DNA of 64,000 nt from Candidatus Cybelea septentrionalis (GTDB taxonomy: Bacteria; Vulcanimicrobiota; Vulcanimicrobiia; Vulcanimicrobiales; Vulcanimicrobiaceae): positions 1 through 64,000 of the forward strand of contig PMHJ01000023.1 in NCBI GenBank assembly GCA_003158175.1, written 5' to 3'. The notes below the pieces were generated by a model, which saw nothing but the letters and a program-made list of their open reading frames with translations, was not told the DNA's origin and did no database searches. The translations under genes and the position numbers were made by a program. Positions 1 through 64,000 of the stretch are shown piece after piece. The stretch's first letter is position 1. The number at the start of each line of letters is the position of its first letter.

Positions 1-1209
1 AAGACGCTCGAGGAGCCGCCGCCGCACGCCGTCTTCATTCTCGCGACCACCGAGCCCGAGAAGTTGCCGGTAACCATCCTCTCGCGTTGCCAACGCTACG
101 CATTTCGCCGGATCTCCATCCCGGTCATGATCGAGAAGATGAAAGAGGTCGCCCGCGGCGAGAAGATCGCCATCGACGACGAAGCGCTCAAAGCGATCGC
201 TTACCGCGCCGATGGTGGGCTGCGCGATGCTCTGACGATGCTAGAACAGCTCGCAGCATTCTCCGCCGGGCAGACGGCGACGAGCGGGACGCTGGACCTT
301 GCGTTCGGTGCGACGGGGCGCGAGTTCGCTGCGACGCTCCTAGACGCCATCGTGGCAGGCGATGCGAGCGCGGCGCTCTCCGCCGTCGAAGCGGCAAGCG
401 ACGCGGGCGCCGATCTTACCGTGCTGACCCGTTCGCTCATCACCGGTTTTCGCCATTTGCTCGTTGCGAGGGTCGATGCCGATCTGCTGGCGACGGATTT
501 GGCTCCCGAAGACGCACGGCGCGTCGTACGCCTGGCGGCGAGTCTATCGCAAGCGATGTTGTTGCGCGCGCTGCGCATCTTTGGAGAAGCGCTCTCGCTC
601 GGGCGCTCGGGCGGCAACGCGCGACTCGAACTCGAGACTGCGCTCCTGCGCTTCATTATGGCCGGCGAAGATCCGACGCTCGATGCGCTCCGCGCCCGCC
701 TCGCGACGTTGGAGGAACGCCTCGGTTCTGCCGCGCCACCAACCGAAGAACGCGTGGCGACCGTAGCGCCCGCGGAGCCCAGCCCTCCGAGCAGCCCCGT
801 GACGGCCGTGGAAGTGGAAAAGGAAATCGCCCCACCGGTCGACGCGCCGGCGCTCTCCCTACAGAAGGTAAGAGCCGCGTGGCAAAGCATTCGCTCCAAA
901 ATCGAAAGCGAGCGGCAACCGCTGCGCGCGCCGCTCTCCCGCGCGGCAATCGATTCTCTCGAAAGTAACGCGATCGTCCTCAGGCTGCCCGACAGCTGGA
1001 GTGCCGAGTCGTTGCGCGGCCATACGAAAATCATCGAAGCGGCGATTGCCGACGTACTCGGCGTGCCGCTAAAAGTCACCCTGAGGGTCGATTCGAACTC
1101 GGGGCGCTCTAAACCGCCGGCAGCAGCGGGCGTTACCGAAGCCACGCCCGTGAGCATTGCCGACGACCCCGACGCACTCTTCGACTACGCCAATGAACGG
1201 ATACGATGA
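1..1209 (+). CDS. dnaX: DNA polymerase III subunit gamma/tau, 3' part
   Basis: Clamp-loader ATPase of the replicative polymerase. The reading frame is open from the first base of the window, so the Walker A half of the AAA+ domain lies outside. What remains starts at the sensor 1 region (ILATTEPEKLP), followed by the LSRCQRY arginine-finger segment and the sensor 2 motif GGLRDALTML. After this come the helical collar domain and a Pro/Glu/Val-rich linker, then a small C-terminal domain typical of tau-like tails. The stop overlaps the start of ybaB by 4 bases, giving the classical dnaX-ybaB-recR order. Identity is very firm; only the 5' end is missing. Confidence 0.96.
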   Translation, partial: KTLEEPPPHAVFILATTEPEKLPVTILSRCQRYAFRRISIPVMIEKMKEVARGEKIAIDDEALKAIAYRADGGLRDALTMLEQLAAFSAGQTATSGTLDLAFGATGREFAATLLDAIVAGDASAALSAVEAASDAGADLTVLTRSLITGFRHLLVARVDADLLATDLAPEDARRVVRLAASLSQAMLLRALRIFGEALSLGRSGGNARLELETALLRFIMAGEDPTLDALRARLATLEERLGSAAPPTEERVATVAPAEPSPPSSPVTAVEVEKEIAPPVDAPALSLQKVRAAWQSIRSKIESERQPLRAPLSRAAIDSLESNAIVLRLPDSWSAESLRGHTKIIEAAIADVLGVPLKVTLRVDSNSGRSKPPAAAGVTEATPVSIADDPDALFDYANERIR

Positions 1210-1514
1210 ATCAAGCACAGTTGATGGCCCAAGTCAAAAAGATGCAGGCCGAGATGACCAAGGCGCAAGATGAGCTCGCCAATACGATCGTCAGCGGAAG
1301 CGCTGCCGGCGGAGCGGTAACGGCCGACGTCAGTTGCGACCAGCGCGTAAAGCGGGTTAGGATCGCAAAGGAAGCTGCGGATCCGGAGGATCTCGAAACG
1401 CTCGAAGACCTCGTGATGGTCGCGGTGAACGATGCGCTCGCCAAAGCCGCGGAAACGTCCGCGAAGCGGATGGCTTCGGTGACTGGCGGAATGCGCGTTC
1501 CCGGATTAATGTGA
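1206..1514 (+). CDS. ybaB: YbaB/EbfC family nucleoid-associated protein
   Basis: Small DNA-binding protein of 102 residues, the usual family length. The N-terminal helix (MAQVKKMQAEMTKAQDEL) is the dimerising and DNA-contacting helix of YbaB. The C-terminal part has the family beta-sheet and a closing helix ending in GGMRVPGLM. ATG overlaps the dnaX stop and its own stop overlaps the GTG of recR, so the three genes are translationally coupled. Known relatives bind DNA as dimers and often sit between dnaX and recR; the exact role here is inferred from that context. Confidence 0.95.
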   Translation: MNQAQLMAQVKKMQAEMTKAQDELANTIVSGSAAGGAVTADVSCDQRVKRVRIAKEAADPEDLETLEDLVMVAVNDALAKAAETSAKRMASVTGGMRVPGLM

Positions 1515-2110
1515 CGACGGTCGCAAGCCCGGTCGCGGCCCTAATCAACGAATTCAGCAAACTGCCGACGATTGGTCCGAAAACTGCGGCCCGGTTGGTC
1601 TTTCACCTCCTAAACCGCCCACGTAACGAGGCGCAGAGCCTTGCCGAAGCGATTCTCGCGGTCAAGGACAAGGTTCACTTCTGCTCGATCTGCTACTCGC
1701 TTTCCGAGCAGGACCCGTGCGAATTCTGCACGGACGACCGGCGCGATGCTCGCGTGATCTGCGTCGTTGCGGAGGCGAAGGACGTTTATGCGATCGAACG
1801 CACGGGCGCTTTCAAGGGCCGTTATCACGTGCTAGGCGGCTTGATCTCGCCGATGGACGGCATCGGTCCCGCCCAATTGCACGTGAAAGAACTTATCGAG
1901 CGCATGGCACGCGAGGAACCGGGGGAGATCATTCTTGCTACGAATCCGAACGCAGAGGGCGAAGCGACGGCACTCTATCTATCGCGTTTGCTGCAGCCGC
2001 TGGGCTCGATCGTCAGTCGCCTCGCCTACGGCTTGCCGATCGGCGGCGAACTCGATTACGCCGACGAACTGACCATCGCGAAGGCCTTAGAGGGCCGCAG
2101 AACGTTATAG
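1511..2110 (+). CDS. recR: Recombination mediator protein RecR
   Basis: Works with RecF/RecO to load RecA at gaps. The 199-residue product has the N-terminal helix-hairpin-helix (KLPTIGPKTAARLVFHLL), a four-cysteine zinc finger (CSIC then CEFC, about residues 57-72), and a Toprim domain starting at VICVVAEAKD. The C-terminal part includes ATNPNAEGEATALYL and the family ending RLAYGLPIGGELDYADE. It starts with GTG, overlapping the ybaB stop by 4 bases. Length and all motifs match the family. A strong intrinsic terminator follows about 110 bases after the stop. Confidence 0.97.
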   Translation: MTTVASPVAALINEFSKLPTIGPKTAARLVFHLLNRPRNEAQSLAEAILAVKDKVHFCSICYSLSEQDPCEFCTDDRRDARVICVVAEAKDVYAIERTGAFKGRYHVLGGLISPMDGIGPAQLHVKELIERMAREEPGEIILATNPNAEGEATALYLSRLLQPLGSIVSRLAYGLPIGGELDYADELTIAKALEGRRTL

Positions 2111-2219
2111 AATCATCACCGGTTGTTTGTTCCAATCGGCAGTGACGAACGGTCTAGACAGCTTTGCGTAGAGAACCATTTCGTCGTTCCAGCTACAATC
2201 TCTAAAGCGGGTGTGGGGA

Positions 2220-2250
2220 GAGGCGCCGTCGACACGGCGCCTCTTTTTTT
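2220..2250 (+). terminator. Rho-independent terminator of the dnaX-ybaB-recR operon
   Basis: A perfect 10-bp stem (2220-2229 with 2234-2243, GC-rich) with a 4-base loop is followed at once by seven T residues (2244-2250). It lies 110 bases after recR and ends just before the convergent MOSC gene. Confidence 0.93.
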
Positions 2251-2259
2251 ATTTGGCGC

Positions 2260-2892
2260 TTAGGACAAAATCAAAGGATCGCCGACGCTGGCGATCCCGG
2301 GCTCGAGGACGTCGCAATAGATTCCCATCCACGCGTTCCGCTGCGCCGCCAAGAAACGCAGAATCCGCGGATCCGAGGTTTCACCCAGCGGATGGTAGGT
2401 CACGGTGACGCAGCGCTCGATCGGGGAACGGACGCGTAACCGCGCCGTTCCAACTTGAAGCCGTGCATCGACGAGCGCTTGCTCCAAAGGTACGGGGTCC
2501 GAGCTTCCCTCGCACGCACGTACGAAGAAGTTCGGACGGAACCGTTCCCATTCAACGTGGTAGCCAACATGCGCGTCGAGCTCGCGCAACCAGTCGTCGA
2601 CGAGTATCGAAATCGGCGCGACATCGAAAAAATGTTCTCCGCGGCGAACTTCCACGGTAACGTTGCGCTCTTTTGCGCTGGCCAGCGCGGCGGCCGCATC
2701 CTGCAGGAGATGAAGACGGTCGTGCTCCTTACCGCGGTAGGTGTTTCCTTCGCGCGTCCCCTGGAGTGCAAAAAGCGCGCCCGAGCGATCGCCGGGAATT
2801 CCAGAAGACTCCACCTTGACGCAATCGAGGGCGACGCCTCGCAGGCTCTTGATCGGATAGCGGCGGACCGCTTCGAGCGTGCCGATCACCAT
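2260..2892 (-). CDS. MOSC domain-containing protein
   Basis: Predicted sulfur-carrier or molybdenum-cofactor-linked protein of 210 residues. The N-terminal beta-barrel begins GTLEAVRRYPIKSLRGVAL, the hallmark of MOSC_N domains. The MOSC core contains GIPGDRSGALF, the FRPNFFV segment and the conserved SPIERCVTVTYHPLGE with a cysteine, followed by LRFLAAQRNAWMGIYCDVLEPG. Relatives include YcbX/YiiM and mARC-type proteins that handle N-hydroxylated substrates. ATG at 2892 begins directly before the domain; an upstream in-frame start would add an unconserved basic stretch. The partner reductase is not visible nearby. Confidence 0.85.
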   Translation of the reverse strand: MVIGTLEAVRRYPIKSLRGVALDCVKVESSGIPGDRSGALFALQGTREGNTYRGKEHDRLHLLQDAAAALASAKERNVTVEVRRGEHFFDVAPISILVDDWLRELDAHVGYHVEWERFRPNFFVRACEGSSDPVPLEQALVDARLQVGTARLRVRSPIERCVTVTYHPLGETSDPRILRFLAAQRNAWMGIYCDVLEPGIASVGDPLILS

Positions 2893-2944
2893 AGGCGCGC
2901 TTTCCCCGGAGGTTTTCCGTTCGCCTTGCCGCGAACCGCGCGCG

Positions 2945-4063
2945 ATGGAGCTTCGACCGCGCAATCTCGTTGAGATGTTCGATCTCGCGGTCTCACTCTA
3001 CGGTCGGAACTTTCTCGTGCTCGTGGGTATCGTTGCCGTGACGGCCGTCCCCCTCGCATTGCTGCAGTATCCCGTGACGCGGATGGAGCAGCCGCAACTC
3101 GACGCCGCGATGCGTCTCCTGGAGCATCCCGAGATCGCCGCGCGGCAGATTCCACCCGCGTTCAATTCGCCCAGGGCGTTGGCGCTTTCGATAGTGCTGA
3201 CGCTCCTGGGGTATCTCGTGTGGGCGTTCTGTCTCGGCGCGATTGCAGAGGGTGTCGCTCGCATCTATGCGGGCTCGACGATCGAGTTCGCGGCCAGCTG
3301 GCGAGCCGTGTTGCGTCGCTGGCTCTCGATCGCGGCGGTGCTGAGCCTCGCCGTGCTCGCCTTGGTCGTGTGCGACGCGACGGCGGTCGCGCTGGTGACA
3401 ATTTTTGTTTCTCTCGCCGCCGTCTTCGCACCGGCGTCTCTTCCTACCATAACGGTCACTGCCATGCTTCTCGTCTTGCTGACGGCGACGCTGACGCCGG
3501 CGTTGCTGGCGATGCCCTGCGTTTTCGGTGTCTACGGCATCACGCTCGAGTCTCTCGGAGCGGTCGCTGCGCTTCGCGTAAGCTTTGGTCGAATCTTTAC
3601 CCGCGCCGAGTTTCGCCGTTCGGTGATCTGCGCGACGGCCGTCGGCACGCTGGCATTTGGATGTTCGGCCGTCCTTGGAGTTTTCGCGATGTCGGGTCTG
3701 GCGCGGTGGACCGCAGTCTACGTCGCACTCGATGCCGTAGCGCGCACGCTCCTCGTCCCGTTTGTCGGCCTCGTTCTGGCGCTCTATTACTTCGACGTTC
3801 GGATTCGACACGAAGGTTTCGACCTCGAATCCGGTTTGGATCGCGCAACCGTGACCGGCGCGGCCGGAGAGCCGGCCTATGCCGCGACGGCCTATCTCTC
3901 CGGCGCGCAACGGGTCTTGGTCGCGCGTTTTCTGGAGCGCCGCAACGGGTTTTCAGCCTCGCGGCGGGACGCGCTTGCTGCTCGTCTCGCGCAGCCCGCG
4001 CGTCAACGAGTACCTCCCGAGTTGCAAGGCTTAGACGACGAGTCGCTCCTGGAACGACTCTGA
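2945..4063 (+). CDS. Multi-pass membrane protein of unknown function
   Basis: A 372-residue integral membrane protein. The N-terminus (LRPRNLVEMFDLAVSLYGRNF) resembles the cytoplasmic lead-in of the membrane domain seen in glycerophosphodiester phosphodiesterase-like proteins, followed by five to six hydrophobic segments. The soluble C-terminal tail is Arg/Ala-rich. No catalytic motif is visible. ATG at 2945 was chosen because the extra upstream residues of the open frame run into the divergent MOSC gene and look unconserved. It is divergent from the MOSC gene with a 52-base gap. Confidence 0.65.
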   Translation: MELRPRNLVEMFDLAVSLYGRNFLVLVGIVAVTAVPLALLQYPVTRMEQPQLDAAMRLLEHPEIAARQIPPAFNSPRALALSIVLTLLGYLVWAFCLGAIAEGVARIYAGSTIEFAASWRAVLRRWLSIAAVLSLAVLALVVCDATAVALVTIFVSLAAVFAPASLPTITVTAMLLVLLTATLTPALLAMPCVFGVYGITLESLGAVAALRVSFGRIFTRAEFRRSVICATAVGTLAFGCSAVLGVFAMSGLARWTAVYVALDAVARTLLVPFVGLVLALYYFDVRIRHEGFDLESGLDRATVTGAAGEPAYAATAYLSGAQRVLVARFLERRNGFSASRRDALAARLAQPARQRVPPELQGLDDESLLERL

Positions 4064-4082
4064 AAGAAGCTCAGGGCTTCTT
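4064..4082. terminator. Weak hairpin between convergent genes
   Basis: A 7-bp stem (4064-4070 with 4076-4082) with a 5-base loop lies between the stop at 4063 and the end of the convergent gene, covering the latter's stop codon. There is no real T tract, so a termination role is only possible. Confidence 0.3.
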
Positions 4083-5066
4083 GCGAAGCCTGCCGACGAG
4101 GTCGCGCGCTGCGCGCATTGCGTCGGCTTTGGTGCGATCGTAGAGCGCGGAGGCCTGACCCTTCGTCATGTAGTCGCCGTGCTCGTGAAAGAACGCGACG
4201 CCTTCGCCCACCACGATCGTACCTGCATACGCAATCGCGCCCTTGATCGCGATGCCGGCGATCGGCACGAATCCGACCAGTTCCCGCGCCAGCGTTCGCC
4301 AGCCGAAGCCGCCGCCGATGATCGGCAAGAGCTGCCACGTCCGGCCTAGATCCGGATCGCGCCCGTACGCCGCTTCGATGTGGAGCATCAGCATCACCTG
4401 AATCCCGGTGATCGCAACCATGTCGCCAGCCGAGGCGAATGCGCCGAGGACCAAACCGACGAGCGGAATATGATCCACGACCGCGCTTGCGAGTGCTACT
4501 TTTAGGGCGTTGTTCGCGGCATCGCGCGTGAGCTTGGCAGCGACGCTCTCGCGCAAGACCGGCAAGTTTCTGCCGACGGCGATTTCGACGCCGACGGCGC
4601 ATTCGACCAGATGCGGAAAGAAGCGTCCCCGCAGCGCCGGCGCATCGAGTGATTGCACCACATATTCGCCGCACGTTCCCGGCGCCGGCGGAGCGGCGGG
4701 TCCCGCCGGTACTCCCTGCGGGTCCAATGTAAGGGCGAGAATAGGAACGCGCAAGACCGAGAGCGACGAAAAGTCGGCATTCGTGCAATCGCCGGGATGC
4801 CCGAGAAAGATTGCGGCGCGAATCTCCCGAGGATTGGTCACGAGTGGGGTTTGCATCGCGACGGTCTCAAGGCAGGCTGCGGCCTCGATCGGTACGGTCA
4901 TCTGGCCGTGCCCCGAGAGCAGCAACGCTCGAAGCTGCGCAATCAGCGACGCATCGCCGCAGAGTAAGAAGCGAAAGGGCTTACGCACGTGCGTATGCAC
5001 CGCGCGCACGTCGATTCTTTTGCGAACGAGCGTAAAAAGGTTGCGTGCGTCGGCTGCAGCGGTCAT
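4071..5066 (-). CDS. DUF697-like membrane-associated protein
   Basis: A 331-residue protein. The N-terminal part (residues 1-110) reads like a Rossmann-type sensor fold with no obvious catalytic motif. The C-terminal half carries two hydrophobic glycine-rich segments (around DHIPLVGLVLGAFASAGDM and VGFVPIAGIAIKGAIAYAG), the pattern of DUF697/YcjF-type domains that often accompany GTPases. The start at 5066 lies 5 bases after the stop of the M48 peptidase gene, so the two are probably one operon. No GTPase domain is present. The family assignment is by pattern only. Confidence 0.6.
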   Translation of the reverse strand: MTAAADARNLFTLVRKRIDVRAVHTHVRKPFRFLLCGDASLIAQLRALLLSGHGQMTVPIEAAACLETVAMQTPLVTNPREIRAAIFLGHPGDCTNADFSSLSVLRVPILALTLDPQGVPAGPAAPPAPGTCGEYVVQSLDAPALRGRFFPHLVECAVGVEIAVGRNLPVLRESVAAKLTRDAANNALKVALASAVVDHIPLVGLVLGAFASAGDMVAITGIQVMLMLHIEAAYGRDPDLGRTWQLLPIIGGGFGWRTLARELVGFVPIAGIAIKGAIAYAGTIVVGEGVAFFHEHGDYMTKGQASALYDRTKADAMRAARDLVGRLRKKP

Positions 5067-5071
5067 GGGCC

Positions 5072-7132
5072 CTACAATCCGAGCTTGTCTAGATCGATCG
5101 CCAATGTTCCGTCGGCCTTGCGCAGCTCCTTGGCCGGGTCGTCGGTGTAATCGAGATAGACCAAGCCCATGAAGATTTCCAGTGGCCATGCGTGCATCTT
5201 GTGCGCGTTCGCGACGTCGATGACCGTTTGGTTTGAGCTCTTGGCTTCTGCGATAACGCTCTCGGGCGTACTCTTGATGTCGGCGGCCACGATGGTCGCC
5301 GCCGCAACGTCGCCCGGCGTCAGATCGTCGCGCAGCATCGTCCGGTAATCGATGCCGCTCGAACCGAAGCGCTGTTGCAGCGCGTATCGAAGCGTCGAAT
5401 AGAGCTCTGGCGAAGTGCCCAGCCCTAACAGCGTGACGCGCGTGGAGAGCTGGCGCGCCCGTGCGAGATTGAAGAGCTGCGAGCCCTGTGAGGCCGCCGT
5501 CGCGGCTGCGTTGAACTCGTCGACGTTCTTGTGCATCAAGGGCGCCAGCGTGGAGTACTCGCTCGGAGTGATATCGCCGTTGAAACTGATCTGGGCGCGG
5601 TCGAGTTCTTTGAGCAGCTCGTCGAGATCGCCCAACGACTGGTCGAGCATCGTGAGGGAGGCGCGAGCCGCGTCGACGGAACGCAGCATCTCGCCATCGG
5701 CGAGCGTCAGCCCGTTCATCATCGATGGATACGAGGGAAGAATCGCCAGAGACTCGGCCGGCACCGGACTCATCGAAAGCGGCGCGAGCATCTCGGAATA
5801 AATGTCCGCGCTCTCTTTGAGGAGCCCGCTCTCCTTATTCTTCTCGAGCGAGCCTACACCGCCGATCGGGCTCTGGTCGCTCCCGGCGTCTTCCAGCGTG
5901 CTGTTGATAGAGCGCGCTATCGAGGTTATGTTCTTGACGACCGCCTCGACGCGCGAGCCGCGGTGAATGTTGATCCGGCTGAAGTCCGGGATTTCGTATT
6001 GCAGGGTCTCGAGCCGGCTCTGGACGGCCTTGACCTGGCCCTTACCCTCCGCCGCGCGATCGGAAATTTGCGTCGCATCCTGGAGTTGAGCGGCCTGCGC
6101 CGCCTGCACCATGCCCTGCAGCTTAGGCAGGTTCGGCTTGGTGAGCGTTACTCGCTGCACTTCCATCTCGCGCAAAGCGGCGATCCGCTGATTCGCCGTC
6201 GCGCGCGTCATCGGCGATCCCAGTTGAGCGGCCTCCGCTAAGGTTTGCTCGCTCTTGTTGGGTAGGCCGAGCGCGAGCTCCGATTGACCGAGCTCGAGCA
6301 AGGCTTCGGAACTTTGTGGATCCTTCGCGAGAATTTGATCGAGCCGCAAGCGCGCAAACGAGTAGCGAGCGCGCTCCTCATCGCTCGACGCTTCGACGAG
6401 TTGCTGGGCCGACGTGACTTCCGTGGGATCGAGCTCGGGATAGCCCATCAAGTGCGCGACGCGCGCCTTGGGATCGGGGTGGTCCTCGAGGTACTTACTG
6501 ACGGCGTCGTCGTGCTCGTCTTGCAGCACGCCAAGATGCGCCATGATCGTTACCATTGCCTCGGGATCGTAGCCGGCGCGCGACATCAGCTGCAGCCCGT
6601 AACGGTCGGCCTGGATCTCGTCTTCGCGCGACATCTTCATCAGCAGTCCCTCTTCGGCGAGGCCGCCGAACTCGTAGAGGATCGGAGAAAACATCGAAGC
6701 GATTCCGAACAGAATGTTGAGAATTTCCGCTTTCGAGTTGGAAGTAAGGACGTGCCGCCGCTCGATGTGGCCTGTTTCGTGTCCCATCACGCCGGCCAGC
6801 TCGTCGTCCGATTGAACGAAGTCGATGAGGCCTTCGTTGATGTAGACGAAGCCGCCCATCGTCGCGAACGAGTTTACCTGACTGTCCTTGATGATCTTGA
6901 CCGAATAGGGAACGTCTTTGCGCGCCACCTGATTCCAAAGGTTCCCGGCGATGCCTTGGACGTACGAGTTGAGCAGCGGGTCGGTTTCGATGACGCTGCT
7001 GGCGACGATCTGCTGATCCTCCGCTTGACCCATGGCGATCTCGGCTTGGGTCGACGTCGCACCGATGCGTGCCGGGCACATGGCACAGAGCAGTGAGACG
7101 ATCGTAAAAATGGGAACGGTGCGACGCAGCAT
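5072..7132 (-). CDS. Secreted M48-family zinc metalloprotease
   Basis: A 686-residue exported peptidase resembling BepA/LoiP-type proteins. An N-terminal signal peptide (VPIFTIVSLLCAMCPARIGA) precedes the domain. The zinc motif is H118-E119-T-G-H122, followed by a third ligand in the segment around E172 (DEIQADRYG). The long C-terminal half (from about residue 250) is helical and TPR-like at first, then of unknown type. Relatives degrade or chaperone misassembled outer-membrane proteins; the substrate here is unknown. It shares a 141-base divergent region with minC and is followed by the DUF697-like gene. Confidence 0.88.
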   Translation of the reverse strand: MLRRTVPIFTIVSLLCAMCPARIGATSTQAEIAMGQAEDQQIVASSVIETDPLLNSYVQGIAGNLWNQVARKDVPYSVKIIKDSQVNSFATMGGFVYINEGLIDFVQSDDELAGVMGHETGHIERRHVLTSNSKAEILNILFGIASMFSPILYEFGGLAEEGLLMKMSREDEIQADRYGLQLMSRAGYDPEAMVTIMAHLGVLQDEHDDAVSKYLEDHPDPKARVAHLMGYPELDPTEVTSAQQLVEASSDEERARYSFARLRLDQILAKDPQSSEALLELGQSELALGLPNKSEQTLAEAAQLGSPMTRATANQRIAALREMEVQRVTLTKPNLPKLQGMVQAAQAAQLQDATQISDRAAEGKGQVKAVQSRLETLQYEIPDFSRINIHRGSRVEAVVKNITSIARSINSTLEDAGSDQSPIGGVGSLEKNKESGLLKESADIYSEMLAPLSMSPVPAESLAILPSYPSMMNGLTLADGEMLRSVDAARASLTMLDQSLGDLDELLKELDRAQISFNGDITPSEYSTLAPLMHKNVDEFNAAATAASQGSQLFNLARARQLSTRVTLLGLGTSPELYSTLRYALQQRFGSSGIDYRTMLRDDLTPGDVAAATIVAADIKSTPESVIAEAKSSNQTVIDVANAHKMHAWPLEIFMGLVYLDYTDDPAKELRKADGTLAIDLDKLGL

Positions 7133-7273
7133 GCGATGTACTTTCCTTTACCGAACGGCCTGCCTGGAGGTTACGCTTGGTCTCTGTGTATTATATGTGG
7201 ACAACGCCAAGATCTTGCGAGTCGTTTGTGGACGAACAAGGGGATGCCCCCCCTACTTCTCGGAGAGCGTAGC

Positions 7274-8131
7274 GTGACACTCTTGCGAGGGAGGCGCGAT
7301 GGCCTCGAAGTGACGTTGTCGCCCTATGACCTTGCCGGAGGGTTTGCGGAGCTGCAGGCTCGGCTTACCGAGCAGCCTAGCTTTTATCGCGGCGCCTCCG
7401 CAATCGTAAACTTCGGCGCCGCGTCACCCTCATCCGACGATCTCAGCCGGCTTCGCGATCTCCTCGAGGGCGCCGGGATCGCGTTGCGGGGTGTCGCGGG
7501 ATTCGACGAGGGGCTCGAGGGTTTAGCGCAACGCGAGGGGCTTTCGTTCGAATCACCGCGCGCGGAGCTCGAGCGGCGTCGCGCGATGCGGCCGCGCGAG
7601 GCCGCGCGGCTCTCGGATGCGGCACGCTCGCTCGTTGCCGACTTCGCCGGCGCGCGTGACGATATCGCGCAGCGCCGGCGGCGAGGCGAGGCAAGCGTAC
7701 CACGTCAGCAGCCCGATCCGCCCTCTGCTCTTCCGGCGCCGGCGCTGCACGCGGTCGAAGCGCCGCCGGCCACGCTCTACCACGCCGCGACCTTGCGAGG
7801 CGGACAAGTGCTTCACCATACCGGCAATATCGTCGTCGTCGGCGACGTTAATCCCGGCGCCGAGCTGCTAGCAACCGGCGACATCCTCGTCTTCGGACGG
7901 CTTGCCGGCATTGCTCACGCGGGCGCCCAAGGGGACGATAGCGCTCGGATCTACGCCCTCGACTTGGCTCCGACGCAGCTTCGCATCGCAACTTCGATCG
8001 CGGCCGACGCGGAGCCAAAAAAGCGGACGACGCCGGTGCCCGAAGCCGCGATTGCTCGCGACGGACGGATCGTCGTCCTCGCGCTGGACCGTCTCGGCGA
8101 GCTCGAAGATTCGGGAGCGGCGTCGACGTGA
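7274..8131 (+). CDS. minC: Septum site-determining protein MinC
   Basis: Inhibitor of FtsZ assembly, recruited to the membrane by MinD. The N-terminal domain (residues 1-100) fits MinC_N. A basic Arg/Ala-rich linker follows. The C-terminal domain (from about residue 175) is the right-handed beta-helix with LRGGQVLHHTGNIVVVGDVNPGAELLATGDI cut here into its signature pieces: RGGQ, GDVNPGAE and TGDILVFGRL. GTG at 7274 is preferred because a GGAGAG ribosome site sits 6 bases before it; ATG at 7244 would put the site too close. The stop overlaps minD by 4 bases. Confidence 0.9.
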   Translation: MTLLRGRRDGLEVTLSPYDLAGGFAELQARLTEQPSFYRGASAIVNFGAASPSSDDLSRLRDLLEGAGIALRGVAGFDEGLEGLAQREGLSFESPRAELERRRAMRPREAARLSDAARSLVADFAGARDDIAQRRRRGEASVPRQQPDPPSALPAPALHAVEAPPATLYHAATLRGGQVLHHTGNIVVVGDVNPGAELLATGDILVFGRLAGIAHAGAQGDDSARIYALDLAPTQLRIATSIAADAEPKKRTTPVPEAAIARDGRIVVLALDRLGELEDSGAAST

Positions 8132-8919
8132 AGGCGCGCAAAATCGTGGTGACGTCAGGCAAAGGCGGCGTCGGCAAGACGACGACCACCGCGAATCTCG
8201 GTGCCACGCTGGCAAAGCGCGGGAAGCGCGTCATTCTGATCGACGCGGACATCGGCTTGCGTAACCTAGATCTGGTGCTCGGGCTCGAAAAACGTATCGT
8301 TTTCGATTTAGTCGAAGTCGCCGAAGGACGCTGCCAGTTGCGTCAAGCCCTCATCAAAGACAAACGCTTTGAGTCACTGTCGATCTTGCCCGCCGCCCAG
8401 ACGAGGGAGAAGGACGCGATCTCGCTCCCGCAGTTTAGCGCAATCGTCGAGCTCGCCGCGGAGCAGGCCGACTACGTGCTGATCGATTGCCCGGCGGGCA
8501 TCGAAACCGGCTTTCGGAATGCCGTTGGTGGAGCGACCGAGGCCATCGTGGTCACAACTCCGGAAGTGAGTGCAATTCGAGACGCCGATCGCGTCGTCGG
8601 AAAGATCGCCGACGAAGGCAAGCCGATTCGCTTGATCATCAACCGGCTGCGACCCGAGATGGTACGCAGCGGCGACATGCTCTCGGTGGAGGACGTTTGC
8701 GAGGTGCTCGCAGTCGAGCTCTTAGGCGTCGTGCCTGACGACGAAGAGGTCATCGACACCACCAATCGCGGCGAGCCGATCGTATTGAACGATTCCAGTC
8801 GCCTTGGGGCAATCTACGACAAAATCGCTCGCCGATTAGAAGGCGAAATCGTGCCCTTCACCAACTTCGACGGCCAAGGTTTCTTCGGACGTCTCATCGA
8901 CGCGTTGAAAGCGGGGTAG
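8128..8919 (+). CDS. minD: Septum site-determining ATPase MinD, first copy
   Basis: Deviant Walker A ATPase that binds membrane as an ATP dimer and recruits MinC. The P-loop is GKGGVGKTTT near the N-terminus. IDADIGLRNLDLVLGLE and YVLIDCPAGIE give switch I and Walker B. The C-terminal end, GFFGRLIDALKAG, is an amphipathic membrane-targeting helix. The 263-residue length is typical. GTG at 8128 overlaps the minC stop. A second, clearly related minD follows 3 bases downstream, which is unusual; both copies keep every catalytic motif. Confidence 0.95.
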   Translation: MKARKIVVTSGKGGVGKTTTTANLGATLAKRGKRVILIDADIGLRNLDLVLGLEKRIVFDLVEVAEGRCQLRQALIKDKRFESLSILPAAQTREKDAISLPQFSAIVELAAEQADYVLIDCPAGIETGFRNAVGGATEAIVVTTPEVSAIRDADRVVGKIADEGKPIRLIINRLRPEMVRSGDMLSVEDVCEVLAVELLGVVPDDEEVIDTTNRGEPIVLNDSSRLGAIYDKIARRLEGEIVPFTNFDGQGFFGRLIDALKAG

Positions 8920-8922
8920 CGC

Positions 8923-9777
8923 GTGCAGCAAACACAAATCGTGCAAGACGAAGTCCAATCCAGCGCTCCCGCTCACCGATTGGGACGAGCGATCGTTTTG
9001 ACTTCGGGGAAAGGCGGCGTTGGAAAGACGACGACGACCGCCAATCTCGGTACGGCGCTTGCCCATCGCGGAGCACGCGTCGTCTTGGTCGATGCCGACG
9101 TCGGTCTTCGCAATCTGGACATCGTCTTAGGGCTGGAAAGCCGGGTCAAGCATCACTTGCTCGACGTTCTCGAAGAGCGCGCTTCTCTCGACGAGGCGTT
9201 GGTGCCCGGGAAGCACAGCGAACAGCTCTTCTTGCTCGCCGCAGCTCAGTCGCGTGAGAAGGACGAGGTGGATGCGGCGAAGATGAAAGCGCTGATTTCG
9301 AGCCTGCGCGAACGCTTCGACTACGTGCTCATCGACTGTCCCGCCGGAATCGAGTTGGGTTTTCGCAACGCGGTCGCCGGCGCGGACGAAGCCATCGTGA
9401 TCTGCACGCCCGAAGTCGCAGCCGTGCGCGACGTCGACCGCGTCGTCGGTTTGCTCGGCAATCGCTTCCGGCCGCAGCTCGTCATCAACCGGTTGCGCCC
9501 CAATCTCGTGAAGAAGGGCAAGATGCTTTCCGTTGAAGACGTCAACGCCATCCTGCGTCTCCCGCTGCTTGGCGTGATCGCCGACGAGCCCGACATTATC
9601 GTAACGACGAACCGTGGGGAACCGCTTGCTTTGCGTAAGGATACGCCGACCGGAGCCGCCTACCACGCGATTGCCGCACGCGTTGCCGGCGAAGACGTGC
9701 CTGCGCCGATGCCCGCGGCGCCCAAGGTGACGATCTTGGAACGTGTCGGCTCGCTCTTTGGAGCGAGGCGCGCATGA
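8923..9777 (+). CDS. minD: Septum site-determining ATPase MinD, second copy
   Basis: Paralogue of the preceding gene (284 residues). It has the same P-loop GKGGVGKTTT, DADVGLRNLDIVLGLE, and YVLIDCPAGIE motifs. It differs by a 23-residue N-terminal extension rich in Gln/Ser and by an Ala/Pro-rich linker before its C-terminal amphipathic helix (ILERVGSLFGARRA). Divergence between copies is spread over the whole protein, so this is an old duplication, not a recent tandem repeat. The start is GTG at 8923; the stop overlaps the minE ATG by 4 bases. Both ATPases are probably made together with MinC and MinE. Confidence 0.93.
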   Translation: MQQTQIVQDEVQSSAPAHRLGRAIVLTSGKGGVGKTTTTANLGTALAHRGARVVLVDADVGLRNLDIVLGLESRVKHHLLDVLEERASLDEALVPGKHSEQLFLLAAAQSREKDEVDAAKMKALISSLRERFDYVLIDCPAGIELGFRNAVAGADEAIVICTPEVAAVRDVDRVVGLLGNRFRPQLVINRLRPNLVKKGKMLSVEDVNAILRLPLLGVIADEPDIIVTTNRGEPLALRKDTPTGAAYHAIAARVAGEDVPAPMPAAPKVTILERVGSLFGARRA

Positions 9778-10178
9778 TCGACTTTCTCAAGAGGCTCTTC
9801 GGCCAGTCCAGCTCGAGCACGACCGCTAAGGAACGCTTGAGGCTCGTCTTGATGACGGATCATCTCGAGCTATCGCCGGAGTTGATCGAAGCGATGAAGA
9901 GAGATCTCGTCGACGTGATCTCGCGCCACGTCGAAGTCGATCGTGACAAGATCGAAGTCAACTTCGAACGGCAAGACAGCGCGCTGGCGCTGCTGGCAAA
10001 CATTCCGATCCTTTCCGTAAGCCGCCCCATCGGCAACCCCACGCTCGTGCCCGTGGAGACCGTGCCATCGCCTACCGCGCCCGACGTCGCGCAACCGCGC
10101 GTTCGTAAGCGTCGCCGCCGCGCGGCGAAAAAAGCAGCCGCCACGAGCGTGGCTCCGGCTTCCGCCGCAGCGCAATAG
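9774..10178 (+). CDS. minE: Cell division topological specificity factor MinE
   Basis: Stimulates MinD ATPase and drives Min patterning. The N-terminal amphipathic membrane helix is MIDFLKRLFG; the anti-MinCD segment includes AKERLRLVLMTDHLELSPE; the dimerisation domain includes VEVDRDKIEVNFERQD. The product has 134 residues, longer than the usual 80-90 because of a C-terminal Pro/Ala tail containing a basic cluster (RKRRRRAAKKAA). It overlaps the second minD by 4 bases. The basic tail could add nucleic-acid or membrane contacts, but that is speculation. Confidence 0.92.
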   Translation: MIDFLKRLFGQSSSSTTAKERLRLVLMTDHLELSPELIEAMKRDLVDVISRHVEVDRDKIEVNFERQDSALALLANIPILSVSRPIGNPTLVPVETVPSPTAPDVAQPRVRKRRRRAAKKAAATSVAPASAAAQ

Positions 10179-10192
10179 GAGATTTGCGTGCC

Positions 10193-10231
10193 CGCCATAG
10201 CCCTACAGGCTCCTAGGAGCCTCCTATGGCG
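10193..10231 (+). promoter_or_regulatory. Hairpin that buries the rodA ribosome site and start codon
   Basis: A perfect 16-bp palindrome (10207-10222) is nested inside an 8-bp outer stem (10193-10200 pairing with 10224-10231). The AGGAG ribosome site (10215-10219) lies in the inner stem and the ATG (10226-10228) in the outer stem. As RNA it would block initiation, so it may couple rodA to translation of the upstream genes or bind a regulator. The structure is seen directly; the function is inferred. Confidence 0.6.
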
Positions 10232-11359
10232 GTGACTGCATTTGGTAGCGGCGCAAGGCGCTACGTTCGAAACTTCAACTGGACGCTGGCTGTCGCCGGC
10301 ATCCTGATCGCATTGATCGGGTTGGTCTGCATTCGTTCCGCCGGATTGCATGCCGGCGATGCGGCCGGCGAGTTCAAAAAACAGATCCTGTACCTGGTGC
10401 TCGGCGTGGCGCTAATGCTCGGACTTTCGTTGGTCGATTATCGGACTTGGCAACGCTGGGCTCCGGCACTCTACATCGCCAATCTCGTCCTGCTGCTCTT
10501 CATCTTGCGTGGCGGCCACAGCGCAATGGGTGCGCAGCGCTGGATCTCGTTGGGACCGTTAGGAACTTTCCAACCTTCGGAACCGGCGAAGCTGTCCATC
10601 GCAATCGCGCTAGCGGCGGTGCTCTGCCGCGGGCGGTACGAAAATCTCCAAGACCTCTGGAAGCCACTTGCGACCGTGGCAATTCCCGCGCTCCTGATCC
10701 TCAAGCAGCCGGATCTCGGTACCTCGTTAGCTTTGGTGGCGGTGCTCACGGTAGAGCTCTTTCTCGCCCTGCCAAAACTCGGGGACTTTGCCATCTACGC
10801 GTTAGGAATGCTCGTCGTCGGGGCGGCGGCCGTCGGCACCAGCGCGGTTCTCAAGCCGTTCCAGCGCGCGCGGCTCTTCGTTTTTCTCAATCCCAAGGCC
10901 GACCCCGAAGGCTCGGGCTATAACCTCGCCCAGTCAAAGATCGCCGTCGGAAACGGCGAGTGGTTTGGGCGCGGAATGTACCACGGCACGCAAACGCAGT
11001 TGAACTTCGTTCCCGAACATTCGCGCGATTTTATCTTCACCGTGCTTGCGGAGGAATGGGGATTCGTCGGCACGATGATCGCGTTGGGACTCTACGCCGC
11101 AGTCCTCTACGCGGGAGTCCGCACGATGCTCGTCGCGCGTGACCGCTTCGGCTTCTTACTTGCCGGCGGGTTGGTCGGCATGCTGTTTTTTCACGTCCTC
11201 ATCAATGTCGGAATGACGGTGGGAATCATGCCGATCACGGGAATCCCGCTACCGTTCATGTCGTACGGCGGGTCGGCGATGCTCACGGATTTTGCTGCCC
11301 TGGGGATCCTCTTGAACATCTTTTCGCAACGGGACCGCAACGTCTTGGGCAACGCGTGA
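10226..11359 (+). CDS. rodA: Rod shape-determining peptidoglycan polymerase RodA (SEDS family)
   Basis: Glycosyltransferase that polymerises lipid II during elongation, working with a class B PBP. The 377-residue protein has about ten membrane segments. Family signatures are present: SLGPLGTFQPSEPAKL, GSGYNLAQSKIAVGNGEW, FVPEHSRDFIFTVLAEEWG and GIPLPFMSYGGSAM. RodA is favoured over FtsW because of length and the min/rne context, though the two are close. It lies 47 bases after minE and its start codon sits in a strong hairpin. No mreBCD genes are in view. Confidence 0.93.
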   Translation: MAVTAFGSGARRYVRNFNWTLAVAGILIALIGLVCIRSAGLHAGDAAGEFKKQILYLVLGVALMLGLSLVDYRTWQRWAPALYIANLVLLLFILRGGHSAMGAQRWISLGPLGTFQPSEPAKLSIAIALAAVLCRGRYENLQDLWKPLATVAIPALLILKQPDLGTSLALVAVLTVELFLALPKLGDFAIYALGMLVVGAAAVGTSAVLKPFQRARLFVFLNPKADPEGSGYNLAQSKIAVGNGEWFGRGMYHGTQTQLNFVPEHSRDFIFTVLAEEWGFVGTMIALGLYAAVLYAGVRTMLVARDRFGFLLAGGLVGMLFFHVLINVGMTVGIMPITGIPLPFMSYGGSAMLTDFAALGILLNIFSQRDRNVLGNA

Positions 11360-11578
11360 AGCCGGTTGGACGGACCGGAAGGTCCATTTTCCCGTGGGGA
11401 GGAACAAAGGAAGCAGTCAGGCCGGCAGGCTGCGTTTCGCAACGAAAGGCCGCCGGTAGAGGTTTATAACAACAAAGATTTTTTAAGGGCTCAAAGCAAC
11501 GCGGCGCAAAGCGCCGCCCGCACGGCGCACCGGAAGCGGTAGGCGCGGCGAGAAGCGAGCTCAACGATTGAGGATAAT
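11360..11578 (+). promoter_or_regulatory. Structured leader region upstream of RNase E/G gene
   Basis: This 219-base gap contains a small GGACC/GGTCC hairpin (11372-11385) followed by ATTTTCC, which could terminate rodA transcripts. Further on are an A/T stretch (11466-11486, with six T) and a GC-rich 7-bp hairpin with an AAA loop (11501-11517). Long structured leaders of rne genes are known in enterobacteria to mediate autoregulation by the enzyme; that this one does so is inference. No known riboswitch was recognised. Confidence 0.4.
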
Positions 11579-14176
11579 TTGTCGAGCGAGATATTGATCT
11601 CGAGCGACCCGTGGGAAAATCGGGTCGCCATACTCGAGGACGGTGGCTTAGCAGAGCTCTACATTGAGCGCGAAGAGAAGGTCATCGGCTCGATTTATAA
11701 AGGTAAAGTGCAGAACGTGCTGCCCGGCATGGGGGCGGCGTTCGTCGACATCGGGCTCGGACGAAACGCTTTTCTGTACGTCGACGACATCAACAAGCAG
11801 CCGCTAAACATCGGTGACGTCGAAATCACCCAGGGCCACGGCGGCTTCACGATCAGTGAGAAGGTCAAACGAGGCGACGACGTTCTCGTGCAGATCGTCA
11901 AGGAGCCGCGCGGCCTCAAGGGCGCGCGAATCTCGACGAACATCTCGCTGCCCGGGCGCTACCTGATTCTGATGCCGACCGGAAAGTACTCCGGTGTGTC
12001 GCGCAAGATCGATTCGGCCGACGAGCGCAATCGTCTTAAGAGCGTGATGAAGCGAATTCGCCCGGAAGGGATGGCGACGGTCGTTCGGACCGCAGCCGCC
12101 GGCGTCAGCGAGGCGGAACTGATCGCCGACCTGGGCGTGCTGATACGAATGTGGCACGGCATTCTCGAAAGGTACAAACGGGCGCAATCGCCGTCGTTGC
12201 TTCACAAAGACATGAACCTGATCTACAAGGCGGCGCGCGATTTCATCACGGCCGACGTCGAGCGGGTCTTGATCGACGACGAGGAGGAGTTCCGCAAAGT
12301 CCGAGATTTCCTGCAGTTGCTGGGCCCGCAGTATATCGATCGCATCGAGTATTACAACTCGGGCCGCACGCTCTTCGACGACTATAAGATCGACGCCGAG
12401 CTGCAAAAGCTCATGAAGCCGAAGATCAACCTCGCTTCCGGCGCTTCGATCGTCATCGAATCGACCGAAGCTCTCACCGTCATCGATGTGAACTCCGGCA
12501 AGTTTACGGGGGGACGCAATCTCGAGGACACGATTCTCAAGACGAACATCGAAGCGGCCGACGAGATCGCTCGCCAGGTGCGCCTGAGGGACATCGGCGG
12601 GATCATCGTCGTGGACTTTATCGACATGGCGTCGGAGGCGTCGCGCGAGAGAGTGATCAGGACGATGGAAGAGGTTCTGAGCCGAGACCGTACGCGCGCG
12701 ACGATTCAGTCGTTTTCAAACTTGGGATTGCTGGAGTTCACGCGCAAGCGGATCGGCAAGGACCTTGGCGCTCAACTGCGCGGCGCGTGCCCGACCTGCG
12801 CCGGAATGGGCAGCGTCATGTCGTCTCAATCGGTCGCCATCGAAACCTTTCGCCGCATTCGCGCCGAGGCGCGTAACGGCGCCTCCGGCGACGTGATCGT
12901 TCACGTCGCGCCGACGGTCGCCGTACAGATGGATTTTTGGTACGACGAAGAGTGCAAAGAACTGGCAAAGGCGATCGGCCGCCCGATTTTCGTGCGCGTC
13001 GACCCGATGATTCACCCGGAGAAGGCGCGGATCGAGACCGTCGCGGCGATCAAGCGGGAGAAGGAGCGCGCGGTTCGCGTTGGCGACGAGCACGAGGTCG
13101 AGTTGCTGCCGGGGCGGCTGCCTAATGCCACGTCGTCGGCCGCGGTGGTAGATGGACGAATCACTGAAGTAGAAAACGCCGCCAACAGCGCCGGCAACTT
13201 CGTGCGGATTCGCATCCTCGACGTGGACGGCGAACAGGACTATATCCTCGCCGAGATGGTTACAGCCGGAGCGAAACCTCGGCGCAAACGCCCAGCGCGG
13301 CGTGCCGAGGTCTCAGCAGCCGAGCAAACGCGCCAACTGCGCGAACTTGCCGAGGATGCGGCGCGTCAATCCGCGGCGCGTCCTCCAATCGGGATTACTT
13401 CGCTCACCGAAGAGGAAGAGGCGCAAGACAAGGCGCTGAGCGCAGAACGCAGGGGCGAGGCGCAACCCGACGCGATCATCATCGCCGAAGGGGCCGTGCA
13501 ACGTGCGACCGCCGAAGGCGACGGGCATCGAAAGCGCCGCCGCCGGCGGCGCCGCGGCGGACGCGGCCGCGACGAGACCGAGGAAACCACAAGCGCTCCA
13601 ATGACGAGCGCTCCGATGACGAGCGCCCCAACGCCGGCCGAGGCGGCCGCTGCTCCGGGCGACGGTTCGACGCAGCATCGGCGGCGGCGCCGCCGCCGGC
13701 GCGGACGCGGCGGTCGAGGCGGTCTCGGTCCAACGGGCGCCCCGATGCCGGATCGTCACATCTTCGAAGTGGGCGCCGATGGCGCGGCGCAGCCGACCGG
13801 CGCAACCGCACCGCCCGAGCCTTCCCGAGCGATCGCGACTCGCGGACAAGCATCGCCGCCCGCCGTCGAACCGCCTCCGCCAAGCTTGTCGGCGCCGGCC
13901 GAGAAGCCTAAGCTTACGAAACCGGCCCGCCGGCGAAAATCAGCGCGGGGGGCCACCGCGGAACTCGAAGGAGCGGCGAGCGCGATTGCCCTTCCCGCTC
14001 CCGATGAAAAATCAACGCGACGCCCGCGAAAAAAGGCGGTAATCGCAACGCCGGAGCCGGAACCCGTGGTCGCGACTAAGCCAAAGCGCGAGCGTAGCGC
14101 GGCACCCGCGGCAGATGGCGCAGTGAAAAAATCGCCGCGTAAACGCAGCGCCGCCGCAAAAAAATCGACCAGGTAG
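11579..14176 (+). CDS. rne: Ribonuclease E/G
   Basis: Endoribonuclease for mRNA decay and rRNA processing. The N-terminal part contains the S1 RNA-binding domain (about residues 36-120). Magnesium ligands are D303 (VIDVNSG) and D346 (VVDFIDM), and the Zn-link cysteines are C404 and C407 (CPTC). These residue numbers coincide with E. coli RNase E. The C-terminal third (from about 570) is disordered. It contains two poly-arginine blocks (near 655 and 702), a short SAPMT repeat and a Lys/Pro tail, probably an RNA-binding and degradosome scaffold. The start is TTG at 11579, with GAGG 5 bases before it; a GATAAT sequence overlaps that spacing. Confidence 0.93.
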   Translation: MSSEILISSDPWENRVAILEDGGLAELYIEREEKVIGSIYKGKVQNVLPGMGAAFVDIGLGRNAFLYVDDINKQPLNIGDVEITQGHGGFTISEKVKRGDDVLVQIVKEPRGLKGARISTNISLPGRYLILMPTGKYSGVSRKIDSADERNRLKSVMKRIRPEGMATVVRTAAAGVSEAELIADLGVLIRMWHGILERYKRAQSPSLLHKDMNLIYKAARDFITADVERVLIDDEEEFRKVRDFLQLLGPQYIDRIEYYNSGRTLFDDYKIDAELQKLMKPKINLASGASIVIESTEALTVIDVNSGKFTGGRNLEDTILKTNIEAADEIARQVRLRDIGGIIVVDFIDMASEASRERVIRTMEEVLSRDRTRATIQSFSNLGLLEFTRKRIGKDLGAQLRGACPTCAGMGSVMSSQSVAIETFRRIRAEARNGASGDVIVHVAPTVAVQMDFWYDEECKELAKAIGRPIFVRVDPMIHPEKARIETVAAIKREKERAVRVGDEHEVELLPGRLPNATSSAAVVDGRITEVENAANSAGNFVRIRILDVDGEQDYILAEMVTAGAKPRRKRPARRAEVSAAEQTRQLRELAEDAARQSAARPPIGITSLTEEEEAQDKALSAERRGEAQPDAIIIAEGAVQRATAEGDGHRKRRRRRRRGGRGRDETEETTSAPMTSAPMTSAPTPAEAAAAPGDGSTQHRRRRRRRRGRGGRGGLGPTGAPMPDRHIFEVGADGAAQPTGATAPPEPSRAIATRGQASPPAVEPPPPSLSAPAEKPKLTKPARRRKSARGATAELEGAASAIALPAPDEKSTRRPRKKAVIATPEPEPVVATKPKRERSAAPAADGAVKKSPRKRSAAAKKSTR

Positions 14177-14230
14177 GCACTAGGGTCCTCTTCCGGTGGT
14201 TACTTCGGAAGAGGACCTCCTGAGTAGTGC
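14177..14230. terminator. Large hairpin between convergent rne and S41 protease genes
   Basis: A perfect 12-bp stem (14184-14195 with 14206-14217) is enclosed by a 6-bp outer stem (14177-14182 with 14225-14230). It begins right after the rne stop and ends just before the stop of the minus-strand gene. It lacks a T tract, so it may act as a bidirectional 3'-end barrier rather than a canonical terminator. Confidence 0.55.
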
Positions 14231-14233
14231 TCC

Positions 14234-15601
14234 CTAGACGCCGTTCTCCGCGTTTAAGCGCGCAAGCTTCGCGTCGAGAAACTCGATGGCGCGCGTAAGC
14301 TGATCGTCCTTGGCGGGAGCGCCGAACTGCGCGTGTTTGTTTTCGGAAACGACGATGTCCGGCGTGATGCCGAGGTGATTGATGTCGCGATTGCGCGGCG
14401 TCAGATAGCGCGCGGTCGTGATCTTGATCGCACTTCCGTCGGGCAGCGGATAAATCGTTTGAACGACGCCTTTCCCGAACGTCTTCGTGCCGATAATCGT
14501 GCCGACGCTGCTATCTTGAATCGCGCCCGACGTAATCTCCGACGCGGAGGCCGTGTAGCCGTTGACGAGTACGGCCAATGGTATAGGGGAGATCGCCGTG
14601 TCGTCGGCGTCGAGCGTCGTAATGTTCGAGGCCCGCGACTCGACTGAGACGATCGGTCCGCTAGGGATGAACTTGGAGCTGACGGCGACGGCGGCTTCCA
14701 AATATCCGCCACCGTTGTCGCGCAGATCGAGCACTAAAGCGCGCGCTCCGTCGCGTTGCAGGCGATCGAGTGCGGTATTGAGCTCGTCTCCGGTGTCGCG
14801 GCCGAAGACCGTCAAAGCAACGTAACCGATCTTGCCGGGCAGCATTTTTTGGTAGACGCTGAGTTGATGAATCTTGGCGCGCGTAATCGCGATCGGGCTT
14901 GCCAAGCCGGCGCCTTCCCGCGAGACGGTCAACGTGACGTGCGTGCCTTCTTTTCCTCGAAGCCTTCCGCTTGCCGCCGGGAGGCTCATGCCTTTTGTGG
15001 AGGTGCCGTCGATGGCCGTGATCAGGTCGTCTTGCTCTATGCCGGCCTTATCCGCGGGCCCGTCGGGGACGACGTTCTCGACGGAGATGTACTTGCTCTT
15101 GTCGTCCACTTGAATGACGATTCCCGTTCCTCCAAAATCGCCGCCGTCGAGCCCTTGATTGAGGCCGGCGAAGTCTTTGGGCGAAAGGAAGACGGTGTAA
15201 CGGTCGTTGACGGATCGCATCATGCCGTCCAAGGCGATGTAACCGAGATCGTGCACGGTAAACTTCGACGAAGACTCCCTCGCGGCGTCGGCGATCTCCG
15301 CATCGATCTCGCGAACGTTGGTGCCGGAGGAGGCCCCCGCCCGCATCGCCGGCAGCTCCGCGTGTTTCACGCCCGCAGTTCGCATCGCCGAAAGTAAGGT
15401 GAGCCGAACGGAGTTGAGAACGATTTGCGGATCGACCTTTTTATAGAAGTTCTCCGTCAAATACGTGTAGCTTGTCGAGACTTCCCCAGCATCGGCGGCC
15501 GAGAGTTGCGGCGCCGCGGCCGATGCCGGCAAACGTAACGCAGAGGTTACCGCGACCGCGGCAAAGAGTAAGAGGGCGAGAGTGCGTTTCATAATCTCCA
15601 T
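14234..15601 (-). CDS. ctpA: S41 family carboxy-terminal processing protease (distal copy)
   Basis: Exported serine protease of 455 residues that trims proteins from the C-terminus. It has a signal peptide (LALLLFAAVAVTSALRLPAS). A PDZ domain starts near GGDFGGTGIVIQVDD. The catalytic domain has the S41 serine in YTASASEITSGA and the lysine in GTKTFGKGVVQ. The tail HLGITPDIVVSE is typical. The ATG at 15601 lies 2 bases after the preceding stop; the ATG 9 bases later (MKRTLALL) is also possible. It is the last gene of the ftsEX/envC/ctp series. Confidence 0.92.
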   Translation of the reverse strand: MEIMKRTLALLLFAAVAVTSALRLPASAAAPQLSAADAGEVSTSYTYLTENFYKKVDPQIVLNSVRLTLLSAMRTAGVKHAELPAMRAGASSGTNVREIDAEIADAARESSSKFTVHDLGYIALDGMMRSVNDRYTVFLSPKDFAGLNQGLDGGDFGGTGIVIQVDDKSKYISVENVVPDGPADKAGIEQDDLITAIDGTSTKGMSLPAASGRLRGKEGTHVTLTVSREGAGLASPIAITRAKIHQLSVYQKMLPGKIGYVALTVFGRDTGDELNTALDRLQRDGARALVLDLRDNGGGYLEAAVAVSSKFIPSGPIVSVESRASNITTLDADDTAISPIPLAVLVNGYTASASEITSGAIQDSSVGTIIGTKTFGKGVVQTIYPLPDGSAIKITTARYLTPRNRDINHLGITPDIVVSENKHAQFGAPAKDDQLTRAIEFLDAKLARLNAENGV

Positions 15602-15603
15602 GG

Positions 15604-17013
15604 TTAACGTAGGAGTTGGTGCAAACGTGCCTTAGCCGCGGCGAGTTGCTTGTCGGCCGGCGTGTCGACGAGGGTCGGGTTGGGATCTTGGTTGACGACG
15701 ACGTTCGGTTCGATTCCATGGTGTTGGATGTCGCGCCCGGCGGGGGTCAAATAACGCGACGTCGTGATCTTCAACGCGCCTTGGTCGGGAAGATCGAAGA
15801 TGCTCTGCACGACGCCTTTGCCGAACGTACGCGTGCCTAGGAGAGTCGCAAGATGGTAATCCTGCAGCGCACCGGCGGTAATCTCCGAGGCGCTGGCGGT
15901 GTATTTGTTGACCAGCACCACGAGCGGATGGAGTCCGCCGATGGCATCGCCGAGCGCATCCTCGGGCGTTCGCTCGCCGTCGCGCTGTATCGTCGAGACG
16001 ATCGTTCCTTGCGGAATAAAGAAGCTCGAGATCTCGACCGCGGCGTCGACGCGGCCACCGCCATTGTCGCGAAGGTCGAAGATGTATCCCTTGGCGCCCT
16101 TGGCCTTGCCATCGAGAAGCGCCTTGCGAACTTCTTGTGCCGACGTCGTGCCAAAGTCCGAAAGGCGGATGTAATCGATACCCTGTTCCATCTTAGCGCG
16201 GACGCTGGGAACGTGGATGATCTCGCGAACGATGGAGTAGGTTCGCTCGGCCCTCGGAGCGTCGTACGGGTGCGCTCGCAAGTGCACGACGGTTCCGGCT
16301 TCGCCGCGAATCATCGTTTCAACGTCATCGATTGGAAGGCTGCGAACCGGCTTGCCGTCGACGGTATCAACGACCTCGCCGGGCTTCACTCCCGCCTTAG
16401 CCGCCGGCATGTTCTCGATTGGCGCGACGACGATGCGACCGTCCTTGAGCTGACCGATGTAGACGCCGATGCCGCCAAAGTTTCCACCCGAGAGTGACTC
16501 GTTGAGTCCTTGGATCTCTCGCGGGGAGAGATAGACCGTATATGGGTCGCGAACGGATGTCATGATTCCGCGAAGCGCCGCCTCGGTAAGATCGTCGTCG
16601 CCACTTGTCCCCAAGGCCGTGCCGTAGTGCTGCTGTGCGTAGGCTAACAGACCGGCCGCGCGAGCGCCGTCCGAGATATCGTCTCCGTTGGCCGTTTGCA
16701 CGGGCAGCGATGCATCGCCGATCTTCTTGCTGCGCAAGAGATTCTTTATTGCATCGCGTTCGCCGTTGAGCGGAGTCTGCGGTGCGATCGGTTTGTAATA
16801 CTCGATCTCGAGTCGTCGCAGCGCCAGATCGGCGATAGCCGAGCCAGGTGCATCCTGCGAAGGAAGCAGAGCCCGTAAATCGCCGGTTGTAGCCACTTCG
16901 AGCACGGACTGCCCGGCGATTGCACCGGACCGGTAATCGACATAGAGTGCCGTCGCCGCCACAAGGGCGAGCGCGACGATTGCTGTCAGCAGAAGGCGGA
17001 TGGAAAGGCTCAT
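15604..17013 (-). CDS. ctpA: S41 family carboxy-terminal processing protease (proximal copy)
   Basis: Paralogue of the downstream protease, 469 residues. It has an N-terminal membrane anchor or signal (SIRLLLTAIVALALVAATALYV). The PDZ domain begins GGNFGGIGVYIGQLKDG. The S41 core has catalytic Ser in YTASASEITAGA and Lys in GTRTFGKGVVQ. ATG at 17013 is chosen because AGAGGA lies just upstream; a TTG 15 bases earlier would place that site inside the gene. Carboxy-terminal proteases of this type tune peptidoglycan hydrolases in other bacteria, which suits the EnvC-like neighbour. Confidence 0.92.
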   Translation of the reverse strand: MSLSIRLLLTAIVALALVAATALYVDYRSGAIAGQSVLEVATTGDLRALLPSQDAPGSAIADLALRRLEIEYYKPIAPQTPLNGERDAIKNLLRSKKIGDASLPVQTANGDDISDGARAAGLLAYAQQHYGTALGTSGDDDLTEAALRGIMTSVRDPYTVYLSPREIQGLNESLSGGNFGGIGVYIGQLKDGRIVVAPIENMPAAKAGVKPGEVVDTVDGKPVRSLPIDDVETMIRGEAGTVVHLRAHPYDAPRAERTYSIVREIIHVPSVRAKMEQGIDYIRLSDFGTTSAQEVRKALLDGKAKGAKGYIFDLRDNGGGRVDAAVEISSFFIPQGTIVSTIQRDGERTPEDALGDAIGGLHPLVVLVNKYTASASEITAGALQDYHLATLLGTRTFGKGVVQSIFDLPDQGALKITTSRYLTPAGRDIQHHGIEPNVVVNQDPNPTLVDTPADKQLAAAKARLHQLLR

Positions 17014-17082
17014 GGGTCCTCTTATCAATACCCGGCTCGAAGGGCCGCGAGTTTCTTCTTTGCGTAGATTACTTGATTAGTC

Positions 17083-18279
17083 TTAATGGAGCCGGGGTGC
17101 CGGGTCAACCGGTTTCCCTGCAATTCGGACTTCGAAATGAAGATGGGGGCCGGTCGATTGCCCAGTGGAGCCAACGGCCCCGATGGCCTGCCCGCGCTGC
17201 ACCGACTGCCCCGTCGAGACGTAAATGGCCGAGAGATGTCCGTAGCCGGTTGAATAGCCCCCGCCATGATCGATCAGAATGTAGTTTCCGTAACCGCCGT
17301 ACCACTGGGCCATGATCACGGTGCCGCCGGCCGCCGCCGTCACGGTCGTCCCGCTCGGCGCGGCGATGTCGAGCCCTTGATGGAACTCCGGCGCACCGCC
17401 AAATGGATTGGAACGCCAGCCGAACGGCGATGTAATCGTCCCGGTGACCGGCCACGAAAACATGCCGGCGGCACCCGAATGGTCGCCGCCTCCGGCTATT
17501 CCGGCCGCTCGTTGCTGCGACTCGAGCTCGCGCTCGCGCTCCAGAATCAGCCCCTCGAGCGAAGCCTCTTCAGCCGCCGAAAGGTCTTCCATCTCTGCGA
17601 CTTGCGTGGCGACGCTGCGGCGGCGCACTCCGGCGAGGGTCACCAGGTTTCGGCGCTCGTCTGCAAGCGATCCCAGCTGACTGCGGGCCTCGTCTTGGGC
17701 CTGCTCTTCTTGCTGTAGTTGCAAGCGTGTTCCCTCGAGCTCGGCTTCAACCGTCGCCACGCGAGCCTCCGCCGCTTTACGAGCGCGCACTGCCCGCTGA
17801 TTTGCGGCGATGAGCAGGCGCAAATCTTCCCACCGCTCGACGAATTCGCTGAAGGAGCGCGCCGCAATCAGTGCGTCGACGTAGCTGAGGTCACCGTATT
17901 CGTAGATGTCGACCAGCCGGCGCTTGAGCATTTCGTCGTGCAGAAGCAAGGACCGGCGCGCAGCGTCGAGTTGAATCGCGTTCCAGGCGATGCGGCGCTG
18001 CGTCGATGCTTGCTGTGCCGCAAGAGAATCGATTCGCCCGTTTACTGCGCCGATGGCCGCGTTGGTTTGGCTCAGCTGTTGCTGCAGATCCTGGTAGTGC
18101 AGGGTCGCCTCGCCAAGCTCGACGCGTTTGGCGTGTAAGCGCATCTGCAGCTGCGCCGCCCGCGCACGTTGCGCGGCGATGCGCTGCTCGAGCGTCGGCC
18201 CGCTCGCCGACGCGCTAGCCGGCAGCAACGTTACAGCGAGAATCAAACAAACGGCGCGGTGAAGCGTGAGCCGCTTCAC
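17083..18279 (-). CDS. EnvC-like murein hydrolase activator (coiled coil plus M23/LytM domain)
   Basis: Periplasmic partner of FtsEX, 398 residues. It has a signal peptide (AVCLILAVTLLPASASA), then a long coiled coil (about residues 27-260, rich in Ala/Arg/Glu/Gln). The C-terminal LytM domain has FHQGLDIAAPSGT, YGHLS and GPHLHFEV, so the zinc-ligand pattern (H, D, HxH) looks intact. It may therefore cut peptidoglycan itself, unlike E. coli EnvC, which is degenerate. GTG at 18279 overlaps the ftsX stop by 3 bases, and FtsX-EnvC coupling is well known. Confidence 0.9.
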   Translation of the reverse strand: MKRLTLHRAVCLILAVTLLPASASASGPTLEQRIAAQRARAAQLQMRLHAKRVELGEATLHYQDLQQQLSQTNAAIGAVNGRIDSLAAQQASTQRRIAWNAIQLDAARRSLLLHDEMLKRRLVDIYEYGDLSYVDALIAARSFSEFVERWEDLRLLIAANQRAVRARKAAEARVATVEAELEGTRLQLQQEEQAQDEARSQLGSLADERRNLVTLAGVRRRSVATQVAEMEDLSAAEEASLEGLILERERELESQQRAAGIAGGGDHSGAAGMFSWPVTGTITSPFGWRSNPFGGAPEFHQGLDIAAPSGTTVTAAAGGTVIMAQWYGGYGNYILIDHGGGYSTGYGHLSAIYVSTGQSVQRGQAIGAVGSTGQSTGPHLHFEVRIAGKPVDPAPRLH

Positions 18280-19157
18280 GTCCGTAAGTAGCGTCCTACG
18301 GAGATCCACGATGCGAGAACGCCGATTGCGACTCCGGTCAATAGCAGTTGCGCGGCAAGAATCCGGGCGTCTACCGGCATCGCCCTGAGTTGAACCCACG
18401 GTAGCGCTTCGAGCAACCGAGGCCAGAGGGCGGCGCGCGCGCCGGCTAGCAATGCCAGGGCGACGAGCGCGCCGATCAGGCCGTCGAGCAAGCCTTCACA
18501 GATGAAAGGAAGACGGATGTAGGTATTGGCAGCGCCGACGAGCTGCATGATGGCGATTTCTCGGCGACGCGCGAAGACGGTCAGCCGAATCGTATTCGAG
18601 ATGATGATGCTCGCAACGCCGACGAACGCCAAAATCAGCCCGATGCCGACTCGGCGGAGCACGCCTCCGAGCGCAAGCAGTCGCTGGACGATCTTCTGTC
18701 CATAAACGACGTTATCGACGCCGGTCAAACGACGAACCGTCGCCGCAACCGAGTCGACCTGTTCGGGCTGCCGGACCTTGATTCGAAACTTGTCCGGCAG
18801 CGGATTCTCGGTCAGCAGTTCCGTGTCGATCGCGCCGCGGGTGCGTGTCCGAAGCTCGGCCAGCCCCTGCTTCTTGGGAACGAACTGGGCAGACGCGATC
18901 CGCGGATCTTTCGCAAGAAAATCTCCGATCGCTGCGGCTTGCGCCGGCGTTGCGTCGGAGCGTAGATAGGCCGAGATTTCGATCTGGTCGAGTAAGCGAT
19001 TTCCGGCGTCGGCAAGCGCCGCTCGCACGAAGAGAAAGAGTCCGAGCAGCACGATGGTGATAGCGACGGTGCCGATGGCGGTAAGCTGCATGCCGGTGTT
19101 GCGCGAAAAGTTGCGCAACACCTCACCCAGAAAGAACTTGACCTTGCCCGAGTCCAA
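18276..19157 (-). CDS. ftsX: Cell division protein FtsX (permease-like)
   Basis: Membrane half of the FtsEX complex, which passes ATP hydrolysis by FtsE to a periplasmic hydrolase activator. The N-terminal cytoplasmic lead-in FFLGEVLRNFSRN is typical. One membrane helix, a periplasmic domain (residues about 45-165) and three C-terminal helices follow. The start appears to be TTG at 19157, overlapping ftsE by 35 bases. No ATG exists before residue 24, and that later start would delete the conserved lead-in. The 293-residue length is normal. Confidence 0.93.
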   Translation of the reverse strand: MDSGKVKFFLGEVLRNFSRNTGMQLTAIGTVAITIVLLGLFLFVRAALADAGNRLLDQIEISAYLRSDATPAQAAAIGDFLAKDPRIASAQFVPKKQGLAELRTRTRGAIDTELLTENPLPDKFRIKVRQPEQVDSVAATVRRLTGVDNVVYGQKIVQRLLALGGVLRRVGIGLILAFVGVASIIISNTIRLTVFARRREIAIMQLVGAANTYIRLPFICEGLLDGLIGALVALALLAGARAALWPRLLEALPWVQLRAMPVDARILAAQLLLTGVAIGVLASWISVGRYLRT

Positions 19158-19833
19158 GATAATAGTACCCCCGCTCTTCGTCCGTAGTAATCCGGCCGTC
19201 TTCTAAGCGCACGACGCGCCGGCGCATCCGGTCGACGACGGCCTGATTGTGCGTGGCAACGACAACGGTCGTTCCTTTGAGATTGATGCGCTGCAGGAGT
19301 GCCGTGATCTCCGTGGTGTTCACGGGGTCCAAGTTTCCCGTCGGCTCGTCGCAGAGCAAGATCTTCGGATTATTGACCAGCGCTCGCGCGATCGCCGCGC
19401 GCTGCTGTTCGCCGCCCGAAAGCTCGTTGGGATACATGCGGCTTTTATGCGAAAGGCCGACGAGATCGAGAACGCGCGGTACTTGCCGCATGACGTCGCG
19501 CGTATGCGCCCCCGTGACCTGCATCGCGAAGGCCACGTTTTCCCAAACGGTCTTGTCGGTGAGGAGTTTGAAGTCTTGAAAGACGACGCCGAGATGGCGG
19601 CGCAGCGCGGGAACGCGGTTGCGGCGTAAACGGTCAACGCGAATGCCGTCCACGACGATTTCGCCGGCCGTCGAATTTGCCTCCCGGTAGAGCAATCGTA
19701 AGAGACTCGACTTACCGGTTCCGGAATGACCGACGAGGAAGACGAAGTCGCCCTTGCCGATCTCGAGGCTTACATTGTCCAGGGCGCGCACGCCATTGGG
19801 ATAGACGAGCGAAACACCGCGCAGAGAGATCAT
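19123..19833 (-). CDS. ftsE: Cell division ATP-binding protein FtsE
   Basis: ABC ATPase of 236 residues. Walker A is GHSGTGKSS, the Q-loop is VFQDFKLL, the ABC signature is ELSGGEQQR, Walker B is ILLCDEPTGNLD, and the switch histidine is in VVATHNQ. FtsE starts the minus-strand division operon: ftsE, ftsX, the EnvC-like gene and two S41 proteases. ATG at 19833 is 45 bases from the divergent acyl-CoA dehydrogenase start, so promoters for both must sit in that gap or overlap coding sequence. Confidence 0.95.
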   Translation of the reverse strand: MISLRGVSLVYPNGVRALDNVSLEIGKGDFVFLVGHSGTGKSSLLRLLYREANSTAGEIVVDGIRVDRLRRNRVPALRRHLGVVFQDFKLLTDKTVWENVAFAMQVTGAHTRDVMRQVPRVLDLVGLSHKSRMYPNELSGGEQQRAAIARALVNNPKILLCDEPTGNLDPVNTTEITALLQRINLKGTTVVVATHNQAVVDRMRRRVVRLEDGRITTDEERGYYYLGLGQGQVLSG

Positions 19834-19878
19834 CGCTGTGAGAGGAGTTTTTCGCAGAGTAGAGGCTATACCTTCGCC

Positions 19879-21027
19879 ATGGACTTCGATTTAACCGACG
19901 AGCAGAAGGCGATCCAGGGCCTAGCGCGCGAGTTCGCGCGTGACGAGGTACGGCCGCGCGCGGAAGAGATGGATCGCAACGAGCGCTTCCCGTACGAGTT
20001 GCTTGCGAAGATGGCCGAGCTCGGATTTATGGGGCTGCCGTTTCCGGAGGAGTATGGCGGAGCCGGCGGGGACACGGTGAGCTACGCGCTGGCCGTGATG
20101 GAGATTGCGCGCGCCGACGCATCGACGGCCATAACGATGGCGGCTCACGTTTCCCTGGGTGCGACGCCCTTCTATCTCTTCGGCACGGAAGCTCAGAAGC
20201 AGAAGTATCTCGTACCGCTCGCGCAAGGGAAAATGTTGTGGGGCTTTGGTCTCACCGAGCCCAGCGCGGGAAGCGATGCGGGCAACGTGCAGACTAAAGC
20301 GGAGCTGCGCGACGGGAAGTGGTTGATCAACGGCACGAAGGCCTTCATCACGAACGCGGGCACGGATATCAGCGGCGGCACGACGATTACGGCAGTGACC
20401 GGAAAGCGCCCCGATGGATCGCGCGAGATCTCGAACATCATCGTTCCGCAAGATACGCCGGGCTTCACGCGCAGCCGCAAATACCGCAAGATGGGTTGGC
20501 GCGCTTCGGACACGCGCGAGCTTTCCTTCGCCGATGCCCAGGTCCCCGAAGAGAACCTGCTCGGCCCGCGGGGCGAAGGTTTTCGGCAGTTCCTTTCGAT
20601 CCTGGACGGCGGCCGAATCTCCGTCGCGGCGCTTTCCATCGGCCTGTCGATGGGCGCCTACGACGAGGCGTTGGCCTACTCCAAGGAACGGCACGCTTTC
20701 GGGAAGCCGATCGCCAAGTTTCAGGCAATCTCGTTCAAGCTCGTCGACATGCTCACGCAGATCGAGCACGCCAAGCTGATGATGCTGCGCGCGGCGTGGG
20801 AGAAGGATCGAGGGCGCGATTATGTCGCCGCGGCCAGCTTTGCGAAGCTCTTCGCCGGAGAGCTGTCGCATCGCGTCGTGAACGAGGCGCTGCAAATCCA
20901 CGGCGGCTATGGTTTCATGGACGAATATCCGATCTCGCGCATGTATCGCGACCAGAAAATCAACGAAATCGGGGAAGGCACCAACGAAGTCCAGCGCCTG
21001 ATTCTGGCACGCTTGATGGGCCTGTAG
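19879..21027 (+). CDS. Acyl-CoA dehydrogenase
   Basis: FAD enzyme that introduces a double bond in acyl-CoA, 382 residues. It begins MDFDLTDEQKAIQGLAREFA, the standard helical N-domain. The FAD/substrate motif is GFGLTEPSAGSDAG, and the C-terminal domain has QIHGGYGFMDEYPISRMYRD. The probable catalytic Glu is in INEIGEGTNEVQR, as in short-chain and butyryl-CoA dehydrogenases. The ATG at 19879 is where homology begins. No beta-oxidation partners or ETF genes are adjacent, so the chain length and pathway (fatty acid or branched amino acid) are not decided. Confidence 0.92.
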   Translation: MDFDLTDEQKAIQGLAREFARDEVRPRAEEMDRNERFPYELLAKMAELGFMGLPFPEEYGGAGGDTVSYALAVMEIARADASTAITMAAHVSLGATPFYLFGTEAQKQKYLVPLAQGKMLWGFGLTEPSAGSDAGNVQTKAELRDGKWLINGTKAFITNAGTDISGGTTITAVTGKRPDGSREISNIIVPQDTPGFTRSRKYRKMGWRASDTRELSFADAQVPEENLLGPRGEGFRQFLSILDGGRISVAALSIGLSMGAYDEALAYSKERHAFGKPIAKFQAISFKLVDMLTQIEHAKLMMLRAAWEKDRGRDYVAAASFAKLFAGELSHRVVNEALQIHGGYGFMDEYPISRMYRDQKINEIGEGTNEVQRLILARLMGL

Positions 21028-21130
21028 CCGAGCTTCTCGCTCGCCGAATTTGCGATTTTCGGATAGCCGCCAAGGCAAGGTTGCGGTACGCTAGCCGGTA
21101 GCACAAAGAACAAGCAGAGGAGATAATTTC

Positions 21131-21811
21131 TTGAAACGTCTTGCTACTTCATTAATTTGCGGCTTCGCAATTGCAGCGCTGGCGATCGCCCCGGCGATGG
21201 CGGCCCCGCCCAATCTCACCGGAACTTGGGCCGTTCAGCAGACCGGTGCAAACGGCACCACGACAGGGACCATCACCGTAACCCAGTCGGGAATGGGGAT
21301 CGTCGGTATGAATGCCAAGACCGGAAACGGATACACCGGTTCGTTCGTCAACGACACGCAGATCAACGGAAAATGGCACGGTCCGGGCGGCGCCGGCTGG
21401 CTGACGATCTACGTCAGCCCCAATGGCCACAGTTTTAACGGCACCTGGGGCTACAACGGACGTCCTTCCAACGGGTCGTTCATCGGCAACAAGGTCCTGC
21501 CGCCGTCCCCGATTACCGCGGCCGGAAAGTGGACGCTGATCGGTGCCGGTAACGCCGGTGGTTTCATCGGCCCGATGACCTGCACGGAATCGGGCGTAAC
21601 GGTCGTGTGCCACGTCGGCGCTGTCATCGTTATTAACGGCAAGTTCCGGACGAAGGATAAGGTCAGAGCGAAGTGGGTTGCGCCGACCGGTTCGGGCTGG
21701 TTCTCGTTCTGGTTCAATGGCGACAACAATAGCTTCAACGCCGTTTGGGGAAAGGGCGCAGATACGACGCCCGCGGTGGGCCGCGTCGTCGGCCAGCGCG
21801 TTCTCCAGTAA
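21131..21811 (+). CDS. Secreted two-repeat protein of unknown function
   Basis: A 226-residue exported protein with a clear signal peptide ending APAMA. The mature part is two related halves of about 100 residues. Each contains NLTGTW or KWTLIG-like openings and a Gly/Trp/Asn-rich strand (GGAGWLTIYVSPNGHSFNGTWG and the matching GSGWFSFWFNGDNNSFNAVWG, cited by pattern). This suggests an all-beta repeat fold. The start is TTG at 21131 with AGGAGA 7 bases upstream. A strong terminator follows, so it is probably monocistronic. Confidence 0.7.
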   Translation: MKRLATSLICGFAIAALAIAPAMAAPPNLTGTWAVQQTGANGTTTGTITVTQSGMGIVGMNAKTGNGYTGSFVNDTQINGKWHGPGGAGWLTIYVSPNGHSFNGTWGYNGRPSNGSFIGNKVLPPSPITAAGKWTLIGAGNAGGFIGPMTCTESGVTVVCHVGAVIVINGKFRTKDKVRAKWVAPTGSGWFSFWFNGDNNSFNAVWGKGADTTPAVGRVVGQRVLQ

Positions 21812-21855
21812 ACGACGCAACGTGCCCGCGCGCCTTTGAGGGTGGTGCGCAGCTA

Positions 21856-21890
21856 AATCGGGCGGGCCGGCGGCTCGCCCGATTTTCTCT
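21856..21890 (+). terminator. Rho-independent terminator
   Basis: A perfect 9-bp GC-rich stem (21856-21864 with 21876-21884) with an 11-base loop is followed by T-rich sequence (TTTTCTCT). It lies 45 bases after the two-repeat protein gene and ends about 30 bases before the FGE gene. Confidence 0.8.
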
Positions 21891-21919
21891 CGGTGGTAAA
21901 ATGCGTCAGAGGGAAGCAT

Positions 21920-22870
21920 ATGACGATTGACGAGAGCGCGGCGAAGCAGGCAGCCGTAGAAGGAATGAAATGGATACCCTCCGGCAGTTTCCTAATGGGT
22001 TCGGAAAAGTTTTATCCCGAGGAAGCGCCGGTCCACGAAGTCGAGCTAGGCGGCTTCTGGGTCGACACTCATGCGGTAAGCAATCGAGAGTACTCACAGT
22101 TCGTCCGCAAGACTGGATATGTGACCGTTGCGGAACGGCCGCTCAACCCCGCCGATTACCCCGGCGCGCTGCCCGGTGAGCTCGTCCCGGGTGCCCTCGT
22201 TTTCCGGCAAACACGTGGACCAGTCGATCTTCGCGACTGGAGCCAATGGTGGGAATACGTTCATGGTGCCTGCTGGAAACATCCCGAGGGCCCAGGAAGC
22301 TCGCTCGAATCGCGGCCCGATCATCCGGTTGTCCACGTTGCGTTCGAGGACGCGCAAGCGTACGCGGCTTGGGCTGGAAAACGTTTGCCGACCGAAGCGG
22401 AATGGGAGTATGCGGCCCGCGGTGGGCTGCGCGGCGCAGACTTCACCTGGGGCGATGATATGGAGCCTAATGGGAAGCCGGCAGCAAACACGTGGCAAGG
22501 CCAGTTCCCGTGGCAGAATTTCGTCACCGATGGATACGCGCGTACCGCTCCCGTGGGGATGTTTGCGCCCAACGGCTACGGTCTCTACGACATGGCAGGC
22601 AATGTGTGGGAGTGGACGAGTGATTGGTACGCTGCGCGCCGCGACGCGCAAACCTCACCGTGTTGCGGCGGCCGCAGCCGCGCGAACGGTGTTGAAGAAA
22701 GCTACGATCCGGCGCAGCCCAAAATCCGCATACCGCGCAAGGTCGTCAAGGGTGGATCGTTCCTGTGTGCGCCAAACTATTGCTTACGATTTCGTCCCGC
22801 CGCGCGTTCGCCGCAAATGATCGATACGGGGATGGCGCATCTCGGCTTCCGCTGCATAAAAGACGCGTAA
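21920..22870 (+). CDS. Formylglycine-generating enzyme (sulfatase-modifying factor)
   Basis: Copper-dependent oxidase that converts the active-site Cys of sulfatases to formylglycine, 316 residues. The fold signature runs from MKWIPSGSFLMGSE and VSNREYSQFV through RLPTEAEWEYAARGG and MAGNVWEWTSDWY to KGGSFLCAPNYC and LGFRC. The two catalytic cysteines, C283 and C288, have the CxxxxC spacing of true FGEs, which separates it from other FGE-sulfatase-fold proteins. ATG at 21920 has GAGGGA 6 bases upstream. Its likely substrates are the two CTAGR sulfatases at 30189 and 35632. Confidence 0.92.
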   Translation: MTIDESAAKQAAVEGMKWIPSGSFLMGSEKFYPEEAPVHEVELGGFWVDTHAVSNREYSQFVRKTGYVTVAERPLNPADYPGALPGELVPGALVFRQTRGPVDLRDWSQWWEYVHGACWKHPEGPGSSLESRPDHPVVHVAFEDAQAYAAWAGKRLPTEAEWEYAARGGLRGADFTWGDDMEPNGKPAANTWQGQFPWQNFVTDGYARTAPVGMFAPNGYGLYDMAGNVWEWTSDWYAARRDAQTSPCCGGRSRANGVEESYDPAQPKIRIPRKVVKGGSFLCAPNYCLRFRPAARSPQMIDTGMAHLGFRCIKDA

Positions 22871-22882
22871 CGCCCGCATGCT

Positions 22883-23827
22883 CTAAGGATCGAAAGCGAA
22901 GAGCCGCCTCCAGTCGTTCTTCATGCTGATGACGGACCAGCCTTTGGCCGTTGCTTCGTCGAACGTCGCTTGCGAGAAAGGGCTGAGCTTCACATCCGGT
23001 AACCCTTGCGCCGGGCCGTACGCATACTCGCGCTCCGCGTCATCGTGCAGGACGAGCATCGTCAGAGTCGGGCCGTCATTCCCTTGCGTATACTCGAGCA
23101 TTTGCCGATCGCCGTCCGAGTTCCCGAAAGCCGCACGGGGGCGCCGTCCGAGAAACAAATAGATGTCTTCGGCCTTCGCGGCCACGTCGTCGAAGAAGAG
23201 CAGCGCGGGCTGCTTTACAAGCACGCCTCGGCCGTCCTCGGCATACGAATAACTCGTTTTCCCGGCCGAGCCGATGACGCGTTCGGGTGGAATATCGTAG
23301 ACGCTTTGTGCAAACGTTCGAACGAAGGCCTGCCCCCCTCCGGTTACGATGTATATTTTGAAGCCGTTGGTTCGCAGATATTGCATAACTTCGAGCATGG
23401 GTTGGTACACCAACTCGGTGTAGCGCCGATTCCATCGCGGGTCCTTGGCTTTCGCTACCCAGTCCGAGACGGAGGTGTGAAACTCACCAGTCTCCATGCC
23501 CGCATGCGTTGCCATGACGATCGTTTCCAAATCCTGCATCGTGAACTTTGCGATGGCTGCTTTGTCGCCGGCGAGCACGGATTTGAAGGGTTCCTCGTCC
23601 TTCCATTTCGGATTTGCCGTTGCGAGTGCGGCAATGCGAGCGAATGCAAAGGCGACTTGTGTAACCATCGGATGTTCGACCCAAAGCGTTCCGTCTTGGT
23701 CGAACGTCGCGACGCGCTCGTCCCCCGGTATGAAGTCGGGGCTGGCCGGATCGGTCGTGGCTCGTACGAACTTTTCGATCGCCGACTTCGCCGGTCCGTC
23801 GTTCCAAGATGGTAGTCGATCTGTCAT
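22883..23827 (-). CDS. HAD-superfamily phosphatase
   Basis: Phosphoserine phosphatase-like hydrolase of 314 residues. Motif I is FDQDGTLW with nucleophile D43 and acid D45. Motif II (YIVTGGG) and the acidic motif IV FGNSDGD are present. The helical cap (residues about 55-150) is consistent with a type C1 HAD. There is no signal peptide. It converges with the FGE gene, and an 18-base gap separates it from the membrane gene upstream on the same strand, so those two may be co-transcribed. The physiological substrate cannot be told from sequence. Confidence 0.82.
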   Translation of the reverse strand: MTDRLPSWNDGPAKSAIEKFVRATTDPASPDFIPGDERVATFDQDGTLWVEHPMVTQVAFAFARIAALATANPKWKDEEPFKSVLAGDKAAIAKFTMQDLETIVMATHAGMETGEFHTSVSDWVAKAKDPRWNRRYTELVYQPMLEVMQYLRTNGFKIYIVTGGGQAFVRTFAQSVYDIPPERVIGSAGKTSYSYAEDGRGVLVKQPALLFFDDVAAKAEDIYLFLGRRPRAAFGNSDGDRQMLEYTQGNDGPTLTMLVLHDDAEREYAYGPAQGLPDVKLSPFSQATFDEATAKGWSVISMKNDWRRLFAFDP

Positions 23828-23845
23828 GTAATTCGCTCTCGATTC

Positions 23846-24598
23846 TTATCGGCCCAGATGGGCTAACGCCTCGCGTAGCGGTGCGTCGGATATCTGCATG
23901 AATCCTTCGAACGGTGCGTACATTTCGAGCATGACAACAACCGCCCCCGAGACGGCAAGCGCGCAGAGCGCCAGCGCAACAATAGTCGTCGCGTTCCACG
24001 GCGCGAACAGACCAAAGCCGATGAACGTGATCGTAAACCAGAAGACTAGCAGGACCAGGAGTGGCACCGAGACAGACGTGTCAGCCTGCTCGTACATCAA
24101 CCAACGGATCTGCGCCAGGTTCATTACCAGTCCCATGGCTTCCGGTTTGAGCGTGTTCTGAAGCTCATTTTTGGGTGAGAGCCCTCCAACCTCATCCAAA
24201 AGAGCCTCTGCTCCGGTAACCGGTGTCAACTGAGGACCGCTGGAACTCTCCTGCGGCCAGATCGCAGCGAGCGCGCGTTGGACCGTTTGGCGTAATACGC
24301 GACGCGGAGCGCCGGCCTCCGGCCCGTAATGCGCCAGCACTCGGTCGAGCAAGACGACCTTGGAGGAAACGTCGTCTATTTCGCCGCGCTGGGCATTGTA
24401 TGAACTCGTTGCGGAGGCGACGAGCAAGCCGAGTACGAGCCCTGCCATGGTTCCGATGATGCCGAGACCAGTCTGGAGAAGGTGGCGAGAGTCTTCGCTC
24501 ATGTGATGCTCGGGCAACGCGACTCGAAGACGCATGCCGAACAGCGCCGCACCAAACAGGCACGCGAACGTGATCAAAGCTATTCCGATCGGATTCAT
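23846..24598 (-). CDS. DUF4239-type membrane protein
   Basis: A 250-residue protein with four predicted membrane segments in two pairs: one pair at the N-terminus (residues 3-22 and 45-65) and one near residues 178-220. A soluble segment of about 110 residues lies between. The pattern GIIGTMAGLVLGLLVASATSSYN after the first helix is typical of bestrophin-like DUF4239 proteins. The function is unknown. It is divergent from another small membrane protein 94 bases away. Confidence 0.7.
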   Translation of the reverse strand: MNPIGIALITFACLFGAALFGMRLRVALPEHHMSEDSRHLLQTGLGIIGTMAGLVLGLLVASATSSYNAQRGEIDDVSSKVVLLDRVLAHYGPEAGAPRRVLRQTVQRALAAIWPQESSSGPQLTPVTGAEALLDEVGGLSPKNELQNTLKPEAMGLVMNLAQIRWLMYEQADTSVSVPLLVLLVFWFTITFIGFGLFAPWNATTIVALALCALAVSGAVVVMLEMYAPFEGFMQISDAPLREALAHLGR

Positions 24599-24692
24599 TG
24601 TGAAGCGCTATCGTTTCCGGGGAATCGCAGATTCTCCCTGAAACGTATCGGCTCGAAGGCCGTAGCGGGAGCCGGCAGCGAAAACTCGGGCC

Positions 24693-25325
24693 ATGGCCAT
24701 CCGAAAAAAGGAGTCGAAATTCGATGTTTGGGTCGACTTCGCTTCGGTAGTTCTCATTTCGGCCGCTACCGTGCTGACGGCGTGGTGCGGTTACGAGGCC
24801 GCCCGATGGACCGCCCTCCAATCGAGGCAGTACAACGAATCTTCCGCCCAACGGGTGGCCGCTTCCGTGGATTCCGGCCGTTTCAACACCCTTGAAGTCA
24901 TCGACGTCGGCATGTTCATGCAGTACGTAGGTGCGATCGCAGCGGGACGAACCGGTGAAGCGGCGTTCATCTATCGGCGATTTCGGCCCGAGATGAAGGC
25001 CGCGGTGGACGCGTGGGTGGCGACGAAGCCGCTCACGAATGTGGCCGCGCCGTCCTCGCCGTTCGCGATGCCGCAATACAGCTTGCGTTCCGGCAAAGAT
25101 GCTGCGCAATTGAATGCACGCGCGGCGGCGAACTTCGAAAAGGCCACGGCTGCCAACGAACGCGGGGACGCATACGTTCGCCTGACCGTGATCTTTGCCG
25201 CGGTATCATTCCTTGCCGGCATCAGCACCAAGTTCCGATTCCCAAGCCATATCGTCATCGTGGTGGCGGGCTTTGGGGCATTGATTTTCGGCCTCATCCG
25301 CATGCTGGAGCTGCCCATTCGCTAA
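24693..25325 (+). CDS. Membrane protein, DUF4337-like
   Basis: A 210-residue protein with one N-terminal membrane segment (residues 12-32, FASVVLISAATVLTAWCGYEA) and two C-terminal ones. Between them is a helical region with the pattern ARAAANFEKATAANERGD. The layout resembles DUF4337 proteins, though the match is by eye. The gene is monocistronic between two divergent or convergent neighbours and ends at a strong hairpin. The function is unknown. Confidence 0.6.
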   Translation: MAIRKKESKFDVWVDFASVVLISAATVLTAWCGYEAARWTALQSRQYNESSAQRVAASVDSGRFNTLEVIDVGMFMQYVGAIAAGRTGEAAFIYRRFRPEMKAAVDAWVATKPLTNVAAPSSPFAMPQYSLRSGKDAAQLNARAAANFEKATAANERGDAYVRLTVIFAAVSFLAGISTKFRFPSHIVIVVAGFGALIFGLIRMLELPIR

Positions 25326-25335
25326 AACGAATCGC

Positions 25336-25358
25336 CTAGGAGCCTGTCGGGCTCCTAG
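25336..25358. terminator. Hairpin between convergent genes
   Basis: A perfect 9-bp stem (25336-25344 with 25350-25358) with a 5-base loop lies right after the plus-strand stop and over the stop codon of the minus-strand PQQ gene. It has no T tract. Its CTAGGAGCCT arm also occurs in the rodA start hairpin (10213-10222). Confidence 0.5.
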
Positions 25359-27442
25359 AGTCCGAAAACCACGAGCGTGGGTTTACCGGTGATCTTCCAC
25401 GCGACGAAGGAAGTGTTACCGCTTGCCACGGCGACGTATTGTTTACCGCCTGCGCGATACGTCACGATGCCGCCCGCCATGGCGCCTTTCGTGTCGTACC
25501 GGTAGAGGGCGTCGCCGGTCTTTGCGTCGAGTGCGAGGAACTCGCCGTTGAGATCGCCCGTAAAGACCAGACCGCCGGCAGTCGGCGTGAGCGCCGCGAT
25601 CATCGGTGTAGCCATCTTGACGTGCCACTTGGCGTTGCCGGTATCCGGGTCGATCGCGGTCGTCCAACCGTACGCCTTATCCATCGGATCGGGTAACGGA
25701 ATGCCTCCGCCGAAGCTGCCCACATGTGCTACGTTCGCAAGCTGGTTAATGTTGGTCATGCTTGGGCTTGCCGAACGCTTCACGGTTACGCACCAGTCGA
25801 CCGAGTTTACATACACGAGCTTCGTTGCCGGATTCCATGCAGCCCCGTTCCATTCGGAGCCACCGGTCACGCCGGGGCAGTAATGCGTACCCGACGGGGT
25901 GATCGGGGCCCCGGCATTAGCGATGGTCGTGGTGGGGGTCTTCGTCAGGAGCCTCCCGTTCGTACGGTCGAGCAGATGCACGATGCCGTCTTTGCTAGTG
26001 GCGGCCAGCAGCTCGCGGCCGCCGGCTACGTCGAACAGCGCGGCGCCCGTGGCGTCCCAGTCGTGGTCGTCATTCGGTTCGGTTTGATACGACCAGCGCA
26101 GCTTTCCGGTACGCGCGTCGAGCGCGACGATTCCGGTCGTGAAAAGATTGGCGCCCTTGCGTTGCGTGGAATCGAAATCCGGCCCCGGATTGCCGACCGG
26201 CGCAAAGATCGTACCCGTCTTCGGATCGAGCGCGAAGTACGTCCAGATGCCTCCGCCGCCGTGCACTGCTGCGCTGCGAGGTTGCCAGCTCTTCGCACCG
26301 CTTTCGTCGTTGGTCGGAATGGAAGAGAAACTCCATACTTTCGTTCCGTCGCTTACGCGAAACGCCATGAACTCACCGCGCACGCCGACGTCGCCGCCCG
26401 CCTTGGGCATGAAGACGAGCCCGTTCCAGATGAGAGGGGCGGCCAGAGCCGACGCCCCGGCGCTCGAGTTCATGATTTTGCGGTCCCAGAGGACGTTCCC
26501 CGTCTTGATGTCGAGCGCGATCAGATGACCGTCGACCGTACCGCGGATGGCGCGCCCGCCTCCGATTGCCACGCCTTTATTGTTAGCCCCCGCCGCGATA
26601 TCGGTCGCGGTGTACTTGTAGCTCCAAAGCTTTGCGCACGTACGCCCGTCAACTGCGAACGTTCCGCTGGTGGTCGTAACGTAGAGAATGCCCTTGTAGG
26701 CAACGGGGCTACCCTCGAACGAACCTCCGGGCGCGAGTTCGACCGAGCATAGTGGTTTCAGCCGCGTCACATTGGCCGTCGAGATCTGCGAGAGAGCAGA
26801 GTAACGCGATGCGCGGTAGCCCTTTCCGTACGCGAGCCAGTTGTCGGCATCGGTGTCGGCCCGATCCAGCTCCTGTTGCGACGGAGTGCTGGTTGAAGGT
26901 TGCCGCACGATCATTGGCGTCGGAGCGGCGGTGGGCGCCGCCTGCGCCGTTGCTGCACCCGGCGCGGCCGACGGGATGATGCGTGACGTGTCATAGTGAC
27001 CGACGATCGGCGATGCTCCCTCGGGGAAGCCGTTCTGCCGGAGGATAAAGGCGACCAGCGCGAGAGAATCGGCATTCGGGAGCGACGACGGTGCATTGAG
27101 CGGCATCTCCGTGTGCACGTCGTACCACAACTGGCTGAGCGGTTTTCCCCCGAAGCGAAGGAAGAACTGTTTGCCTGCAAGCGCCGGACCGGCGCCGCCT
27201 TGCAGCTTCGCGCCGTGACAGACCGCGCACTTTTGCCCGAACAGCGTCGCGCCTTGCGCCGCCTGATCGCTCGAGTACCAGCCTTCGGCTCCGGTCGATC
27301 CTGCCAACGATCTCGCGCCACCCGTCGCCGCGGTTGGCGAGTTGCTAACGCCGGCGGCGTGCGCCGCGCAGCCCGATACCCCAACGGCAATCATCGCGAT
27401 TGTCGCCGGCCATGCCAAGGGGCGTCGTCCGAGAGGTATCAT
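25355..27442 (-). CDS. PQQ-type beta-propeller lipoprotein with N-terminal cytochrome c
   Basis: A 695-residue predicted quinoprotein dehydrogenase. The N-terminus is a lipoprotein signal (lipobox VSGC, C25). A cytochrome c domain carries the heme site C72-A-V-C75-H76. From about residue 195 a PQQ propeller follows, with recurring GxLxALDxxTG-type strands and the family segment DDHDWDATG. Such enzymes oxidise alcohols, sugars or aldehydes and pass electrons to the heme. In known PQQ alcohol dehydrogenases the heme domain is usually C-terminal, so this order is noteworthy. AAAGG lies 7 bases before the ATG. Confidence 0.82.
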   Translation of the reverse strand: MIPLGRRPLAWPATIAMIAVGVSGCAAHAAGVSNSPTAATGGARSLAGSTGAEGWYSSDQAAQGATLFGQKCAVCHGAKLQGGAGPALAGKQFFLRFGGKPLSQLWYDVHTEMPLNAPSSLPNADSLALVAFILRQNGFPEGASPIVGHYDTSRIIPSAAPGAATAQAAPTAAPTPMIVRQPSTSTPSQQELDRADTDADNWLAYGKGYRASRYSALSQISTANVTRLKPLCSVELAPGGSFEGSPVAYKGILYVTTTSGTFAVDGRTCAKLWSYKYTATDIAAGANNKGVAIGGGRAIRGTVDGHLIALDIKTGNVLWDRKIMNSSAGASALAAPLIWNGLVFMPKAGGDVGVRGEFMAFRVSDGTKVWSFSSIPTNDESGAKSWQPRSAAVHGGGGIWTYFALDPKTGTIFAPVGNPGPDFDSTQRKGANLFTTGIVALDARTGKLRWSYQTEPNDDHDWDATGAALFDVAGGRELLAATSKDGIVHLLDRTNGRLLTKTPTTTIANAGAPITPSGTHYCPGVTGGSEWNGAAWNPATKLVYVNSVDWCVTVKRSASPSMTNINQLANVAHVGSFGGGIPLPDPMDKAYGWTTAIDPDTGNAKWHVKMATPMIAALTPTAGGLVFTGDLNGEFLALDAKTGDALYRYDTKGAMAGGIVTYRAGGKQYVAVASGNTSFVAWKITGKPTLVVFGL

Positions 27443-27463
27443 CGTGTGCCTTTCTCCGAAATA

Positions 27464-28342
27464 CTATCGAGGTTCGTATTTGAACCCCGCGGCGCGTAGT
27501 TGTTGTAGGCGAGAGAGTACTTGGGGTTTTGCTTCAAAAAAAACGTCGAGCGTTGCCCAGAGGCCGCCATACCGGCGTGCCTGGAGCAGGTACTCCTCAA
27601 TGTTTACTTGGTCCATTAGACGTCGCCCTATGGCGTTGATGAGCAAACCTCTGAAACCGGTCGGCGAAAGGGTCGCGCCATAGCGATCGCGCGAGTACAT
27701 GCGAACCCGCTCGAGCGGATTACGAAGCCACTTGATCGTCGAGACGTACGTGAGGAGCATCTCGTTCCACCACGCCGTCTGATTCAGCCGAATCGCTCCC
27801 AATTCGTGGCCGAGTATGAACGCGACAACGTCCGCCGTCTTGCGCACGTCAATGTCGAAGACGATCTGGTGCAATACGATGTAGTTCTCGCGCCACGACG
27901 AGTACGTTTTCGAGAACGGCGCTATGCTGCTCCCGGAGAGAAAGAGCTCGGGAACTTCCGCCATTCCCAGCCTGCGGCAATGGTCCTGGAGAATCGCGTA
28001 GGTCTCGGGAAACTGCTCGGGTGAAAGCCGCACGGAGTTGCCGCGAACGGACGCCTCACGACGATTTCGCCGAAGCACGAGCAGCGGGATGCCGATGAGC
28101 GCCGTGATCGCAAGGAAGCGCAGAACGTTTACTTCTTTCCTCAAGAACGGATATGGCTTGAGCCACCCCGGATCGTGCACGACCAGCGCGATGGCTACGC
28201 CCATCAGGAGAAAATTTAAGACGACTAGCCCGATAAAAATCAACCGCTCGTGCGGATGCCGCAGCGCGGATTCGTCGATGGTCTCGTCCGCGTGGCTCAA
28301 CTCACCGGGCTGGGCGATCGACTTCTGCCTGGAGGCCCTCAC
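27464..28342 (-). CDS. M48-family membrane protein with broken zinc motif
   Basis: Membrane protein of about 292 residues with two hydrophobic segments near the N-terminus, followed by an M48-like domain. The expected HExxH appears as HELGA (nucleotides 27791-27808), so the second histidine is lost, and the expected ExxAD segment reads SRDRYGAT. It is therefore probably not an active zinc protease by the usual mechanism. The start is uncertain: GTG at 28342 is used, but an unconserved stretch precedes the first helix and TTG at 28300 is possible. It overlaps the upstream TRIC-like gene. Confidence 0.65.
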   Translation of the reverse strand: MRASRQKSIAQPGELSHADETIDESALRHPHERLIFIGLVVLNFLLMGVAIALVVHDPGWLKPYPFLRKEVNVLRFLAITALIGIPLLVLRRNRREASVRGNSVRLSPEQFPETYAILQDHCRRLGMAEVPELFLSGSSIAPFSKTYSSWRENYIVLHQIVFDIDVRKTADVVAFILGHELGAIRLNQTAWWNEMLLTYVSTIKWLRNPLERVRMYSRDRYGATLSPTGFRGLLINAIGRRLMDQVNIEEYLLQARRYGGLWATLDVFFEAKPQVLSRLQQLRAAGFKYEPR

Positions 28343-29048
28343 CCAGAGTCTTGCGCGCCTTCTCTCCGGTATCGAGGGCCGTCGGTTCCCATGGCTCCCA
28401 TTCTTCCCAGCCAAGGAACTGTGAGAGCAGACGGAACCCGAAGCCGACGACGAACGCGATTGCCGTCGACGCGACGACCGGCAGCCCCAGAGCCTGGTCG
28501 CAAACGACGTACGCGATTCCGGTCAGCGCGGCCGCCGTCACGAAGAACTCGCCTCGGACGAGCTGTTTCGGAATGACGTTACAGGCGACGTCGATGATCC
28601 AGCGTCCGGCCGTCGTGGCAATTATGCCGATAAGGACTGCTGCCGCGTATCCCAGGTGCGCGGCGAGTGCGGCTTGAGCGCCGACGATTGCATACCATGG
28701 CAGCGAGAAGGCCGTCATGAACTGGAACAGGCCGTCCTTGAATCGCTGCTCGCTATAGTATTCGACGACGAGCGCCACCGTTACGACTGCGAGGCATACG
28801 ATGAGATACCACGGATTTTCGAGGGGCGCCGGCACTTTGTTCACCAGAATGTCCCGTACGATGCCGCCGCCGATACCGCCGGCAATCGCCAGAATGGTGA
28901 CGCCGGCGACCGTGAAGTGTTTGTAGTGATCCGGCCGCCGCGCGAGCAGGGCACCATTAAAAGCGTTCGTGCCGGCCGCGATCAGCGAGATATAATCGAC
29001 CGTGGCGAGCGTCCAAATCCCGAACTTCGAAAGAATGAGCGGCGTCAT
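28302..29048 (-). CDS. TRIC/UPF0126-type cation channel
   Basis: A 248-residue membrane protein with about seven helices in two repeats. The conserved glycine-rich motifs are present: AIAGGIGGGIVRDIL in the first half and a matching IGIIATTAGRWIIDV in the second. Bacterial relatives (YadS/YicG type) form trimeric potassium-permeable channels. Its start is 10 bases after the BASS transporter stop, so the order BASS, TRIC, M48-like is probably one transcript. The C-terminal 40 residues are soluble and Glu/Trp-rich. Confidence 0.85.
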   Translation of the reverse strand: MTPLILSKFGIWTLATVDYISLIAAGTNAFNGALLARRPDHYKHFTVAGVTILAIAGGIGGGIVRDILVNKVPAPLENPWYLIVCLAVVTVALVVEYYSEQRFKDGLFQFMTAFSLPWYAIVGAQAALAAHLGYAAAVLIGIIATTAGRWIIDVACNVIPKQLVRGEFFVTAAALTGIAYVVCDQALGLPVVASTAIAFVVGFGFRLLSQFLGWEEWEPWEPTALDTGEKARKTLGEGLQAEVDRPAR

Positions 29049-29058
29049 GTTGAGCTTT

Positions 29059-29928
29059 CTATGCTGCGGTCGCGCGCGCGGCGCCTCGGTGGAAGTAGAC
29101 GCGGAAGATGATGCTGATCAAAAACTGAATGATAAAGTACGTCAAAACGGTGGGAGCGACGAGCGTCTTCGGAAAAGTCGCGGTGGCGACGACCGCGCAC
29201 GTTCCGATATTCCGAAGCATCGTGGCAATGCTCAGCGTGCGCCGGTACTGAATGGAGGGCCCGCCGAGAATCCACCCGGTGCCTACGGAGAGCAGCACGA
29301 GCACGACCATCGCCCATAAGCCGCGCGAACCGTAGACCGAAGCGACGGCCTTTACGAGCGTAGGGCCGAGAATAACAAGCAGCGCCACGACCGCGAGGAA
29401 AAACAGAAGCAGGAGCGGGCGCCGCAGTTTCGCCGCGAGCTTCGGAACACGGTTGGCTATCAGCAGCCCGACGAGCAGCGGCACGAGTTGGAAGGCGATG
29501 AGCGTGACGGCGATCCGCCCGAAGGGAATATGTCCGGCAACGTCTGCCGGAGCGATAAGTCCCGCTGCAAAGATGAAACGAGCGGTCAGCGGAATCGTCA
29601 CGATCGACAGCGCTGGCATGACAAATGCGAGCGCGGCCGCGAATCCCAGGCTGCCTCCCGGCGTGCGCCCTGCGGCGCGAACCAGGAACGGAACGCCAGG
29701 TGCGAGCGCCATCAGCACTAATCCGATCGCGATGTACTGATCGAGGTGGAACGCACGAGCCAGAACTACGCCGAAGATCGGGATGATGATAAAGTTGGCA
29801 AGGAGAGCCCGAGCTAATAAGCCATAGTTCTTCAACGCGGCCAGCAAATGCTCGACGTTGATCTCCAGTCCGGCGCTTAGCATCACCGAGACCAGCATCA
29901 CGATCGCCGCGATCTTTTCCGGGTTCAT
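29059..29928 (-). CDS. Bile acid:sodium symporter (BASS) family transporter
   Basis: A 289-residue membrane protein with nine to ten helices. It opens with MLSAGLEINVEHLLAALKN, followed by APGVPFLVRAAG and the later crossover segment SIATMLRNIGTCAVVAT. These are features of BASS-family transporters, which move organic anions with sodium. The substrate is unknown. The gene begins 259 bases from the divergent sulfatase. It may import sulfated compounds, but that is only positional inference. Confidence 0.85.
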   Translation of the reverse strand: MNPEKIAAIVMLVSVMLSAGLEINVEHLLAALKNYGLLARALLANFIIIPIFGVVLARAFHLDQYIAIGLVLMALAPGVPFLVRAAGRTPGGSLGFAAALAFVMPALSIVTIPLTARFIFAAGLIAPADVAGHIPFGRIAVTLIAFQLVPLLVGLLIANRVPKLAAKLRRPLLLLFFLAVVALLVILGPTLVKAVASVYGSRGLWAMVVLVLLSVGTGWILGGPSIQYRRTLSIATMLRNIGTCAVVATATFPKTLVAPTVLTYFIIQFLISIIFRVYFHRGAARATAA

Positions 29929-30188
29929 TCGCGCGTCTCCTAAGGCGGAAAGCGACCAGCTTCGCGGCCCCGCCTACCTCGCCCCCCCGCGGCCTCGAGC
30001 CGGCCGGGATCGTCGCGCAGCGTGGGGACGCCCTGTTCTTTTAATGACATTAAGATTTTTCCATCAATTATGTTTACCGCAGCACGAAAAGAAGGCCCAC
30101 TTGAGGTCGCGAACCTAATCTATCCTTTCGACTACACATACAGAGATAATCTCACTTTTTGCTCGCGCTCGCGGGAAAGGAGCCGGCT
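29929..30188. promoter_or_regulatory. Divergent control region of BASS and sulfatase genes
   Basis: This gap of about 260 bases is GC-rich near the BASS gene and abruptly AT-rich from 30034 on. It contains a 13-base inverted repeat (TTAATG-A-CATTAA, 30041-30053) and a GATAAT box near 30144. The GATAAT has no good -35 at 16-18 bases. The repeat looks like a regulator site; no regulator gene is adjacent. AAAGGAG just before 30189 is a clear ribosome site. Confidence 0.35.
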
Positions 30189-31715
30189 ATGCCTCCTCAA
30201 AGTGCACCCAATATCGTCGCCATCATGGCCGATGACATCGGCTGGTTTAACATCGGAGCCTATCACCAGGGAATGATGGCGGCTCGAACGCCAAATCTCG
30301 ATCGGCTCGCCGCTGAAGGAATGCGGTTCACCGATTACTACGCGGAGGCCAGCTGCACGGCCGGCCGCGCAAACTTCATCACGGGTGAACTGCCGATTCG
30401 AACCGGCTTGACCACCGTTGGTCAGGCGGGGGCCAAGGTCGGGATGCCGGACGAAGCGCCCACGATCGCGACGGCGCTCCGCGCGATGGGCTACGCCACG
30501 GGCCAGTTCGGCAAGAATCACCTCGGCGACCTGAACCGATATCTGCCGACCCTTCATGGCTTCGACGAATTCTTTGGTTATCTCTATCATCTGGATGCGA
30601 TGGAGGATCCGTCGCACCCCAACTATCCGCAAGAGCTCAAAGATAAGATCGGCCCGCGCAACATGCTGCATTGTTGGGCCACCGATACGGACGATGCGAC
30701 GGTCGACCCCCGCTGGGGAAAGGTCGGTAAGCAGCGGATCGAGGATGCGGGGACGCTCTACCCCGATCGTATGGAAACCGTCGACGACGAGATCCTCGAT
30801 CACGCTCTCAAATTTATCGACGGGGCCAAGGCGGCCAACAAGCCGTTCTTTGTGTGGCTCAATCCGACGCGCATGCACGTCGTGACGCACCTTTCCAAGA
30901 AATATCAAAGCATGCGCACGCCGGAAAACGGCTGGTCGGAATCGGAAGCGGGAATGGCGCAGCTCGACGACATCGTCGGCACCGTCATGAAGAAGCTAAA
31001 GGACGACGGCCTCGATGAGAACACCATCGTCGTATTCACGACCGACAACGGCACGGAGAACTTCACGTGGCCGGATGGCGGTCAGACGCCTTTCGCCGGG
31101 GGCAAAGGAACCGTGCTTGAGGGTGGATTTCGCGCACCATGCATAGTGCGGTGGCCGGGTAAGGTCGCTGCAGGTAAGGTTGAGAATGGGATCTTCTCCG
31201 GTCTGGATTGGTTCCCAACGTTTGTGGCCGCGGCGGGAAATCCGAATATCGCCGACGAGCTCAAAAAAGGAAAACAGTTGGGCGACCGGACCTTTAAAGT
31301 GCACCTCGATGGTTACAATCAGATGGATCTCATTACCGGAAAAGGTCCGTCGAACCGGCACGAGATCTTCTACTTCGCCGAAGGCACGCTCGGCGCGGTG
31401 CGCGTCAACGACTACAAATACCGTTTTGTCGATCAGCCAAATGGTTGGCTGGGCGGGACCGTCAAGGTCGATTGGCCGATCCTCGTGAACCTCCGGCTCG
31501 ACCCGTTCGAACGAACAGGGATGAGCGGTTCGCTGAACTACTACCATTTCTTCGTCTACCAGTTCTGGCGCTTCGTGCTGGTGCAAGAGGTTGTCGGGAA
31601 GGTCGCGGAAACGGCGATCGAGTTTCCGCCCATGCAGAAGGGCGCCTCCTTCAACATGGACGAGGTCAAGGCTCAGATCGCAAAGGCTGCGGCAGCGCAC
31701 GCCGCCGGCGCGTAA
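30189..31715 (+). CDS. Cys-type sulfatase (arylsulfatase family), first paralogue
   Basis: Hydrolase of sulfate esters, 508 residues, with no signal peptide, so probably cytoplasmic. The formylglycine site is C56-T-A-G-R60. Calcium and active-site segments include MADDIGW near the N-terminus, FGKNHLGD, and TTDNGTENFTWPDGG. It closely resembles the second sulfatase at 35632 over its whole length, including a DDATVDPRWG block. The ATG at 30189 has AAAGGAG upstream. It needs the FGE encoded 8 kb away or another maturase. The natural substrate is unknown. Confidence 0.9.
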   Translation: MPPQSAPNIVAIMADDIGWFNIGAYHQGMMAARTPNLDRLAAEGMRFTDYYAEASCTAGRANFITGELPIRTGLTTVGQAGAKVGMPDEAPTIATALRAMGYATGQFGKNHLGDLNRYLPTLHGFDEFFGYLYHLDAMEDPSHPNYPQELKDKIGPRNMLHCWATDTDDATVDPRWGKVGKQRIEDAGTLYPDRMETVDDEILDHALKFIDGAKAANKPFFVWLNPTRMHVVTHLSKKYQSMRTPENGWSESEAGMAQLDDIVGTVMKKLKDDGLDENTIVVFTTDNGTENFTWPDGGQTPFAGGKGTVLEGGFRAPCIVRWPGKVAAGKVENGIFSGLDWFPTFVAAAGNPNIADELKKGKQLGDRTFKVHLDGYNQMDLITGKGPSNRHEIFYFAEGTLGAVRVNDYKYRFVDQPNGWLGGTVKVDWPILVNLRLDPFERTGMSGSLNYYHFFVYQFWRFVLVQEVVGKVAETAIEFPPMQKGASFNMDEVKAQIAKAAAAHAAGA

Positions 31716-31732
31716 CTACCGAATCACCGGAA

Positions 31733-31761
31733 GCGAGCGTCCTTTACGGGCGCTCGCTTTT
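31733..31761 (+). terminator. Rho-independent terminator of the first sulfatase
   Basis: A 10-bp stem with one G-T pair (31733-31742 with 31748-31757) and a 5-base loop is followed by TTTT. It starts 18 bases after the sulfatase stop. Confidence 0.88.
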
Positions 31762-31772
31762 CATGTCGCCCG

Positions 31773-32597
31773 TCATACCTCTGCGTAACCGTAGATGAGC
31801 GCCGTTTTGGTGGTACCGTCGAAGAGTTCGTCTTTCAGCGGCTCCTGGATCCCCTTGAAAAACTTATCGGCAGTTTCGTGCGCTTTCTGATCCTTGCCGG
31901 CCTCGCCGCGCATGTGATACGACCAGCCGAACTCGGCAACCAGCACGTCCATTTTGTCGGTAGCGGGGCGCGTCCATACCGCAAGATCGGCGTGCGCGAC
32001 CGCGTTTTTACCAAACGTAAAGATTCCCAGCCGAGCTCCGATCTCCAGCACCCGCGCATTATTCACTGCTTTGACATGCTGGGTCGGGTCGAGGTCAAGT
32101 GCTTTGAGGCCCGGGAAGAGCTCGATAATGCGAGACATGGGCAGCTCAAAGTTTTCCACCGGATAGTAGGCGATGTAGTTATTCGAGAAGATGCTCTTTA
32201 TCGTACCCGGGGCGTCGCCGCGAATGATCTCCTCCTTGAACTTCAACTTGACCGATAGGTCCTTCATCGAAGAGTTCACGTCGAAATCGGCCGATTCGCG
32301 AAATTCAGGAGAACGGCGCTTGAACGTTACTTCCCACGTCTCGTCTGGCCAACCGCTCGATCGATCGCGTCGAAGCCTCAGAATCACGTGGTTCTTGCGG
32401 AAGACCGCATCCGGCGTATCGAAGAAGCGCACTTCGCGAAGCTCGGAATCGACGCGATCGAACGCTTCGTACTCGGCTCCGAGATCGTCCGCCATTTTCG
32501 CCAATTGATTGTTGAATTCAAGCACGGAACGTTTTGTTTGGAAGCGCCCAGGCTTGAGCAGAAGCTTGAACTCGCGTGCTGTAATTACGCTTGCCAT
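31773..32597 (-). CDS. CYTH-like (triphosphate tunnel) domain protein
   Basis: A 274-residue soluble protein. The first strand carries REFKLLL, a variant of the ExExK signature. Further on are FFDTPDAVFRKNHVILRLRR and WEVTFK, the typical CYTH strands, and later charged strands such as LKFKEEII and VLVAEFG. Known members bind triphosphates (adenylyl cyclases, thiamine or inorganic triphosphatases). The middle and C-terminal parts are longer than in standard members, so the activity is open. It is divergent from the Nramp-like gene. Confidence 0.65.
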   Translation of the reverse strand: MASVITAREFKLLLKPGRFQTKRSVLEFNNQLAKMADDLGAEYEAFDRVDSELREVRFFDTPDAVFRKNHVILRLRRDRSSGWPDETWEVTFKRRSPEFRESADFDVNSSMKDLSVKLKFKEEIIRGDAPGTIKSIFSNNYIAYYPVENFELPMSRIIELFPGLKALDLDPTQHVKAVNNARVLEIGARLGIFTFGKNAVAHADLAVWTRPATDKMDVLVAEFGWSYHMRGEAGKDQKAHETADKFFKGIQEPLKDELFDGTTKTALIYGYAEV

Positions 32598-32659
32598 GGT
32601 GCGGACGTTACGCCGCGACCTAGGGGATGCCTTGCCACTTTATTAAGAAAGTAGGTCTC

Positions 32660-33871
32660 ATGGTTCGCAAGGCGGCCGGTTTTGGGCCCGGTCTTGTCTC
32701 GGCTGCTTCCGATGCCGATCCGACGACGGTCGCGAGTCTGGCCGTCGTCGGCGCGGTTACGGGCTACGCTCTCTCCTGGTTGGTGCTGCTGCTGCTCCCG
32801 ATGATCGCCGTCGTCCAGAGCATCGCCGCCGCGATCGGCGCGATATCTCCGACGAGTATCCAGGGCGCGATCCGGCGCCAATACGGTTTGAGATGGGCGT
32901 TGCCGGCGCTCGTCGCCGTCTTGGCGGTCAATCTGATGACGCTGACCGCGGACCTCGAGGCTGGCGCGGAATCGCTAAAACTGCTCACCGGCATATCACG
33001 AGAGTACTTCGTGCTCCCGTTTGCCGGCGCCGTGGCGTGGCTTCTCGTGTCGAGATCCTATCTGCGCGTCGAGCGTTTACTCTCGTTTCTTCCGTTGATT
33101 TTCATCTGCTACGGGATAAGCGCGGTGCTCGCAAAACCGGATTGGGCGGCGCTTGCGCGTTCGCTTGTGACGCCGCATTTTGATCTCACTGTCCCCGTCG
33201 CGACCGGCGCGCTCGCACTTCTAGGAACGACGCTGACGAGTTACGTCTACTACTGGGAGTCGATCGAGGTATCGGAGCGCGGAACGCGGCCGTCCGAAAT
33301 GCGCGCGATGAAGGTCGATGCTGCGTGGGGAGCGCTGGCACCCGGGATCTGTTTCTGCTTCATTCTCGTCGCGACGGCAGCGACGCTCGGCAAGACGCAT
33401 ACGCCGGTTCAAACCGCGGCCGACGCTGCCGCCGCACTTGCGCCACTCGCTGGTCCCTGGGCAACGGCGCTCTTTGCGATTGGATTGCTGGCCTCCGCGG
33501 TTATTGCCGTTCCGGTTCTCGCCGGCACGAGTGCCTACGTCGTGACTCAAACCTTCGGTTGGCGCGGAAGTCTCGACGCGCCCATGGGCCAAGCGCGAAT
33601 CTTTTACGGCGTTCTTCTTGGATCGCTCGGCATATCGGCGGCGTTTGCATTCGCGGGATTTTCGCCAATCGGCCTTCTCTATTGGGCGTCGGTCGCGGGC
33701 GGCTTGGCGACGCCGTTGACGCTCAGCCTCCTCGTCGCCATCGGTCAAAACCGCGACGTTATGGGCGAGAACCGGATCCAAGGTTGGCTCGCATACGCTG
33801 GTTGGGCCGTAACGATCATCGTGACCGTTTCGTGTGTGGCGTTCCTCGCAGTGACCGTCCGAAATGCCTAA
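32660..33871 (+). CDS. Nramp-related membrane transporter
   Basis: A 403-residue membrane protein with about eleven helices and the Nramp fold pattern. The first-helix motif reads SDADPTTVAS instead of the metal-binding DPGN of true Nramps. The sixth-helix region reads LLGTTLTSYVYYWES in place of MPH. This places it in the related clade whose substrate is not classical Mn/Fe. ATG at 32660 is preferred because the extra N-terminal residues from ATG 32627 are not needed by the fold; either is possible. It converges with the channel gene, their ends overlapping by 4 bases. Confidence 0.78.
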   Translation: MVRKAAGFGPGLVSAASDADPTTVASLAVVGAVTGYALSWLVLLLLPMIAVVQSIAAAIGAISPTSIQGAIRRQYGLRWALPALVAVLAVNLMTLTADLEAGAESLKLLTGISREYFVLPFAGAVAWLLVSRSYLRVERLLSFLPLIFICYGISAVLAKPDWAALARSLVTPHFDLTVPVATGALALLGTTLTSYVYYWESIEVSERGTRPSEMRAMKVDAAWGALAPGICFCFILVATAATLGKTHTPVQTAADAAAALAPLAGPWATALFAIGLLASAVIAVPVLAGTSAYVVTQTFGWRGSLDAPMGQARIFYGVLLGSLGISAAFAFAGFSPIGLLYWASVAGGLATPLTLSLLVAIGQNRDVMGENRIQGWLAYAGWAVTIIVTVSCVAFLAVTVRNA

Positions 33872-34341
33872 GAACGCCGTATCGTGAAGTCCGGCAGCCA
33901 AGCTCGCATGACGTGGAACAAGAATGCGGTGCTGATGCCAAAAAGCAGCAAACCGTCGATGGACTCGATCGCACCCATCATGAGCCACTGATGCAGCAAA
34001 ACCAAGCCCGACGTGCCGCGAGTCGTCAGCGAATCGATCGAGTAGAGCATCGCATCCGCCGGGCTCTCGACGGCGCCGAGATGCAGGTAGGCAGTCGCCC
34101 AAACCGTGCACTCGACGGCGTGAGCGACGGCCAACAGCCACGCGACCGCTACGATCACGATGATTGCGCCCGCCGTCGTATCGAGGAGAGGGTGTTTTCC
34201 GCGCGTTCGCGTGATTCGGAGCTTGCGCAATCCCAAGGCGGCAACCACGACGCAGCTCACATGCAGCGCAACGGTGCACGCGATGAGCGTGATCCCCCAC
34301 GTCCAACTCGCCTCCCAGGCAAACCAGCCTTGGTATGTCAA
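33868..34341 (-). CDS. Two-pore-type ion channel-like membrane protein
   Basis: A 157-residue membrane protein with three hydrophobic segments and a pore-like stretch (YSIDSLTTRGTSGLVL) before the last helix. This resembles small bacterial membrane proteins related to Ion_trans_2 potassium channels, but the canonical TxGYG filter is absent. TTG at 34341 overlaps the methyltransferase stop by 4 bases. A much longer frame exists upstream but lies inside the methyltransferase. Ion selectivity cannot be predicted. Confidence 0.65.
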   Translation of the reverse strand: MTYQGWFAWEASWTWGITLIACTVALHVSCVVVAALGLRKLRITRTRGKHPLLDTTAGAIIVIVAVAWLLAVAHAVECTVWATAYLHLGAVESPADAMLYSIDSLTTRGTSGLVLLHQWLMMGAIESIDGLLLFGISTAFLFHVMRAWLPDFTIRRS

Positions 34342-35573
34342 GACGACACGACGGCCGCAGAGGTATCGAGTACGATCTGGTCCCATCGCCAGAGTTGGCG
34401 GAAGAAGTCGCGTACAAGATTGCAATCGCCCCACTGGCCGCAGATCTCCGCGATGGTGCGCTTGCCGTCCACTTTTTCCAGGAGCCGCTCCTGGAGCTCG
34501 TCGATCGGCAGATAAAGGTCTGTATAGGTGTGATTGCGGTTGATCAGGACCGCCGTCGCTCCCGGCGGGAGCCGGTCTCGCACGACGATCGTATCGGGCA
34601 GGTGAACGGGGGTGTAGCGAAGCCAGGCATCGCCTTCGAAATCGGCGGAGGCGTTTTGAGCGGGTCGATCTTTCCTGTAAGTCACGGCGCTGTGACGGAC
34701 CATCGTTCCGCGGAAGAGTTCGATCGCCGCATTTTGCCCTTCTGCCGTTAGCTCGATCAGCTTGGAATGATGCGGCGCAGATGCGAGGGCACCGCACCAC
34801 GGCAGGTAGGGCGCTTGACGTAGCCAGCGTCCGAACTCCAATCCCGCGCGGTCGAGAAACTCCATGAGTTGCGGGACCGAGTAAGCGCGGTCTCGCGGAT
34901 GGAGCAGCGCATCGGCAAGTCCGGCGCTAGTGGCGAAGTCGGGTGAGTTGCGCAGCAGCGGCACGAGGGGATGGTCGAGAGGCAGCGCCTTGAGGGTTTC
35001 GGCGAGGTCGCGAATTTCGGCGTCGGTGTGACCAATTCCGAGGCGTCGGCAATAATCTTGCAGCATGTAGATTCCTGCGCGGCCGTAGGGCGCGTATACC
35101 ATCACGTGTAGGGCGCCCGCCGGCGCGAGCACGTCACGCAACGCCCGCAGACCCGCATCAGGGTCGGGAAGGTGGTGCAGCACGCCGGTGCAGACGACGT
35201 ACTCGAAGGTTTCGCGCAGTTCGGCCACGCTTTCCAATGGAAGCTGACGCACTTCCAGGTTCTCGAGTGCGTATCTGCGCTTCAACTCTTGCGTGAATGC
35301 AATACTCTTTGCACTGACGTCGATGCCGACGACGTGTGCGCTTGGCCAGCGCATCGCGTAGTGAGCGGCCTGGGTGGTGCCACAGCCGGCTACGAGTAGG
35401 CTTCTGTCTTCTCGATAAGGTTCGCTGGGCCAGAAGAGATGCGATTCGGCGCGCCGCCGCCGATCGTCCCAGGATTTGCGGTAGGCGTCTAGGTCGTCGA
35501 CCGGCGGCGGGTAGGGATGATTTTCGTAAAAGTCGGTCACCTGCGCGGCGACGAATGAAGCGGAGCCTTCCAT
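34338..35573 (-). CDS. SAM-dependent methyltransferase with C-terminal winged-helix-like domain
   Basis: A 411-residue class I methyltransferase. Motif I is LLVAGCGTTQAAHYA, with the acidic loop VVGIDVSAKS, then the segment TGVLHHLPDPDAGL. The C-terminal 80 residues (GKRTIAEICGQWG) have the look of PqqD-like winged helices that bind peptide substrates. ATG at 35573 follows the sulfatase by 58 bases on the same strand, and the stop couples to the channel gene. The target is unknown. A role on peptides or proteins is inference from the C-terminal domain. Confidence 0.78.
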   Translation of the reverse strand: MEGSASFVAAQVTDFYENHPYPPPVDDLDAYRKSWDDRRRRAESHLFWPSEPYREDRSLLVAGCGTTQAAHYAMRWPSAHVVGIDVSAKSIAFTQELKRRYALENLEVRQLPLESVAELRETFEYVVCTGVLHHLPDPDAGLRALRDVLAPAGALHVMVYAPYGRAGIYMLQDYCRRLGIGHTDAEIRDLAETLKALPLDHPLVPLLRNSPDFATSAGLADALLHPRDRAYSVPQLMEFLDRAGLEFGRWLRQAPYLPWCGALASAPHHSKLIELTAEGQNAAIELFRGTMVRHSAVTYRKDRPAQNASADFEGDAWLRYTPVHLPDTIVVRDRLPPGATAVLINRNHTYTDLYLPIDELQERLLEKVDGKRTIAEICGQWGDCNLVRDFFRQLWRWDQIVLDTSAAVVSS

Positions 35574-35631
35574 ACCGATCTTATTCAACCCGGCATGAAA
35601 AGGCTCTGCCACTTCGGTGCACGCGATGTGC

Positions 35632-37146
35632 TTAACTGTGCGGCTTTTGCACCTGCGCCAGGACTTCGTCCAGGTTGAAGGATGCGGGTTTCTGGCGCGG
35701 CGGGAACTTGGCGAAGTCAGCAATGGCCCCGGCCACCACGGCCTGCATCTCGTACATCTGGGGCACGTGATCCACCATCCAGTCATAATAGGTGTTCGAG
35801 TTGAAGTCGGCCCGCTCGAAGGGATCGCGGCGCAAACTCACGATATGTGGCAGGCGAAGCTTCACGAACGGTTCGGCCCACAGTTGCAGCTGATTGGCGC
35901 GCTGCACGGCCAAATTGAACTTCCAGTCGCCGACACGAACGGCGATGACGTCGCCGTCGTCGCTGAAGTATATGATCTCGTTCCTTGGGCTTTGTTTCGC
36001 GGCGCCGCTAAAATACGGGATCATATTGTAGCCGTCGAGATGGACGTTGAACTTCTTGCCGCCCACCGTGCAGCCGTCGAGAAGCTGCTTCGTCACGTCC
36101 GGATTGCCGGCGGCGGCCAGCAGCGTGGGGAACATGTCGATGTGCGATACGATGCCGTTGAAGACCGACCCGGGCTTGATCGTGCCCGGCCAGCGGATAA
36201 AACACGGCACACGCCAGCCGCCCTCCCAGTTGGAGTCCTTCTGCCCGCGGAATGGGGTGTTGGCGCCGTCCGGCCAGGTGTCGTTCTCCGGACCGTTGTC
36301 GGTGGAGTACATTACGATGGTGTTGTCGGCGATGCCCAACTCGTCGAGCTTGGCGAGCATCATGCCGATCTGCTCGTCGTGCACGACCATGCGATCGCTA
36401 TACGGGTCCTGGCCGCTTTTGCCGATATTCTTTTCCGCGACGTGCGTCCTGAAATGCATGGCCGTGGAGTTGTACCAGAGGAAGAACGGCTTGTCGGCCT
36501 TGGCCTGCGCCTCCATCCACTCCAGGGCGCGAGCGGTGATCTCCTCGTCGACTGTCTCCATGCGCTTTTTGGTGAGGGGTCCAGTGTCTTCGATCGTCTG
36601 CTTTCCGACGCGCCCCCAGCGCGGGTCGACGGTTGCATCGTCCTTATCGGTCGCCAGGCAATGCAGCACGCCGCGCGGGCCAAACATCGCCTTGAACTTC
36701 GGGTCTTTCGGGTAGTCGGGGAGTTCGGGCTCTTCTTCGGCGTTAAGGTGATAGAGGTTGCCGAAGAACTCATCGAAGCCGTGCACGGTCGGTAAGTACT
36801 CGTTGCGGTCGCCCAGATGGTTCTTGCCAAACTGGCCGGTAGCATACCCTTGGGGCTTGAGTAGCTCGGCGATGGTCGGATCTTCCGGCTGAAGGCCGAC
36901 CGTGGCGCCAGGCATGCCCACCTTCGTGAGGCCGGTGCGGATCGGGTTCTGGCCGGCGATAAAGCAGGCGCGCCCGGCGGTGCAGCTCTGCTGCGAGTAG
37001 TAGTCGGTGAAGAGGCCGCCTTCGTTGGCCACGCGGTCGATGTTGGGGGTCCGGTAGCCCATCATGCCGTTGCTAAACTTGCTGATGTTCCAGATTCCGA
37101 TATCGTCGCCCCAGAGGATGAGAATATTGGGTTTTTTTGCGGGCAT
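35632..37146 (-). CDS. Cys-type sulfatase (arylsulfatase family), second paralogue
   Basis: A 504-residue relative of the sulfatase at 30189. The formylglycine site is C55-T-A-G-R59; the metal site includes WGDDIG; FGKNHLGD and STDNGPENDTWPDG are conserved. No signal peptide is seen. ATG at 37146 is preceded by AAAGG at about 13 bases, a long spacing, and by a 24-base perfect hairpin further up. It heads a probable operon with the methyltransferase and channel genes. Its likely maturation enzyme is the FGE at 21920. Confidence 0.9.
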   Translation of the reverse strand: MPAKKPNILILWGDDIGIWNISKFSNGMMGYRTPNIDRVANEGGLFTDYYSQQSCTAGRACFIAGQNPIRTGLTKVGMPGATVGLQPEDPTIAELLKPQGYATGQFGKNHLGDRNEYLPTVHGFDEFFGNLYHLNAEEEPELPDYPKDPKFKAMFGPRGVLHCLATDKDDATVDPRWGRVGKQTIEDTGPLTKKRMETVDEEITARALEWMEAQAKADKPFFLWYNSTAMHFRTHVAEKNIGKSGQDPYSDRMVVHDEQIGMMLAKLDELGIADNTIVMYSTDNGPENDTWPDGANTPFRGQKDSNWEGGWRVPCFIRWPGTIKPGSVFNGIVSHIDMFPTLLAAAGNPDVTKQLLDGCTVGGKKFNVHLDGYNMIPYFSGAAKQSPRNEIIYFSDDGDVIAVRVGDWKFNLAVQRANQLQLWAEPFVKLRLPHIVSLRRDPFERADFNSNTYYDWMVDHVPQMYEMQAVVAGAIADFAKFPPRQKPASFNLDEVLAQVQKPHS

Positions 37147-37195
37147 ATTTGTTCGAAGCCTTTCTCGGTACGGTTGACTGCGTAGAAGACGAAAC

Positions 37196-37219
37196 ATCGA
37201 AGCCGCTCGCGGCTTCGAT
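37196..37219. promoter_or_regulatory. 24-base palindromic hairpin upstream of the second sulfatase
   Basis: A perfect 10-bp stem (37196-37205 with 37210-37219) around a CTCG loop lies 50 bases upstream of the sulfatase start. The minus strand after it reads GTTTCG, so a terminator for the upstream mgtC operon or an operator are both possible. Confidence 0.4.
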
Positions 37220-37312
37220 TGTGCCAATAGCATACCTCGGTGGAGGGCTCGCGTTCTATCCCGTAAACGCAAGCGTGGGTTTTCTCAGGCGTGGCCACGA
37301 AGCGGGACTCCC

Positions 37313-37945
37313 CTAGTGCATGATATTGATTGCGCGCGCGGCGGTGATCGCCAGCGCCATCAATGAAACTGCCGACTCCACCATCATCATCATGCGCACC
37401 CGGGTGCTCAGGGGCAGTGTATCGGTCGGGCTAAATGCCGTTGCCGTATTGAACGCCAAAAACAAATACTCCGCGTAGCGCGGCGTCCTTAGGTCGCCCG
37501 GAAACGCCAAGTCGCGGCGACCCGCGGGATCGCGCAAGCGCCGCTCGGGTCCTCCGCCGTCGACCTCCCAATAGAGCAAGGCAAAGGTAAGCACGTTGGT
37601 GAGCCAAATCGAAACCGCGGAGGCCAGAAGGCGTGGCGCGTCGATCTCGACCCGATTAGCGTCCGGAAAGATTAAGAAGAGGACAAGCTGACAGAGGGCC
37701 AGCGCGTTGTACGCCGACATGAGGGCGACGACCGTTAGGATCGCCGCGTTGCTGATCCGTCTGGGGGCTTTGACCAGATTGCTCGTCACCGATAGGAGAA
37801 CGACGATCACCAGGACGATAATAAAGATCGTCTCTTCCCAGGGCGGTCCGAGTTCGTAGCGACGTGGAAACGATAAAACGACGCCCGCCAGCAGCAGAAC
37901 TCCAAGCGTTCCACCCCATCGCACGGTTGGCGCCGACGACTTCAT
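37313..37945 (-). CDS. Membrane protein of unknown function, DUF1345-like
   Basis: A 210-residue protein with five to six hydrophobic segments. The C-terminal pattern YLFLAFNTATAFSPTDTLPL followed by RVRMMMMVESAVSLMALAI resembles the pore-like end of DUF1345 membrane proteins. Its ATG overlaps the mgtC stop by 4 bases, so it is translationally coupled to mgtC. The function is unknown. Confidence 0.6.
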   Translation of the reverse strand: MKSSAPTVRWGGTLGVLLLAGVVLSFPRRYELGPPWEETIFIIVLVIVVLLSVTSNLVKAPRRISNAAILTVVALMSAYNALALCQLVLFLIFPDANRVEIDAPRLLASAVSIWLTNVLTFALLYWEVDGGGPERRLRDPAGRRDLAFPGDLRTPRYAEYLFLAFNTATAFSPTDTLPLSTRVRMMMMVESAVSLMALAITAARAINIMH

Positions 37946-38661
37946 ACAACATGCTCGACGGATTCCGTGGTAGCCGACGCCACGCCGGGAAGAGCGGCGA
38001 TCTCACTCCGCATTCTTTCGGAGATGCCGTCGTCGCGTCCGGGTCTGTTCAAGTTGGCAACGATTTCAACGGAACCGCCGCTCGGGGCAGATGTGTTCAG
38101 TTCGAGCAGCGTGAGCGATGTTTTTCCGACCTCGCCGATAATACATTCGCGTACGGACCTTTGCGCGGGCACTTCGCACGTCACGCGTAGAACGTATGTG
38201 GTTATGAAGTTCTCTGCCGCCGGGCGAGGAATCCGCGAAATGGCGCTCGCCAGCGGCTGAGCGAAGGCGTTGACGCCAACGACGACGGCCGCGCCGACCG
38301 CCCCCTGCAGTTCGAAACCGCTGCCGACGAGGGCGCCGACGGCGGCGGTCGCCCAAAGTGTAGCGGCCGTGGTTATTCCCCGTACGTCGAGTCCTTGACG
38401 CAAAATAACGCCGCCGGCGAGGAAGCCGACACCCGTGACCACTTGCGCAGCTACGCGCCATGGGTCCGAAACCTTTCCGCCGAGTCCCGGAATGGCGCAA
38501 AACAGCGCCGCGCCGACCGCGACGAGCGTCATGGTGTGCAAACCGGCCGTTCGTTGCCGCCACTGCCGCTCGAATCCGATCGCCAAACCGAGGGCGGTAG
38601 CGATTGCTAAACGCGTAAAGAAGATTCCGTTGGGCAGTCCGTGCACCCAGCTCTCCATCAA
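37942..38661 (-). CDS. mgtC: MgtC/SapB family membrane protein
   Basis: A 239-residue protein. The N-terminal membrane domain has LAIATALGLAIGFERQWRQRTAG, VGAALFCAI and the family signature GVGFLAGGVILR, followed by GITTAATLWATAAVG. The C-terminal cytoplasmic part is ACT-like. MgtC proteins support growth at low magnesium and modulate F-type ATPase in pathogens; here only the family is certain. It lies between a beta-barrel gene 30 bases upstream and the coupled membrane gene. Confidence 0.9.
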   Translation of the reverse strand: MMESWVHGLPNGIFFTRLAIATALGLAIGFERQWRQRTAGLHTMTLVAVGAALFCAIPGLGGKVSDPWRVAAQVVTGVGFLAGGVILRQGLDVRGITTAATLWATAAVGALVGSGFELQGAVGAAVVVGVNAFAQPLASAISRIPRPAAENFITTYVLRVTCEVPAQRSVRECIIGEVGKTSLTLLELNTSAPSGGSVEIVANLNRPGRDDGISERMRSEIAALPGVASATTESVEHVV

Positions 38662-38691
38662 TCGTCACTCATCCTCGAGTTTCGTTCGCCG

Positions 38692-39465
38692 CTATCTGGG
38701 CAACGTCCACTTTAGCCGCGTTCGAATCGTCCAACCCGGCGCACCTTTGACGCCGGCAAGGTTTTGCTCCATCTCAACCGACGCCTCCAGCGGGCTAAGA
38801 CCGCCGTTAAACCGTTTGGCGACGCGCATGCCAACCGGTACTTCGGTCCATTCGTTGTGAACCCAATCGTACGTGATGGTCATAGTCGAGAGACCGATGC
38901 TCCAGCCTCTCGCAAGCGCGAGCGTGACAGCAGGTTCGATCTTCGACTGTCCGACCGGCGAGCGCGATCTGGGACCGATAACCGAGAAAAAGCTTTGTTG
39001 AAAGAAACCCAGCGTCCAAGGGCCGTGCTGCGACTCGTAGCCAAACGCGGGACCGAGGGAGTATTTCCCGCTGCCTAGCGAGTCATTTTGAGCGGTCGGT
39101 ACGCGAATCGTGATGCCCTCGAGCCATCGCCCGCGCGCAGCATCGGTGACGGCCAAGTCGAACAGGGCGAGATCCCCCGCTCCCGTTACCGCGGTCGGGG
39201 GCGCCGACGTCACGATCGGAAGCTTGAGACGAAAGACGTATTGCGCGCCGGCGACATACGGAAGCTGGGCGCGAACGTTAACGAGACTGCTCGACCCGCT
39301 CTCGTCGTCGTAATTCGGCGAGACCTCCTCTTCGATCGAAACGTACGGCGCAGGCGGCGCCGGTGTTGGAGTAGGTGTAGCGGGAGCCTGCTGCGCGCGG
39401 CTTTGACCAGGCACGAATGCAAACGCGAGAGCAAACGCGGAGAACGTGGCCCGGCGTGGCACCAT
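38692..39465 (-). CDS. Predicted outer-membrane beta-barrel protein
   Basis: A 257-residue exported protein with signal peptide (ATFSAFALAFAFVPGQSRAQ) and a Pro/Thr/Ala linker. The rest is amphipathic beta-strands ending in the aromatic/basic strand TIRTRLKWTLPR. Strands such as YVFRLKLPIV and GITIRVPTAQND recall transporter-like barrels of aromatic degradation operons. ATG at 39465 has GAGGAG 8 bases upstream. It probably begins an operon with mgtC. The cargo is unknown. Confidence 0.68.
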   Translation of the reverse strand: MVPRRATFSAFALAFAFVPGQSRAQQAPATPTPTPAPPAPYVSIEEEVSPNYDDESGSSSLVNVRAQLPYVAGAQYVFRLKLPIVTSAPPTAVTGAGDLALFDLAVTDAARGRWLEGITIRVPTAQNDSLGSGKYSLGPAFGYESQHGPWTLGFFQQSFFSVIGPRSRSPVGQSKIEPAVTLALARGWSIGLSTMTITYDWVHNEWTEVPVGMRVAKRFNGGLSPLEASVEMEQNLAGVKGAPGWTIRTRLKWTLPR

Positions 39466-39560
39466 GGGGACTACTCCTCTCGGAACCTTGGCGAGAATTC
39501 CTTTGATTGGCTGCAGGGCGAGCGTTCGCGGGACGAGTATGGCCGCAGCCGAGGCAAAAC

Positions 39561-39908
39561 ATGACAGCACTTACTGAAGTCTTCGCGGCCATCGCCGGAA
39601 TCGCCGCGACTCTAATAGAGATTGCCGCCGTTTTCTTTATCGTCGTCGGCGCGAGTAAGGCGGCCTGTCAATCGTTTTTGTCCCTGTTTCGCGCCACCAC
39701 CCTGAAGGAGCGCAAAAGGATTTGGGTGCATTTTGCTACGTGGCTTCTGTTGGGACTCGAACTCGAGCTGGCGGCCGACATCATTCGTAGCGTCGTTGCG
39801 CCAACGTGGCAAGACATCGGGAAACTTGCGGCGATCGCGGCCGTCAGAACGCTGCTCAATTATTTTCTTGGTAGAGACATCACCGAGTTGGGCGACGGCG
39901 CGGCATAA
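39561..39908 (+). CDS. DUF1622 family membrane protein
   Basis: A 115-residue protein with two to three membrane segments. It matches the DUF1622 pattern: IEIAAVFFIVVGASKAA, then a soluble loop with ERKRIWVHFATWLLLGLELELAADIIRSV, and TLLNYFLGRDI near the end. Its function is unknown. It is divergent from the beta-barrel gene and ends 3 bases before the AraC-type regulator. Confidence 0.78.
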   Translation: MTALTEVFAAIAGIAATLIEIAAVFFIVVGASKAACQSFLSLFRATTLKERKRIWVHFATWLLLGLELELAADIIRSVVAPTWQDIGKLAAIAAVRTLLNYFLGRDITELGDGAA

Positions 39909-39911
39909 GCT

Positions 39912-40826
39912 ATGCCAGGCGTCACGAGAGGGGCGTTGGTGCCCGAGTCCGTTACCTGGACTCAGATGGAGCCGGGCTCGTACGAGGCCGACCGCCGCAT
40001 CGTCAGGCTCGATGCGATGCGGATCGGGTGGTATAGCTCCAACCTTGGATTCAAACTCGAGGCCAAGCTCAAGCCCGGCACGTTTGTAATCGGGACGCTC
40101 GCGAGCCACTCGACACGCGCGCGTTGGTTCGGCGCCGACGTGGACGAGGGGCAGGTAGCCGCTACCGGAGAGTCGATCCGGCTTAGCACCACGGGGCCTT
40201 CGGCGTTCCTTTCAGTGACGATCGACGCGCGCCGGCTCGCGCGCGACTTCCCGCACTTGCCCGATGCGCGGACCTTGCATGAAAACCTCGGCGATGTTTT
40301 GCTCGGACGTAACGAGCTCTTCGCGAATCGGCTTCGCTATTATCTGCGATGGCTGTCGCGCGACTCCACGAAATCGTCAGGTTTCTTGCGGCTAGTCCGG
40401 GCGCGCGAGATGGCGGAACGAGCTCTAATTCCGCTGCTTGCCGACGCTCTGGGCGGCCACAACGGCACGACCGCCGAGCCGCCTCCTTCGCTGAGCCGCC
40501 GTGTAGCCGCAGTTCGAATATGCGAAGTGTATATGCGCGAACACCTGGACAAAACTGTGACGCTCGTAGACTTGAGCGAAACTTCGGGGTTACGCTTGCG
40601 TTCGCTCATTAACGCGTTCCAAGCCGTCACGGGCTTCAGCCCGATGGCTTATTTCAAGCGGGAGCGACTCAGCGGGGTTCGGCAGGCACTTCAGCGCCCG
40701 CACCCGGCAAGAATTCGAGTCATCGACGTCGCGACCGCATGGGGGTTTTGGCACATGGGACACTTCACCGCCGACTACCGCGAGATGTTCGGAGAGTCGC
40801 CCTCGGAAACGCTGCGCACCTCGTAG
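39912..40826 (+). CDS. AraC-family transcriptional regulator
   Basis: A 304-residue protein. The N-terminal cupin-like part (residues 1-190) is a sensing domain of unknown ligand. The C-terminal AraC-type DNA-binding domain begins near VRICEVYMREHLDK, with the first helix-turn-helix at VDLSETSGLRLRSLINAF and the second at VIDVATAWGFWHMGHF, followed by the family ending FGESPSETL. It lies 3 bases after the DUF1622 gene. Nearby barrel and membrane genes are candidate targets. Confidence 0.88.
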   Translation: MPGVTRGALVPESVTWTQMEPGSYEADRRIVRLDAMRIGWYSSNLGFKLEAKLKPGTFVIGTLASHSTRARWFGADVDEGQVAATGESIRLSTTGPSAFLSVTIDARRLARDFPHLPDARTLHENLGDVLLGRNELFANRLRYYLRWLSRDSTKSSGFLRLVRAREMAERALIPLLADALGGHNGTTAEPPPSLSRRVAAVRICEVYMREHLDKTVTLVDLSETSGLRLRSLINAFQAVTGFSPMAYFKRERLSGVRQALQRPHPARIRVIDVATAWGFWHMGHFTADYREMFGESPSETLRTS

Positions 40827-41284
40827 ACGTCCGGAGAGGCAGAGGTGAGGATCTCGTCGGTTAAGGCCTGGCGAGCGTCGGCGATGCGATCCATGACGTC
40901 CGACTCGAGTTCGGAAAAAAGCGCCTTCATGCTTCCCAAGAGACTGGAGACTTCGTAGCCGGCAAGCCGCAAGCGCTGCCGTAGGTTGCGATCGAGCTCT
41001 TCGAGAAAGGTTGGGTCGAGTTCGTTTCTTTCGTCGAAACGGCCCCCGCATTTCGAGCGCCTGGCCTCCGCGAGCTCAGCCTCAAAAATATCGCTATCCG
41101 TCCAGATGGCTTTACCGTTTCGGAAGATCTGGATGCCGCTTAATCCTCGGCGCCGCAGCTCTTCGTGCTCCCATTTGCTTTCGTCCTCAGTTCGCGCAAT
41201 TGCGGCGCGCACCGCGAACTCCAGAATGCCTGCCGAGAGTCGCTCGTAAGCGACGTCCTCGGCGATGTTGACGGACTCTTCCAT
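40775..41284 (-). CDS. Hypothetical protein
   Basis: A 169-residue soluble, charged, helix-rich protein of unknown family. It contains no signal peptide and no motif that I recognise. Its 3' end overlaps the 3' end of the AraC gene by 52 bases on the opposite strand. ATG at 41284 is chosen because the residues before it look unconserved. The long frame and the amino-acid composition favour a real gene but do not prove it. Confidence 0.5.
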   Translation of the reverse strand: MEESVNIAEDVAYERLSAGILEFAVRAAIARTEDESKWEHEELRRRGLSGIQIFRNGKAIWTDSDIFEAELAEARRSKCGGRFDERNELDPTFLEELDRNLRQRLRLAGYEVSSLLGSMKALFSELESDVMDRIADARQALTDEILTSASPDVYEVRSVSEGDSPNISR

Positions 41285-41417
41285 GCGCGCCGTATAACGG
41301 GGGGGCGCATTAACGACCATGACCCATGATAAGCGCCGAGGGCGACGGTTTGCTGTCCCATTAACGCAATCGACTAATGCAATCGACGCCCCGAGCTGAA
41401 GTTTTGCGTCTTTGGGA

Positions 41418-41446
41418 TTGACGCTCCGGACGCTCCCCGGTAGAAT
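41418..41446 (+). promoter_or_regulatory. Sigma70-type promoter
   Basis: TTGACG (41418-41423), a 17-base spacer and TAGAAT (41441-41446) lie upstream of the barrel gene. Transcription would start near 41452, only about 3 bases before the ATG at 41455, and no ribosome site is present, so the mRNA would be leaderless or nearly so. Confidence 0.75.
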
Positions 41447-41454
41447 CTAGCGCG

Positions 41455-42372
41455 ATGAATGCTTTAACTTCGACGAAGCGCTTTGCGTCGTCTGTGGTTC
41501 TCTTGATGGCAGCCTTTTCGGGTACGACAGCCGTCGTTTTGGCGCAAGAGGTGACGGCGCCGTCGCCCGCGCCGGCGGCGAGTCCGACGCTGATGGACAG
41601 GGAGTACGACGGGCAGATGCATATAACGCTCGCGCCGTACATCTGGCTTCCCACCGTGCACGGTTCGGTCCAATACACCATTCCCAACCTGCCGCTGCAT
41701 GCGGGGCATAGCGGCGTAGTCAACTTCACGACCACGCCGGCCGATTACATATCGAAGCTGAACTCTGCCGCGATGGGAGCGCTCGATGTGCGCAAAGGCG
41801 GCTTCGACATTTTCGGAGACTACATTTACACGAACGCTACTGCTAGCGCGAATACGTCCGGGTCGATCAGCGGGCCGTTGGGTCGGCGTCAGCTAGCGAT
41901 TGCTCTCGGCACGTCGGCGCGGCTCGTTCCCAGGATTTGGGAGGCCGCGGCCGGCTTCACGGTCGCACGGGGCCACGACGCGGATCTAAGCATCTTCCTT
42001 GGCGTGCGTGAGTTCCCGATAAACCTAACGTTGGGCTATAACGCCACGATCACCGGTAGGCGGGGAACCTTCATGACGAATGGCACCGTGGTTTCTTCGA
42101 CGCTAACAAACGACGTTATCACCGGGTTGCGAGGGAAGGCGTTCTTCGGGGACGGCCACATCTTCGTGCCTTACTATATCGACATCGGAACCAGCACCGG
42201 CCCGAACAACCAGACGTGGGAAGGCTATACCGGCGCGGGCTATGCATTCAATCACGGCCAAAGCTTGATCTTTACGTACCGCACGCTGAACTACTTCGCG
42301 TTTCCGCCCAACGCCGCGGTTCAGAAGTTCAACATGAGCGGACCGCTCCTCGGTTATACCTTCAACCTGTAA
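41455..42372 (+). CDS. Predicted outer-membrane beta-barrel protein
   Basis: A 305-residue exported protein with a signal peptide (VVLLMAAFSGTTAVVLAQ) and a short Pro/Ala linker. The rest is alternating beta-strands starting with HITLAPYIWLPTVHGSVQY, a pattern known in bacterial outer-membrane proteins of unknown cargo, and ending in a C-terminal aromatic strand (LLGYTFNL). It is transcribed from a clear promoter with almost no leader. The next gene follows after 6 bases. Confidence 0.7.
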   Translation: MNALTSTKRFASSVVLLMAAFSGTTAVVLAQEVTAPSPAPAASPTLMDREYDGQMHITLAPYIWLPTVHGSVQYTIPNLPLHAGHSGVVNFTTTPADYISKLNSAAMGALDVRKGGFDIFGDYIYTNATASANTSGSISGPLGRRQLAIALGTSARLVPRIWEAAAGFTVARGHDADLSIFLGVREFPINLTLGYNATITGRRGTFMTNGTVVSSTLTNDVITGLRGKAFFGDGHIFVPYYIDIGTSTGPNNQTWEGYTGAGYAFNHGQSLIFTYRTLNYFAFPPNAAVQKFNMSGPLLGYTFNL

Positions 42373-42378
42373 ATATAA

Positions 42379-42840
42379 GTGATTATCGTCGGGATGCTCG
42401 CGTCTCTCGTGCTTGCTGCGGCGTTGCCGGCAGCGGCGCCGCTCAGCGGGCTGCACTACCTCGTCGGGACGTGGAACTGCACGTACCGCGCGGGAGCGGT
42501 ACGCCTGGCTTACGATGCCACGTACGCTTACGATCGCGACGCGCGCACGTTGCGGCAGATCGCTTCTTGGGCGGGCGGCGGCGACGAAGAGTTGCTCGCG
42601 TATGACGCGTCGCGCGGCGGCTGGACGGCGGTCGTTTTCGACGGCCAAGGAACCGCTACGATCATGCGCGCGACCGGCAGCGATCCGAACCACATCGCCT
42701 ACCGCAGCGTCTACCCCGACCCAAGCATCGCCGTAACGTTCGATCGCATCTCGGCGACGGAGTATAGGCTGCACGGAACGGTGCGCTCGGGTGGTAAAAC
42801 GATCAGCTCCGTCGATACCTGCTTGCGCGGCGCGCATTAG
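42379..42840 (+). CDS. Secreted lipocalin-like hypothetical protein (DUF1579-like)
   Basis: A 153-residue exported protein. An N-terminal hydrophobic signal (VGMLASLVLAAALPAAA) precedes a beta-rich domain beginning LHYLVGTWNCTY. The opening is the mark of DUF1579/lipocalin-like barrels that bind small molecules. The rest has regular strands with a terminal Cys (DTCLRG). The start is GTG at 42379, 6 bases after the barrel gene, so co-transcription is likely. Confidence 0.6.
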   Translation: MIIVGMLASLVLAAALPAAAPLSGLHYLVGTWNCTYRAGAVRLAYDATYAYDRDARTLRQIASWAGGGDEELLAYDASRGGWTAVVFDGQGTATIMRATGSDPNHIAYRSVYPDPSIAVTFDRISATEYRLHGTVRSGGKTISSVDTCLRGAH

Positions 42841-42864
42841 GCTCGGCGCATGCGGGGGAGTACC

Positions 42865-43839
42865 TTATTGCGCTTCCTGCAATAGTTGGCCGATGTCGAT
42901 TCCGCGTTTAACGGGCCAGAGCAGGCTCCACGAGAGCTTGAGGTTCGTCTGCGGTGAGCCCAGCGGTCGCGTCACGTACGTATAGTACGACACCGCGAGC
43001 GACATCAACTGATCGCCGTCCTTGAACGTTCTCGCCACGCCGCCGCCGAGCGGAACGGCCCACCTATTCTGCGCGGCGCTCCAGTTTGCGGTGATGTTCG
43101 GCGACGTCGAAAGAGCCCAGCCGTTCTTGAGATTGTAGTTGAGAAACGGCTGAAGAAAGAATACGCTTAGATTGGGGCTGCTTGACGGTCCGGCGACCGA
43201 CCAGAGCTGCGTCACGAGCGTCCCTATTACGAACTTTCCCGGCATGATCAAGGCGACGGCATCTGGACCGGCCGACCATTTGCCCGACGTGAGGGCGCTC
43301 GGAGATCCCGTCGGAACCTGGAAGATCGGTCCCACGCCCCAGATGAGCTGACCCGGTTTGGTTTTGGGTGCAAAAAAGAACTGCTCTTGGGTGTCGCCGA
43401 TTCCCAACGTTGATGGGCATCCGTTCGGCGACGCGCAGACGGGCGGCGGCGCGACCGAAGGCTGGTTGATGATTGGGAAAATCGTGCGAGCGATCAGCGT
43501 CATATTCGTTGAAAGCATGATCGGTATGACCGGCTGCACGTTAAGGACATACTGAAAGCGAGTGTATGGACCCAGGCCGTAGTTGAAGTTGTTCTGGAAA
43601 GGAACGATCGTGATGTTGCCGACCGGATTCTGCGACGTCTTGATGATGGCCAGGCGAAGCGCTTCTTGCTGCGCCGGCGTGAGTTTGCTGACGTCGAACC
43701 CGCCGGTGCTCGCATCGGGCGCGGCCGACGGCGGCGCATTCGATGCCGGGCTCGGTGACGGCTGCGGCGCAGCCGTAGCCGCAACCGGCATTGCAAGCGC
43801 CAGCGCGAGTAGGCCGATGGCTATTCCAGAGCTCTTCAT
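42865..43839 (-). CDS. Predicted outer-membrane barrel, transporter-like
   Basis: A 324-residue exported protein with a signal peptide (GLLALALAMPVAATA) and a Pro/Ser/Ala linker. The beta-rich body has repeated strands: FNYGLGPYTRFQYVLNVQPVIP, LIWGVGPIFQVPTG and LNYNLKNGWALSTSPNITANW, in the pattern of proteins sometimes annotated neuromedin U. It is the last of three minus-strand genes, 12 bases after the low-complexity protein gene. The cargo is unknown. Confidence 0.68.
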   Translation of the reverse strand: MKSSGIAIGLLALALAMPVAATAAPQPSPSPASNAPPSAAPDASTGGFDVSKLTPAQQEALRLAIIKTSQNPVGNITIVPFQNNFNYGLGPYTRFQYVLNVQPVIPIMLSTNMTLIARTIFPIINQPSVAPPPVCASPNGCPSTLGIGDTQEQFFFAPKTKPGQLIWGVGPIFQVPTGSPSALTSGKWSAGPDAVALIMPGKFVIGTLVTQLWSVAGPSSSPNLSVFFLQPFLNYNLKNGWALSTSPNITANWSAAQNRWAVPLGGGVARTFKDGDQLMSLAVSYYTYVTRPLGSPQTNLKLSWSLLWPVKRGIDIGQLLQEAQ

Positions 43840-43851
43840 TTCGGATTCGCG

Positions 43852-44754
43852 CTAGGTCGCCGGCTTCTCCGAGACGATCGTCAGCGTCTGCGAATCGACG
43901 CTGTAGTTACCGGCCGTAACGAGGTCGTTCGGTTGGGCGCAAATTACGCTGTTATTCGGACCGTAGATTACGACCAGATTCGGTGGCCCGCAGGGAGTCT
44001 GCGTCAACTGATAGCTTTCGAGAAGTTTCGCGCCGGGGCTCTCCGGCGTTACCTGATACGAGGTGAAGCTCTGGTTGTTCGCCGCTACGACGGCCCCGTA
44101 CACCGCCGCGGAGGTGACGCCGACCGCGAACGCTCCCCAAAAGCCGCCGCCCCAGTAGTAGGGCGCGGCGTACCACGCGTAGCCGCCGTTCCATCCCCAC
44201 GCCGGGTAACCGTGGTAGATTGGATTGGTCACGGTCGCGCCGTGATAGACGTAACCGTTGTTCGCATAGGTGCTCGCGTGATAGGTTTGGCCATACGCAT
44301 TGGTCGCGGTCGCCGACCCGCCGTACGTTCGATTGTACGTATTTCCGCTTCCGGAAGCGTTGTAGGAGCCGTACGGGTTACTGCCGCTGCCGTTGTGGCT
44401 GTAGTTACCCGTATAGGCGTTGCCGCTCGTGCTGCTGCTGTGACTTCCGTATCCGTTCGATCCGCTGCTGCTGTGATAGTAGTTGCCGTCGTTCGATGCG
44501 CCGCCGCTGCTCGTACGGCTATAGTTGCCGTTGGTCGCGGTGGTCGTACGGCTGTAGCCGTTGCCGGTATTATTCACGCTCGTCGTCCGGTTCGTGCCGA
44601 ACGCCCCGGTGCTCGAATGCGAAGCCGAGCCGTCGTTGTGCATGTCGAATCCGCCGCCGCGAAAGCCACCTGAGAATCCGCCCCGGCCGGCGTCGCTAGC
44701 GAGCGGAACGAAGGAGAAGAGCAGCGCGATGGCCGCGACATGTGTGGCGTTCAT
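43852..44754 (-). CDS. Secreted Ser/Asn/Gly/Tyr-rich low-complexity protein
   Basis: A 300-residue exported protein. A signal peptide (HVAAIALLFSFVPLASDA) is followed by a glycine-rich start and about 130 residues of irregular repeats of Gly-Asn-x-Tyr and Ser clusters. A Tyr/Trp/Gly-rich hydrophobic patch (WGWNGGYAWYAAPYYWGGGFWG) follows, then a compact C-terminal domain with two cysteines. The function is unknown; surface or adhesive roles are guesses. ATG at 44754 overlaps the stop of the upstream gene by 4 bases. Confidence 0.68.
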   Translation of the reverse strand: MNATHVAAIALLFSFVPLASDAGRGGFSGGFRGGGFDMHNDGSASHSSTGAFGTNRTTSVNNTGNGYSRTTTATNGNYSRTSSGGASNDGNYYHSSSGSNGYGSHSSSTSGNAYTGNYSHNGSGSNPYGSYNASGSGNTYNRTYGGSATATNAYGQTYHASTYANNGYVYHGATVTNPIYHGYPAWGWNGGYAWYAAPYYWGGGFWGAFAVGVTSAAVYGAVVAANNQSFTSYQVTPESPGAKLLESYQLTQTPCGPPNLVVIYGPNNSVICAQPNDLVTAGNYSVDSQTLTIVSEKPAT

Positions 44755-45212
44755 TTCTTTATCTCGTCGACGATGCCGGTGAGGGTCAAGTACGTTCCGG
44801 CTTTCGTCACGACCGAGAGCAGAACGCCGCGCGGTGGCAGGTGGGCCGATGAATGCGTGAGCTGCTGGTTTGCCGTGGTTGGATTGAACCAAGCCGTCCC
44901 GCTTTGTAGCGGAACGTGGCGGCGTTCCCCGTTCTGATAGAGAGTCGCATCGTACGGCAAGCACTCCAGGAGCTCGCCGATTTTTGTGCACGCCGCCTTG
45001 CCAAAGACCAGGGTTCCCTGGCCGTCGCTCGAGGTAATCCACATGCTCTGATCGCGCACCGCGATGCGTACGTTGGCGTACGTTTTTGTCGACCCATCGC
45101 GCTGCTGGATTCTAGCGGAGCCCGTGGCGCTTGCGGTGCCGAGCCCAGCGGCGAACTCACCGCACAGGAGAATCCAGGCGACAAAGACGCTCTTGCAGGT
45201 CGAAGCCTTCAT
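44751..45212 (-). CDS. Secreted hypothetical protein
   Basis: A 153-residue exported protein with a signal peptide (SVFVAWILLCGEFAAGLGTASA). The mature part is mostly beta-strand, with two cysteines (ACTKIGELLECLPYD) that may form a disulfide. No family was recognised. It is translationally coupled to the low-complexity protein, which suggests that the two work together. ATG at 45212. Confidence 0.6.
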   Translation of the reverse strand: MKASTCKSVFVAWILLCGEFAAGLGTASATGSARIQQRDGSTKTYANVRIAVRDQSMWITSSDGQGTLVFGKAACTKIGELLECLPYDATLYQNGERRHVPLQSGTAWFNPTTANQQLTHSSAHLPPRGVLLSVVTKAGTYLTLTGIVDEIKK

Positions 45213-45314
45213 CGTTCTAGTTTACGACCGAACGCGACCGCGGCGGTATCCCAAAAATGCAATGCTTGAATTTTCGGACAAAGGGCTCCCCAGCGCAGTT
45301 GCCAAGATTCTCCC

Positions 45315-45686
45315 ATGCCTCAACCCGGCGCCATCTTAATCGTAACCGGCGCGATAACCGCGTGCGCGGTCGCCGCGGTCTTCGCGCCGGTCGCGGTCCT
45401 ACGGTTGCTGTTTGGCGCGACTAGGCTCGACCAACTCACGATAATGATCGCGCGTCACTGGGCCTTGCTGGTGACCTTGGTTGGAGGCCTGCTCGTGTAT
45501 GCGGCTTATCATCCCGAGGTGCGCCTTGCGGTCATGATCGCCGCCATCGTGGAAAAGCTCGCGATCGGGGTGCTCGTATTTGCAAGCCCGTGGCGGCGTA
45601 GACTCTCGGCCGCGACCGTCGCCGGCGGCGATACCGTAATCGCATTGCTTTACATCTGGATTCTGTGGGGAGGACGTTCACCCTAA
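45315..45686 (+). CDS. Small membrane protein of unknown function
   Basis: A 123-residue protein with four predicted membrane helices, the last containing VIALLYIWILWGG. No motif is recognised. It is oriented with the peroxiredoxin gene, whose ATG lies 69 bases further on. The start has no obvious ribosome site. Confidence 0.55.
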   Translation: MPQPGAILIVTGAITACAVAAVFAPVAVLRLLFGATRLDQLTIMIARHWALLVTLVGGLLVYAAYHPEVRLAVMIAAIVEKLAIGVLVFASPWRRRLSAATVAGGDTVIALLYIWILWGGRSP

Positions 45687-45755
45687 CGGTTGCCGACCGG
45701 TTTGGCGATCGACGAGGGCGAAGGAATCTCGCCGCCGCAGCGAGGAGGGTGCTCG

Positions 45756-46298
45756 ATGATGATTCGACGGTATTTGACTGCGGCCGCGGTCGCAGCGATG
45801 ATCCTTCCGCTCCCCGCGCTGGCCGCGCTCTCGATCGGGACAAAAGCACCGGACTTTACGCTTCAGGCAAGCCAAGGCGGAAACGCCTTTACCTTTAGCC
45901 TGGCGGATGCGTTGAAGAAGGGACCGGTCGTGCTCTACTTCTACCCGGCGGCGTTCACGACCGGCTGCACGATCGAAGCGCACGAGTTCGCCGATGCGAT
46001 CGATCAGTACAAGGCGCTCGGCGCCACGGTGATCGGCGTCTCGCACGATCCGCTCGACAAGCTGCAGAAGTTTTCCGTTAGCGAGTGCCGCAGCAAGTTC
46101 GCAGTCGCGGCCGATACCAATGGAACGGTGATGAAAGCGTACGACTCGGTTTTGGCGCAGCACCCGCAATATGCCAACCGCACCTCGTACGTTATCGTTC
46201 CCGACGGTACGATTATCTACACGTACACCAGTCTCGATCCGTCGCTGCACGTGCAGAACACGTTAACCGCGCTTAAAGCCTGGACGGCCGATCGTTAA
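45756..46298 (+). CDS. Exported peroxiredoxin (AhpC/TSA-type, BCP-like)
   Basis: Thiol peroxidase of 180 residues with a signal peptide (AAAVAAMILPLPALA). The domain starts IGTKAPDFTLQA. The peroxidatic cysteine is C71 in AAFTTGCTIEAHEF, with a second cysteine at 111 that could resolve it. AGGAGGG lies 7 bases before ATG 45756, which is why the longer upstream frame was rejected. It probably detoxifies peroxides in the periplasm. Its end overlaps the convergent rmuC by 4 bases. Confidence 0.88.
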   Translation: MMIRRYLTAAAVAAMILPLPALAALSIGTKAPDFTLQASQGGNAFTFSLADALKKGPVVLYFYPAAFTTGCTIEAHEFADAIDQYKALGATVIGVSHDPLDKLQKFSVSECRSKFAVAADTNGTVMKAYDSVLAQHPQYANRTSYVIVPDGTIIYTYTSLDPSLHVQNTLTALKAWTADR

Positions 46299-47518
46299 AC
46301 GGCGTCCTCGTTCGCGAAGAGCTGCTGCGACCGCGGCAGCCGTTTGCTCGACGCGGAGGTATCGAGCGCGGTAACGTCGCGCGGGACGACGTCGATCGGA
46401 GGAATCTCGGCCAGATCATCGCCGCCCAGCGAGGCTTCGTCCTTGAGGCGGCGTCCTTGAGGGAGCAACTTCGTCTCGTACGAGCCGACCGCGCCGTTGA
46501 AGGCGTTGACGGAGCGTTCGAGGTGCTTGCCGACCTCCACGAGATGTTCGGAAAACTTTAGCGCGCGCTCGTAAAGCACTCGTCCGATCATCGCGATTCT
46601 CTTTGCGTTCTCTTCCTGTCTTACCGCTTGCCAGCCCATCGCGAACGTGCGCAGCAGGCTGATCAGCGTCAATGGTCCGGTAATCAGAACCCCTTTATCG
46701 AGCGCATATTCGATCAGCGACGGGTCCTCGCTGCAGGCCGAGCTGACGAAGGCTTCCCCTGCGACGAACATCACGACGTACTCCGCGGAACCTTTTGCCG
46801 TTTGATAGCCGCGACGCGAGAGCGCATCGACGTGATCGCGCAAAGCTCGAGCGTGCTGCTTGACGAGCGCCTTTCGCGCCTCGTCGTCGGAGGCCTCGAG
46901 CGCGGCCTGCATCGAATCGGTCGGCGCTTTGGCATCGACGAAAACGCAGCGCTCTCCGGGAAGGTTCACCGTCATGTCGGGACGGACGCGCGCTTCTTCG
47001 AGCGCGACGGTCTGCTGCTCAAAAAAATCGCAGTACGCGAGCATCCCCGCCTTCTCGACGACGTTGCGCAGCTGCATTTCACCCCATTTGCCGCGCGAGG
47101 CCGGATTGCGCAGCGCGGTAACCAGCGTCGAGGTCTGGGTGCTCAAGTGCGAGGTCGCGGTCTCGAGTTTGTCGGTTCGGCCCAAGAGCTGGTCGATCTG
47201 TTCGCGCAGGCTGCCGGCATCGCGTTGCCGCGTCGCCTCCAGATCGGCAATCAGCCGGTCGAACTCCCCCAGCTTTTGCGTCACTGGTGATACGAGCTCG
47301 CCGACGCGTTCGCTGGCGCGCAGTGCCGTCGCCTCACGCAGTTCGTTCTTGGTTCGCTCCAAGAGCGCTTCGATCGCCTTCTCTCCGGAGTGCGCACTGT
47401 GCTCGAGTGTCGCGCGAAGCGCCGCATTCTCCGCTTTCGCTGCTAGCCAAGCGATCGTGGCTCCGATAGCGCCTCCAAACAGAAAGAGTGCCACGGCAAC
47501 TGCGGTGAAGATCACCAT
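46295..47518 (-). CDS. rmuC: DNA recombination protein RmuC
   Basis: A 407-residue protein of the RmuC family. An N-terminal membrane anchor (VAVALFLFGGAIGATIAWLAA) precedes a long coiled coil (residues about 30-125). The conserved nuclease-like domain begins at NPASRGKWGEMQLRNVVE and continues with PDMTVNLPGERCVFVDAKAP and VMFVAGEAFVSSA. RmuC limits DNA inversions at short inverted repeats. There is no operon partner; its 3' end meets the peroxiredoxin gene. Confidence 0.93.
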   Translation of the reverse strand: MVIFTAVAVALFLFGGAIGATIAWLAAKAENAALRATLEHSAHSGEKAIEALLERTKNELREATALRASERVGELVSPVTQKLGEFDRLIADLEATRQRDAGSLREQIDQLLGRTDKLETATSHLSTQTSTLVTALRNPASRGKWGEMQLRNVVEKAGMLAYCDFFEQQTVALEEARVRPDMTVNLPGERCVFVDAKAPTDSMQAALEASDDEARKALVKQHARALRDHVDALSRRGYQTAKGSAEYVVMFVAGEAFVSSACSEDPSLIEYALDKGVLITGPLTLISLLRTFAMGWQAVRQEENAKRIAMIGRVLYERALKFSEHLVEVGKHLERSVNAFNGAVGSYETKLLPQGRRLKDEASLGGDDLAEIPPIDVVPRDVTALDTSASSKRLPRSQQLFANEDAV

Positions 47519-47599
47519 CGATTTTTACGTTTGGCCATGCGAACGGTTCGCTCCTCGAATTGAAGGGACACGAAAAAGAGTTGACGGAGAAATGAAGTG

Positions 47600-48304
47600 A
47601 TGAATCGCAAGGACTTTCTCGCGGCATCGGCTACGGCGGCCGCGAGCTCGGGCGTTGCCGCCGCAGCAGAGCTTCCCGGTGGCACGCATCTGGTCGAGCG
47701 CCGCTCCGATTTCGATGTCGCGGCATTTGCGAAGGCCGTGGGTCGCCCTGCCGCGATTCGTCAGGTTTTCGAGGCCGTCACTTTTCGACCGAGCGTGCTC
47801 GGTAACGTGAAGAACGCCTTGAACGGCCTGCAGTTCGGGTTCGGGTATGCGGGAGACGCTATCGTCGTAGCGCTCGCGGGCCACGGTCCGTCCGCCGTGT
47901 ACGCATATGCCGATCATATTTGGGTCAAGTACCGTCTCGGAGAGTTTTTTAAATTAGGCGATGCGGCGGGCGCCCCGGTCGTCTCAAACGTCTTCTTGCA
48001 GCGGCGCGCGCCGATTGACGATCGGGCCGATCCCGACGATGCCGCAGGCATGTACCAGGACGCGTCGATCGAGATGCTGCAGCGGCGGGGCCTGATCGTG
48101 CTCGCCTGCCACACCGCCATCGAGGAACAGGCTCGCGCCATTTTTTCTCGAGGCTTCGCCCCCGCCGCGACGAGCGCCGCGGGCGTCGCGGCCGACATTT
48201 TGACGAATCTCATTCCAGGTACCCTCGTCGTTCCGTCGATGGTCGCAGCCATCGCGGTCCTGCAGGCTACCTATCATTACACGTACCTGACGCTGGCGCT
48301 CTGA
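47600..48304 (+). CDS. Exported protein, possibly DsrE-like
   Basis: A 234-residue protein with a Tat-like or Sec signal (NRKDFLAASATAAASSGVAAAA; only one Arg pairs with Lys). The body has LQFGFGYAGDAIVVALAGHGPSAVY and MLQRRGLIVLACHTAIEEQ, the layout of DsrE/DsrF-like sulfur-relay folds with a cysteine near the end. GGAG lies about 10 bases before ATG 47600. It is followed 12 bases later by a TsdA-like cytochrome, which supports a role in sulfur chemistry, though that is inference. Confidence 0.6.
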   Translation: MNRKDFLAASATAAASSGVAAAAELPGGTHLVERRSDFDVAAFAKAVGRPAAIRQVFEAVTFRPSVLGNVKNALNGLQFGFGYAGDAIVVALAGHGPSAVYAYADHIWVKYRLGEFFKLGDAAGAPVVSNVFLQRRAPIDDRADPDDAAGMYQDASIEMLQRRGLIVLACHTAIEEQARAIFSRGFAPAATSAAGVAADILTNLIPGTLVVPSMVAAIAVLQATYHYTYLTLAL

Positions 48305-48316
48305 GCGGAGTCCACG

Positions 48317-49114
48317 ATGCCTAAACTCTTGCTTCTATTCGTTGCGACCGTCGCACTCGGACTTGGCGCCTGTTCGGGCTCGAAGCCCGGTGCGGGCTCG
48401 GCTTCATACGATCCGCATACGCTTCCCAGCGGACCGCTCGGAGAATCGATCGCGTACGGACACGACATCGTCGTCGAGACTCAATCGCTGATGAAGCCGT
48501 ACGTGCGCGCGCAAATGTCTTGCGCGGCCTGTCACCTCGCAGGCGGCACGCAGCCGCGAGGCGGAAGTTTCATCGGCCTCTACGGACGTTTTCCGCAATG
48601 GAACAAGCGCGCGCACCGCGTAATCGCCTTGCAAGACCGCATAGCGGAGTGCTTCTTGTACAGCATGAACGGAAAAGCCCCAGCCTATTCGAGCAAGGCA
48701 ATGATTGCAATCGTCTCCTACATCGCCTGGCTCTCTCGCGGGGTCCCGGTCGGCGCAATACAATCCAAAGACGATCGCTACGTTGTGCCCTTGCCGAAGG
48801 ATTCCCCGAACGTTGGCGACGGCGCTACGATCTACGCAACCAAGTGCTCGATGTGTCATCAGTCCAATGGTGCCGGCGTCGGGGGCACCTTTCCGCCCTT
48901 GTGGGGCTCGGGCTCGTTCAATAACGGTGCGGGCATGGCCCACATCGACCGGATGGCGGGGTTCGTTCGGTACAATATGCCGCAGAACGCGCCGGGCTCG
49001 CTCTCACTCTCCCAAGCCTACGACGTGGCGGCATTCGTCTTGAGCCACGCTCGCCCGCGCTTTGTCAAGAACGCCTTGGTCGTAACGCGCGCCCTGCCGG
49101 CGGCGTACTTCTAA
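48317..49114 (+). CDS. tsdA: Diheme cytochrome c, thiosulfate dehydrogenase-like
   Basis: A 265-residue lipoprotein (lipobox LGAC, C19) with two heme sites, C69-A-A-C72-H73 and C177-S-M-C180-H181. Between them is RIAECFLYSMNGK: in TsdA enzymes a cysteine in this type of motif is the distal ligand of heme 1, here probably C112. TsdA couples thiosulfate oxidation to tetrathionate with cytochrome electron transfer; the direction cannot be told. GCGGAG lies 7 bases before the ATG. It is probably co-transcribed with the preceding gene. Confidence 0.78.
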   Translation: MPKLLLLFVATVALGLGACSGSKPGAGSASYDPHTLPSGPLGESIAYGHDIVVETQSLMKPYVRAQMSCAACHLAGGTQPRGGSFIGLYGRFPQWNKRAHRVIALQDRIAECFLYSMNGKAPAYSSKAMIAIVSYIAWLSRGVPVGAIQSKDDRYVVPLPKDSPNVGDGATIYATKCSMCHQSNGAGVGGTFPPLWGSGSFNNGAGMAHIDRMAGFVRYNMPQNAPGSLSLSQAYDVAAFVLSHARPRFVKNALVVTRALPAAYF

Positions 49115-49161
49115 ACCGGAGTGGGGCAGAGTCGTAGGCCCCCGGCCTCGGAAAAGATAAA

Positions 49162-52100
49162 ATGGAGCCTGTTTTGGAAGGCACCCTGGTCAGCGTAACG
49201 CTTCCCGAGATGGGCGAGTCCGTTACCGAGGGCTCGATCGTAGAGTGGCGCAAACACGTCGGCGACTTCGTTGCCGAAGGCGATCCCCTTGTCGAGGTGA
49301 CGACGGATAAAGTCGATGTCGAAGTTCCGGCGACGGCCTCGGGCGTCGTGACCCAGATCGCGGTACGCGAAGGCGAAACGGTCGCGGTCGGCGCGCTGCT
49401 GGCCCAGATCGACACCTCGCAGGGAAACGGTGCAGCCGCTCGTCAACCCAGCGCGGGGAACGGTGCAAAGGTTAGCAAGCCGCCTCAGCTGCCCCCTGCC
49501 GTATCCGATGGCAAAGGGTTAGCCGATCAACCCGCGCGACGCATGGCGCGGCGTCTCGACGTCGATCTCAAACTCGTGCGAGGGTCGGGCCCCGACGGTC
49601 TGATTCTTCGCTCGGACGTGGTCGAGCAAGCGCCGCAAGCCCGTCTCCGTTCGGCGGCTCCAGCGTCGCCGCCGCTCCTCGCGCCGCCCGCAGGCACGAA
49701 AACGACGCCGTTGCGAGGTCCGGCTGCTGCACTGACCGGCTACATGGAGCAGAGTCTCTCGATTCCGACGGCGACGAGCTTTCGGAGCGTTTCGGTCGAT
49801 GTGCTCGACGCCCGACGCAAAGAGCTGGCCGGCGCAATCAAAGCCGCCGGACGTAGGGAGAAAGTCTCGTTCACCCACCTTATTGGGTATGCGCTCGTTC
49901 GCGCGGCGCGCGAACATCCTTTCATTACCTACTCGTTTGCCCGCAATGAAACCGGTGCACCCATTCGGGTCGAGGCCGGCATTCATCTCGGGCTCGCCGT
50001 CGACAGCGAGCGCAAGGACGGGACGCGGTTCTTGATCGTGCCCGTCATCCGCAACGCAGGCGAACTCGATTTCGCAACGTTTCGGGCGAACTACGAAGAG
50101 CTCGTCGCGAAAGCGCGCGAAAACAAGCTCGGCGCCGACGATATTACCGGTGCTTCCTTCACGTTGACCAACCCCGGCGGCATCGGGACCGTAGCGTCGG
50201 TACCGCGCTTAATGCCGGGACAGGGCGCAATCATCGCAACCGGCGCAATCGGTTATCCTACCGGATTTGCGACCGCCAACGAACAGTCGCTGCGCCTGCT
50301 CGGCGTATCGAAGGTGATGCAAGTCACGAGCACCTACGATCACCGCGTTATTCAAGGCGCGCAATCGGGCGAGTATCTGCGCGGCGTCGACGAACTGCTG
50401 CAAGGCGGCGACGGCTTTTACGAAGCAGTCTTCTCGTCGCTCGGATTGCAAGCGGCGCCCGTCGCGCAGCTGCCGTTCGCGCCGGCCGGTCCGGCGACTG
50501 CGCGGCCCTCCGACGAGATGTTGCGTGCGGCGGCGGCCGGCATGGCGATCGTTTCCGCTTACCGCCGCTACGGACACCTCGCCGCAAATCTCGATCCGCT
50601 CGGCGCCGAGCCGGTCGGTGACCCGTCACTGCAGCCGCAGACCTACGGTCTGACGCCCGCGCTGCAGAGCGCGATTCCCGCCAGCGTGCTGCACGTCAAG
50701 GTTCCCGGCAACACGCTTGCCGACGTTTTGCCGCGACTGCGGGAAACCTATAGCTCGACGATTGCCTACGAGATCGAGCACATCTCCGACGCAACGCAAC
50801 GGGTCTGGCTGCGCGATTACATCGAATCGGGCCGCAACCGGTTCGAGCAGACGCCGCAGCGACAAATCGAGCTGCTCGAGCGCCTGACGCGAGTGGAAGC
50901 CTTCGATCGCTACGTGCGCAAAACGTTCCTCGGTCAGAAGACGTTCTCGGGCGAAGGGCTCGACGTGATGGTACCCATGCTCGAAGAGATGCTCGACATG
51001 CTGGCGGAAGACGGCGTAAGCAATGCCGTCCTCGGTATGGCGCACCGCGGCCGGCTCAACGTCATCGCGCACGTCGTCAACCTGCCCTACGAAGAGGTGA
51101 TGACGGAGTTCGAAGCGGTTGCGTATCGTGTAACCGTCGGGGATGACGACGTCATGGGCGACGTCAAGTACCATCACGGTGCTACCGGAACGTTCGCGAC
51201 CTCGAAGGATAAGAGCATCCACGTAACCCTGGCTCACAATCCCAGCCACCTCGAGGCGGTCGATCCGGTCGTTGAAGGGAGCGCGCGCGCGCTGCAGACC
51301 GATCACGCGCAAGGCGTTCCAACCTTCGACCACAAGCGAGCCGTGCCGATTCTCATCCACGGCGACGCGGCGTTCACCGGTCAAGGCATCGTTGCGGAAG
51401 TCTTCAATCTACAGTCACTGCCGGGCTACCAAACCGGCGGCACCATCCATCTGATTGCGAACAACCAAATCGGGTTTACGACCGATCCGGCCGACGCTCG
51501 TTCCACGCGATACGCTTCGGACTTGGCCAAAGGCTTCGACGTTCCCATCGTGCACGTCAACGCCGACGACGTCGAAGCGTGCATCGCCGCAGTCCACTTG
51601 GTCATCGATTTTCGTCGAGCATTCGGACGCGACGCGCTCATCGACTTGATCGGTTACCGGCGCTTCGGTCACAACGAGCAGGACGAACCGGCCTACACGC
51701 AGCCCGACATGGTCGAACGGATCAAGAATCATCCAACGGTGCGCGAGCTTTTTGCCAACAAGCTCGTCAACCAGGGCATGATCGACGCCGAACGCGCGCG
51801 CACGATGGCGGACGACGCGATGCAGCGTTTGCAAGGGGCACGGCGAGCCGTTCGGAGCGCGGTGGCGTCAAACGTCCACGGGCGCAAGATGTCGGGAAGC
51901 AACACCTTCGACGGCACCGCGTTGCCGGCCGTCGACCGGCGCCAGCTCGTCACATGGAGCGAGGGGTTAGCCCGCGTGCCCGAGGGATTTTCTCTCAACC
52001 GCAAGCTGCGCAGCCAGTTCGAGCGCCGTAAGAACGCCATCGAGGAGCGCGGAATCGTCGACTGGGGAACCGCCGAAGCGCTCGCCTTCGCCTCCCTGCT

Positions 52101-53118
52101 CGTAACCGGCTCACCGATTCGACTTACCGGACAAGACACCGAACGTGGAACGTTCAGCCACCGCCACGCCGTCTTGCATCCCTCGACAACCCCGCGGACC
52201 GGCTCCGAAAAATCCGAGGAGCTCCAATGGATACCGCTGCAGCATCTGGCCCCCAAACAATCCTCCTTCGAAATCCGCAACAGCCCGCTATCGGAATACG
52301 CGTGCATGGGTTTCGAGTACGGGTATTCGACGCAGCAGCCCGACGCGCTCGTCTTGTGGGAGGCGCAGTACGGCGATTTCTTTAACGGCGCCGAAATCAT
52401 CGTCGATCAGTTCCTCGCTGCCGGTCAAGCCAAATGGGGCCAAACCTCGCGCTTGACGCTACTTCTACCGCACGGCTACGAAGGCGGCGGTCCGGAGCAT
52501 TCCAGCGCACGCCTCGAGCGTTTCTTGCAGCTCGTCGCGGAAGGAAACCTGCGAGTAGCATCGCCGTCGGTTGCAAGCAACTACTATCATCTGTTGCGTT
52601 TGCAGGCAAAATCTCCAATCGCAGTCCCGCTCGTCGTGATGACGCCGAAGTCGCTGCTTCGACTCGACGTTGCCGCCGGCCGGCTCGACGCGATGGCGGA
52701 TGGGAGCTTTGCGCCGGTGCTCGACGATCCGCGACAACTGGATCGCGAGCAGATCCAGCGGCTCATTCTCTGCAGTGGAAAGATCTACTACGATCTCGTC
52801 GCGCAGCCGGCATACGAATCGTTACGCCAAACGGCGATCGCGCGCATCGAGCTGCTGGCGCCATTGCCCGTCGGCGAGATCAATCGCGTCATCTCGAGCT
52901 ATCCGAAGCTCAAGAAGATCGTGTGGGTGCAAGAAGAGCCGAAGAACATGGGCGCGCGAGCCTTCGTACGCCGCCGGCTGCTCGAAGGCAAGCGAGATGG
53001 ATTCGATATCGAATATATCGGGCGCGGCTATCGGGCGAGCCCCAGCGAGGGCTATGCCGGGCAGCACGCCGCCGAACAGGAACGGATCGTCGCTACGGCA
53101 TTGGCCGAATCGAGCTAG
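49162..53118 (+). CDS. kgd: 2-oxoglutarate dehydrogenase E2-E1 fusion with lipoyl and E3-binding domains
   Basis: A 1318-residue TCA-cycle enzyme. A lipoyl domain (residues about 8-85, lipoyl lysine K50 in TTDKVDVEVP) is followed by a linker and an E3-binding domain (about 118-155). The E2 succinyltransferase domain comes next (about 185-430, H394 in YDHRVIQGA, Gln at 398 where classical E2 has Asp, as in mycobacterial KGD). The E1 thiamine-diphosphate part starts near 505, with MAHRGRLNV, HGDAAFTGQG, FGHNEQDEPAYTQP and PHGYEGGGPEHSS. Mycobacterial KGD lacks the lipoyl and E3-binding domains, so this protein is unusually complete. Confidence 0.92.
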   Translation: MEPVLEGTLVSVTLPEMGESVTEGSIVEWRKHVGDFVAEGDPLVEVTTDKVDVEVPATASGVVTQIAVREGETVAVGALLAQIDTSQGNGAAARQPSAGNGAKVSKPPQLPPAVSDGKGLADQPARRMARRLDVDLKLVRGSGPDGLILRSDVVEQAPQARLRSAAPASPPLLAPPAGTKTTPLRGPAAALTGYMEQSLSIPTATSFRSVSVDVLDARRKELAGAIKAAGRREKVSFTHLIGYALVRAAREHPFITYSFARNETGAPIRVEAGIHLGLAVDSERKDGTRFLIVPVIRNAGELDFATFRANYEELVAKARENKLGADDITGASFTLTNPGGIGTVASVPRLMPGQGAIIATGAIGYPTGFATANEQSLRLLGVSKVMQVTSTYDHRVIQGAQSGEYLRGVDELLQGGDGFYEAVFSSLGLQAAPVAQLPFAPAGPATARPSDEMLRAAAAGMAIVSAYRRYGHLAANLDPLGAEPVGDPSLQPQTYGLTPALQSAIPASVLHVKVPGNTLADVLPRLRETYSSTIAYEIEHISDATQRVWLRDYIESGRNRFEQTPQRQIELLERLTRVEAFDRYVRKTFLGQKTFSGEGLDVMVPMLEEMLDMLAEDGVSNAVLGMAHRGRLNVIAHVVNLPYEEVMTEFEAVAYRVTVGDDDVMGDVKYHHGATGTFATSKDKSIHVTLAHNPSHLEAVDPVVEGSARALQTDHAQGVPTFDHKRAVPILIHGDAAFTGQGIVAEVFNLQSLPGYQTGGTIHLIANNQIGFTTDPADARSTRYASDLAKGFDVPIVHVNADDVEACIAAVHLVIDFRRAFGRDALIDLIGYRRFGHNEQDEPAYTQPDMVERIKNHPTVRELFANKLVNQGMIDAERARTMADDAMQRLQGARRAVRSAVASNVHGRKMSGSNTFDGTALPAVDRRQLVTWSEGLARVPEGFSLNRKLRSQFERRKNAIEERGIVDWGTAEALAFASLLVTGSPIRLTGQDTERGTFSHRHAVLHPSTTPRTGSEKSEELQWIPLQHLAPKQSSFEIRNSPLSEYACMGFEYGYSTQQPDALVLWEAQYGDFFNGAEIIVDQFLAAGQAKWGQTSRLTLLLPHGYEGGGPEHSSARLERFLQLVAEGNLRVASPSVASNYYHLLRLQAKSPIAVPLVVMTPKSLLRLDVAAGRLDAMADGSFAPVLDDPRQLDREQIQRLILCSGKIYYDLVAQPAYESLRQTAIARIELLAPLPVGEINRVISSYPKLKKIVWVQEEPKNMGARAFVRRRLLEGKRDGFDIEYIGRGYRASPSEGYAGQHAAEQERIVATALAESS

Positions 53119-53124
53119 CCATCG

Positions 53125-53658
53125 CTACAGCATCGCCGCTAAGAGTTCTTCGATCTCGCAAGCGTCCACGAAGAGCCGGCGCGTTTGCTCGGTGAGAAAG
53201 CCCTCGGCTAGCATCGAGTCGAATAGAGCCAGCAATGCATCGTAGTAGCCGCGGTAGTTGAGAAGCCCGATCGGCTTGTCGTGAATGCACAACTGCCGCC
53301 AACTCAGCACTTCGCAGAACTCGTCCATCGTGCCGTAGCCGCCCGGCAGCGCGACGAACGCATCGCTGAACTCGTTCATCAACGCCTTTCGCTCGTGCAT
53401 CGTCGAGACGATATGAAGTTTCGTCAGTCCTGGGTGCGCGATTTCGCTGACGGCCAGCGCCGAAGGGATGACGCCGATTACTTCGCCGCCGCAGGTCAAC
53501 GCCTCATCGGCGACGATGCCCATCAAGCCGATACTGCCCCCGCCGTAGACCACGCCGTATCCGGCTCGCACGATGGCCTGCGCCGTTGCGGCCGCGAGGG
53601 TCGCGTAGGCTGGATCGTTGCCGTCACGGGATCCGCAAAAAACGCAAATATTTTTCAC
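53125..53658 (-). CDS. LOG family cytokinin-riboside 5'-monophosphate phosphoribohydrolase-like protein
   Basis: A 177-residue Rossmann-type hydrolase that splits nucleoside monophosphates to base and ribose 5-phosphate. The signature PGGYGTMDE and the preceding MHERKALM are intact, and YGGGSIGLMG is conserved. It converges with the 2-oxoglutarate dehydrogenase gene with a 6-base gap. Bacterial LOG proteins act on AMP-type substrates; which one is used here is unknown. Confidence 0.92.
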   Translation of the reverse strand: MKNICVFCGSRDGNDPAYATLAAATAQAIVRAGYGVVYGGGSIGLMGIVADEALTCGGEVIGVIPSALAVSEIAHPGLTKLHIVSTMHERKALMNEFSDAFVALPGGYGTMDEFCEVLSWRQLCIHDKPIGLLNYRGYYDALLALFDSMLAEGFLTEQTRRLFVDACEIEELLAAML

Positions 53659-53699
53659 CGTCCTGCGCGGTTGGTCACCACGCGGCGGCGTGCCTGCTG

Positions 53700-55103
53700 G
53701 TGAGACTCTGGCTTTGGGCCGGCATCGAGTTTGCCGTTCTAGCCGCGCTCGCGTGCGTGCGAGCCAAGCTTTGGACCTACGGCTCCGACACCGGCACCTT
53801 CGCGCAAGTCGTCGCCGATGCGTTCAATGGGATGCGCAACGGCGTCGAGAACGGCACGCACTTCCGCTATCATTTCTCGCCATCGCTAGCGCTGCTATGG
53901 CCGTTCGTCGGGCTCACCCACAGCGCGCTGCCGTTGCAACTCGTGCAAGCCGCCGCGACCGTTTCATGCGCGCCGTTGACGGCCGCGCTCGCGCTTCCGT
54001 ATGCCGGACCGAAACTCGCCGAACGCCTAGGATTGCTCATGCTGCTCTACCCGCCGCTGCTCGCGCTTGGCTTCGACGAGTTTCACGAGCTCGGTCTCTT
54101 TACGCCGCTCGTTTTGGCTCTTTTCATCGCGGCCGACCGCAGTCGCTGGCTCTGGTTTGCGGCCTGCGCGACCGTCGCCGTCGGTTTGCGCGAAGACGCC
54201 GCCGTGACGCTCGTCGTCTTCGGCCTCGTCTTAGTCGCGATCGGGCTGCACCCCTCAGCTCAAGGTCGCGGGCTTCTCGACCGGCGTCCGCTCGAGCCGA
54301 TGGCTACGGCCATTGCCGGAGCCGCACTCGCCGCCGGCGCGGCGGTTGCGCTGGCCAGCTATTATGCGATCCTCGTTTTGTGCTTTGGGGCGTGGGGCCC
54401 CAGCCACTTTTACGTGTACTCGTTTGCTAGCGGTCCGGTCGCGCTCGTGCTCGCACCGCTAACGCATCCGCGCGAGTTCGCGAGCTCGGTTTTCACTTTT
54501 GGACGGTTAACCTACGTGCTCGAGGGACTGGTCCCACTGGCCTTCTTGCCGTTGTTCTCTTGGTGGGCTGCGCTCGCCATACCGGGGGCCGCCGTCGTGT
54601 TGCTCGCGAACTCCGGGTACGTCTGGCGCATGGGCGATCACTACGCGGCTCTATGGATACCTTGGCTTCTCGTCGCAACCGTCGTGGGAGTCGTGACGAA
54701 AGCGCGCAAGGGCAGCGCGCGCCTCGCGGGTATTTGGACGACGATTTCGGCCGTGCTTTGCATCGTTTTCTTGATCGCGTTCGATCCGATGCATCCGCTG
54801 CATTACCTGCATCCCTATTATCACGATCTTGCCGACGCGCGTCGCGCCATCGACTGCGTGCCGAAAGCCGCCTCGCTCGCCACGTACGACGAATGGTTCT
54901 CCGCCGTCGCCGCGCAGCGGCCGCGAGCAACGATCGACCGCACGAGCGGCGTCGAGTATCTCGTCTACGCCGACGACTTTCCCAGCCCCGAGTATCAGCT
55001 CCATATGCGCCCCGCTATCGCGTCTGAAGTTGCGCGCGGCGAGTATCGCGCCGTTTGCCGTTTCGGTAACGTGACCGCCTACCGGAGCACCGGCGCAGAA
55101 TGA
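53700..55103 (+). CDS. DUF2079 multi-pass membrane protein
   Basis: A 467-residue membrane protein with about nine helices and the DUF2079 pattern: YGSDTGTFAQ near the N-terminus, NGTHFRYHFSPSLALLWPF, and REDAAVTLVVFGL after the central helices. The soluble C-terminal domain ends in FGNVTAYRS. These proteins resemble glycosyltransferase-like (PMT/DUF2079) membrane enzymes, but no activity is known. GTG at 53700 is the first start clear of the divergent LOG gene. The P450 gene overlaps its stop by 4 bases. Confidence 0.78.
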   Translation: MRLWLWAGIEFAVLAALACVRAKLWTYGSDTGTFAQVVADAFNGMRNGVENGTHFRYHFSPSLALLWPFVGLTHSALPLQLVQAAATVSCAPLTAALALPYAGPKLAERLGLLMLLYPPLLALGFDEFHELGLFTPLVLALFIAADRSRWLWFAACATVAVGLREDAAVTLVVFGLVLVAIGLHPSAQGRGLLDRRPLEPMATAIAGAALAAGAAVALASYYAILVLCFGAWGPSHFYVYSFASGPVALVLAPLTHPREFASSVFTFGRLTYVLEGLVPLAFLPLFSWWAALAIPGAAVVLLANSGYVWRMGDHYAALWIPWLLVATVVGVVTKARKGSARLAGIWTTISAVLCIVFLIAFDPMHPLHYLHPYYHDLADARRAIDCVPKAASLATYDEWFSAVAAQRPRATIDRTSGVEYLVYADDFPSPEYQLHMRPAIASEVARGEYRAVCRFGNVTAYRSTGAE

Positions 55104-56422
55104 ACTCTCGGATACCGGGGCCGAGCCGCTGGATGACGCTGCACCGCCTCTTGCCCGTTCCATTCCGCCGTTTCCCGAATTTCTTGGCAGAAATGACCCA
55201 GCGCTATGGGGACGTGCTGGCGTTTTCGCTTCCGTGGCGTTCCTACGTGTTCGTCAACGAGCCCGCCCTCGTCAAGGACATCCTGGTAACGCAGCAGCAC
55301 GCGTTTTCGAAATCGCTGGGAACTCGAGTCCTTCGCCTACTGCTCGGCGACGGATTGCTCACGAGCGAGGATCCGCTGCACCGGCAGATGCGGCGCATCG
55401 TGCAGCCCGCCTTTCACCGCGAACGGATCGCCGAGTACGCGCGCGTCATGGAGCGCGACGCGGGCGAGTTCGTCGAGCGGATTACGCCGAACGAGCTTTT
55501 CGATGCCCATGCCGCGATGACCGAGTTGACGTTGCGAATCGCCACGGAGACGCTTTTCGGAAGCGACGAGAGCGAGTCGGCGAGGCTGGTTCGGGAGGCG
55601 CTGCGGCTGATGATGAACGAGTTTCCAAAGATGCTCACGCCCGCCGGGGCGATGCTTACGCGCCTGCCGCTGCCCAGCACGCGACGTTTTTGGCGCGCGC
55701 GCGGGATGCTCGACGAGATCGTCTACGGCCTCATCGCGCGCCGCCGTTTGGATCCCCGCGAGCGCACCGATGCACTATCGATGCTGCTGGCCGCCGGAGA
55801 CGGGGAAACGAACTATCAGCCTTCGGACGAGCAGATTCGCGACGAGATCATGACGCTGTTCATGGCCGGGCACGAGACGACCGCCAACACCTTGACGTGG
55901 TCGCTCTTTCTCCTGGCGCATCACGACGAAGTAGACCGGCGCGCCGCGCTTGCGGCACGCGACGGCGACCGAGACTATCTCGAGCGCGTCGTCAAAGAGG
56001 TTCTTCGGCTTTATCCGCCCGCCTGGATCATCGGCCGCGAGACGTTGCGCGATATAACGCTGAGCGACGGCAGCTACATCCCAGCAAAAACGACGGTTTT
56101 TATGGTGCCGCTGCTGCTGCACCGTAAGCCACAAACCTTCTCGCATCCCGACCGCTTCGAGCCCGATCGCTGGCTCGAAGGCGAACCGCCGCCGTTCGCT
56201 TACATACCCTTCGGCGGAGGAGCGCGCCGCTGCATCGGCGACGAGTTTGCGCTGCGAGAAACGACAATTGTTTTGGAAAGGCTGCTGCGCCGCTACCGCT
56301 TTGCGCTCGAACCGGGAGCACGCGTGGAAACCGCTCCGCTGGTCACGCTTCGTCCGGCCGGTCCCATTCCGATGCGAGCGGTCGCGCGAGTCGCATCGGA
56401 ATCACCCGCACCGGCGAAATAA
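55100..56422 (+). CDS. Cytochrome P450
   Basis: A 440-residue heme monooxygenase. The I-helix oxygen motif is AGHETT, the K-helix ExxR lies in VKEVLRLYPPAW, and the heme loop is FGGGARRCIG with the thiolate at C378. The fold starts at PGPSRWMTLHRLLP, without a membrane anchor. It is translationally coupled to the DUF2079 gene, so the two may act on the same substrate. No ferredoxin or reductase is adjacent. Sequence style resembles CYP4/CYP102-like bacterial P450s. Confidence 0.93.
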   Translation: MNSRIPGPSRWMTLHRLLPVPFRRFPNFLAEMTQRYGDVLAFSLPWRSYVFVNEPALVKDILVTQQHAFSKSLGTRVLRLLLGDGLLTSEDPLHRQMRRIVQPAFHRERIAEYARVMERDAGEFVERITPNELFDAHAAMTELTLRIATETLFGSDESESARLVREALRLMMNEFPKMLTPAGAMLTRLPLPSTRRFWRARGMLDEIVYGLIARRRLDPRERTDALSMLLAAGDGETNYQPSDEQIRDEIMTLFMAGHETTANTLTWSLFLLAHHDEVDRRAALAARDGDRDYLERVVKEVLRLYPPAWIIGRETLRDITLSDGSYIPAKTTVFMVPLLLHRKPQTFSHPDRFEPDRWLEGEPPPFAYIPFGGGARRCIGDEFALRETTIVLERLLRRYRFALEPGARVETAPLVTLRPAGPIPMRAVARVASESPAPAK

Positions 56423-56432
56423 TGGGAATGGA

Positions 56433-56996
56433 CTACCGGACGATGCCGCCATCGAAGAAGAAGTGCCCGCTATCCGCAAGATACGAGTAAATAGCCGACT
56501 GCGCGTGCACGAGATGCCTGCCCCAGTGGGTGTAGTAGTCGAATCGCCACCGCCAAACGGCATCGACGAGCGTTGCAGTCTGTCCAACGGCCAGTACGCG
56601 CTTAAGCTCCAAGTAAATGTCGCCGAGGTCGTCATCAAAACTCTTCATAATCGAGCCTCGGTCTGCGACATCCAGTGCATCGAAGACGACGCTGTAGGCG
56701 TCCAGCGGCAACTTCGATGCGACGGTAGCTGCGAGTGACCGGACTGAGCGAGCCTCTTCGAGGTTTTCGCTCGAACGCGTCTCTTCAGCGCTGGGAGCCG
56801 CTTCTGGCTCGCCGTTCAACTTAATCGGAGGAAGGCCGGCCGCCGCTGCCTGCAGGGTACCGAGGCGGCGGTGAAGTTCTCGTAGGTTGATTTTCGGCGC
56901 GTCCTCAGTTGCGACGCGCTCCATCCACTGCACGTACGCGGCCGCAGCTGCCGTGAAGGCTCGCGCGGACGTTTCGAGCGCCGTAGTTGCCTTCAT
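56433..56996 (-). CDS. DUF5063 family protein
   Basis: A 187-residue soluble helical protein. The C-terminal pattern DAVWRWRFDYYTHWGRHLVHAQSAI matches DUF5063 proteins, whose role is unknown. The start at 56996 lies 5 bases after the kamA stop, so it is probably the last gene of the lrp-kdd-kamA operon. It converges with the P450 gene with a 10-base gap. No catalytic residues can be named. Confidence 0.72.
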   Translation of the reverse strand: MKATTALETSARAFTAAAAAYVQWMERVATEDAPKINLRELHRRLGTLQAAAAGLPPIKLNGEPEAAPSAEETRSSENLEEARSVRSLAATVASKLPLDAYSVVFDALDVADRGSIMKSFDDDLGDIYLELKRVLAVGQTATLVDAVWRWRFDYYTHWGRHLVHAQSAIYSYLADSGHFFFDGGIVR

Positions 56997-57001
56997 ACGC
57001 C

Positions 57002-58387
57002 TTAGGCTAGAACGAGCTGATCATTTTCGAGACCGGCGTTGTCGATTGCCTCGCGAATCATCTGGTCGGCGACGTCGGAGACCGCCCAGCGCGCTTGGGC
57101 CTGCGCGCCGAGCCGATCGATCGGATCGAAGTAGAGGAACGCCTTTCCGGGCTTGACGCTCGGCGCCGCATAGACCGAGATACCGTTCTCGCGATCGTAA
57201 TACTCGTACGAGTGAACGTCGCGTTTGCCGCCGCCGCCCGGCGCGTCGCAGACAAACGTCGGCGTGTTGAATCCGGCGGTGCTTCCCCGAACGAACTTTT
57301 CGGTATCCACCGCGGTCGCGATCGTGGTGCGCAGCTCCTCGACCCCTTTGACCATGTCGTGCATGTAGACGTAGTACGGGTGCACGTTGATGTGGCCGAG
57401 CCGCTTGACCAATAACTGCATCCGTTCGCGCGTGTCGTTAACGCCACGTATCAGCACGGACTGATTCCTGGTAAATATTCCACGCTCGAAGAGCAGCCGC
57501 ATCGCCTTCTCCGTGATCCACGTGATCTCTTCGGGAGCGTTGAAGTGCGTGTGGAGAACGACTTCCTTGCCTATTTTTCGCCCGCGTTCGACGATAGAGG
57601 TCAGCGCGTCGAGCCACTCCGTATGCGTGATGAGCTTCATCGGCATGATCGCTGGGCCTTTGGTTGCGAAGCGCAGACGCCGCAGATGCGGAATGTCCAG
57701 CAATGCGTTACCGATTAGTTCGACGTTCTTGGGCGAAAGCTGGTAGGCGTCGCCCCCGGAGATCACGATATCTTCGAGCTCCGGACGGCTTGCAATGTAT
57801 GCAAACGCGTCCTGCCACTGCTTGCGCGTCGTGGCCAGCGCGATCTTGTCGACGTTTTCGGTGTCGGGCCCGATCGCATAGCTGCGCGTACAGAAACGGC
57901 AATAAACCGGGCAGACGGCGAGCGGGAGAAAGAGTGCCTTGTCGACGTAGCGGTGCACGAGCCCCGGAAGCGGCGAGTCTTGCTGCTCATGAAGCGAGTC
58001 GAGCGTCAATCGCGGGTGATCGGGCAGCAGCGTCGACGCCAGCGGAATGAACTGCCGGCGAATCGGGTCGCCAATCGGATCACTCCAATCGATCAGCGCG
58101 ATCGCGTAAGGAGAGACGCGTACCGCCATCGGTGCGCGCCGAAAGCCCTCTTCCGCATCTGCGTAGAACTCGGACGTGCAGACGCCGCGAATCGTCTCGA
58201 GCAGCTCCTCGGCGGTCTTTACCGATTGGCGCTGCTGCCACAAATGGTCGAGGAACGTCGCTTCGTCGACTTCGGCATAGGCCGGAATGTGGCGCCAAAA
58301 CTCGCCTTGCTTCAGCTCCTTGTACTCGAACTGATCTGGAGGCACGGGCGGCTTGACGTGCGGCGGGGGTGTAAGCGTTTGGGTCAT
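57002..58387 (-). CDS. kamA: Lysine 2,3-aminomutase
   Basis: Radical-SAM, PLP-dependent enzyme that converts L-lysine to L-beta-lysine, 461 residues. The iron-sulfur motif is C159-P-V-Y-C163-R-F-C166, the SAM-binding region has VISGGDAYQLS, and the PLP-lysine site is PGGGGK near residue 385. The size fits the family. ATG at 58387 overlaps the kdd stop by 4 bases. Together with kdd it suggests a lysine catabolic route, but the beta-lysine 5,6-aminomutase that would link the two reactions is not in the window. Confidence 0.94.
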   Translation of the reverse strand: MTQTLTPPPHVKPPVPPDQFEYKELKQGEFWRHIPAYAEVDEATFLDHLWQQRQSVKTAEELLETIRGVCTSEFYADAEEGFRRAPMAVRVSPYAIALIDWSDPIGDPIRRQFIPLASTLLPDHPRLTLDSLHEQQDSPLPGLVHRYVDKALFLPLAVCPVYCRFCTRSYAIGPDTENVDKIALATTRKQWQDAFAYIASRPELEDIVISGGDAYQLSPKNVELIGNALLDIPHLRRLRFATKGPAIMPMKLITHTEWLDALTSIVERGRKIGKEVVLHTHFNAPEEITWITEKAMRLLFERGIFTRNQSVLIRGVNDTRERMQLLVKRLGHINVHPYYVYMHDMVKGVEELRTTIATAVDTEKFVRGSTAGFNTPTFVCDAPGGGGKRDVHSYEYYDRENGISVYAAPSVKPGKAFLYFDPIDRLGAQAQARWAVSDVADQMIREAIDNAGLENDQLVLA

Positions 58388-59451
58388 TGGCGTTTCCTTG
58401 CGTAGGTCTGGTTGAAATGTGCGTGAAGTTCGGGACGATCGCGTAGCGTCTGCAGGGCGATGTGTGCGTGATCTTTCGTGTAGCCGTTGCCGATGATCAT
58501 CGTGACGTCTCGGCCGATGCCTTCGGCACCCAGCGCGGCGGCCGTGAACGACGTCGACATCGAAAAGAAATAGACGGTTCCACCGTTGCGGGCGCAGAGA
58601 ATCGAGCACAGCTCCGTTCCCGGAACGTTTACGCAGTTGATGACGAGGTCCGCAAGCTGCGGCGCGGCCGACTCGAATTCGCGGCTCGACGCGACGGCGT
58701 CTCGCGCGTCGGTGACGATGAGGTCGTCGGCGAATGCCTCGCGCGCCAAGAGCCGCGCACCCGCAGTATCTGCGCTGGGAACGATGCCGATGACGCGACC
58801 GCCCTCTCCAACGCAGGCCTTGGCTTGCGCGCACGCCAGCAAACCGCTCTTGCCGTCCGCGCCGATGACGAGCACCGTTTGTCCGGCCGAGCAAAGTCGC
58901 CGGACCTGCGCGGGTGCTCCGGCGACGTCCAGCACGCAGAGTGCGACCTCTTCGTCGAAGTCCTCCGGCAAGCGAGTCCAGAGCCCGCTTTGAAAGAGAA
59001 TTGCTTTGCCGCGGATCCAAATTCGGGCGGTCGCGACGTCCACACCGGTGACCGCGTCGATCTGCAGCGGTGTCAGCGTCAGCGAAACCAGCGATGCGAT
59101 CCGATCGCCCACGCGTAGATCGATGGCATCGCGCAGGGCTTCGCCGATTTGCAAAACGCGGCCCACGAACATCCCACCGCTGCCCGTGACGGGATTATGC
59201 TGCTTGCCGCGCGTGCGAACGTTCGCGCGAACGTGGTCGCCGATGCGGCTCGCATCGAAGTCGCACGCCTGCGCGATTTGCTTGAACGAAGCCGAGTCGA
59301 TGTTGAGCACGTCGACGTCGCACAGAATTTCGTTCTCATATGCCGCCGGCGTGTTGTCGAGCCTCCAAGCGTCTTGGGGCATCGCCCCAGCCGGCTCGAG
59401 CACGCGATGAATCCCCAGCGAATGAGCGCGTGCGGTTGACGCAGCGTTCAT
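58384..59451 (-). CDS. kdd: L-erythro-3,5-diaminohexanoate dehydrogenase
   Basis: NAD-dependent enzyme of lysine fermentation that deaminates 3,5-diaminohexanoate, 355 residues. Recognised by its opening LGIHRVLEPAGAMPQDAWRL, by NIDSASFKQIAQ and VTGSGGMFVGRV, and by the nucleotide-binding strand VLVIGADGKSGLLACAQ. Gene order (lrp, kdd, kamA) also supports it. Both ends overlap neighbours by 4 bases, giving full translational coupling. Confidence 0.9.
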   Translation of the reverse strand: MNAASTARAHSLGIHRVLEPAGAMPQDAWRLDNTPAAYENEILCDVDVLNIDSASFKQIAQACDFDASRIGDHVRANVRTRGKQHNPVTGSGGMFVGRVLQIGEALRDAIDLRVGDRIASLVSLTLTPLQIDAVTGVDVATARIWIRGKAILFQSGLWTRLPEDFDEEVALCVLDVAGAPAQVRRLCSAGQTVLVIGADGKSGLLACAQAKACVGEGGRVIGIVPSADTAGARLLAREAFADDLIVTDARDAVASSREFESAAPQLADLVINCVNVPGTELCSILCARNGGTVYFFSMSTSFTAAALGAEGIGRDVTMIIGNGYTKDHAHIALQTLRDRPELHAHFNQTYARKRQ

Positions 59452-59921
59452 CGCATCTGCACCGTTACGCCGCCGCGGTCGAACGGCATCGCGAGAACGA
59501 TCGTGGTCCGCGTGCGGGCCATTCCGGGCGTTGCTTTCAGCCGGGCGAGCAGCTCGTCGAGATGCTGCGTCGAGCGCGTCGCCACCTTACAGACGAAGCT
59601 CTCCTCGCCTGCGACGGAGTGCACTTCGCAGACCTCGGGCATCTCGCTGAGCGTACGCGTGAACTCGTCATAGGCGCAGTCGGGCGAGGTGTAACAGCTA
59701 ATGAAGGCCGTGAGATGGATTCCCAAACGCGCGGGGTCGAGCTTCGCTCCGTAACCTTGAATATAGCCGCGCTGCTCCAGCCGCTTCACGCGGTCGTGGA
59801 CCGCGGGAGGTTTGAGGCCAACGAGGGTTCCGAGCTGGCTGAAGGTCGAACGCGCGTTACGTTGCAACGCGTCGAGAATCCGCAGGTCGAGCTCGTCCAG
59901 TCCTTCAATGTGTGAAATCAT
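59448..59921 (-). CDS. Lrp/AsnC-family transcriptional regulator
   Basis: A 157-residue regulator. The N-terminal helix-turn-helix (LDALQRNARSTFSQLGTLVGL then AVHDRVKRLEQRGYI) is followed by a RAM ligand-binding domain (FISCYTSPDCAYDEF and VHSVAGEESFVCKV). ATG at 59921 begins MISHIEGLDELD, the usual start of the family. It is the first gene of the lysine operon and probably senses lysine or a related amino acid. A 15-base palindrome lies 22 bases upstream, and the divergent substrate-binding gene starts only 11 bases away. Confidence 0.92.
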   Translation of the reverse strand: MISHIEGLDELDLRILDALQRNARSTFSQLGTLVGLKPPAVHDRVKRLEQRGYIQGYGAKLDPARLGIHLTAFISCYTSPDCAYDEFTRTLSEMPEVCEVHSVAGEESFVCKVATRSTQHLDELLARLKATPGMARTRTTIVLAMPFDRGGVTVQMR

Positions 59922-59931
59922 AGTTGGTAAG

Positions 59932-61593
59932 ATGTCCAAAATTCCGAATAATTTTCGGGGTCCCAAGCATACCACCCGGAATCCGTTCGGCGCAAGGGTT
60001 CCGGCCGCCATAGTTTTGGCGGTAGCGGCGCTCGCCGGCATAGGCGGGTGCGCTCGAACGTCCCAAGCCCCTCGCAGCACCGTTCGCTTCGATTTGGCCG
60101 CGGATCCGCAAAGCCTCAATCCGCTCTTTCTAACCCCCGACGCCGCGTCGGTAGAGGTGCAGGCGGCGCGACTGGCGTTCGAGCCGTTTATCGACCGCGA
60201 TGCGGCTGGGCGGCCGGTACCGGCGCTCCTCGAGGTCGTTCCGGCCCGGACCAACGGCGGAGTCTCAGCGGATGGCCGAACCATCACGTACCGCTTGCGG
60301 GCCGGGGTCAAATGGAGCGATGGGTGGCCGGTTACCTCTGCGGACGTCCTTTTTACGTTGAAGGCAATCCTCGATCCCCGGAATCCGGTTCGTTCGCACG
60401 AGGGCTACGATCTCATCGACCGGGCGTTTGCAGAGGGGCCTCGCCGCGTCGTCTTTCATCTCGAACGGCCCTGGGCGCCGGCGGCGACAACCTACTTCTC
60501 GTACGGCCTTTCACCGCAGTTCGTTCTACCGGCGCACGTCTTGCGAGCGCAGTCCCCGCTGGCGCGCGCGGCTTTCAATGCGGAACCCAGCGTCGGCGAC
60601 GGTCCGTACCGGTTTGCGTCGTGGAGGCGCGGCGAAGGGCTGCGCTATGTCGCAAATCCGCGGTACTGGCGCGGCAGGCCCGCGGTCGCAACGCTGGCGA
60701 TTCGAACGATTCCCGACCCGTCGACCAATCTGCTTTTGCTCCAATCGGGCGAGCTCGACTGGAATCTCCTCGCTCCGGCTCAACTGGCCGTCGTGCGCGG
60801 CGATCAGCACCTACGCTTCATCACCGTTCCAACCGCGGTCGTGGCTGGGCTCGCGCTGAATACCGAGCGGCCGCCGCTCGACAATCCCGTGGTGCGGCGC
60901 GCGATTGCGATGTCGATCGATCGCCGAGAAATCTCGCAAAAAATTACGCTAGGAATTTATCCGGTGACCGACATGATCCAGCCGCGGTTTTCGTGGGCTT
61001 TCGATCCAACGGTTCGTGAGCCCGGCTTCGATCCGACGCGTGCCGACGATCTCTTCGACGCGGCAGGCTGGCGTCGCGGCTCGGACGGAATGCGTCGCCA
61101 TAATGGAAATCTCTTACGGCTGGTCTACGTGCAGTTTCCCGAGTCGACGACCGGCGTGCGCGTCGCGACGGCGGTTCAGGCTGCGCTGCGCGAGCGCGGC
61201 GTCGACGTCGCGGTGAAGTCGGTCAGCAACGCGCAACTCTTTCTGCCGCGAACCGGCGTGCTCGCAACCGGCAACTTCGATCTCGCCTACGTGCCGTGGA
61301 CGATGGGCGCCGATCCGGACGACTCCTCGGTTCTGCGCTGCGGAGCGACGTCGAATTACATGCGCTGGTGCGACGGTCGCGTCGACCGGCTCGAAGACGA
61401 AGCGCTCGCACAAACCGATCCGTCGCAACGCAAACGACTCTACCGTGAGATCGCCGCGATCGTCGCGCAACAGGTCCCGATCGTCTACCTCTTCAACGCC
61501 GACTACGTCTACGCGTATCGCTCTAGGCTGCGCGGATTCCAGCCCAACGCCTTCTTGCCGACGTGGAACACCTACGACTGGCATTTGAAATGA
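59932..61593 (+). CDS. ABC transporter peptide/nickel-type substrate-binding lipoprotein
   Basis: SBP family 5 protein of 553 residues. A lipoprotein signal (IVLAVAALAGIGGC, C40) precedes the domain. FDLAADPQSLNPLF, the GRTITYRLRAGVKWSDGWPVTSADV block and DGPYRF are typical of the DppA/OppA family. Near the C-terminus VAQQVPIVYLFN is conserved. No permease or ATPase follows in the window. Its start is 10 bases from the lrp start, so both promoters overlap coding sequence and may be controlled together. Confidence 0.9.
   Translation: MSKIPNNFRGPKHTTRNPFGARVPAAIVLAVAALAGIGGCARTSQAPRSTVRFDLAADPQSLNPLFLTPDAASVEVQAARLAFEPFIDRDAAGRPVPALLEVVPARTNGGVSADGRTITYRLRAGVKWSDGWPVTSADVLFTLKAILDPRNPVRSHEGYDLIDRAFAEGPRRVVFHLERPWAPAATTYFSYGLSPQFVLPAHVLRAQSPLARAAFNAEPSVGDGPYRFASWRRGEGLRYVANPRYWRGRPAVATLAIRTIPDPSTNLLLLQSGELDWNLLAPAQLAVVRGDQHLRFITVPTAVVAGLALNTERPPLDNPVVRRAIAMSIDRREISQKITLGIYPVTDMIQPRFSWAFDPTVREPGFDPTRADDLFDAAGWRRGSDGMRRHNGNLLRLVYVQFPESTTGVRVATAVQAALRERGVDVAVKSVSNAQLFLPRTGVLATGNFDLAYVPWTMGADPDDSSVLRCGATSNYMRWCDGRVDRLEDEALAQTDPSQRKRLYREIAAIVAQQVPIVYLFNADYVYAYRSRLRGFQPNAFLPTWNTYDWHLK
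59944..59958. promoter_or_regulatory. Candidate Lrp/AsnC operator
   Basis: A 15-base palindrome with 5-bp arms CCGAA and TTCGG around an AT-rich TAATT core, the length and symmetry of Lrp-type sites. It lies 22 bases upstream of the lrp ATG and inside the first codons of the substrate-binding protein. A regulatory role is inference. Confidence 0.4.
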
Positions 61594-61610
61594 ACGAAAC
61601 CGCCGCCCAA

Positions 61611-61639
61611 TTGACAGGAATGGTGACCTGGCTTAACAT
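61611..61639 (+). promoter_or_regulatory. Sigma70-type promoter
   Basis: TTGACA (61611-61616), a 17-base spacer and TAACAT (61634-61639) precede the propeller lipoprotein gene. A start near 61646 gives a leader of about 24 bases containing GAGGAGG. Confidence 0.7.
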
Positions 61640-61669
61640 TTGAGCCCTAGGCGTTTGAGGAGGGCACGT

Positions 61670-62770
61670 ATGAAAATCGCCGATCTTCGTTGCCACGCTT
61701 GGGCTCTCGCCGCTGTGGTCGCCGGGTGCGCGACCGCGCCGTCGCCGAACCAAGCTGCACCATCGTTGCCGCAGACCACCGCTCGCGACGACTCCGCGTC
61801 GTACGTTTATGTGGGCGAGTGCTGCCATTTTGCTGGCTCCGGCGGAAACGTCACGCTCTACGATTCGGGACTCACCGGGATAGCACGCAGGATTACCAAG
61901 GGGATCACGACTCCTAGTTTTATGACAGTCGACGGCTCCGGACGGCTCTACGTCATCATGGACCAGTTCTATGCGGGCGCCGTCACCGAGTACGATCCCG
62001 GTAGCTCGAGCCCATCGCGCCGTATCGAAAAGGACGACGCGTGGGCCCTGGCAACGGACAGTTCGAATAATCTCTACGTCGCCTCGTGCCCTTCGTGTCA
62101 TGAATATGGATACGGCAATGGTTCCGTGGACGTGTATCAAGCTGGTACGACCATGCTGCTTCGTAGGGTCACCAAGGGCGCCGGCCGTCCGCTGTCGGAG
62201 GCGATCGATACCAACGACAACCTCTACGTTTTGAACGGCACGTATCCTCACCCGGCGGTGACCGTCTACGCGCCGGGATCGAGCACACCGCTACGCAAGC
62301 TCACGCGGGGACTAACGGGTCCAACTTCGGTTGCGCTCGACCCTTCGAACAATCTCTTTGTGATGAACGACTACGGAACCGGGTCGGGGAGCATCGTCGA
62401 ATACGAGTCGGCGTCGGACAAGCTCTTACGAACGATCACCAGCGGGATCTCGAGTCCGCAGGCGATCGCGATCGATAGCTCCGGGACGCTCTACGTTGCG
62501 AACTCGAACGGCTCCGGCCGCGGTTGGATCTCCGTCTATCCGCCCGGCGCATCCACTCCGAGTTATGAGATCACACGAGAAGTGGATTATCCACTCTCGT
62601 TGACGGTTGACGATCAGGACAATCTCTACGTTGCCAACGTCGGTTATGACAGCCCGATCCGCGATCGCCGGGCCGTCTGCGTCTATGCAGCGAACACCCG
62701 CAAGCCGCTGCGTTGCGTTCGAGCCGAGCGGCGTTTCGATTTGCCGACGTGGTTGGCGACGGGCCCGTGA
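61670..62770 (+). CDS. NHL/SMP-30-like beta-propeller lipoprotein
   Basis: A 366-residue lipoprotein (lipobox VAGC) with about six propeller blades. Each blade contains an Asn-Leu-Tyr-Val-type strand (SNNLYVAS, NDNLYVLN, SNNLFVMN, SGTLYVAN, QDNLYVAN) about every 45 residues. Its role is unknown; such lipoproteins are common extracellular or periplasmic scaffolds. ATG at 61670 has GAGGAGG upstream, and it is driven by its own promoter. It converges with pntB with a 7-base gap. Confidence 0.75.
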   Translation: MKIADLRCHAWALAAVVAGCATAPSPNQAAPSLPQTTARDDSASYVYVGECCHFAGSGGNVTLYDSGLTGIARRITKGITTPSFMTVDGSGRLYVIMDQFYAGAVTEYDPGSSSPSRRIEKDDAWALATDSSNNLYVASCPSCHEYGYGNGSVDVYQAGTTMLLRRVTKGAGRPLSEAIDTNDNLYVLNGTYPHPAVTVYAPGSSTPLRKLTRGLTGPTSVALDPSNNLFVMNDYGTGSGSIVEYESASDKLLRTITSGISSPQAIAIDSSGTLYVANSNGSGRGWISVYPPGASTPSYEITREVDYPLSLTVDDQDNLYVANVGYDSPIRDRRAVCVYAANTRKPLRCVRAERRFDLPTWLATGP

Positions 62771-62777
62771 GCTCTTC

Positions 62778-64000
62778 TTACAGCGCCTTGACCGCGGCGG
62801 TCAGCGCGTCGACGGAGGCCTTGGCGTCTCCGAAGAGCATGGACGTATTGGGAAGCTCGTAGAGCGGGTTCTCGATTCCGGCGAAGCCGGAACGCATGGA
62901 GCGCTTCAGCACGACGACGTTGTTAGCCTTATCGACGTCGAGAATTGGCATCCCGTAGATCGGAGAGCTCGTTACGGATCGGGCCGCGGGATTCGTGACG
63001 TCGTTGGCGCCGATCACGAGTGCGACGTCGGCGGTGGGAAACTCGGAGTTGACGTCCTCCATATCGAGCAGCTGATTGTACGGCACGTTGGCTTCGGCCA
63101 ACAGGACGTTCATATGTCCCGGCATGCGCCCCGCTACCGGATGAATCGCGTACAGGACTTTGACGCCGCGTTTCTCGAGCTGATCGGCGAGCGCTTTGAC
63201 ACTGTGTTGCGCTTGTGCGACCGCCATCCCGTATCCCGGCACGAAGATGACTTTGGAAGCGTAGGCGAGCATGACGGCGACATCGTCGGCGCTCGTCGCT
63301 CGGATTTGCTGCGGGCCGCCGCTGCCCGCGGCGGGCTCCGTTCCGCCTGCCGAGCCAAATGCGCCGAAGAGCACGTTGGTCAGCGGCCGGTTCATCGCGC
63401 GGCTCATCGCGACCGTCAAGATCGTGCCGCTGGCGCCGACGAGCGCGCCGCAAATGATCAGCAGCGTCGAGTTGATTTCGAAACCTGTAATCGCGACGGC
63501 CACACCGGTGAAAGAGTTGAGCAGCGAGATGACCACCGGCATATCGGCACCGCCGATCGGCAGGGTGAAGAGCACGCCGAGCAGCAGGGCCGCGAGCAGA
63601 AGCATCGGATAGGCCCAGTCGGGCAGCGTTCCTAGCGTCGCCACGAACCAGCCTCCCAGGCATAGGATCGCGATCAGCACGATGCTGTTGACTATTTGCT
63701 GCCCCGGATAGGTGATGGGACGGCCCGTCATGACTTCCTGCAGTTTAAGAAACGCGATAATCGAACCGGCGAAGCTGATCGCACCTATGATTGCGGAGAG
63801 CACGAGTGACACGGCAACGATTGCATCCAAGTTTGCAACCGGAGCTCCGGTGAAGTATTTGACCGTCGAAATTAAGGCCGCGGCGCCGCCGCCCGCGCCA
63901 TTGTAGAGCGCGACCATCTGCGGCATCGCGGTCATCTTCACTTTGATCGCGGCGTAAACTCCGACCAATCCACCGATCGCAATGCCGGCGGCCACGGAGG
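62778..64000 (-). CDS. pntB: NAD(P) transhydrogenase subunit beta, 5' part cut by window end
   Basis: Proton-translocating transhydrogenase subunit that transfers hydride from NADH to NADP. Visible are about eight membrane helices followed by the NADP(H)-binding dIII domain with VPGYGMAVAQAQ, RMPGHMNVLLAEA and GANDVTNPAA. The C-terminus (LFGDAKASVDALTAAVKAL) is typical. The frame is open to base 64000, so the N-terminus lies outside. The alpha subunit should lie upstream on this strand, outside the window. Confidence 0.95.
   Translation of the reverse strand, partial: SVAAGIAIGGLVGVYAAIKVKMTAMPQMVALYNGAGGGAAALISTVKYFTGAPVANLDAIVAVSLVLSAIIGAISFAGSIIAFLKLQEVMTGRPITYPGQQIVNSIVLIAILCLGGWFVATLGTLPDWAYPMLLLAALLLGVLFTLPIGGADMPVVISLLNSFTGVAVAITGFEINSTLLIICGALVGASGTILTVAMSRAMNRPLTNVLFGAFGSAGGTEPAAGSGGPQQIRATSADDVAVMLAYASKVIFVPGYGMAVAQAQHSVKALADQLEKRGVKVLYAIHPVAGRMPGHMNVLLAEANVPYNQLLDMEDVNSEFPTADVALVIGANDVTNPAARSVTSSPIYGMPILDVDKANNVVVLKRSMRSGFAGIENPLYELPNTSMLFGDAKASVDALTAAVKAL

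Follow-up and report, generated by a model that had tools for sequence, protein, structure and literature searches.

The start of rodA in the window (the whole 64,000-nucleotide stretch analyzed, from the Candidatus Cybelea septentrionalis genome G000) is enclosed by an outer stem and an inner palindrome that together span both its Shine-Dalgarno motif AGGAG and its ATG, raising the question of whether these sequences form a control element for rodA, as proposed in an earlier note, or have some other origin. The hairpin is real, but its cause looks ordinary: it resembles an insertion scar left by the decayed end of a miniature transposable element (MITE) rather than a conserved control switch, and the earlier note overlooked the mobile-element origin of its left half. 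The first usable ATG of rodA is at 10226, with the frame closed upstream by an in-frame TAG at 10214-10216 (frame read by eye); the locus features are collected in Table 1. There are no Rfam matches up to E=1 within 9700-10700, no promoter-like site was found, and the sole terminator-like site (10140-10153, minus strand) is away from the hairpin. Two neighboring minD-like genes (8128-8919 and 8923-9777) lie between minC and minE and share 58% identity over 240 aligned positions.

Table 1. Features of the minE-rodA region and of a possible second remnant in the window
Feature	Position	Strand	Basis
minE, stop TAG at 10176-10178	9774..10178	+	PF03776 E=1.9e-21
Possible 15-codon leader frame GTG...TGA across the hairpin; absent in G014 and G009	10188..10235	+	By eye
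Outer stem, left arm	10192..10200	+	Arm complementarity check
22-nt right end of the 166-bp MITE (terminal inverted repeat plus TA)	10194..10215	+	Exact match to other copies
17 nt interrupting a sequence continuous in G014	10197..10213	+	Orthologous spacers; G009 alignment less clear
Perfect 16-bp palindrome: element end, TA, and host GGAGCCT	10207..10222	.	Complementarity; comparable junctions at other element ends
TA in CTAG, would-be one copy of the target-site duplication	10214..10215	.	TA flanks of copies; clean empty site elsewhere
AGGAG, likely rodA Shine-Dalgarno, 6 nt before the ATG	10215..10219	+	Motif read by eye
Outer stem, right arm, rodA ATG inside	10224..10232	+	Arm complementarity check
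rodA (FtsW/RodA/SpoVE family)	10226..11359	+	PF01098 E=2.4e-95
21-nt hairpin of two collapsed element-like ends, flanked by convergent frames; perhaps a second remnant	25337..25357	.	

The outer stem is 9 bp long and complementary at 9/9 positions, where the earlier note had counted 8 bp, and the loopless inner palindrome is perfect at 16/16 positions, as claimed. RNA folding reproduces the proposed hairpin, and its strength varies with the length of the stretch folded. Over 10150-10260, for which folding had been suggested, the hairpin forms but the stretch is unremarkable relative to shuffled sequences (z = -1.21; 27/200 shuffles equally good), whereas 10179-10250 gives z = -2.39 (2/200) and the segment from -36 to +10 of the G000 rodA start gives z = -3.19. 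At the RNA level the center of the palindrome becomes 6 bp with a CUAG tetraloop, which places two Shine-Dalgarno bases in the loop. Taken alone, the 16-bp palindrome is ordinary and present at chance frequency, with 3 perfect palindromes of at least 16 bp in the window compared to a mean of 2.9 (range, 1 to 7) in 30 simulated windows.

The hairpin has a dispersed repeat on its left side. The 22 nt at 10194-10215 occur exactly at five other places in four related genomes, and allowing up to 3 mismatches gives 43 places (6 of them exact, both counts including the rodA copy) spread over 10 of 41 genomes, whereas a reversed-pattern control has one match in the 41 genomes. By simple arithmetic with equal base use, an exact 22-mer is expected about 4e-7 times per 3.19 Mb. 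A DNA search with the region returns same-genus matches of 22 to 29 nt, all within 10192-10222. Because the arm is such a repeat, a template-switch mutation was dropped as the origin of the inverted arm. Eighteen of the 43 places make nine inverted pairs, six of which are 144 to 145 bp apart (counted by eye), and the number of pairs rises if more divergence is allowed in the second end; the 22-nt repeats bound a unit of ∼166 bp.

With the G000 copy as the query, the 166-bp unit has matches, some of them partial, in 12/41 genomes, including 10/18 of the Eremiobacterota genus. G008 has the most matches, with 17. The G000 copy, on contig C23, is 166 bp long with ends identical over 22/22 nt, and the complete 166 nt fold as a single hairpin of -84.2 kcal/mol (the sole copy folded whole). 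It does not code for its own transposase, the longest stop-free stretch being 54 codons, and no known RNA families were found in five element-bearing loci. A second MITE type in G000 has similar tips and another interior (L158, G000:C47:5522-5691; L141, G000:C32 near 22346). Units of ∼162 bp between TAs are also present in the Sedimenticola-labelled MAGs S144 (L174-L176, L183, L197, L202-L204, and L206) and CSMAG_163 (L187); their outer 19 nt are similar to those of the MITE, mostly with one mismatch, but the interiors are unrelated, reflecting either cross-phylum use of similar ends or mixed bins.

The flanks of these units and the comparison of orthologous sites show the marks of mobility. 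Among 34 distinct full-length copies (ends within 2 mismatches and length of 150 to 175 in the fetched loci), TA is present on both sides of 25, on one side of 8, and on neither side of 1; the base outside the left TA is C in 26/30 and that outside the right TA is G in 25/28. Many of the loci were fetched by patterns that include TA at one tip, which biases the counts there and leaves just the opposite tip and the outer bases free of bias. Twelve of the 34 match in their ends only (11 from Sedimenticola-labelled MAGs and one of the second type in G000), and with these excluded, the family proper has TA on both sides in 18/22 copies (counted by eye). At locus B (on C23), a full element in G000 corresponds to a clean empty site, CCTAGCG with a single TA, in G016; the G009 and G005 copies have most of the body deleted and the right end kept, and G014 lacks both the element and the CTAG. 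At locus A, a left end alone is found in G014, at a TA where G009, G000, G016, and G007 have an empty site (G008 is too divergent). Together, the two loci indicate that complete elements insert at TA and are later reduced to single ends. The 166-bp family is a MITE family by its near-identical inverted ends, TA duplication, presence or absence among relatives, and lack of a transposase.

A candidate for the mobilizing enzyme is found in one of the related genomes. DUF772 matches are present in 4/31 genomes, and the G008 match, 467 aa long, is an IS1182-family transposase (NF033551, 280.3 bits; cutoff, 270) within a 1.55-kb element bordered by C-TA and TA-G. Its outer ends are similar but not identical to those of the MITE: against a degenerate 15-nt end pattern, one has 2 mismatches and the other 1. 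Judging by these ends, an IS1182-family transposase whose element has matching tips is the probable mover of the MITE, although the link is through a single insertion sequence, from one genome among the 31. Contig ends truncate several of the other DUF772 loci, and in their fetched flanks no end has fewer than 4 mismatches. IS630 transposases (DDE_3) were considered because of the TA duplication and rejected; they are over the cutoff in 2/31 genomes, G000 not among them, and the fetched flanks, several again cut by contig ends, have no end closer than 4 mismatches. G000 itself (94% complete) has no DUF772 or DDE_3 match, and its copies are therefore likely to be stranded, unless the missing part of the genome carries the gene.

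At rodA only the right end of the element is present, making the copy a remnant and not an element. The minE-rodA spacer reads GCC-TAGGAGCC in G014 and GCC-17 nt-TAGGAGCC in G000, and the 17 nt are missing from this position also in G009, G016, G005, and the other orthologous spacers compared (the G008 contig ends inside rodA), such that the element end here is seen in G000 only. The G009 spacer can be aligned in two ways, and as G009 and G014 differ, either could model the sequence before insertion. The junction is of a kind found elsewhere: a full element in G007 is followed by host TAGGAGCC, giving a similar junction palindrome, and at loci L176 and L212 the element ends adjoin GGAGYC or its complement. 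The palindrome is perfect because the host GGAGCCT that follows the TA resembles the element tip, and it is the GCCATAG on the inner side of the element end that allows pairing with the CTATGGC at the start of rodA. We are confident, short of certainty, that the decayed right end of the 166-bp palindromic MITE, inserted before the rodA Shine-Dalgarno, makes up the hairpin's left side. A copy would have inserted at CTAG directly before this motif, and its body would then have been deleted, perhaps via a short GCC repeat, with the right end alone left behind; this order of insertion and deletion is deduced from one end, the left half being gone. Joining of the element end, the TA, and the host GGAGCCT would have created the palindrome, while GCCATAG came to pair with the rodA start. 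An older collapsed element in the G009 and G014 spacers (TAGGAG...CTCC-TA or similar) is a guess from a few nucleotides per end. Elsewhere in the window, the 21-nt hairpin at 25337-25357 by its position gives a TAG stop to the minus-strand frame at 25355-27442.

The predicted consequence of the scar is lower ribosome access to the rodA start in the G000 lineage. Opening the segment from -15 to +6 of rodA is calculated to cost 18.8 kcal/mol, tied for the highest value among the window's 51 starts (mean, 10.7; standard deviation, 3.7), with long non-overlapping frames taken as genes, and 14 other rodA orthologues have values of 4.6 to 17.1, all below that of G000. The mean unpaired probability of the start codon is 0.00 in G000 compared to 0.19 to 0.79 at the aligned start of 13 orthologues. 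Deletion of the 17 nt in silico reduces the opening cost to 15.0 and raises the ATG unpaired probability to 0.35, and by this model the rodA start would have been partly masked beforehand, with the masking deepened by the insertion. In G012 and G014 the aligned rodA start used for the opening, folding, pairing, and gap figures is not an ordinary start codon. G014 (L002, around 1498) has ATC where several relatives read ATG, which is either a GTG start two codons further on or an assembly error. The earlier proposal is thus supported as far as predicted masking of the start goes, whereas an evolved, conserved switch is not supported. The suggested opening by ribosomes leaving minE is weak: the stem starts 14 nt past the minE stop, close to where the footprint of a terminating ribosome would end.

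A conserved regulatory hairpin was rejected, since pair counts and per-genome shuffles, taken as a whole, give it no support. The inner palindrome is missing in the four nearest relatives, and in an alignment of five sequences none of the pairs has changed at both partners and covariation scores no higher than in shuffles, an outcome that the earlier note itself had set against its proposal. A narrower reading is that a translational-control hairpin, with rodA translated mainly once ribosomes coming from minE open it, is old in the five-genome group and was remodelled by the element end in G000. We consider this unlikely, although it accounts for several observations, among them that G016 and G005 have start hairpins with no recognizable element end, which counts against a scar. 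Their start regions, like that of G000, beat shuffles from -36 to +10 (z = -3.18 and -3.87, respectively), the minE-rodA gap is long in the five genomes (31 to 47 nt, compared to 6 to 13 nt in nine others, where direct coupling is likely), and the RNAalifold consensus includes one pair double-changed in one sequence; together, the hairpins, gap, and double change leave room for an older structure. In this reading the rodA start would pair with an upstream CYGCC and the Shine-Dalgarno with a TCC directly preceding the ATG; the RNAalifold consensus contains the five basal pairs and a stem of Shine-Dalgarno and TCC. The basal pairs form in 24/25 cells of the five-genome alignment, in which the G014 row is misaligned at the left arm, with 4/5 basal pairs either way (by eye). 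However, G014 (z = +1.28) and G009 (z = +0.38), two of the closest relatives, have no such fold, none of nine other genomes of the genus has a significant start hairpin, and the G000 structure itself contains no double-sided changes. The RNAalifold covariation term is unfavorable (+0.92), the 3′ arm is coding sequence and fixed for other reasons, and in a wider context the start is 0.34 to 0.41 unpaired in G016, G005, and G009.

A variant of the switch proposal, in which the element end was co-opted as the 5′ arm of a switch tying RodA synthesis to minE translation and replacing an older, different hairpin, is improbable. The ATAG of the element end extends the pairing of the rodA start so well that selection may have had some part. 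Still less probable is a REP or REPIN element, for which a RAYT (Y1) transposase would have done the moving, in place of a DDE-type MITE: the repeat does have short inverted pairs, often separated by ∼144 bp, within a unit capable of hairpin folding, but the Y1 transposase (PF01797) is found in 0/18 genomes of the genus compared to 5/14 controls, and the TA duplication and the DDE-type insertion sequence with matching ends argue against it. Least credible is binding of a dimeric regulator to the palindrome as DNA to connect division with elongation, a form of the earlier protein-binding suggestion. Perfect 16-bp symmetry near a gene start is in its favor, but it conflicts with the chance frequency of such palindromes, the absence of this one from the orthologous position of the four nearest relatives, the apparently separate origins of its two halves, and its single occurrence in G000 (search with up to 1 mismatch), which gives no support to a binding site shared by a regulon.

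The scar reading of the rodA hairpin illustrates that a decayed mobile element can yield a striking start-codon hairpin, and a palindrome over a start codon calls for a search for mobile-element ends before it is read as regulatory. It also defines a MITE family in a little-studied uncultured phylum, with a candidate IS1182 mobilizer and a visible series of decay. A full-text search of the open-licence literature found no report of MITEs or IS1182 in Eremiobacterota; the element family is new, but its kind is well known.

REP and REPIN elements are likewise inverted pairs able to form hairpins, but they are moved by RAYT transposases, and no Y1 transposase match is present in the 18 genomes of the genus that harbors the 166-bp family. 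The IS1182 family is closer, with a full element in the sister genome G008 that has matching outer ends, and with the CTAG target being palindromic; IS1272, of this family, replaces stem-loops, and some IS1182 members target palindromes (PMC5678879). The MITE differs in that it has no transposase, and its only clean empty site reveals duplication of TA and not the stem-loop replacement described for IS1272 (PMC5678879). MITEPsy1 of Pseudomonas syringae, at 100 nt, has other ends and a reported 4-nt duplication of CTAG or YTAA (PMC3189936), whereas copies of the 166-bp family fit a TA duplication and at rodA no more than a 22-nt remnant is left. Both are nevertheless short, with inverted ends, several copies, CTAG-like targets, and a suspected origin from an insertion sequence (PMC3189936).
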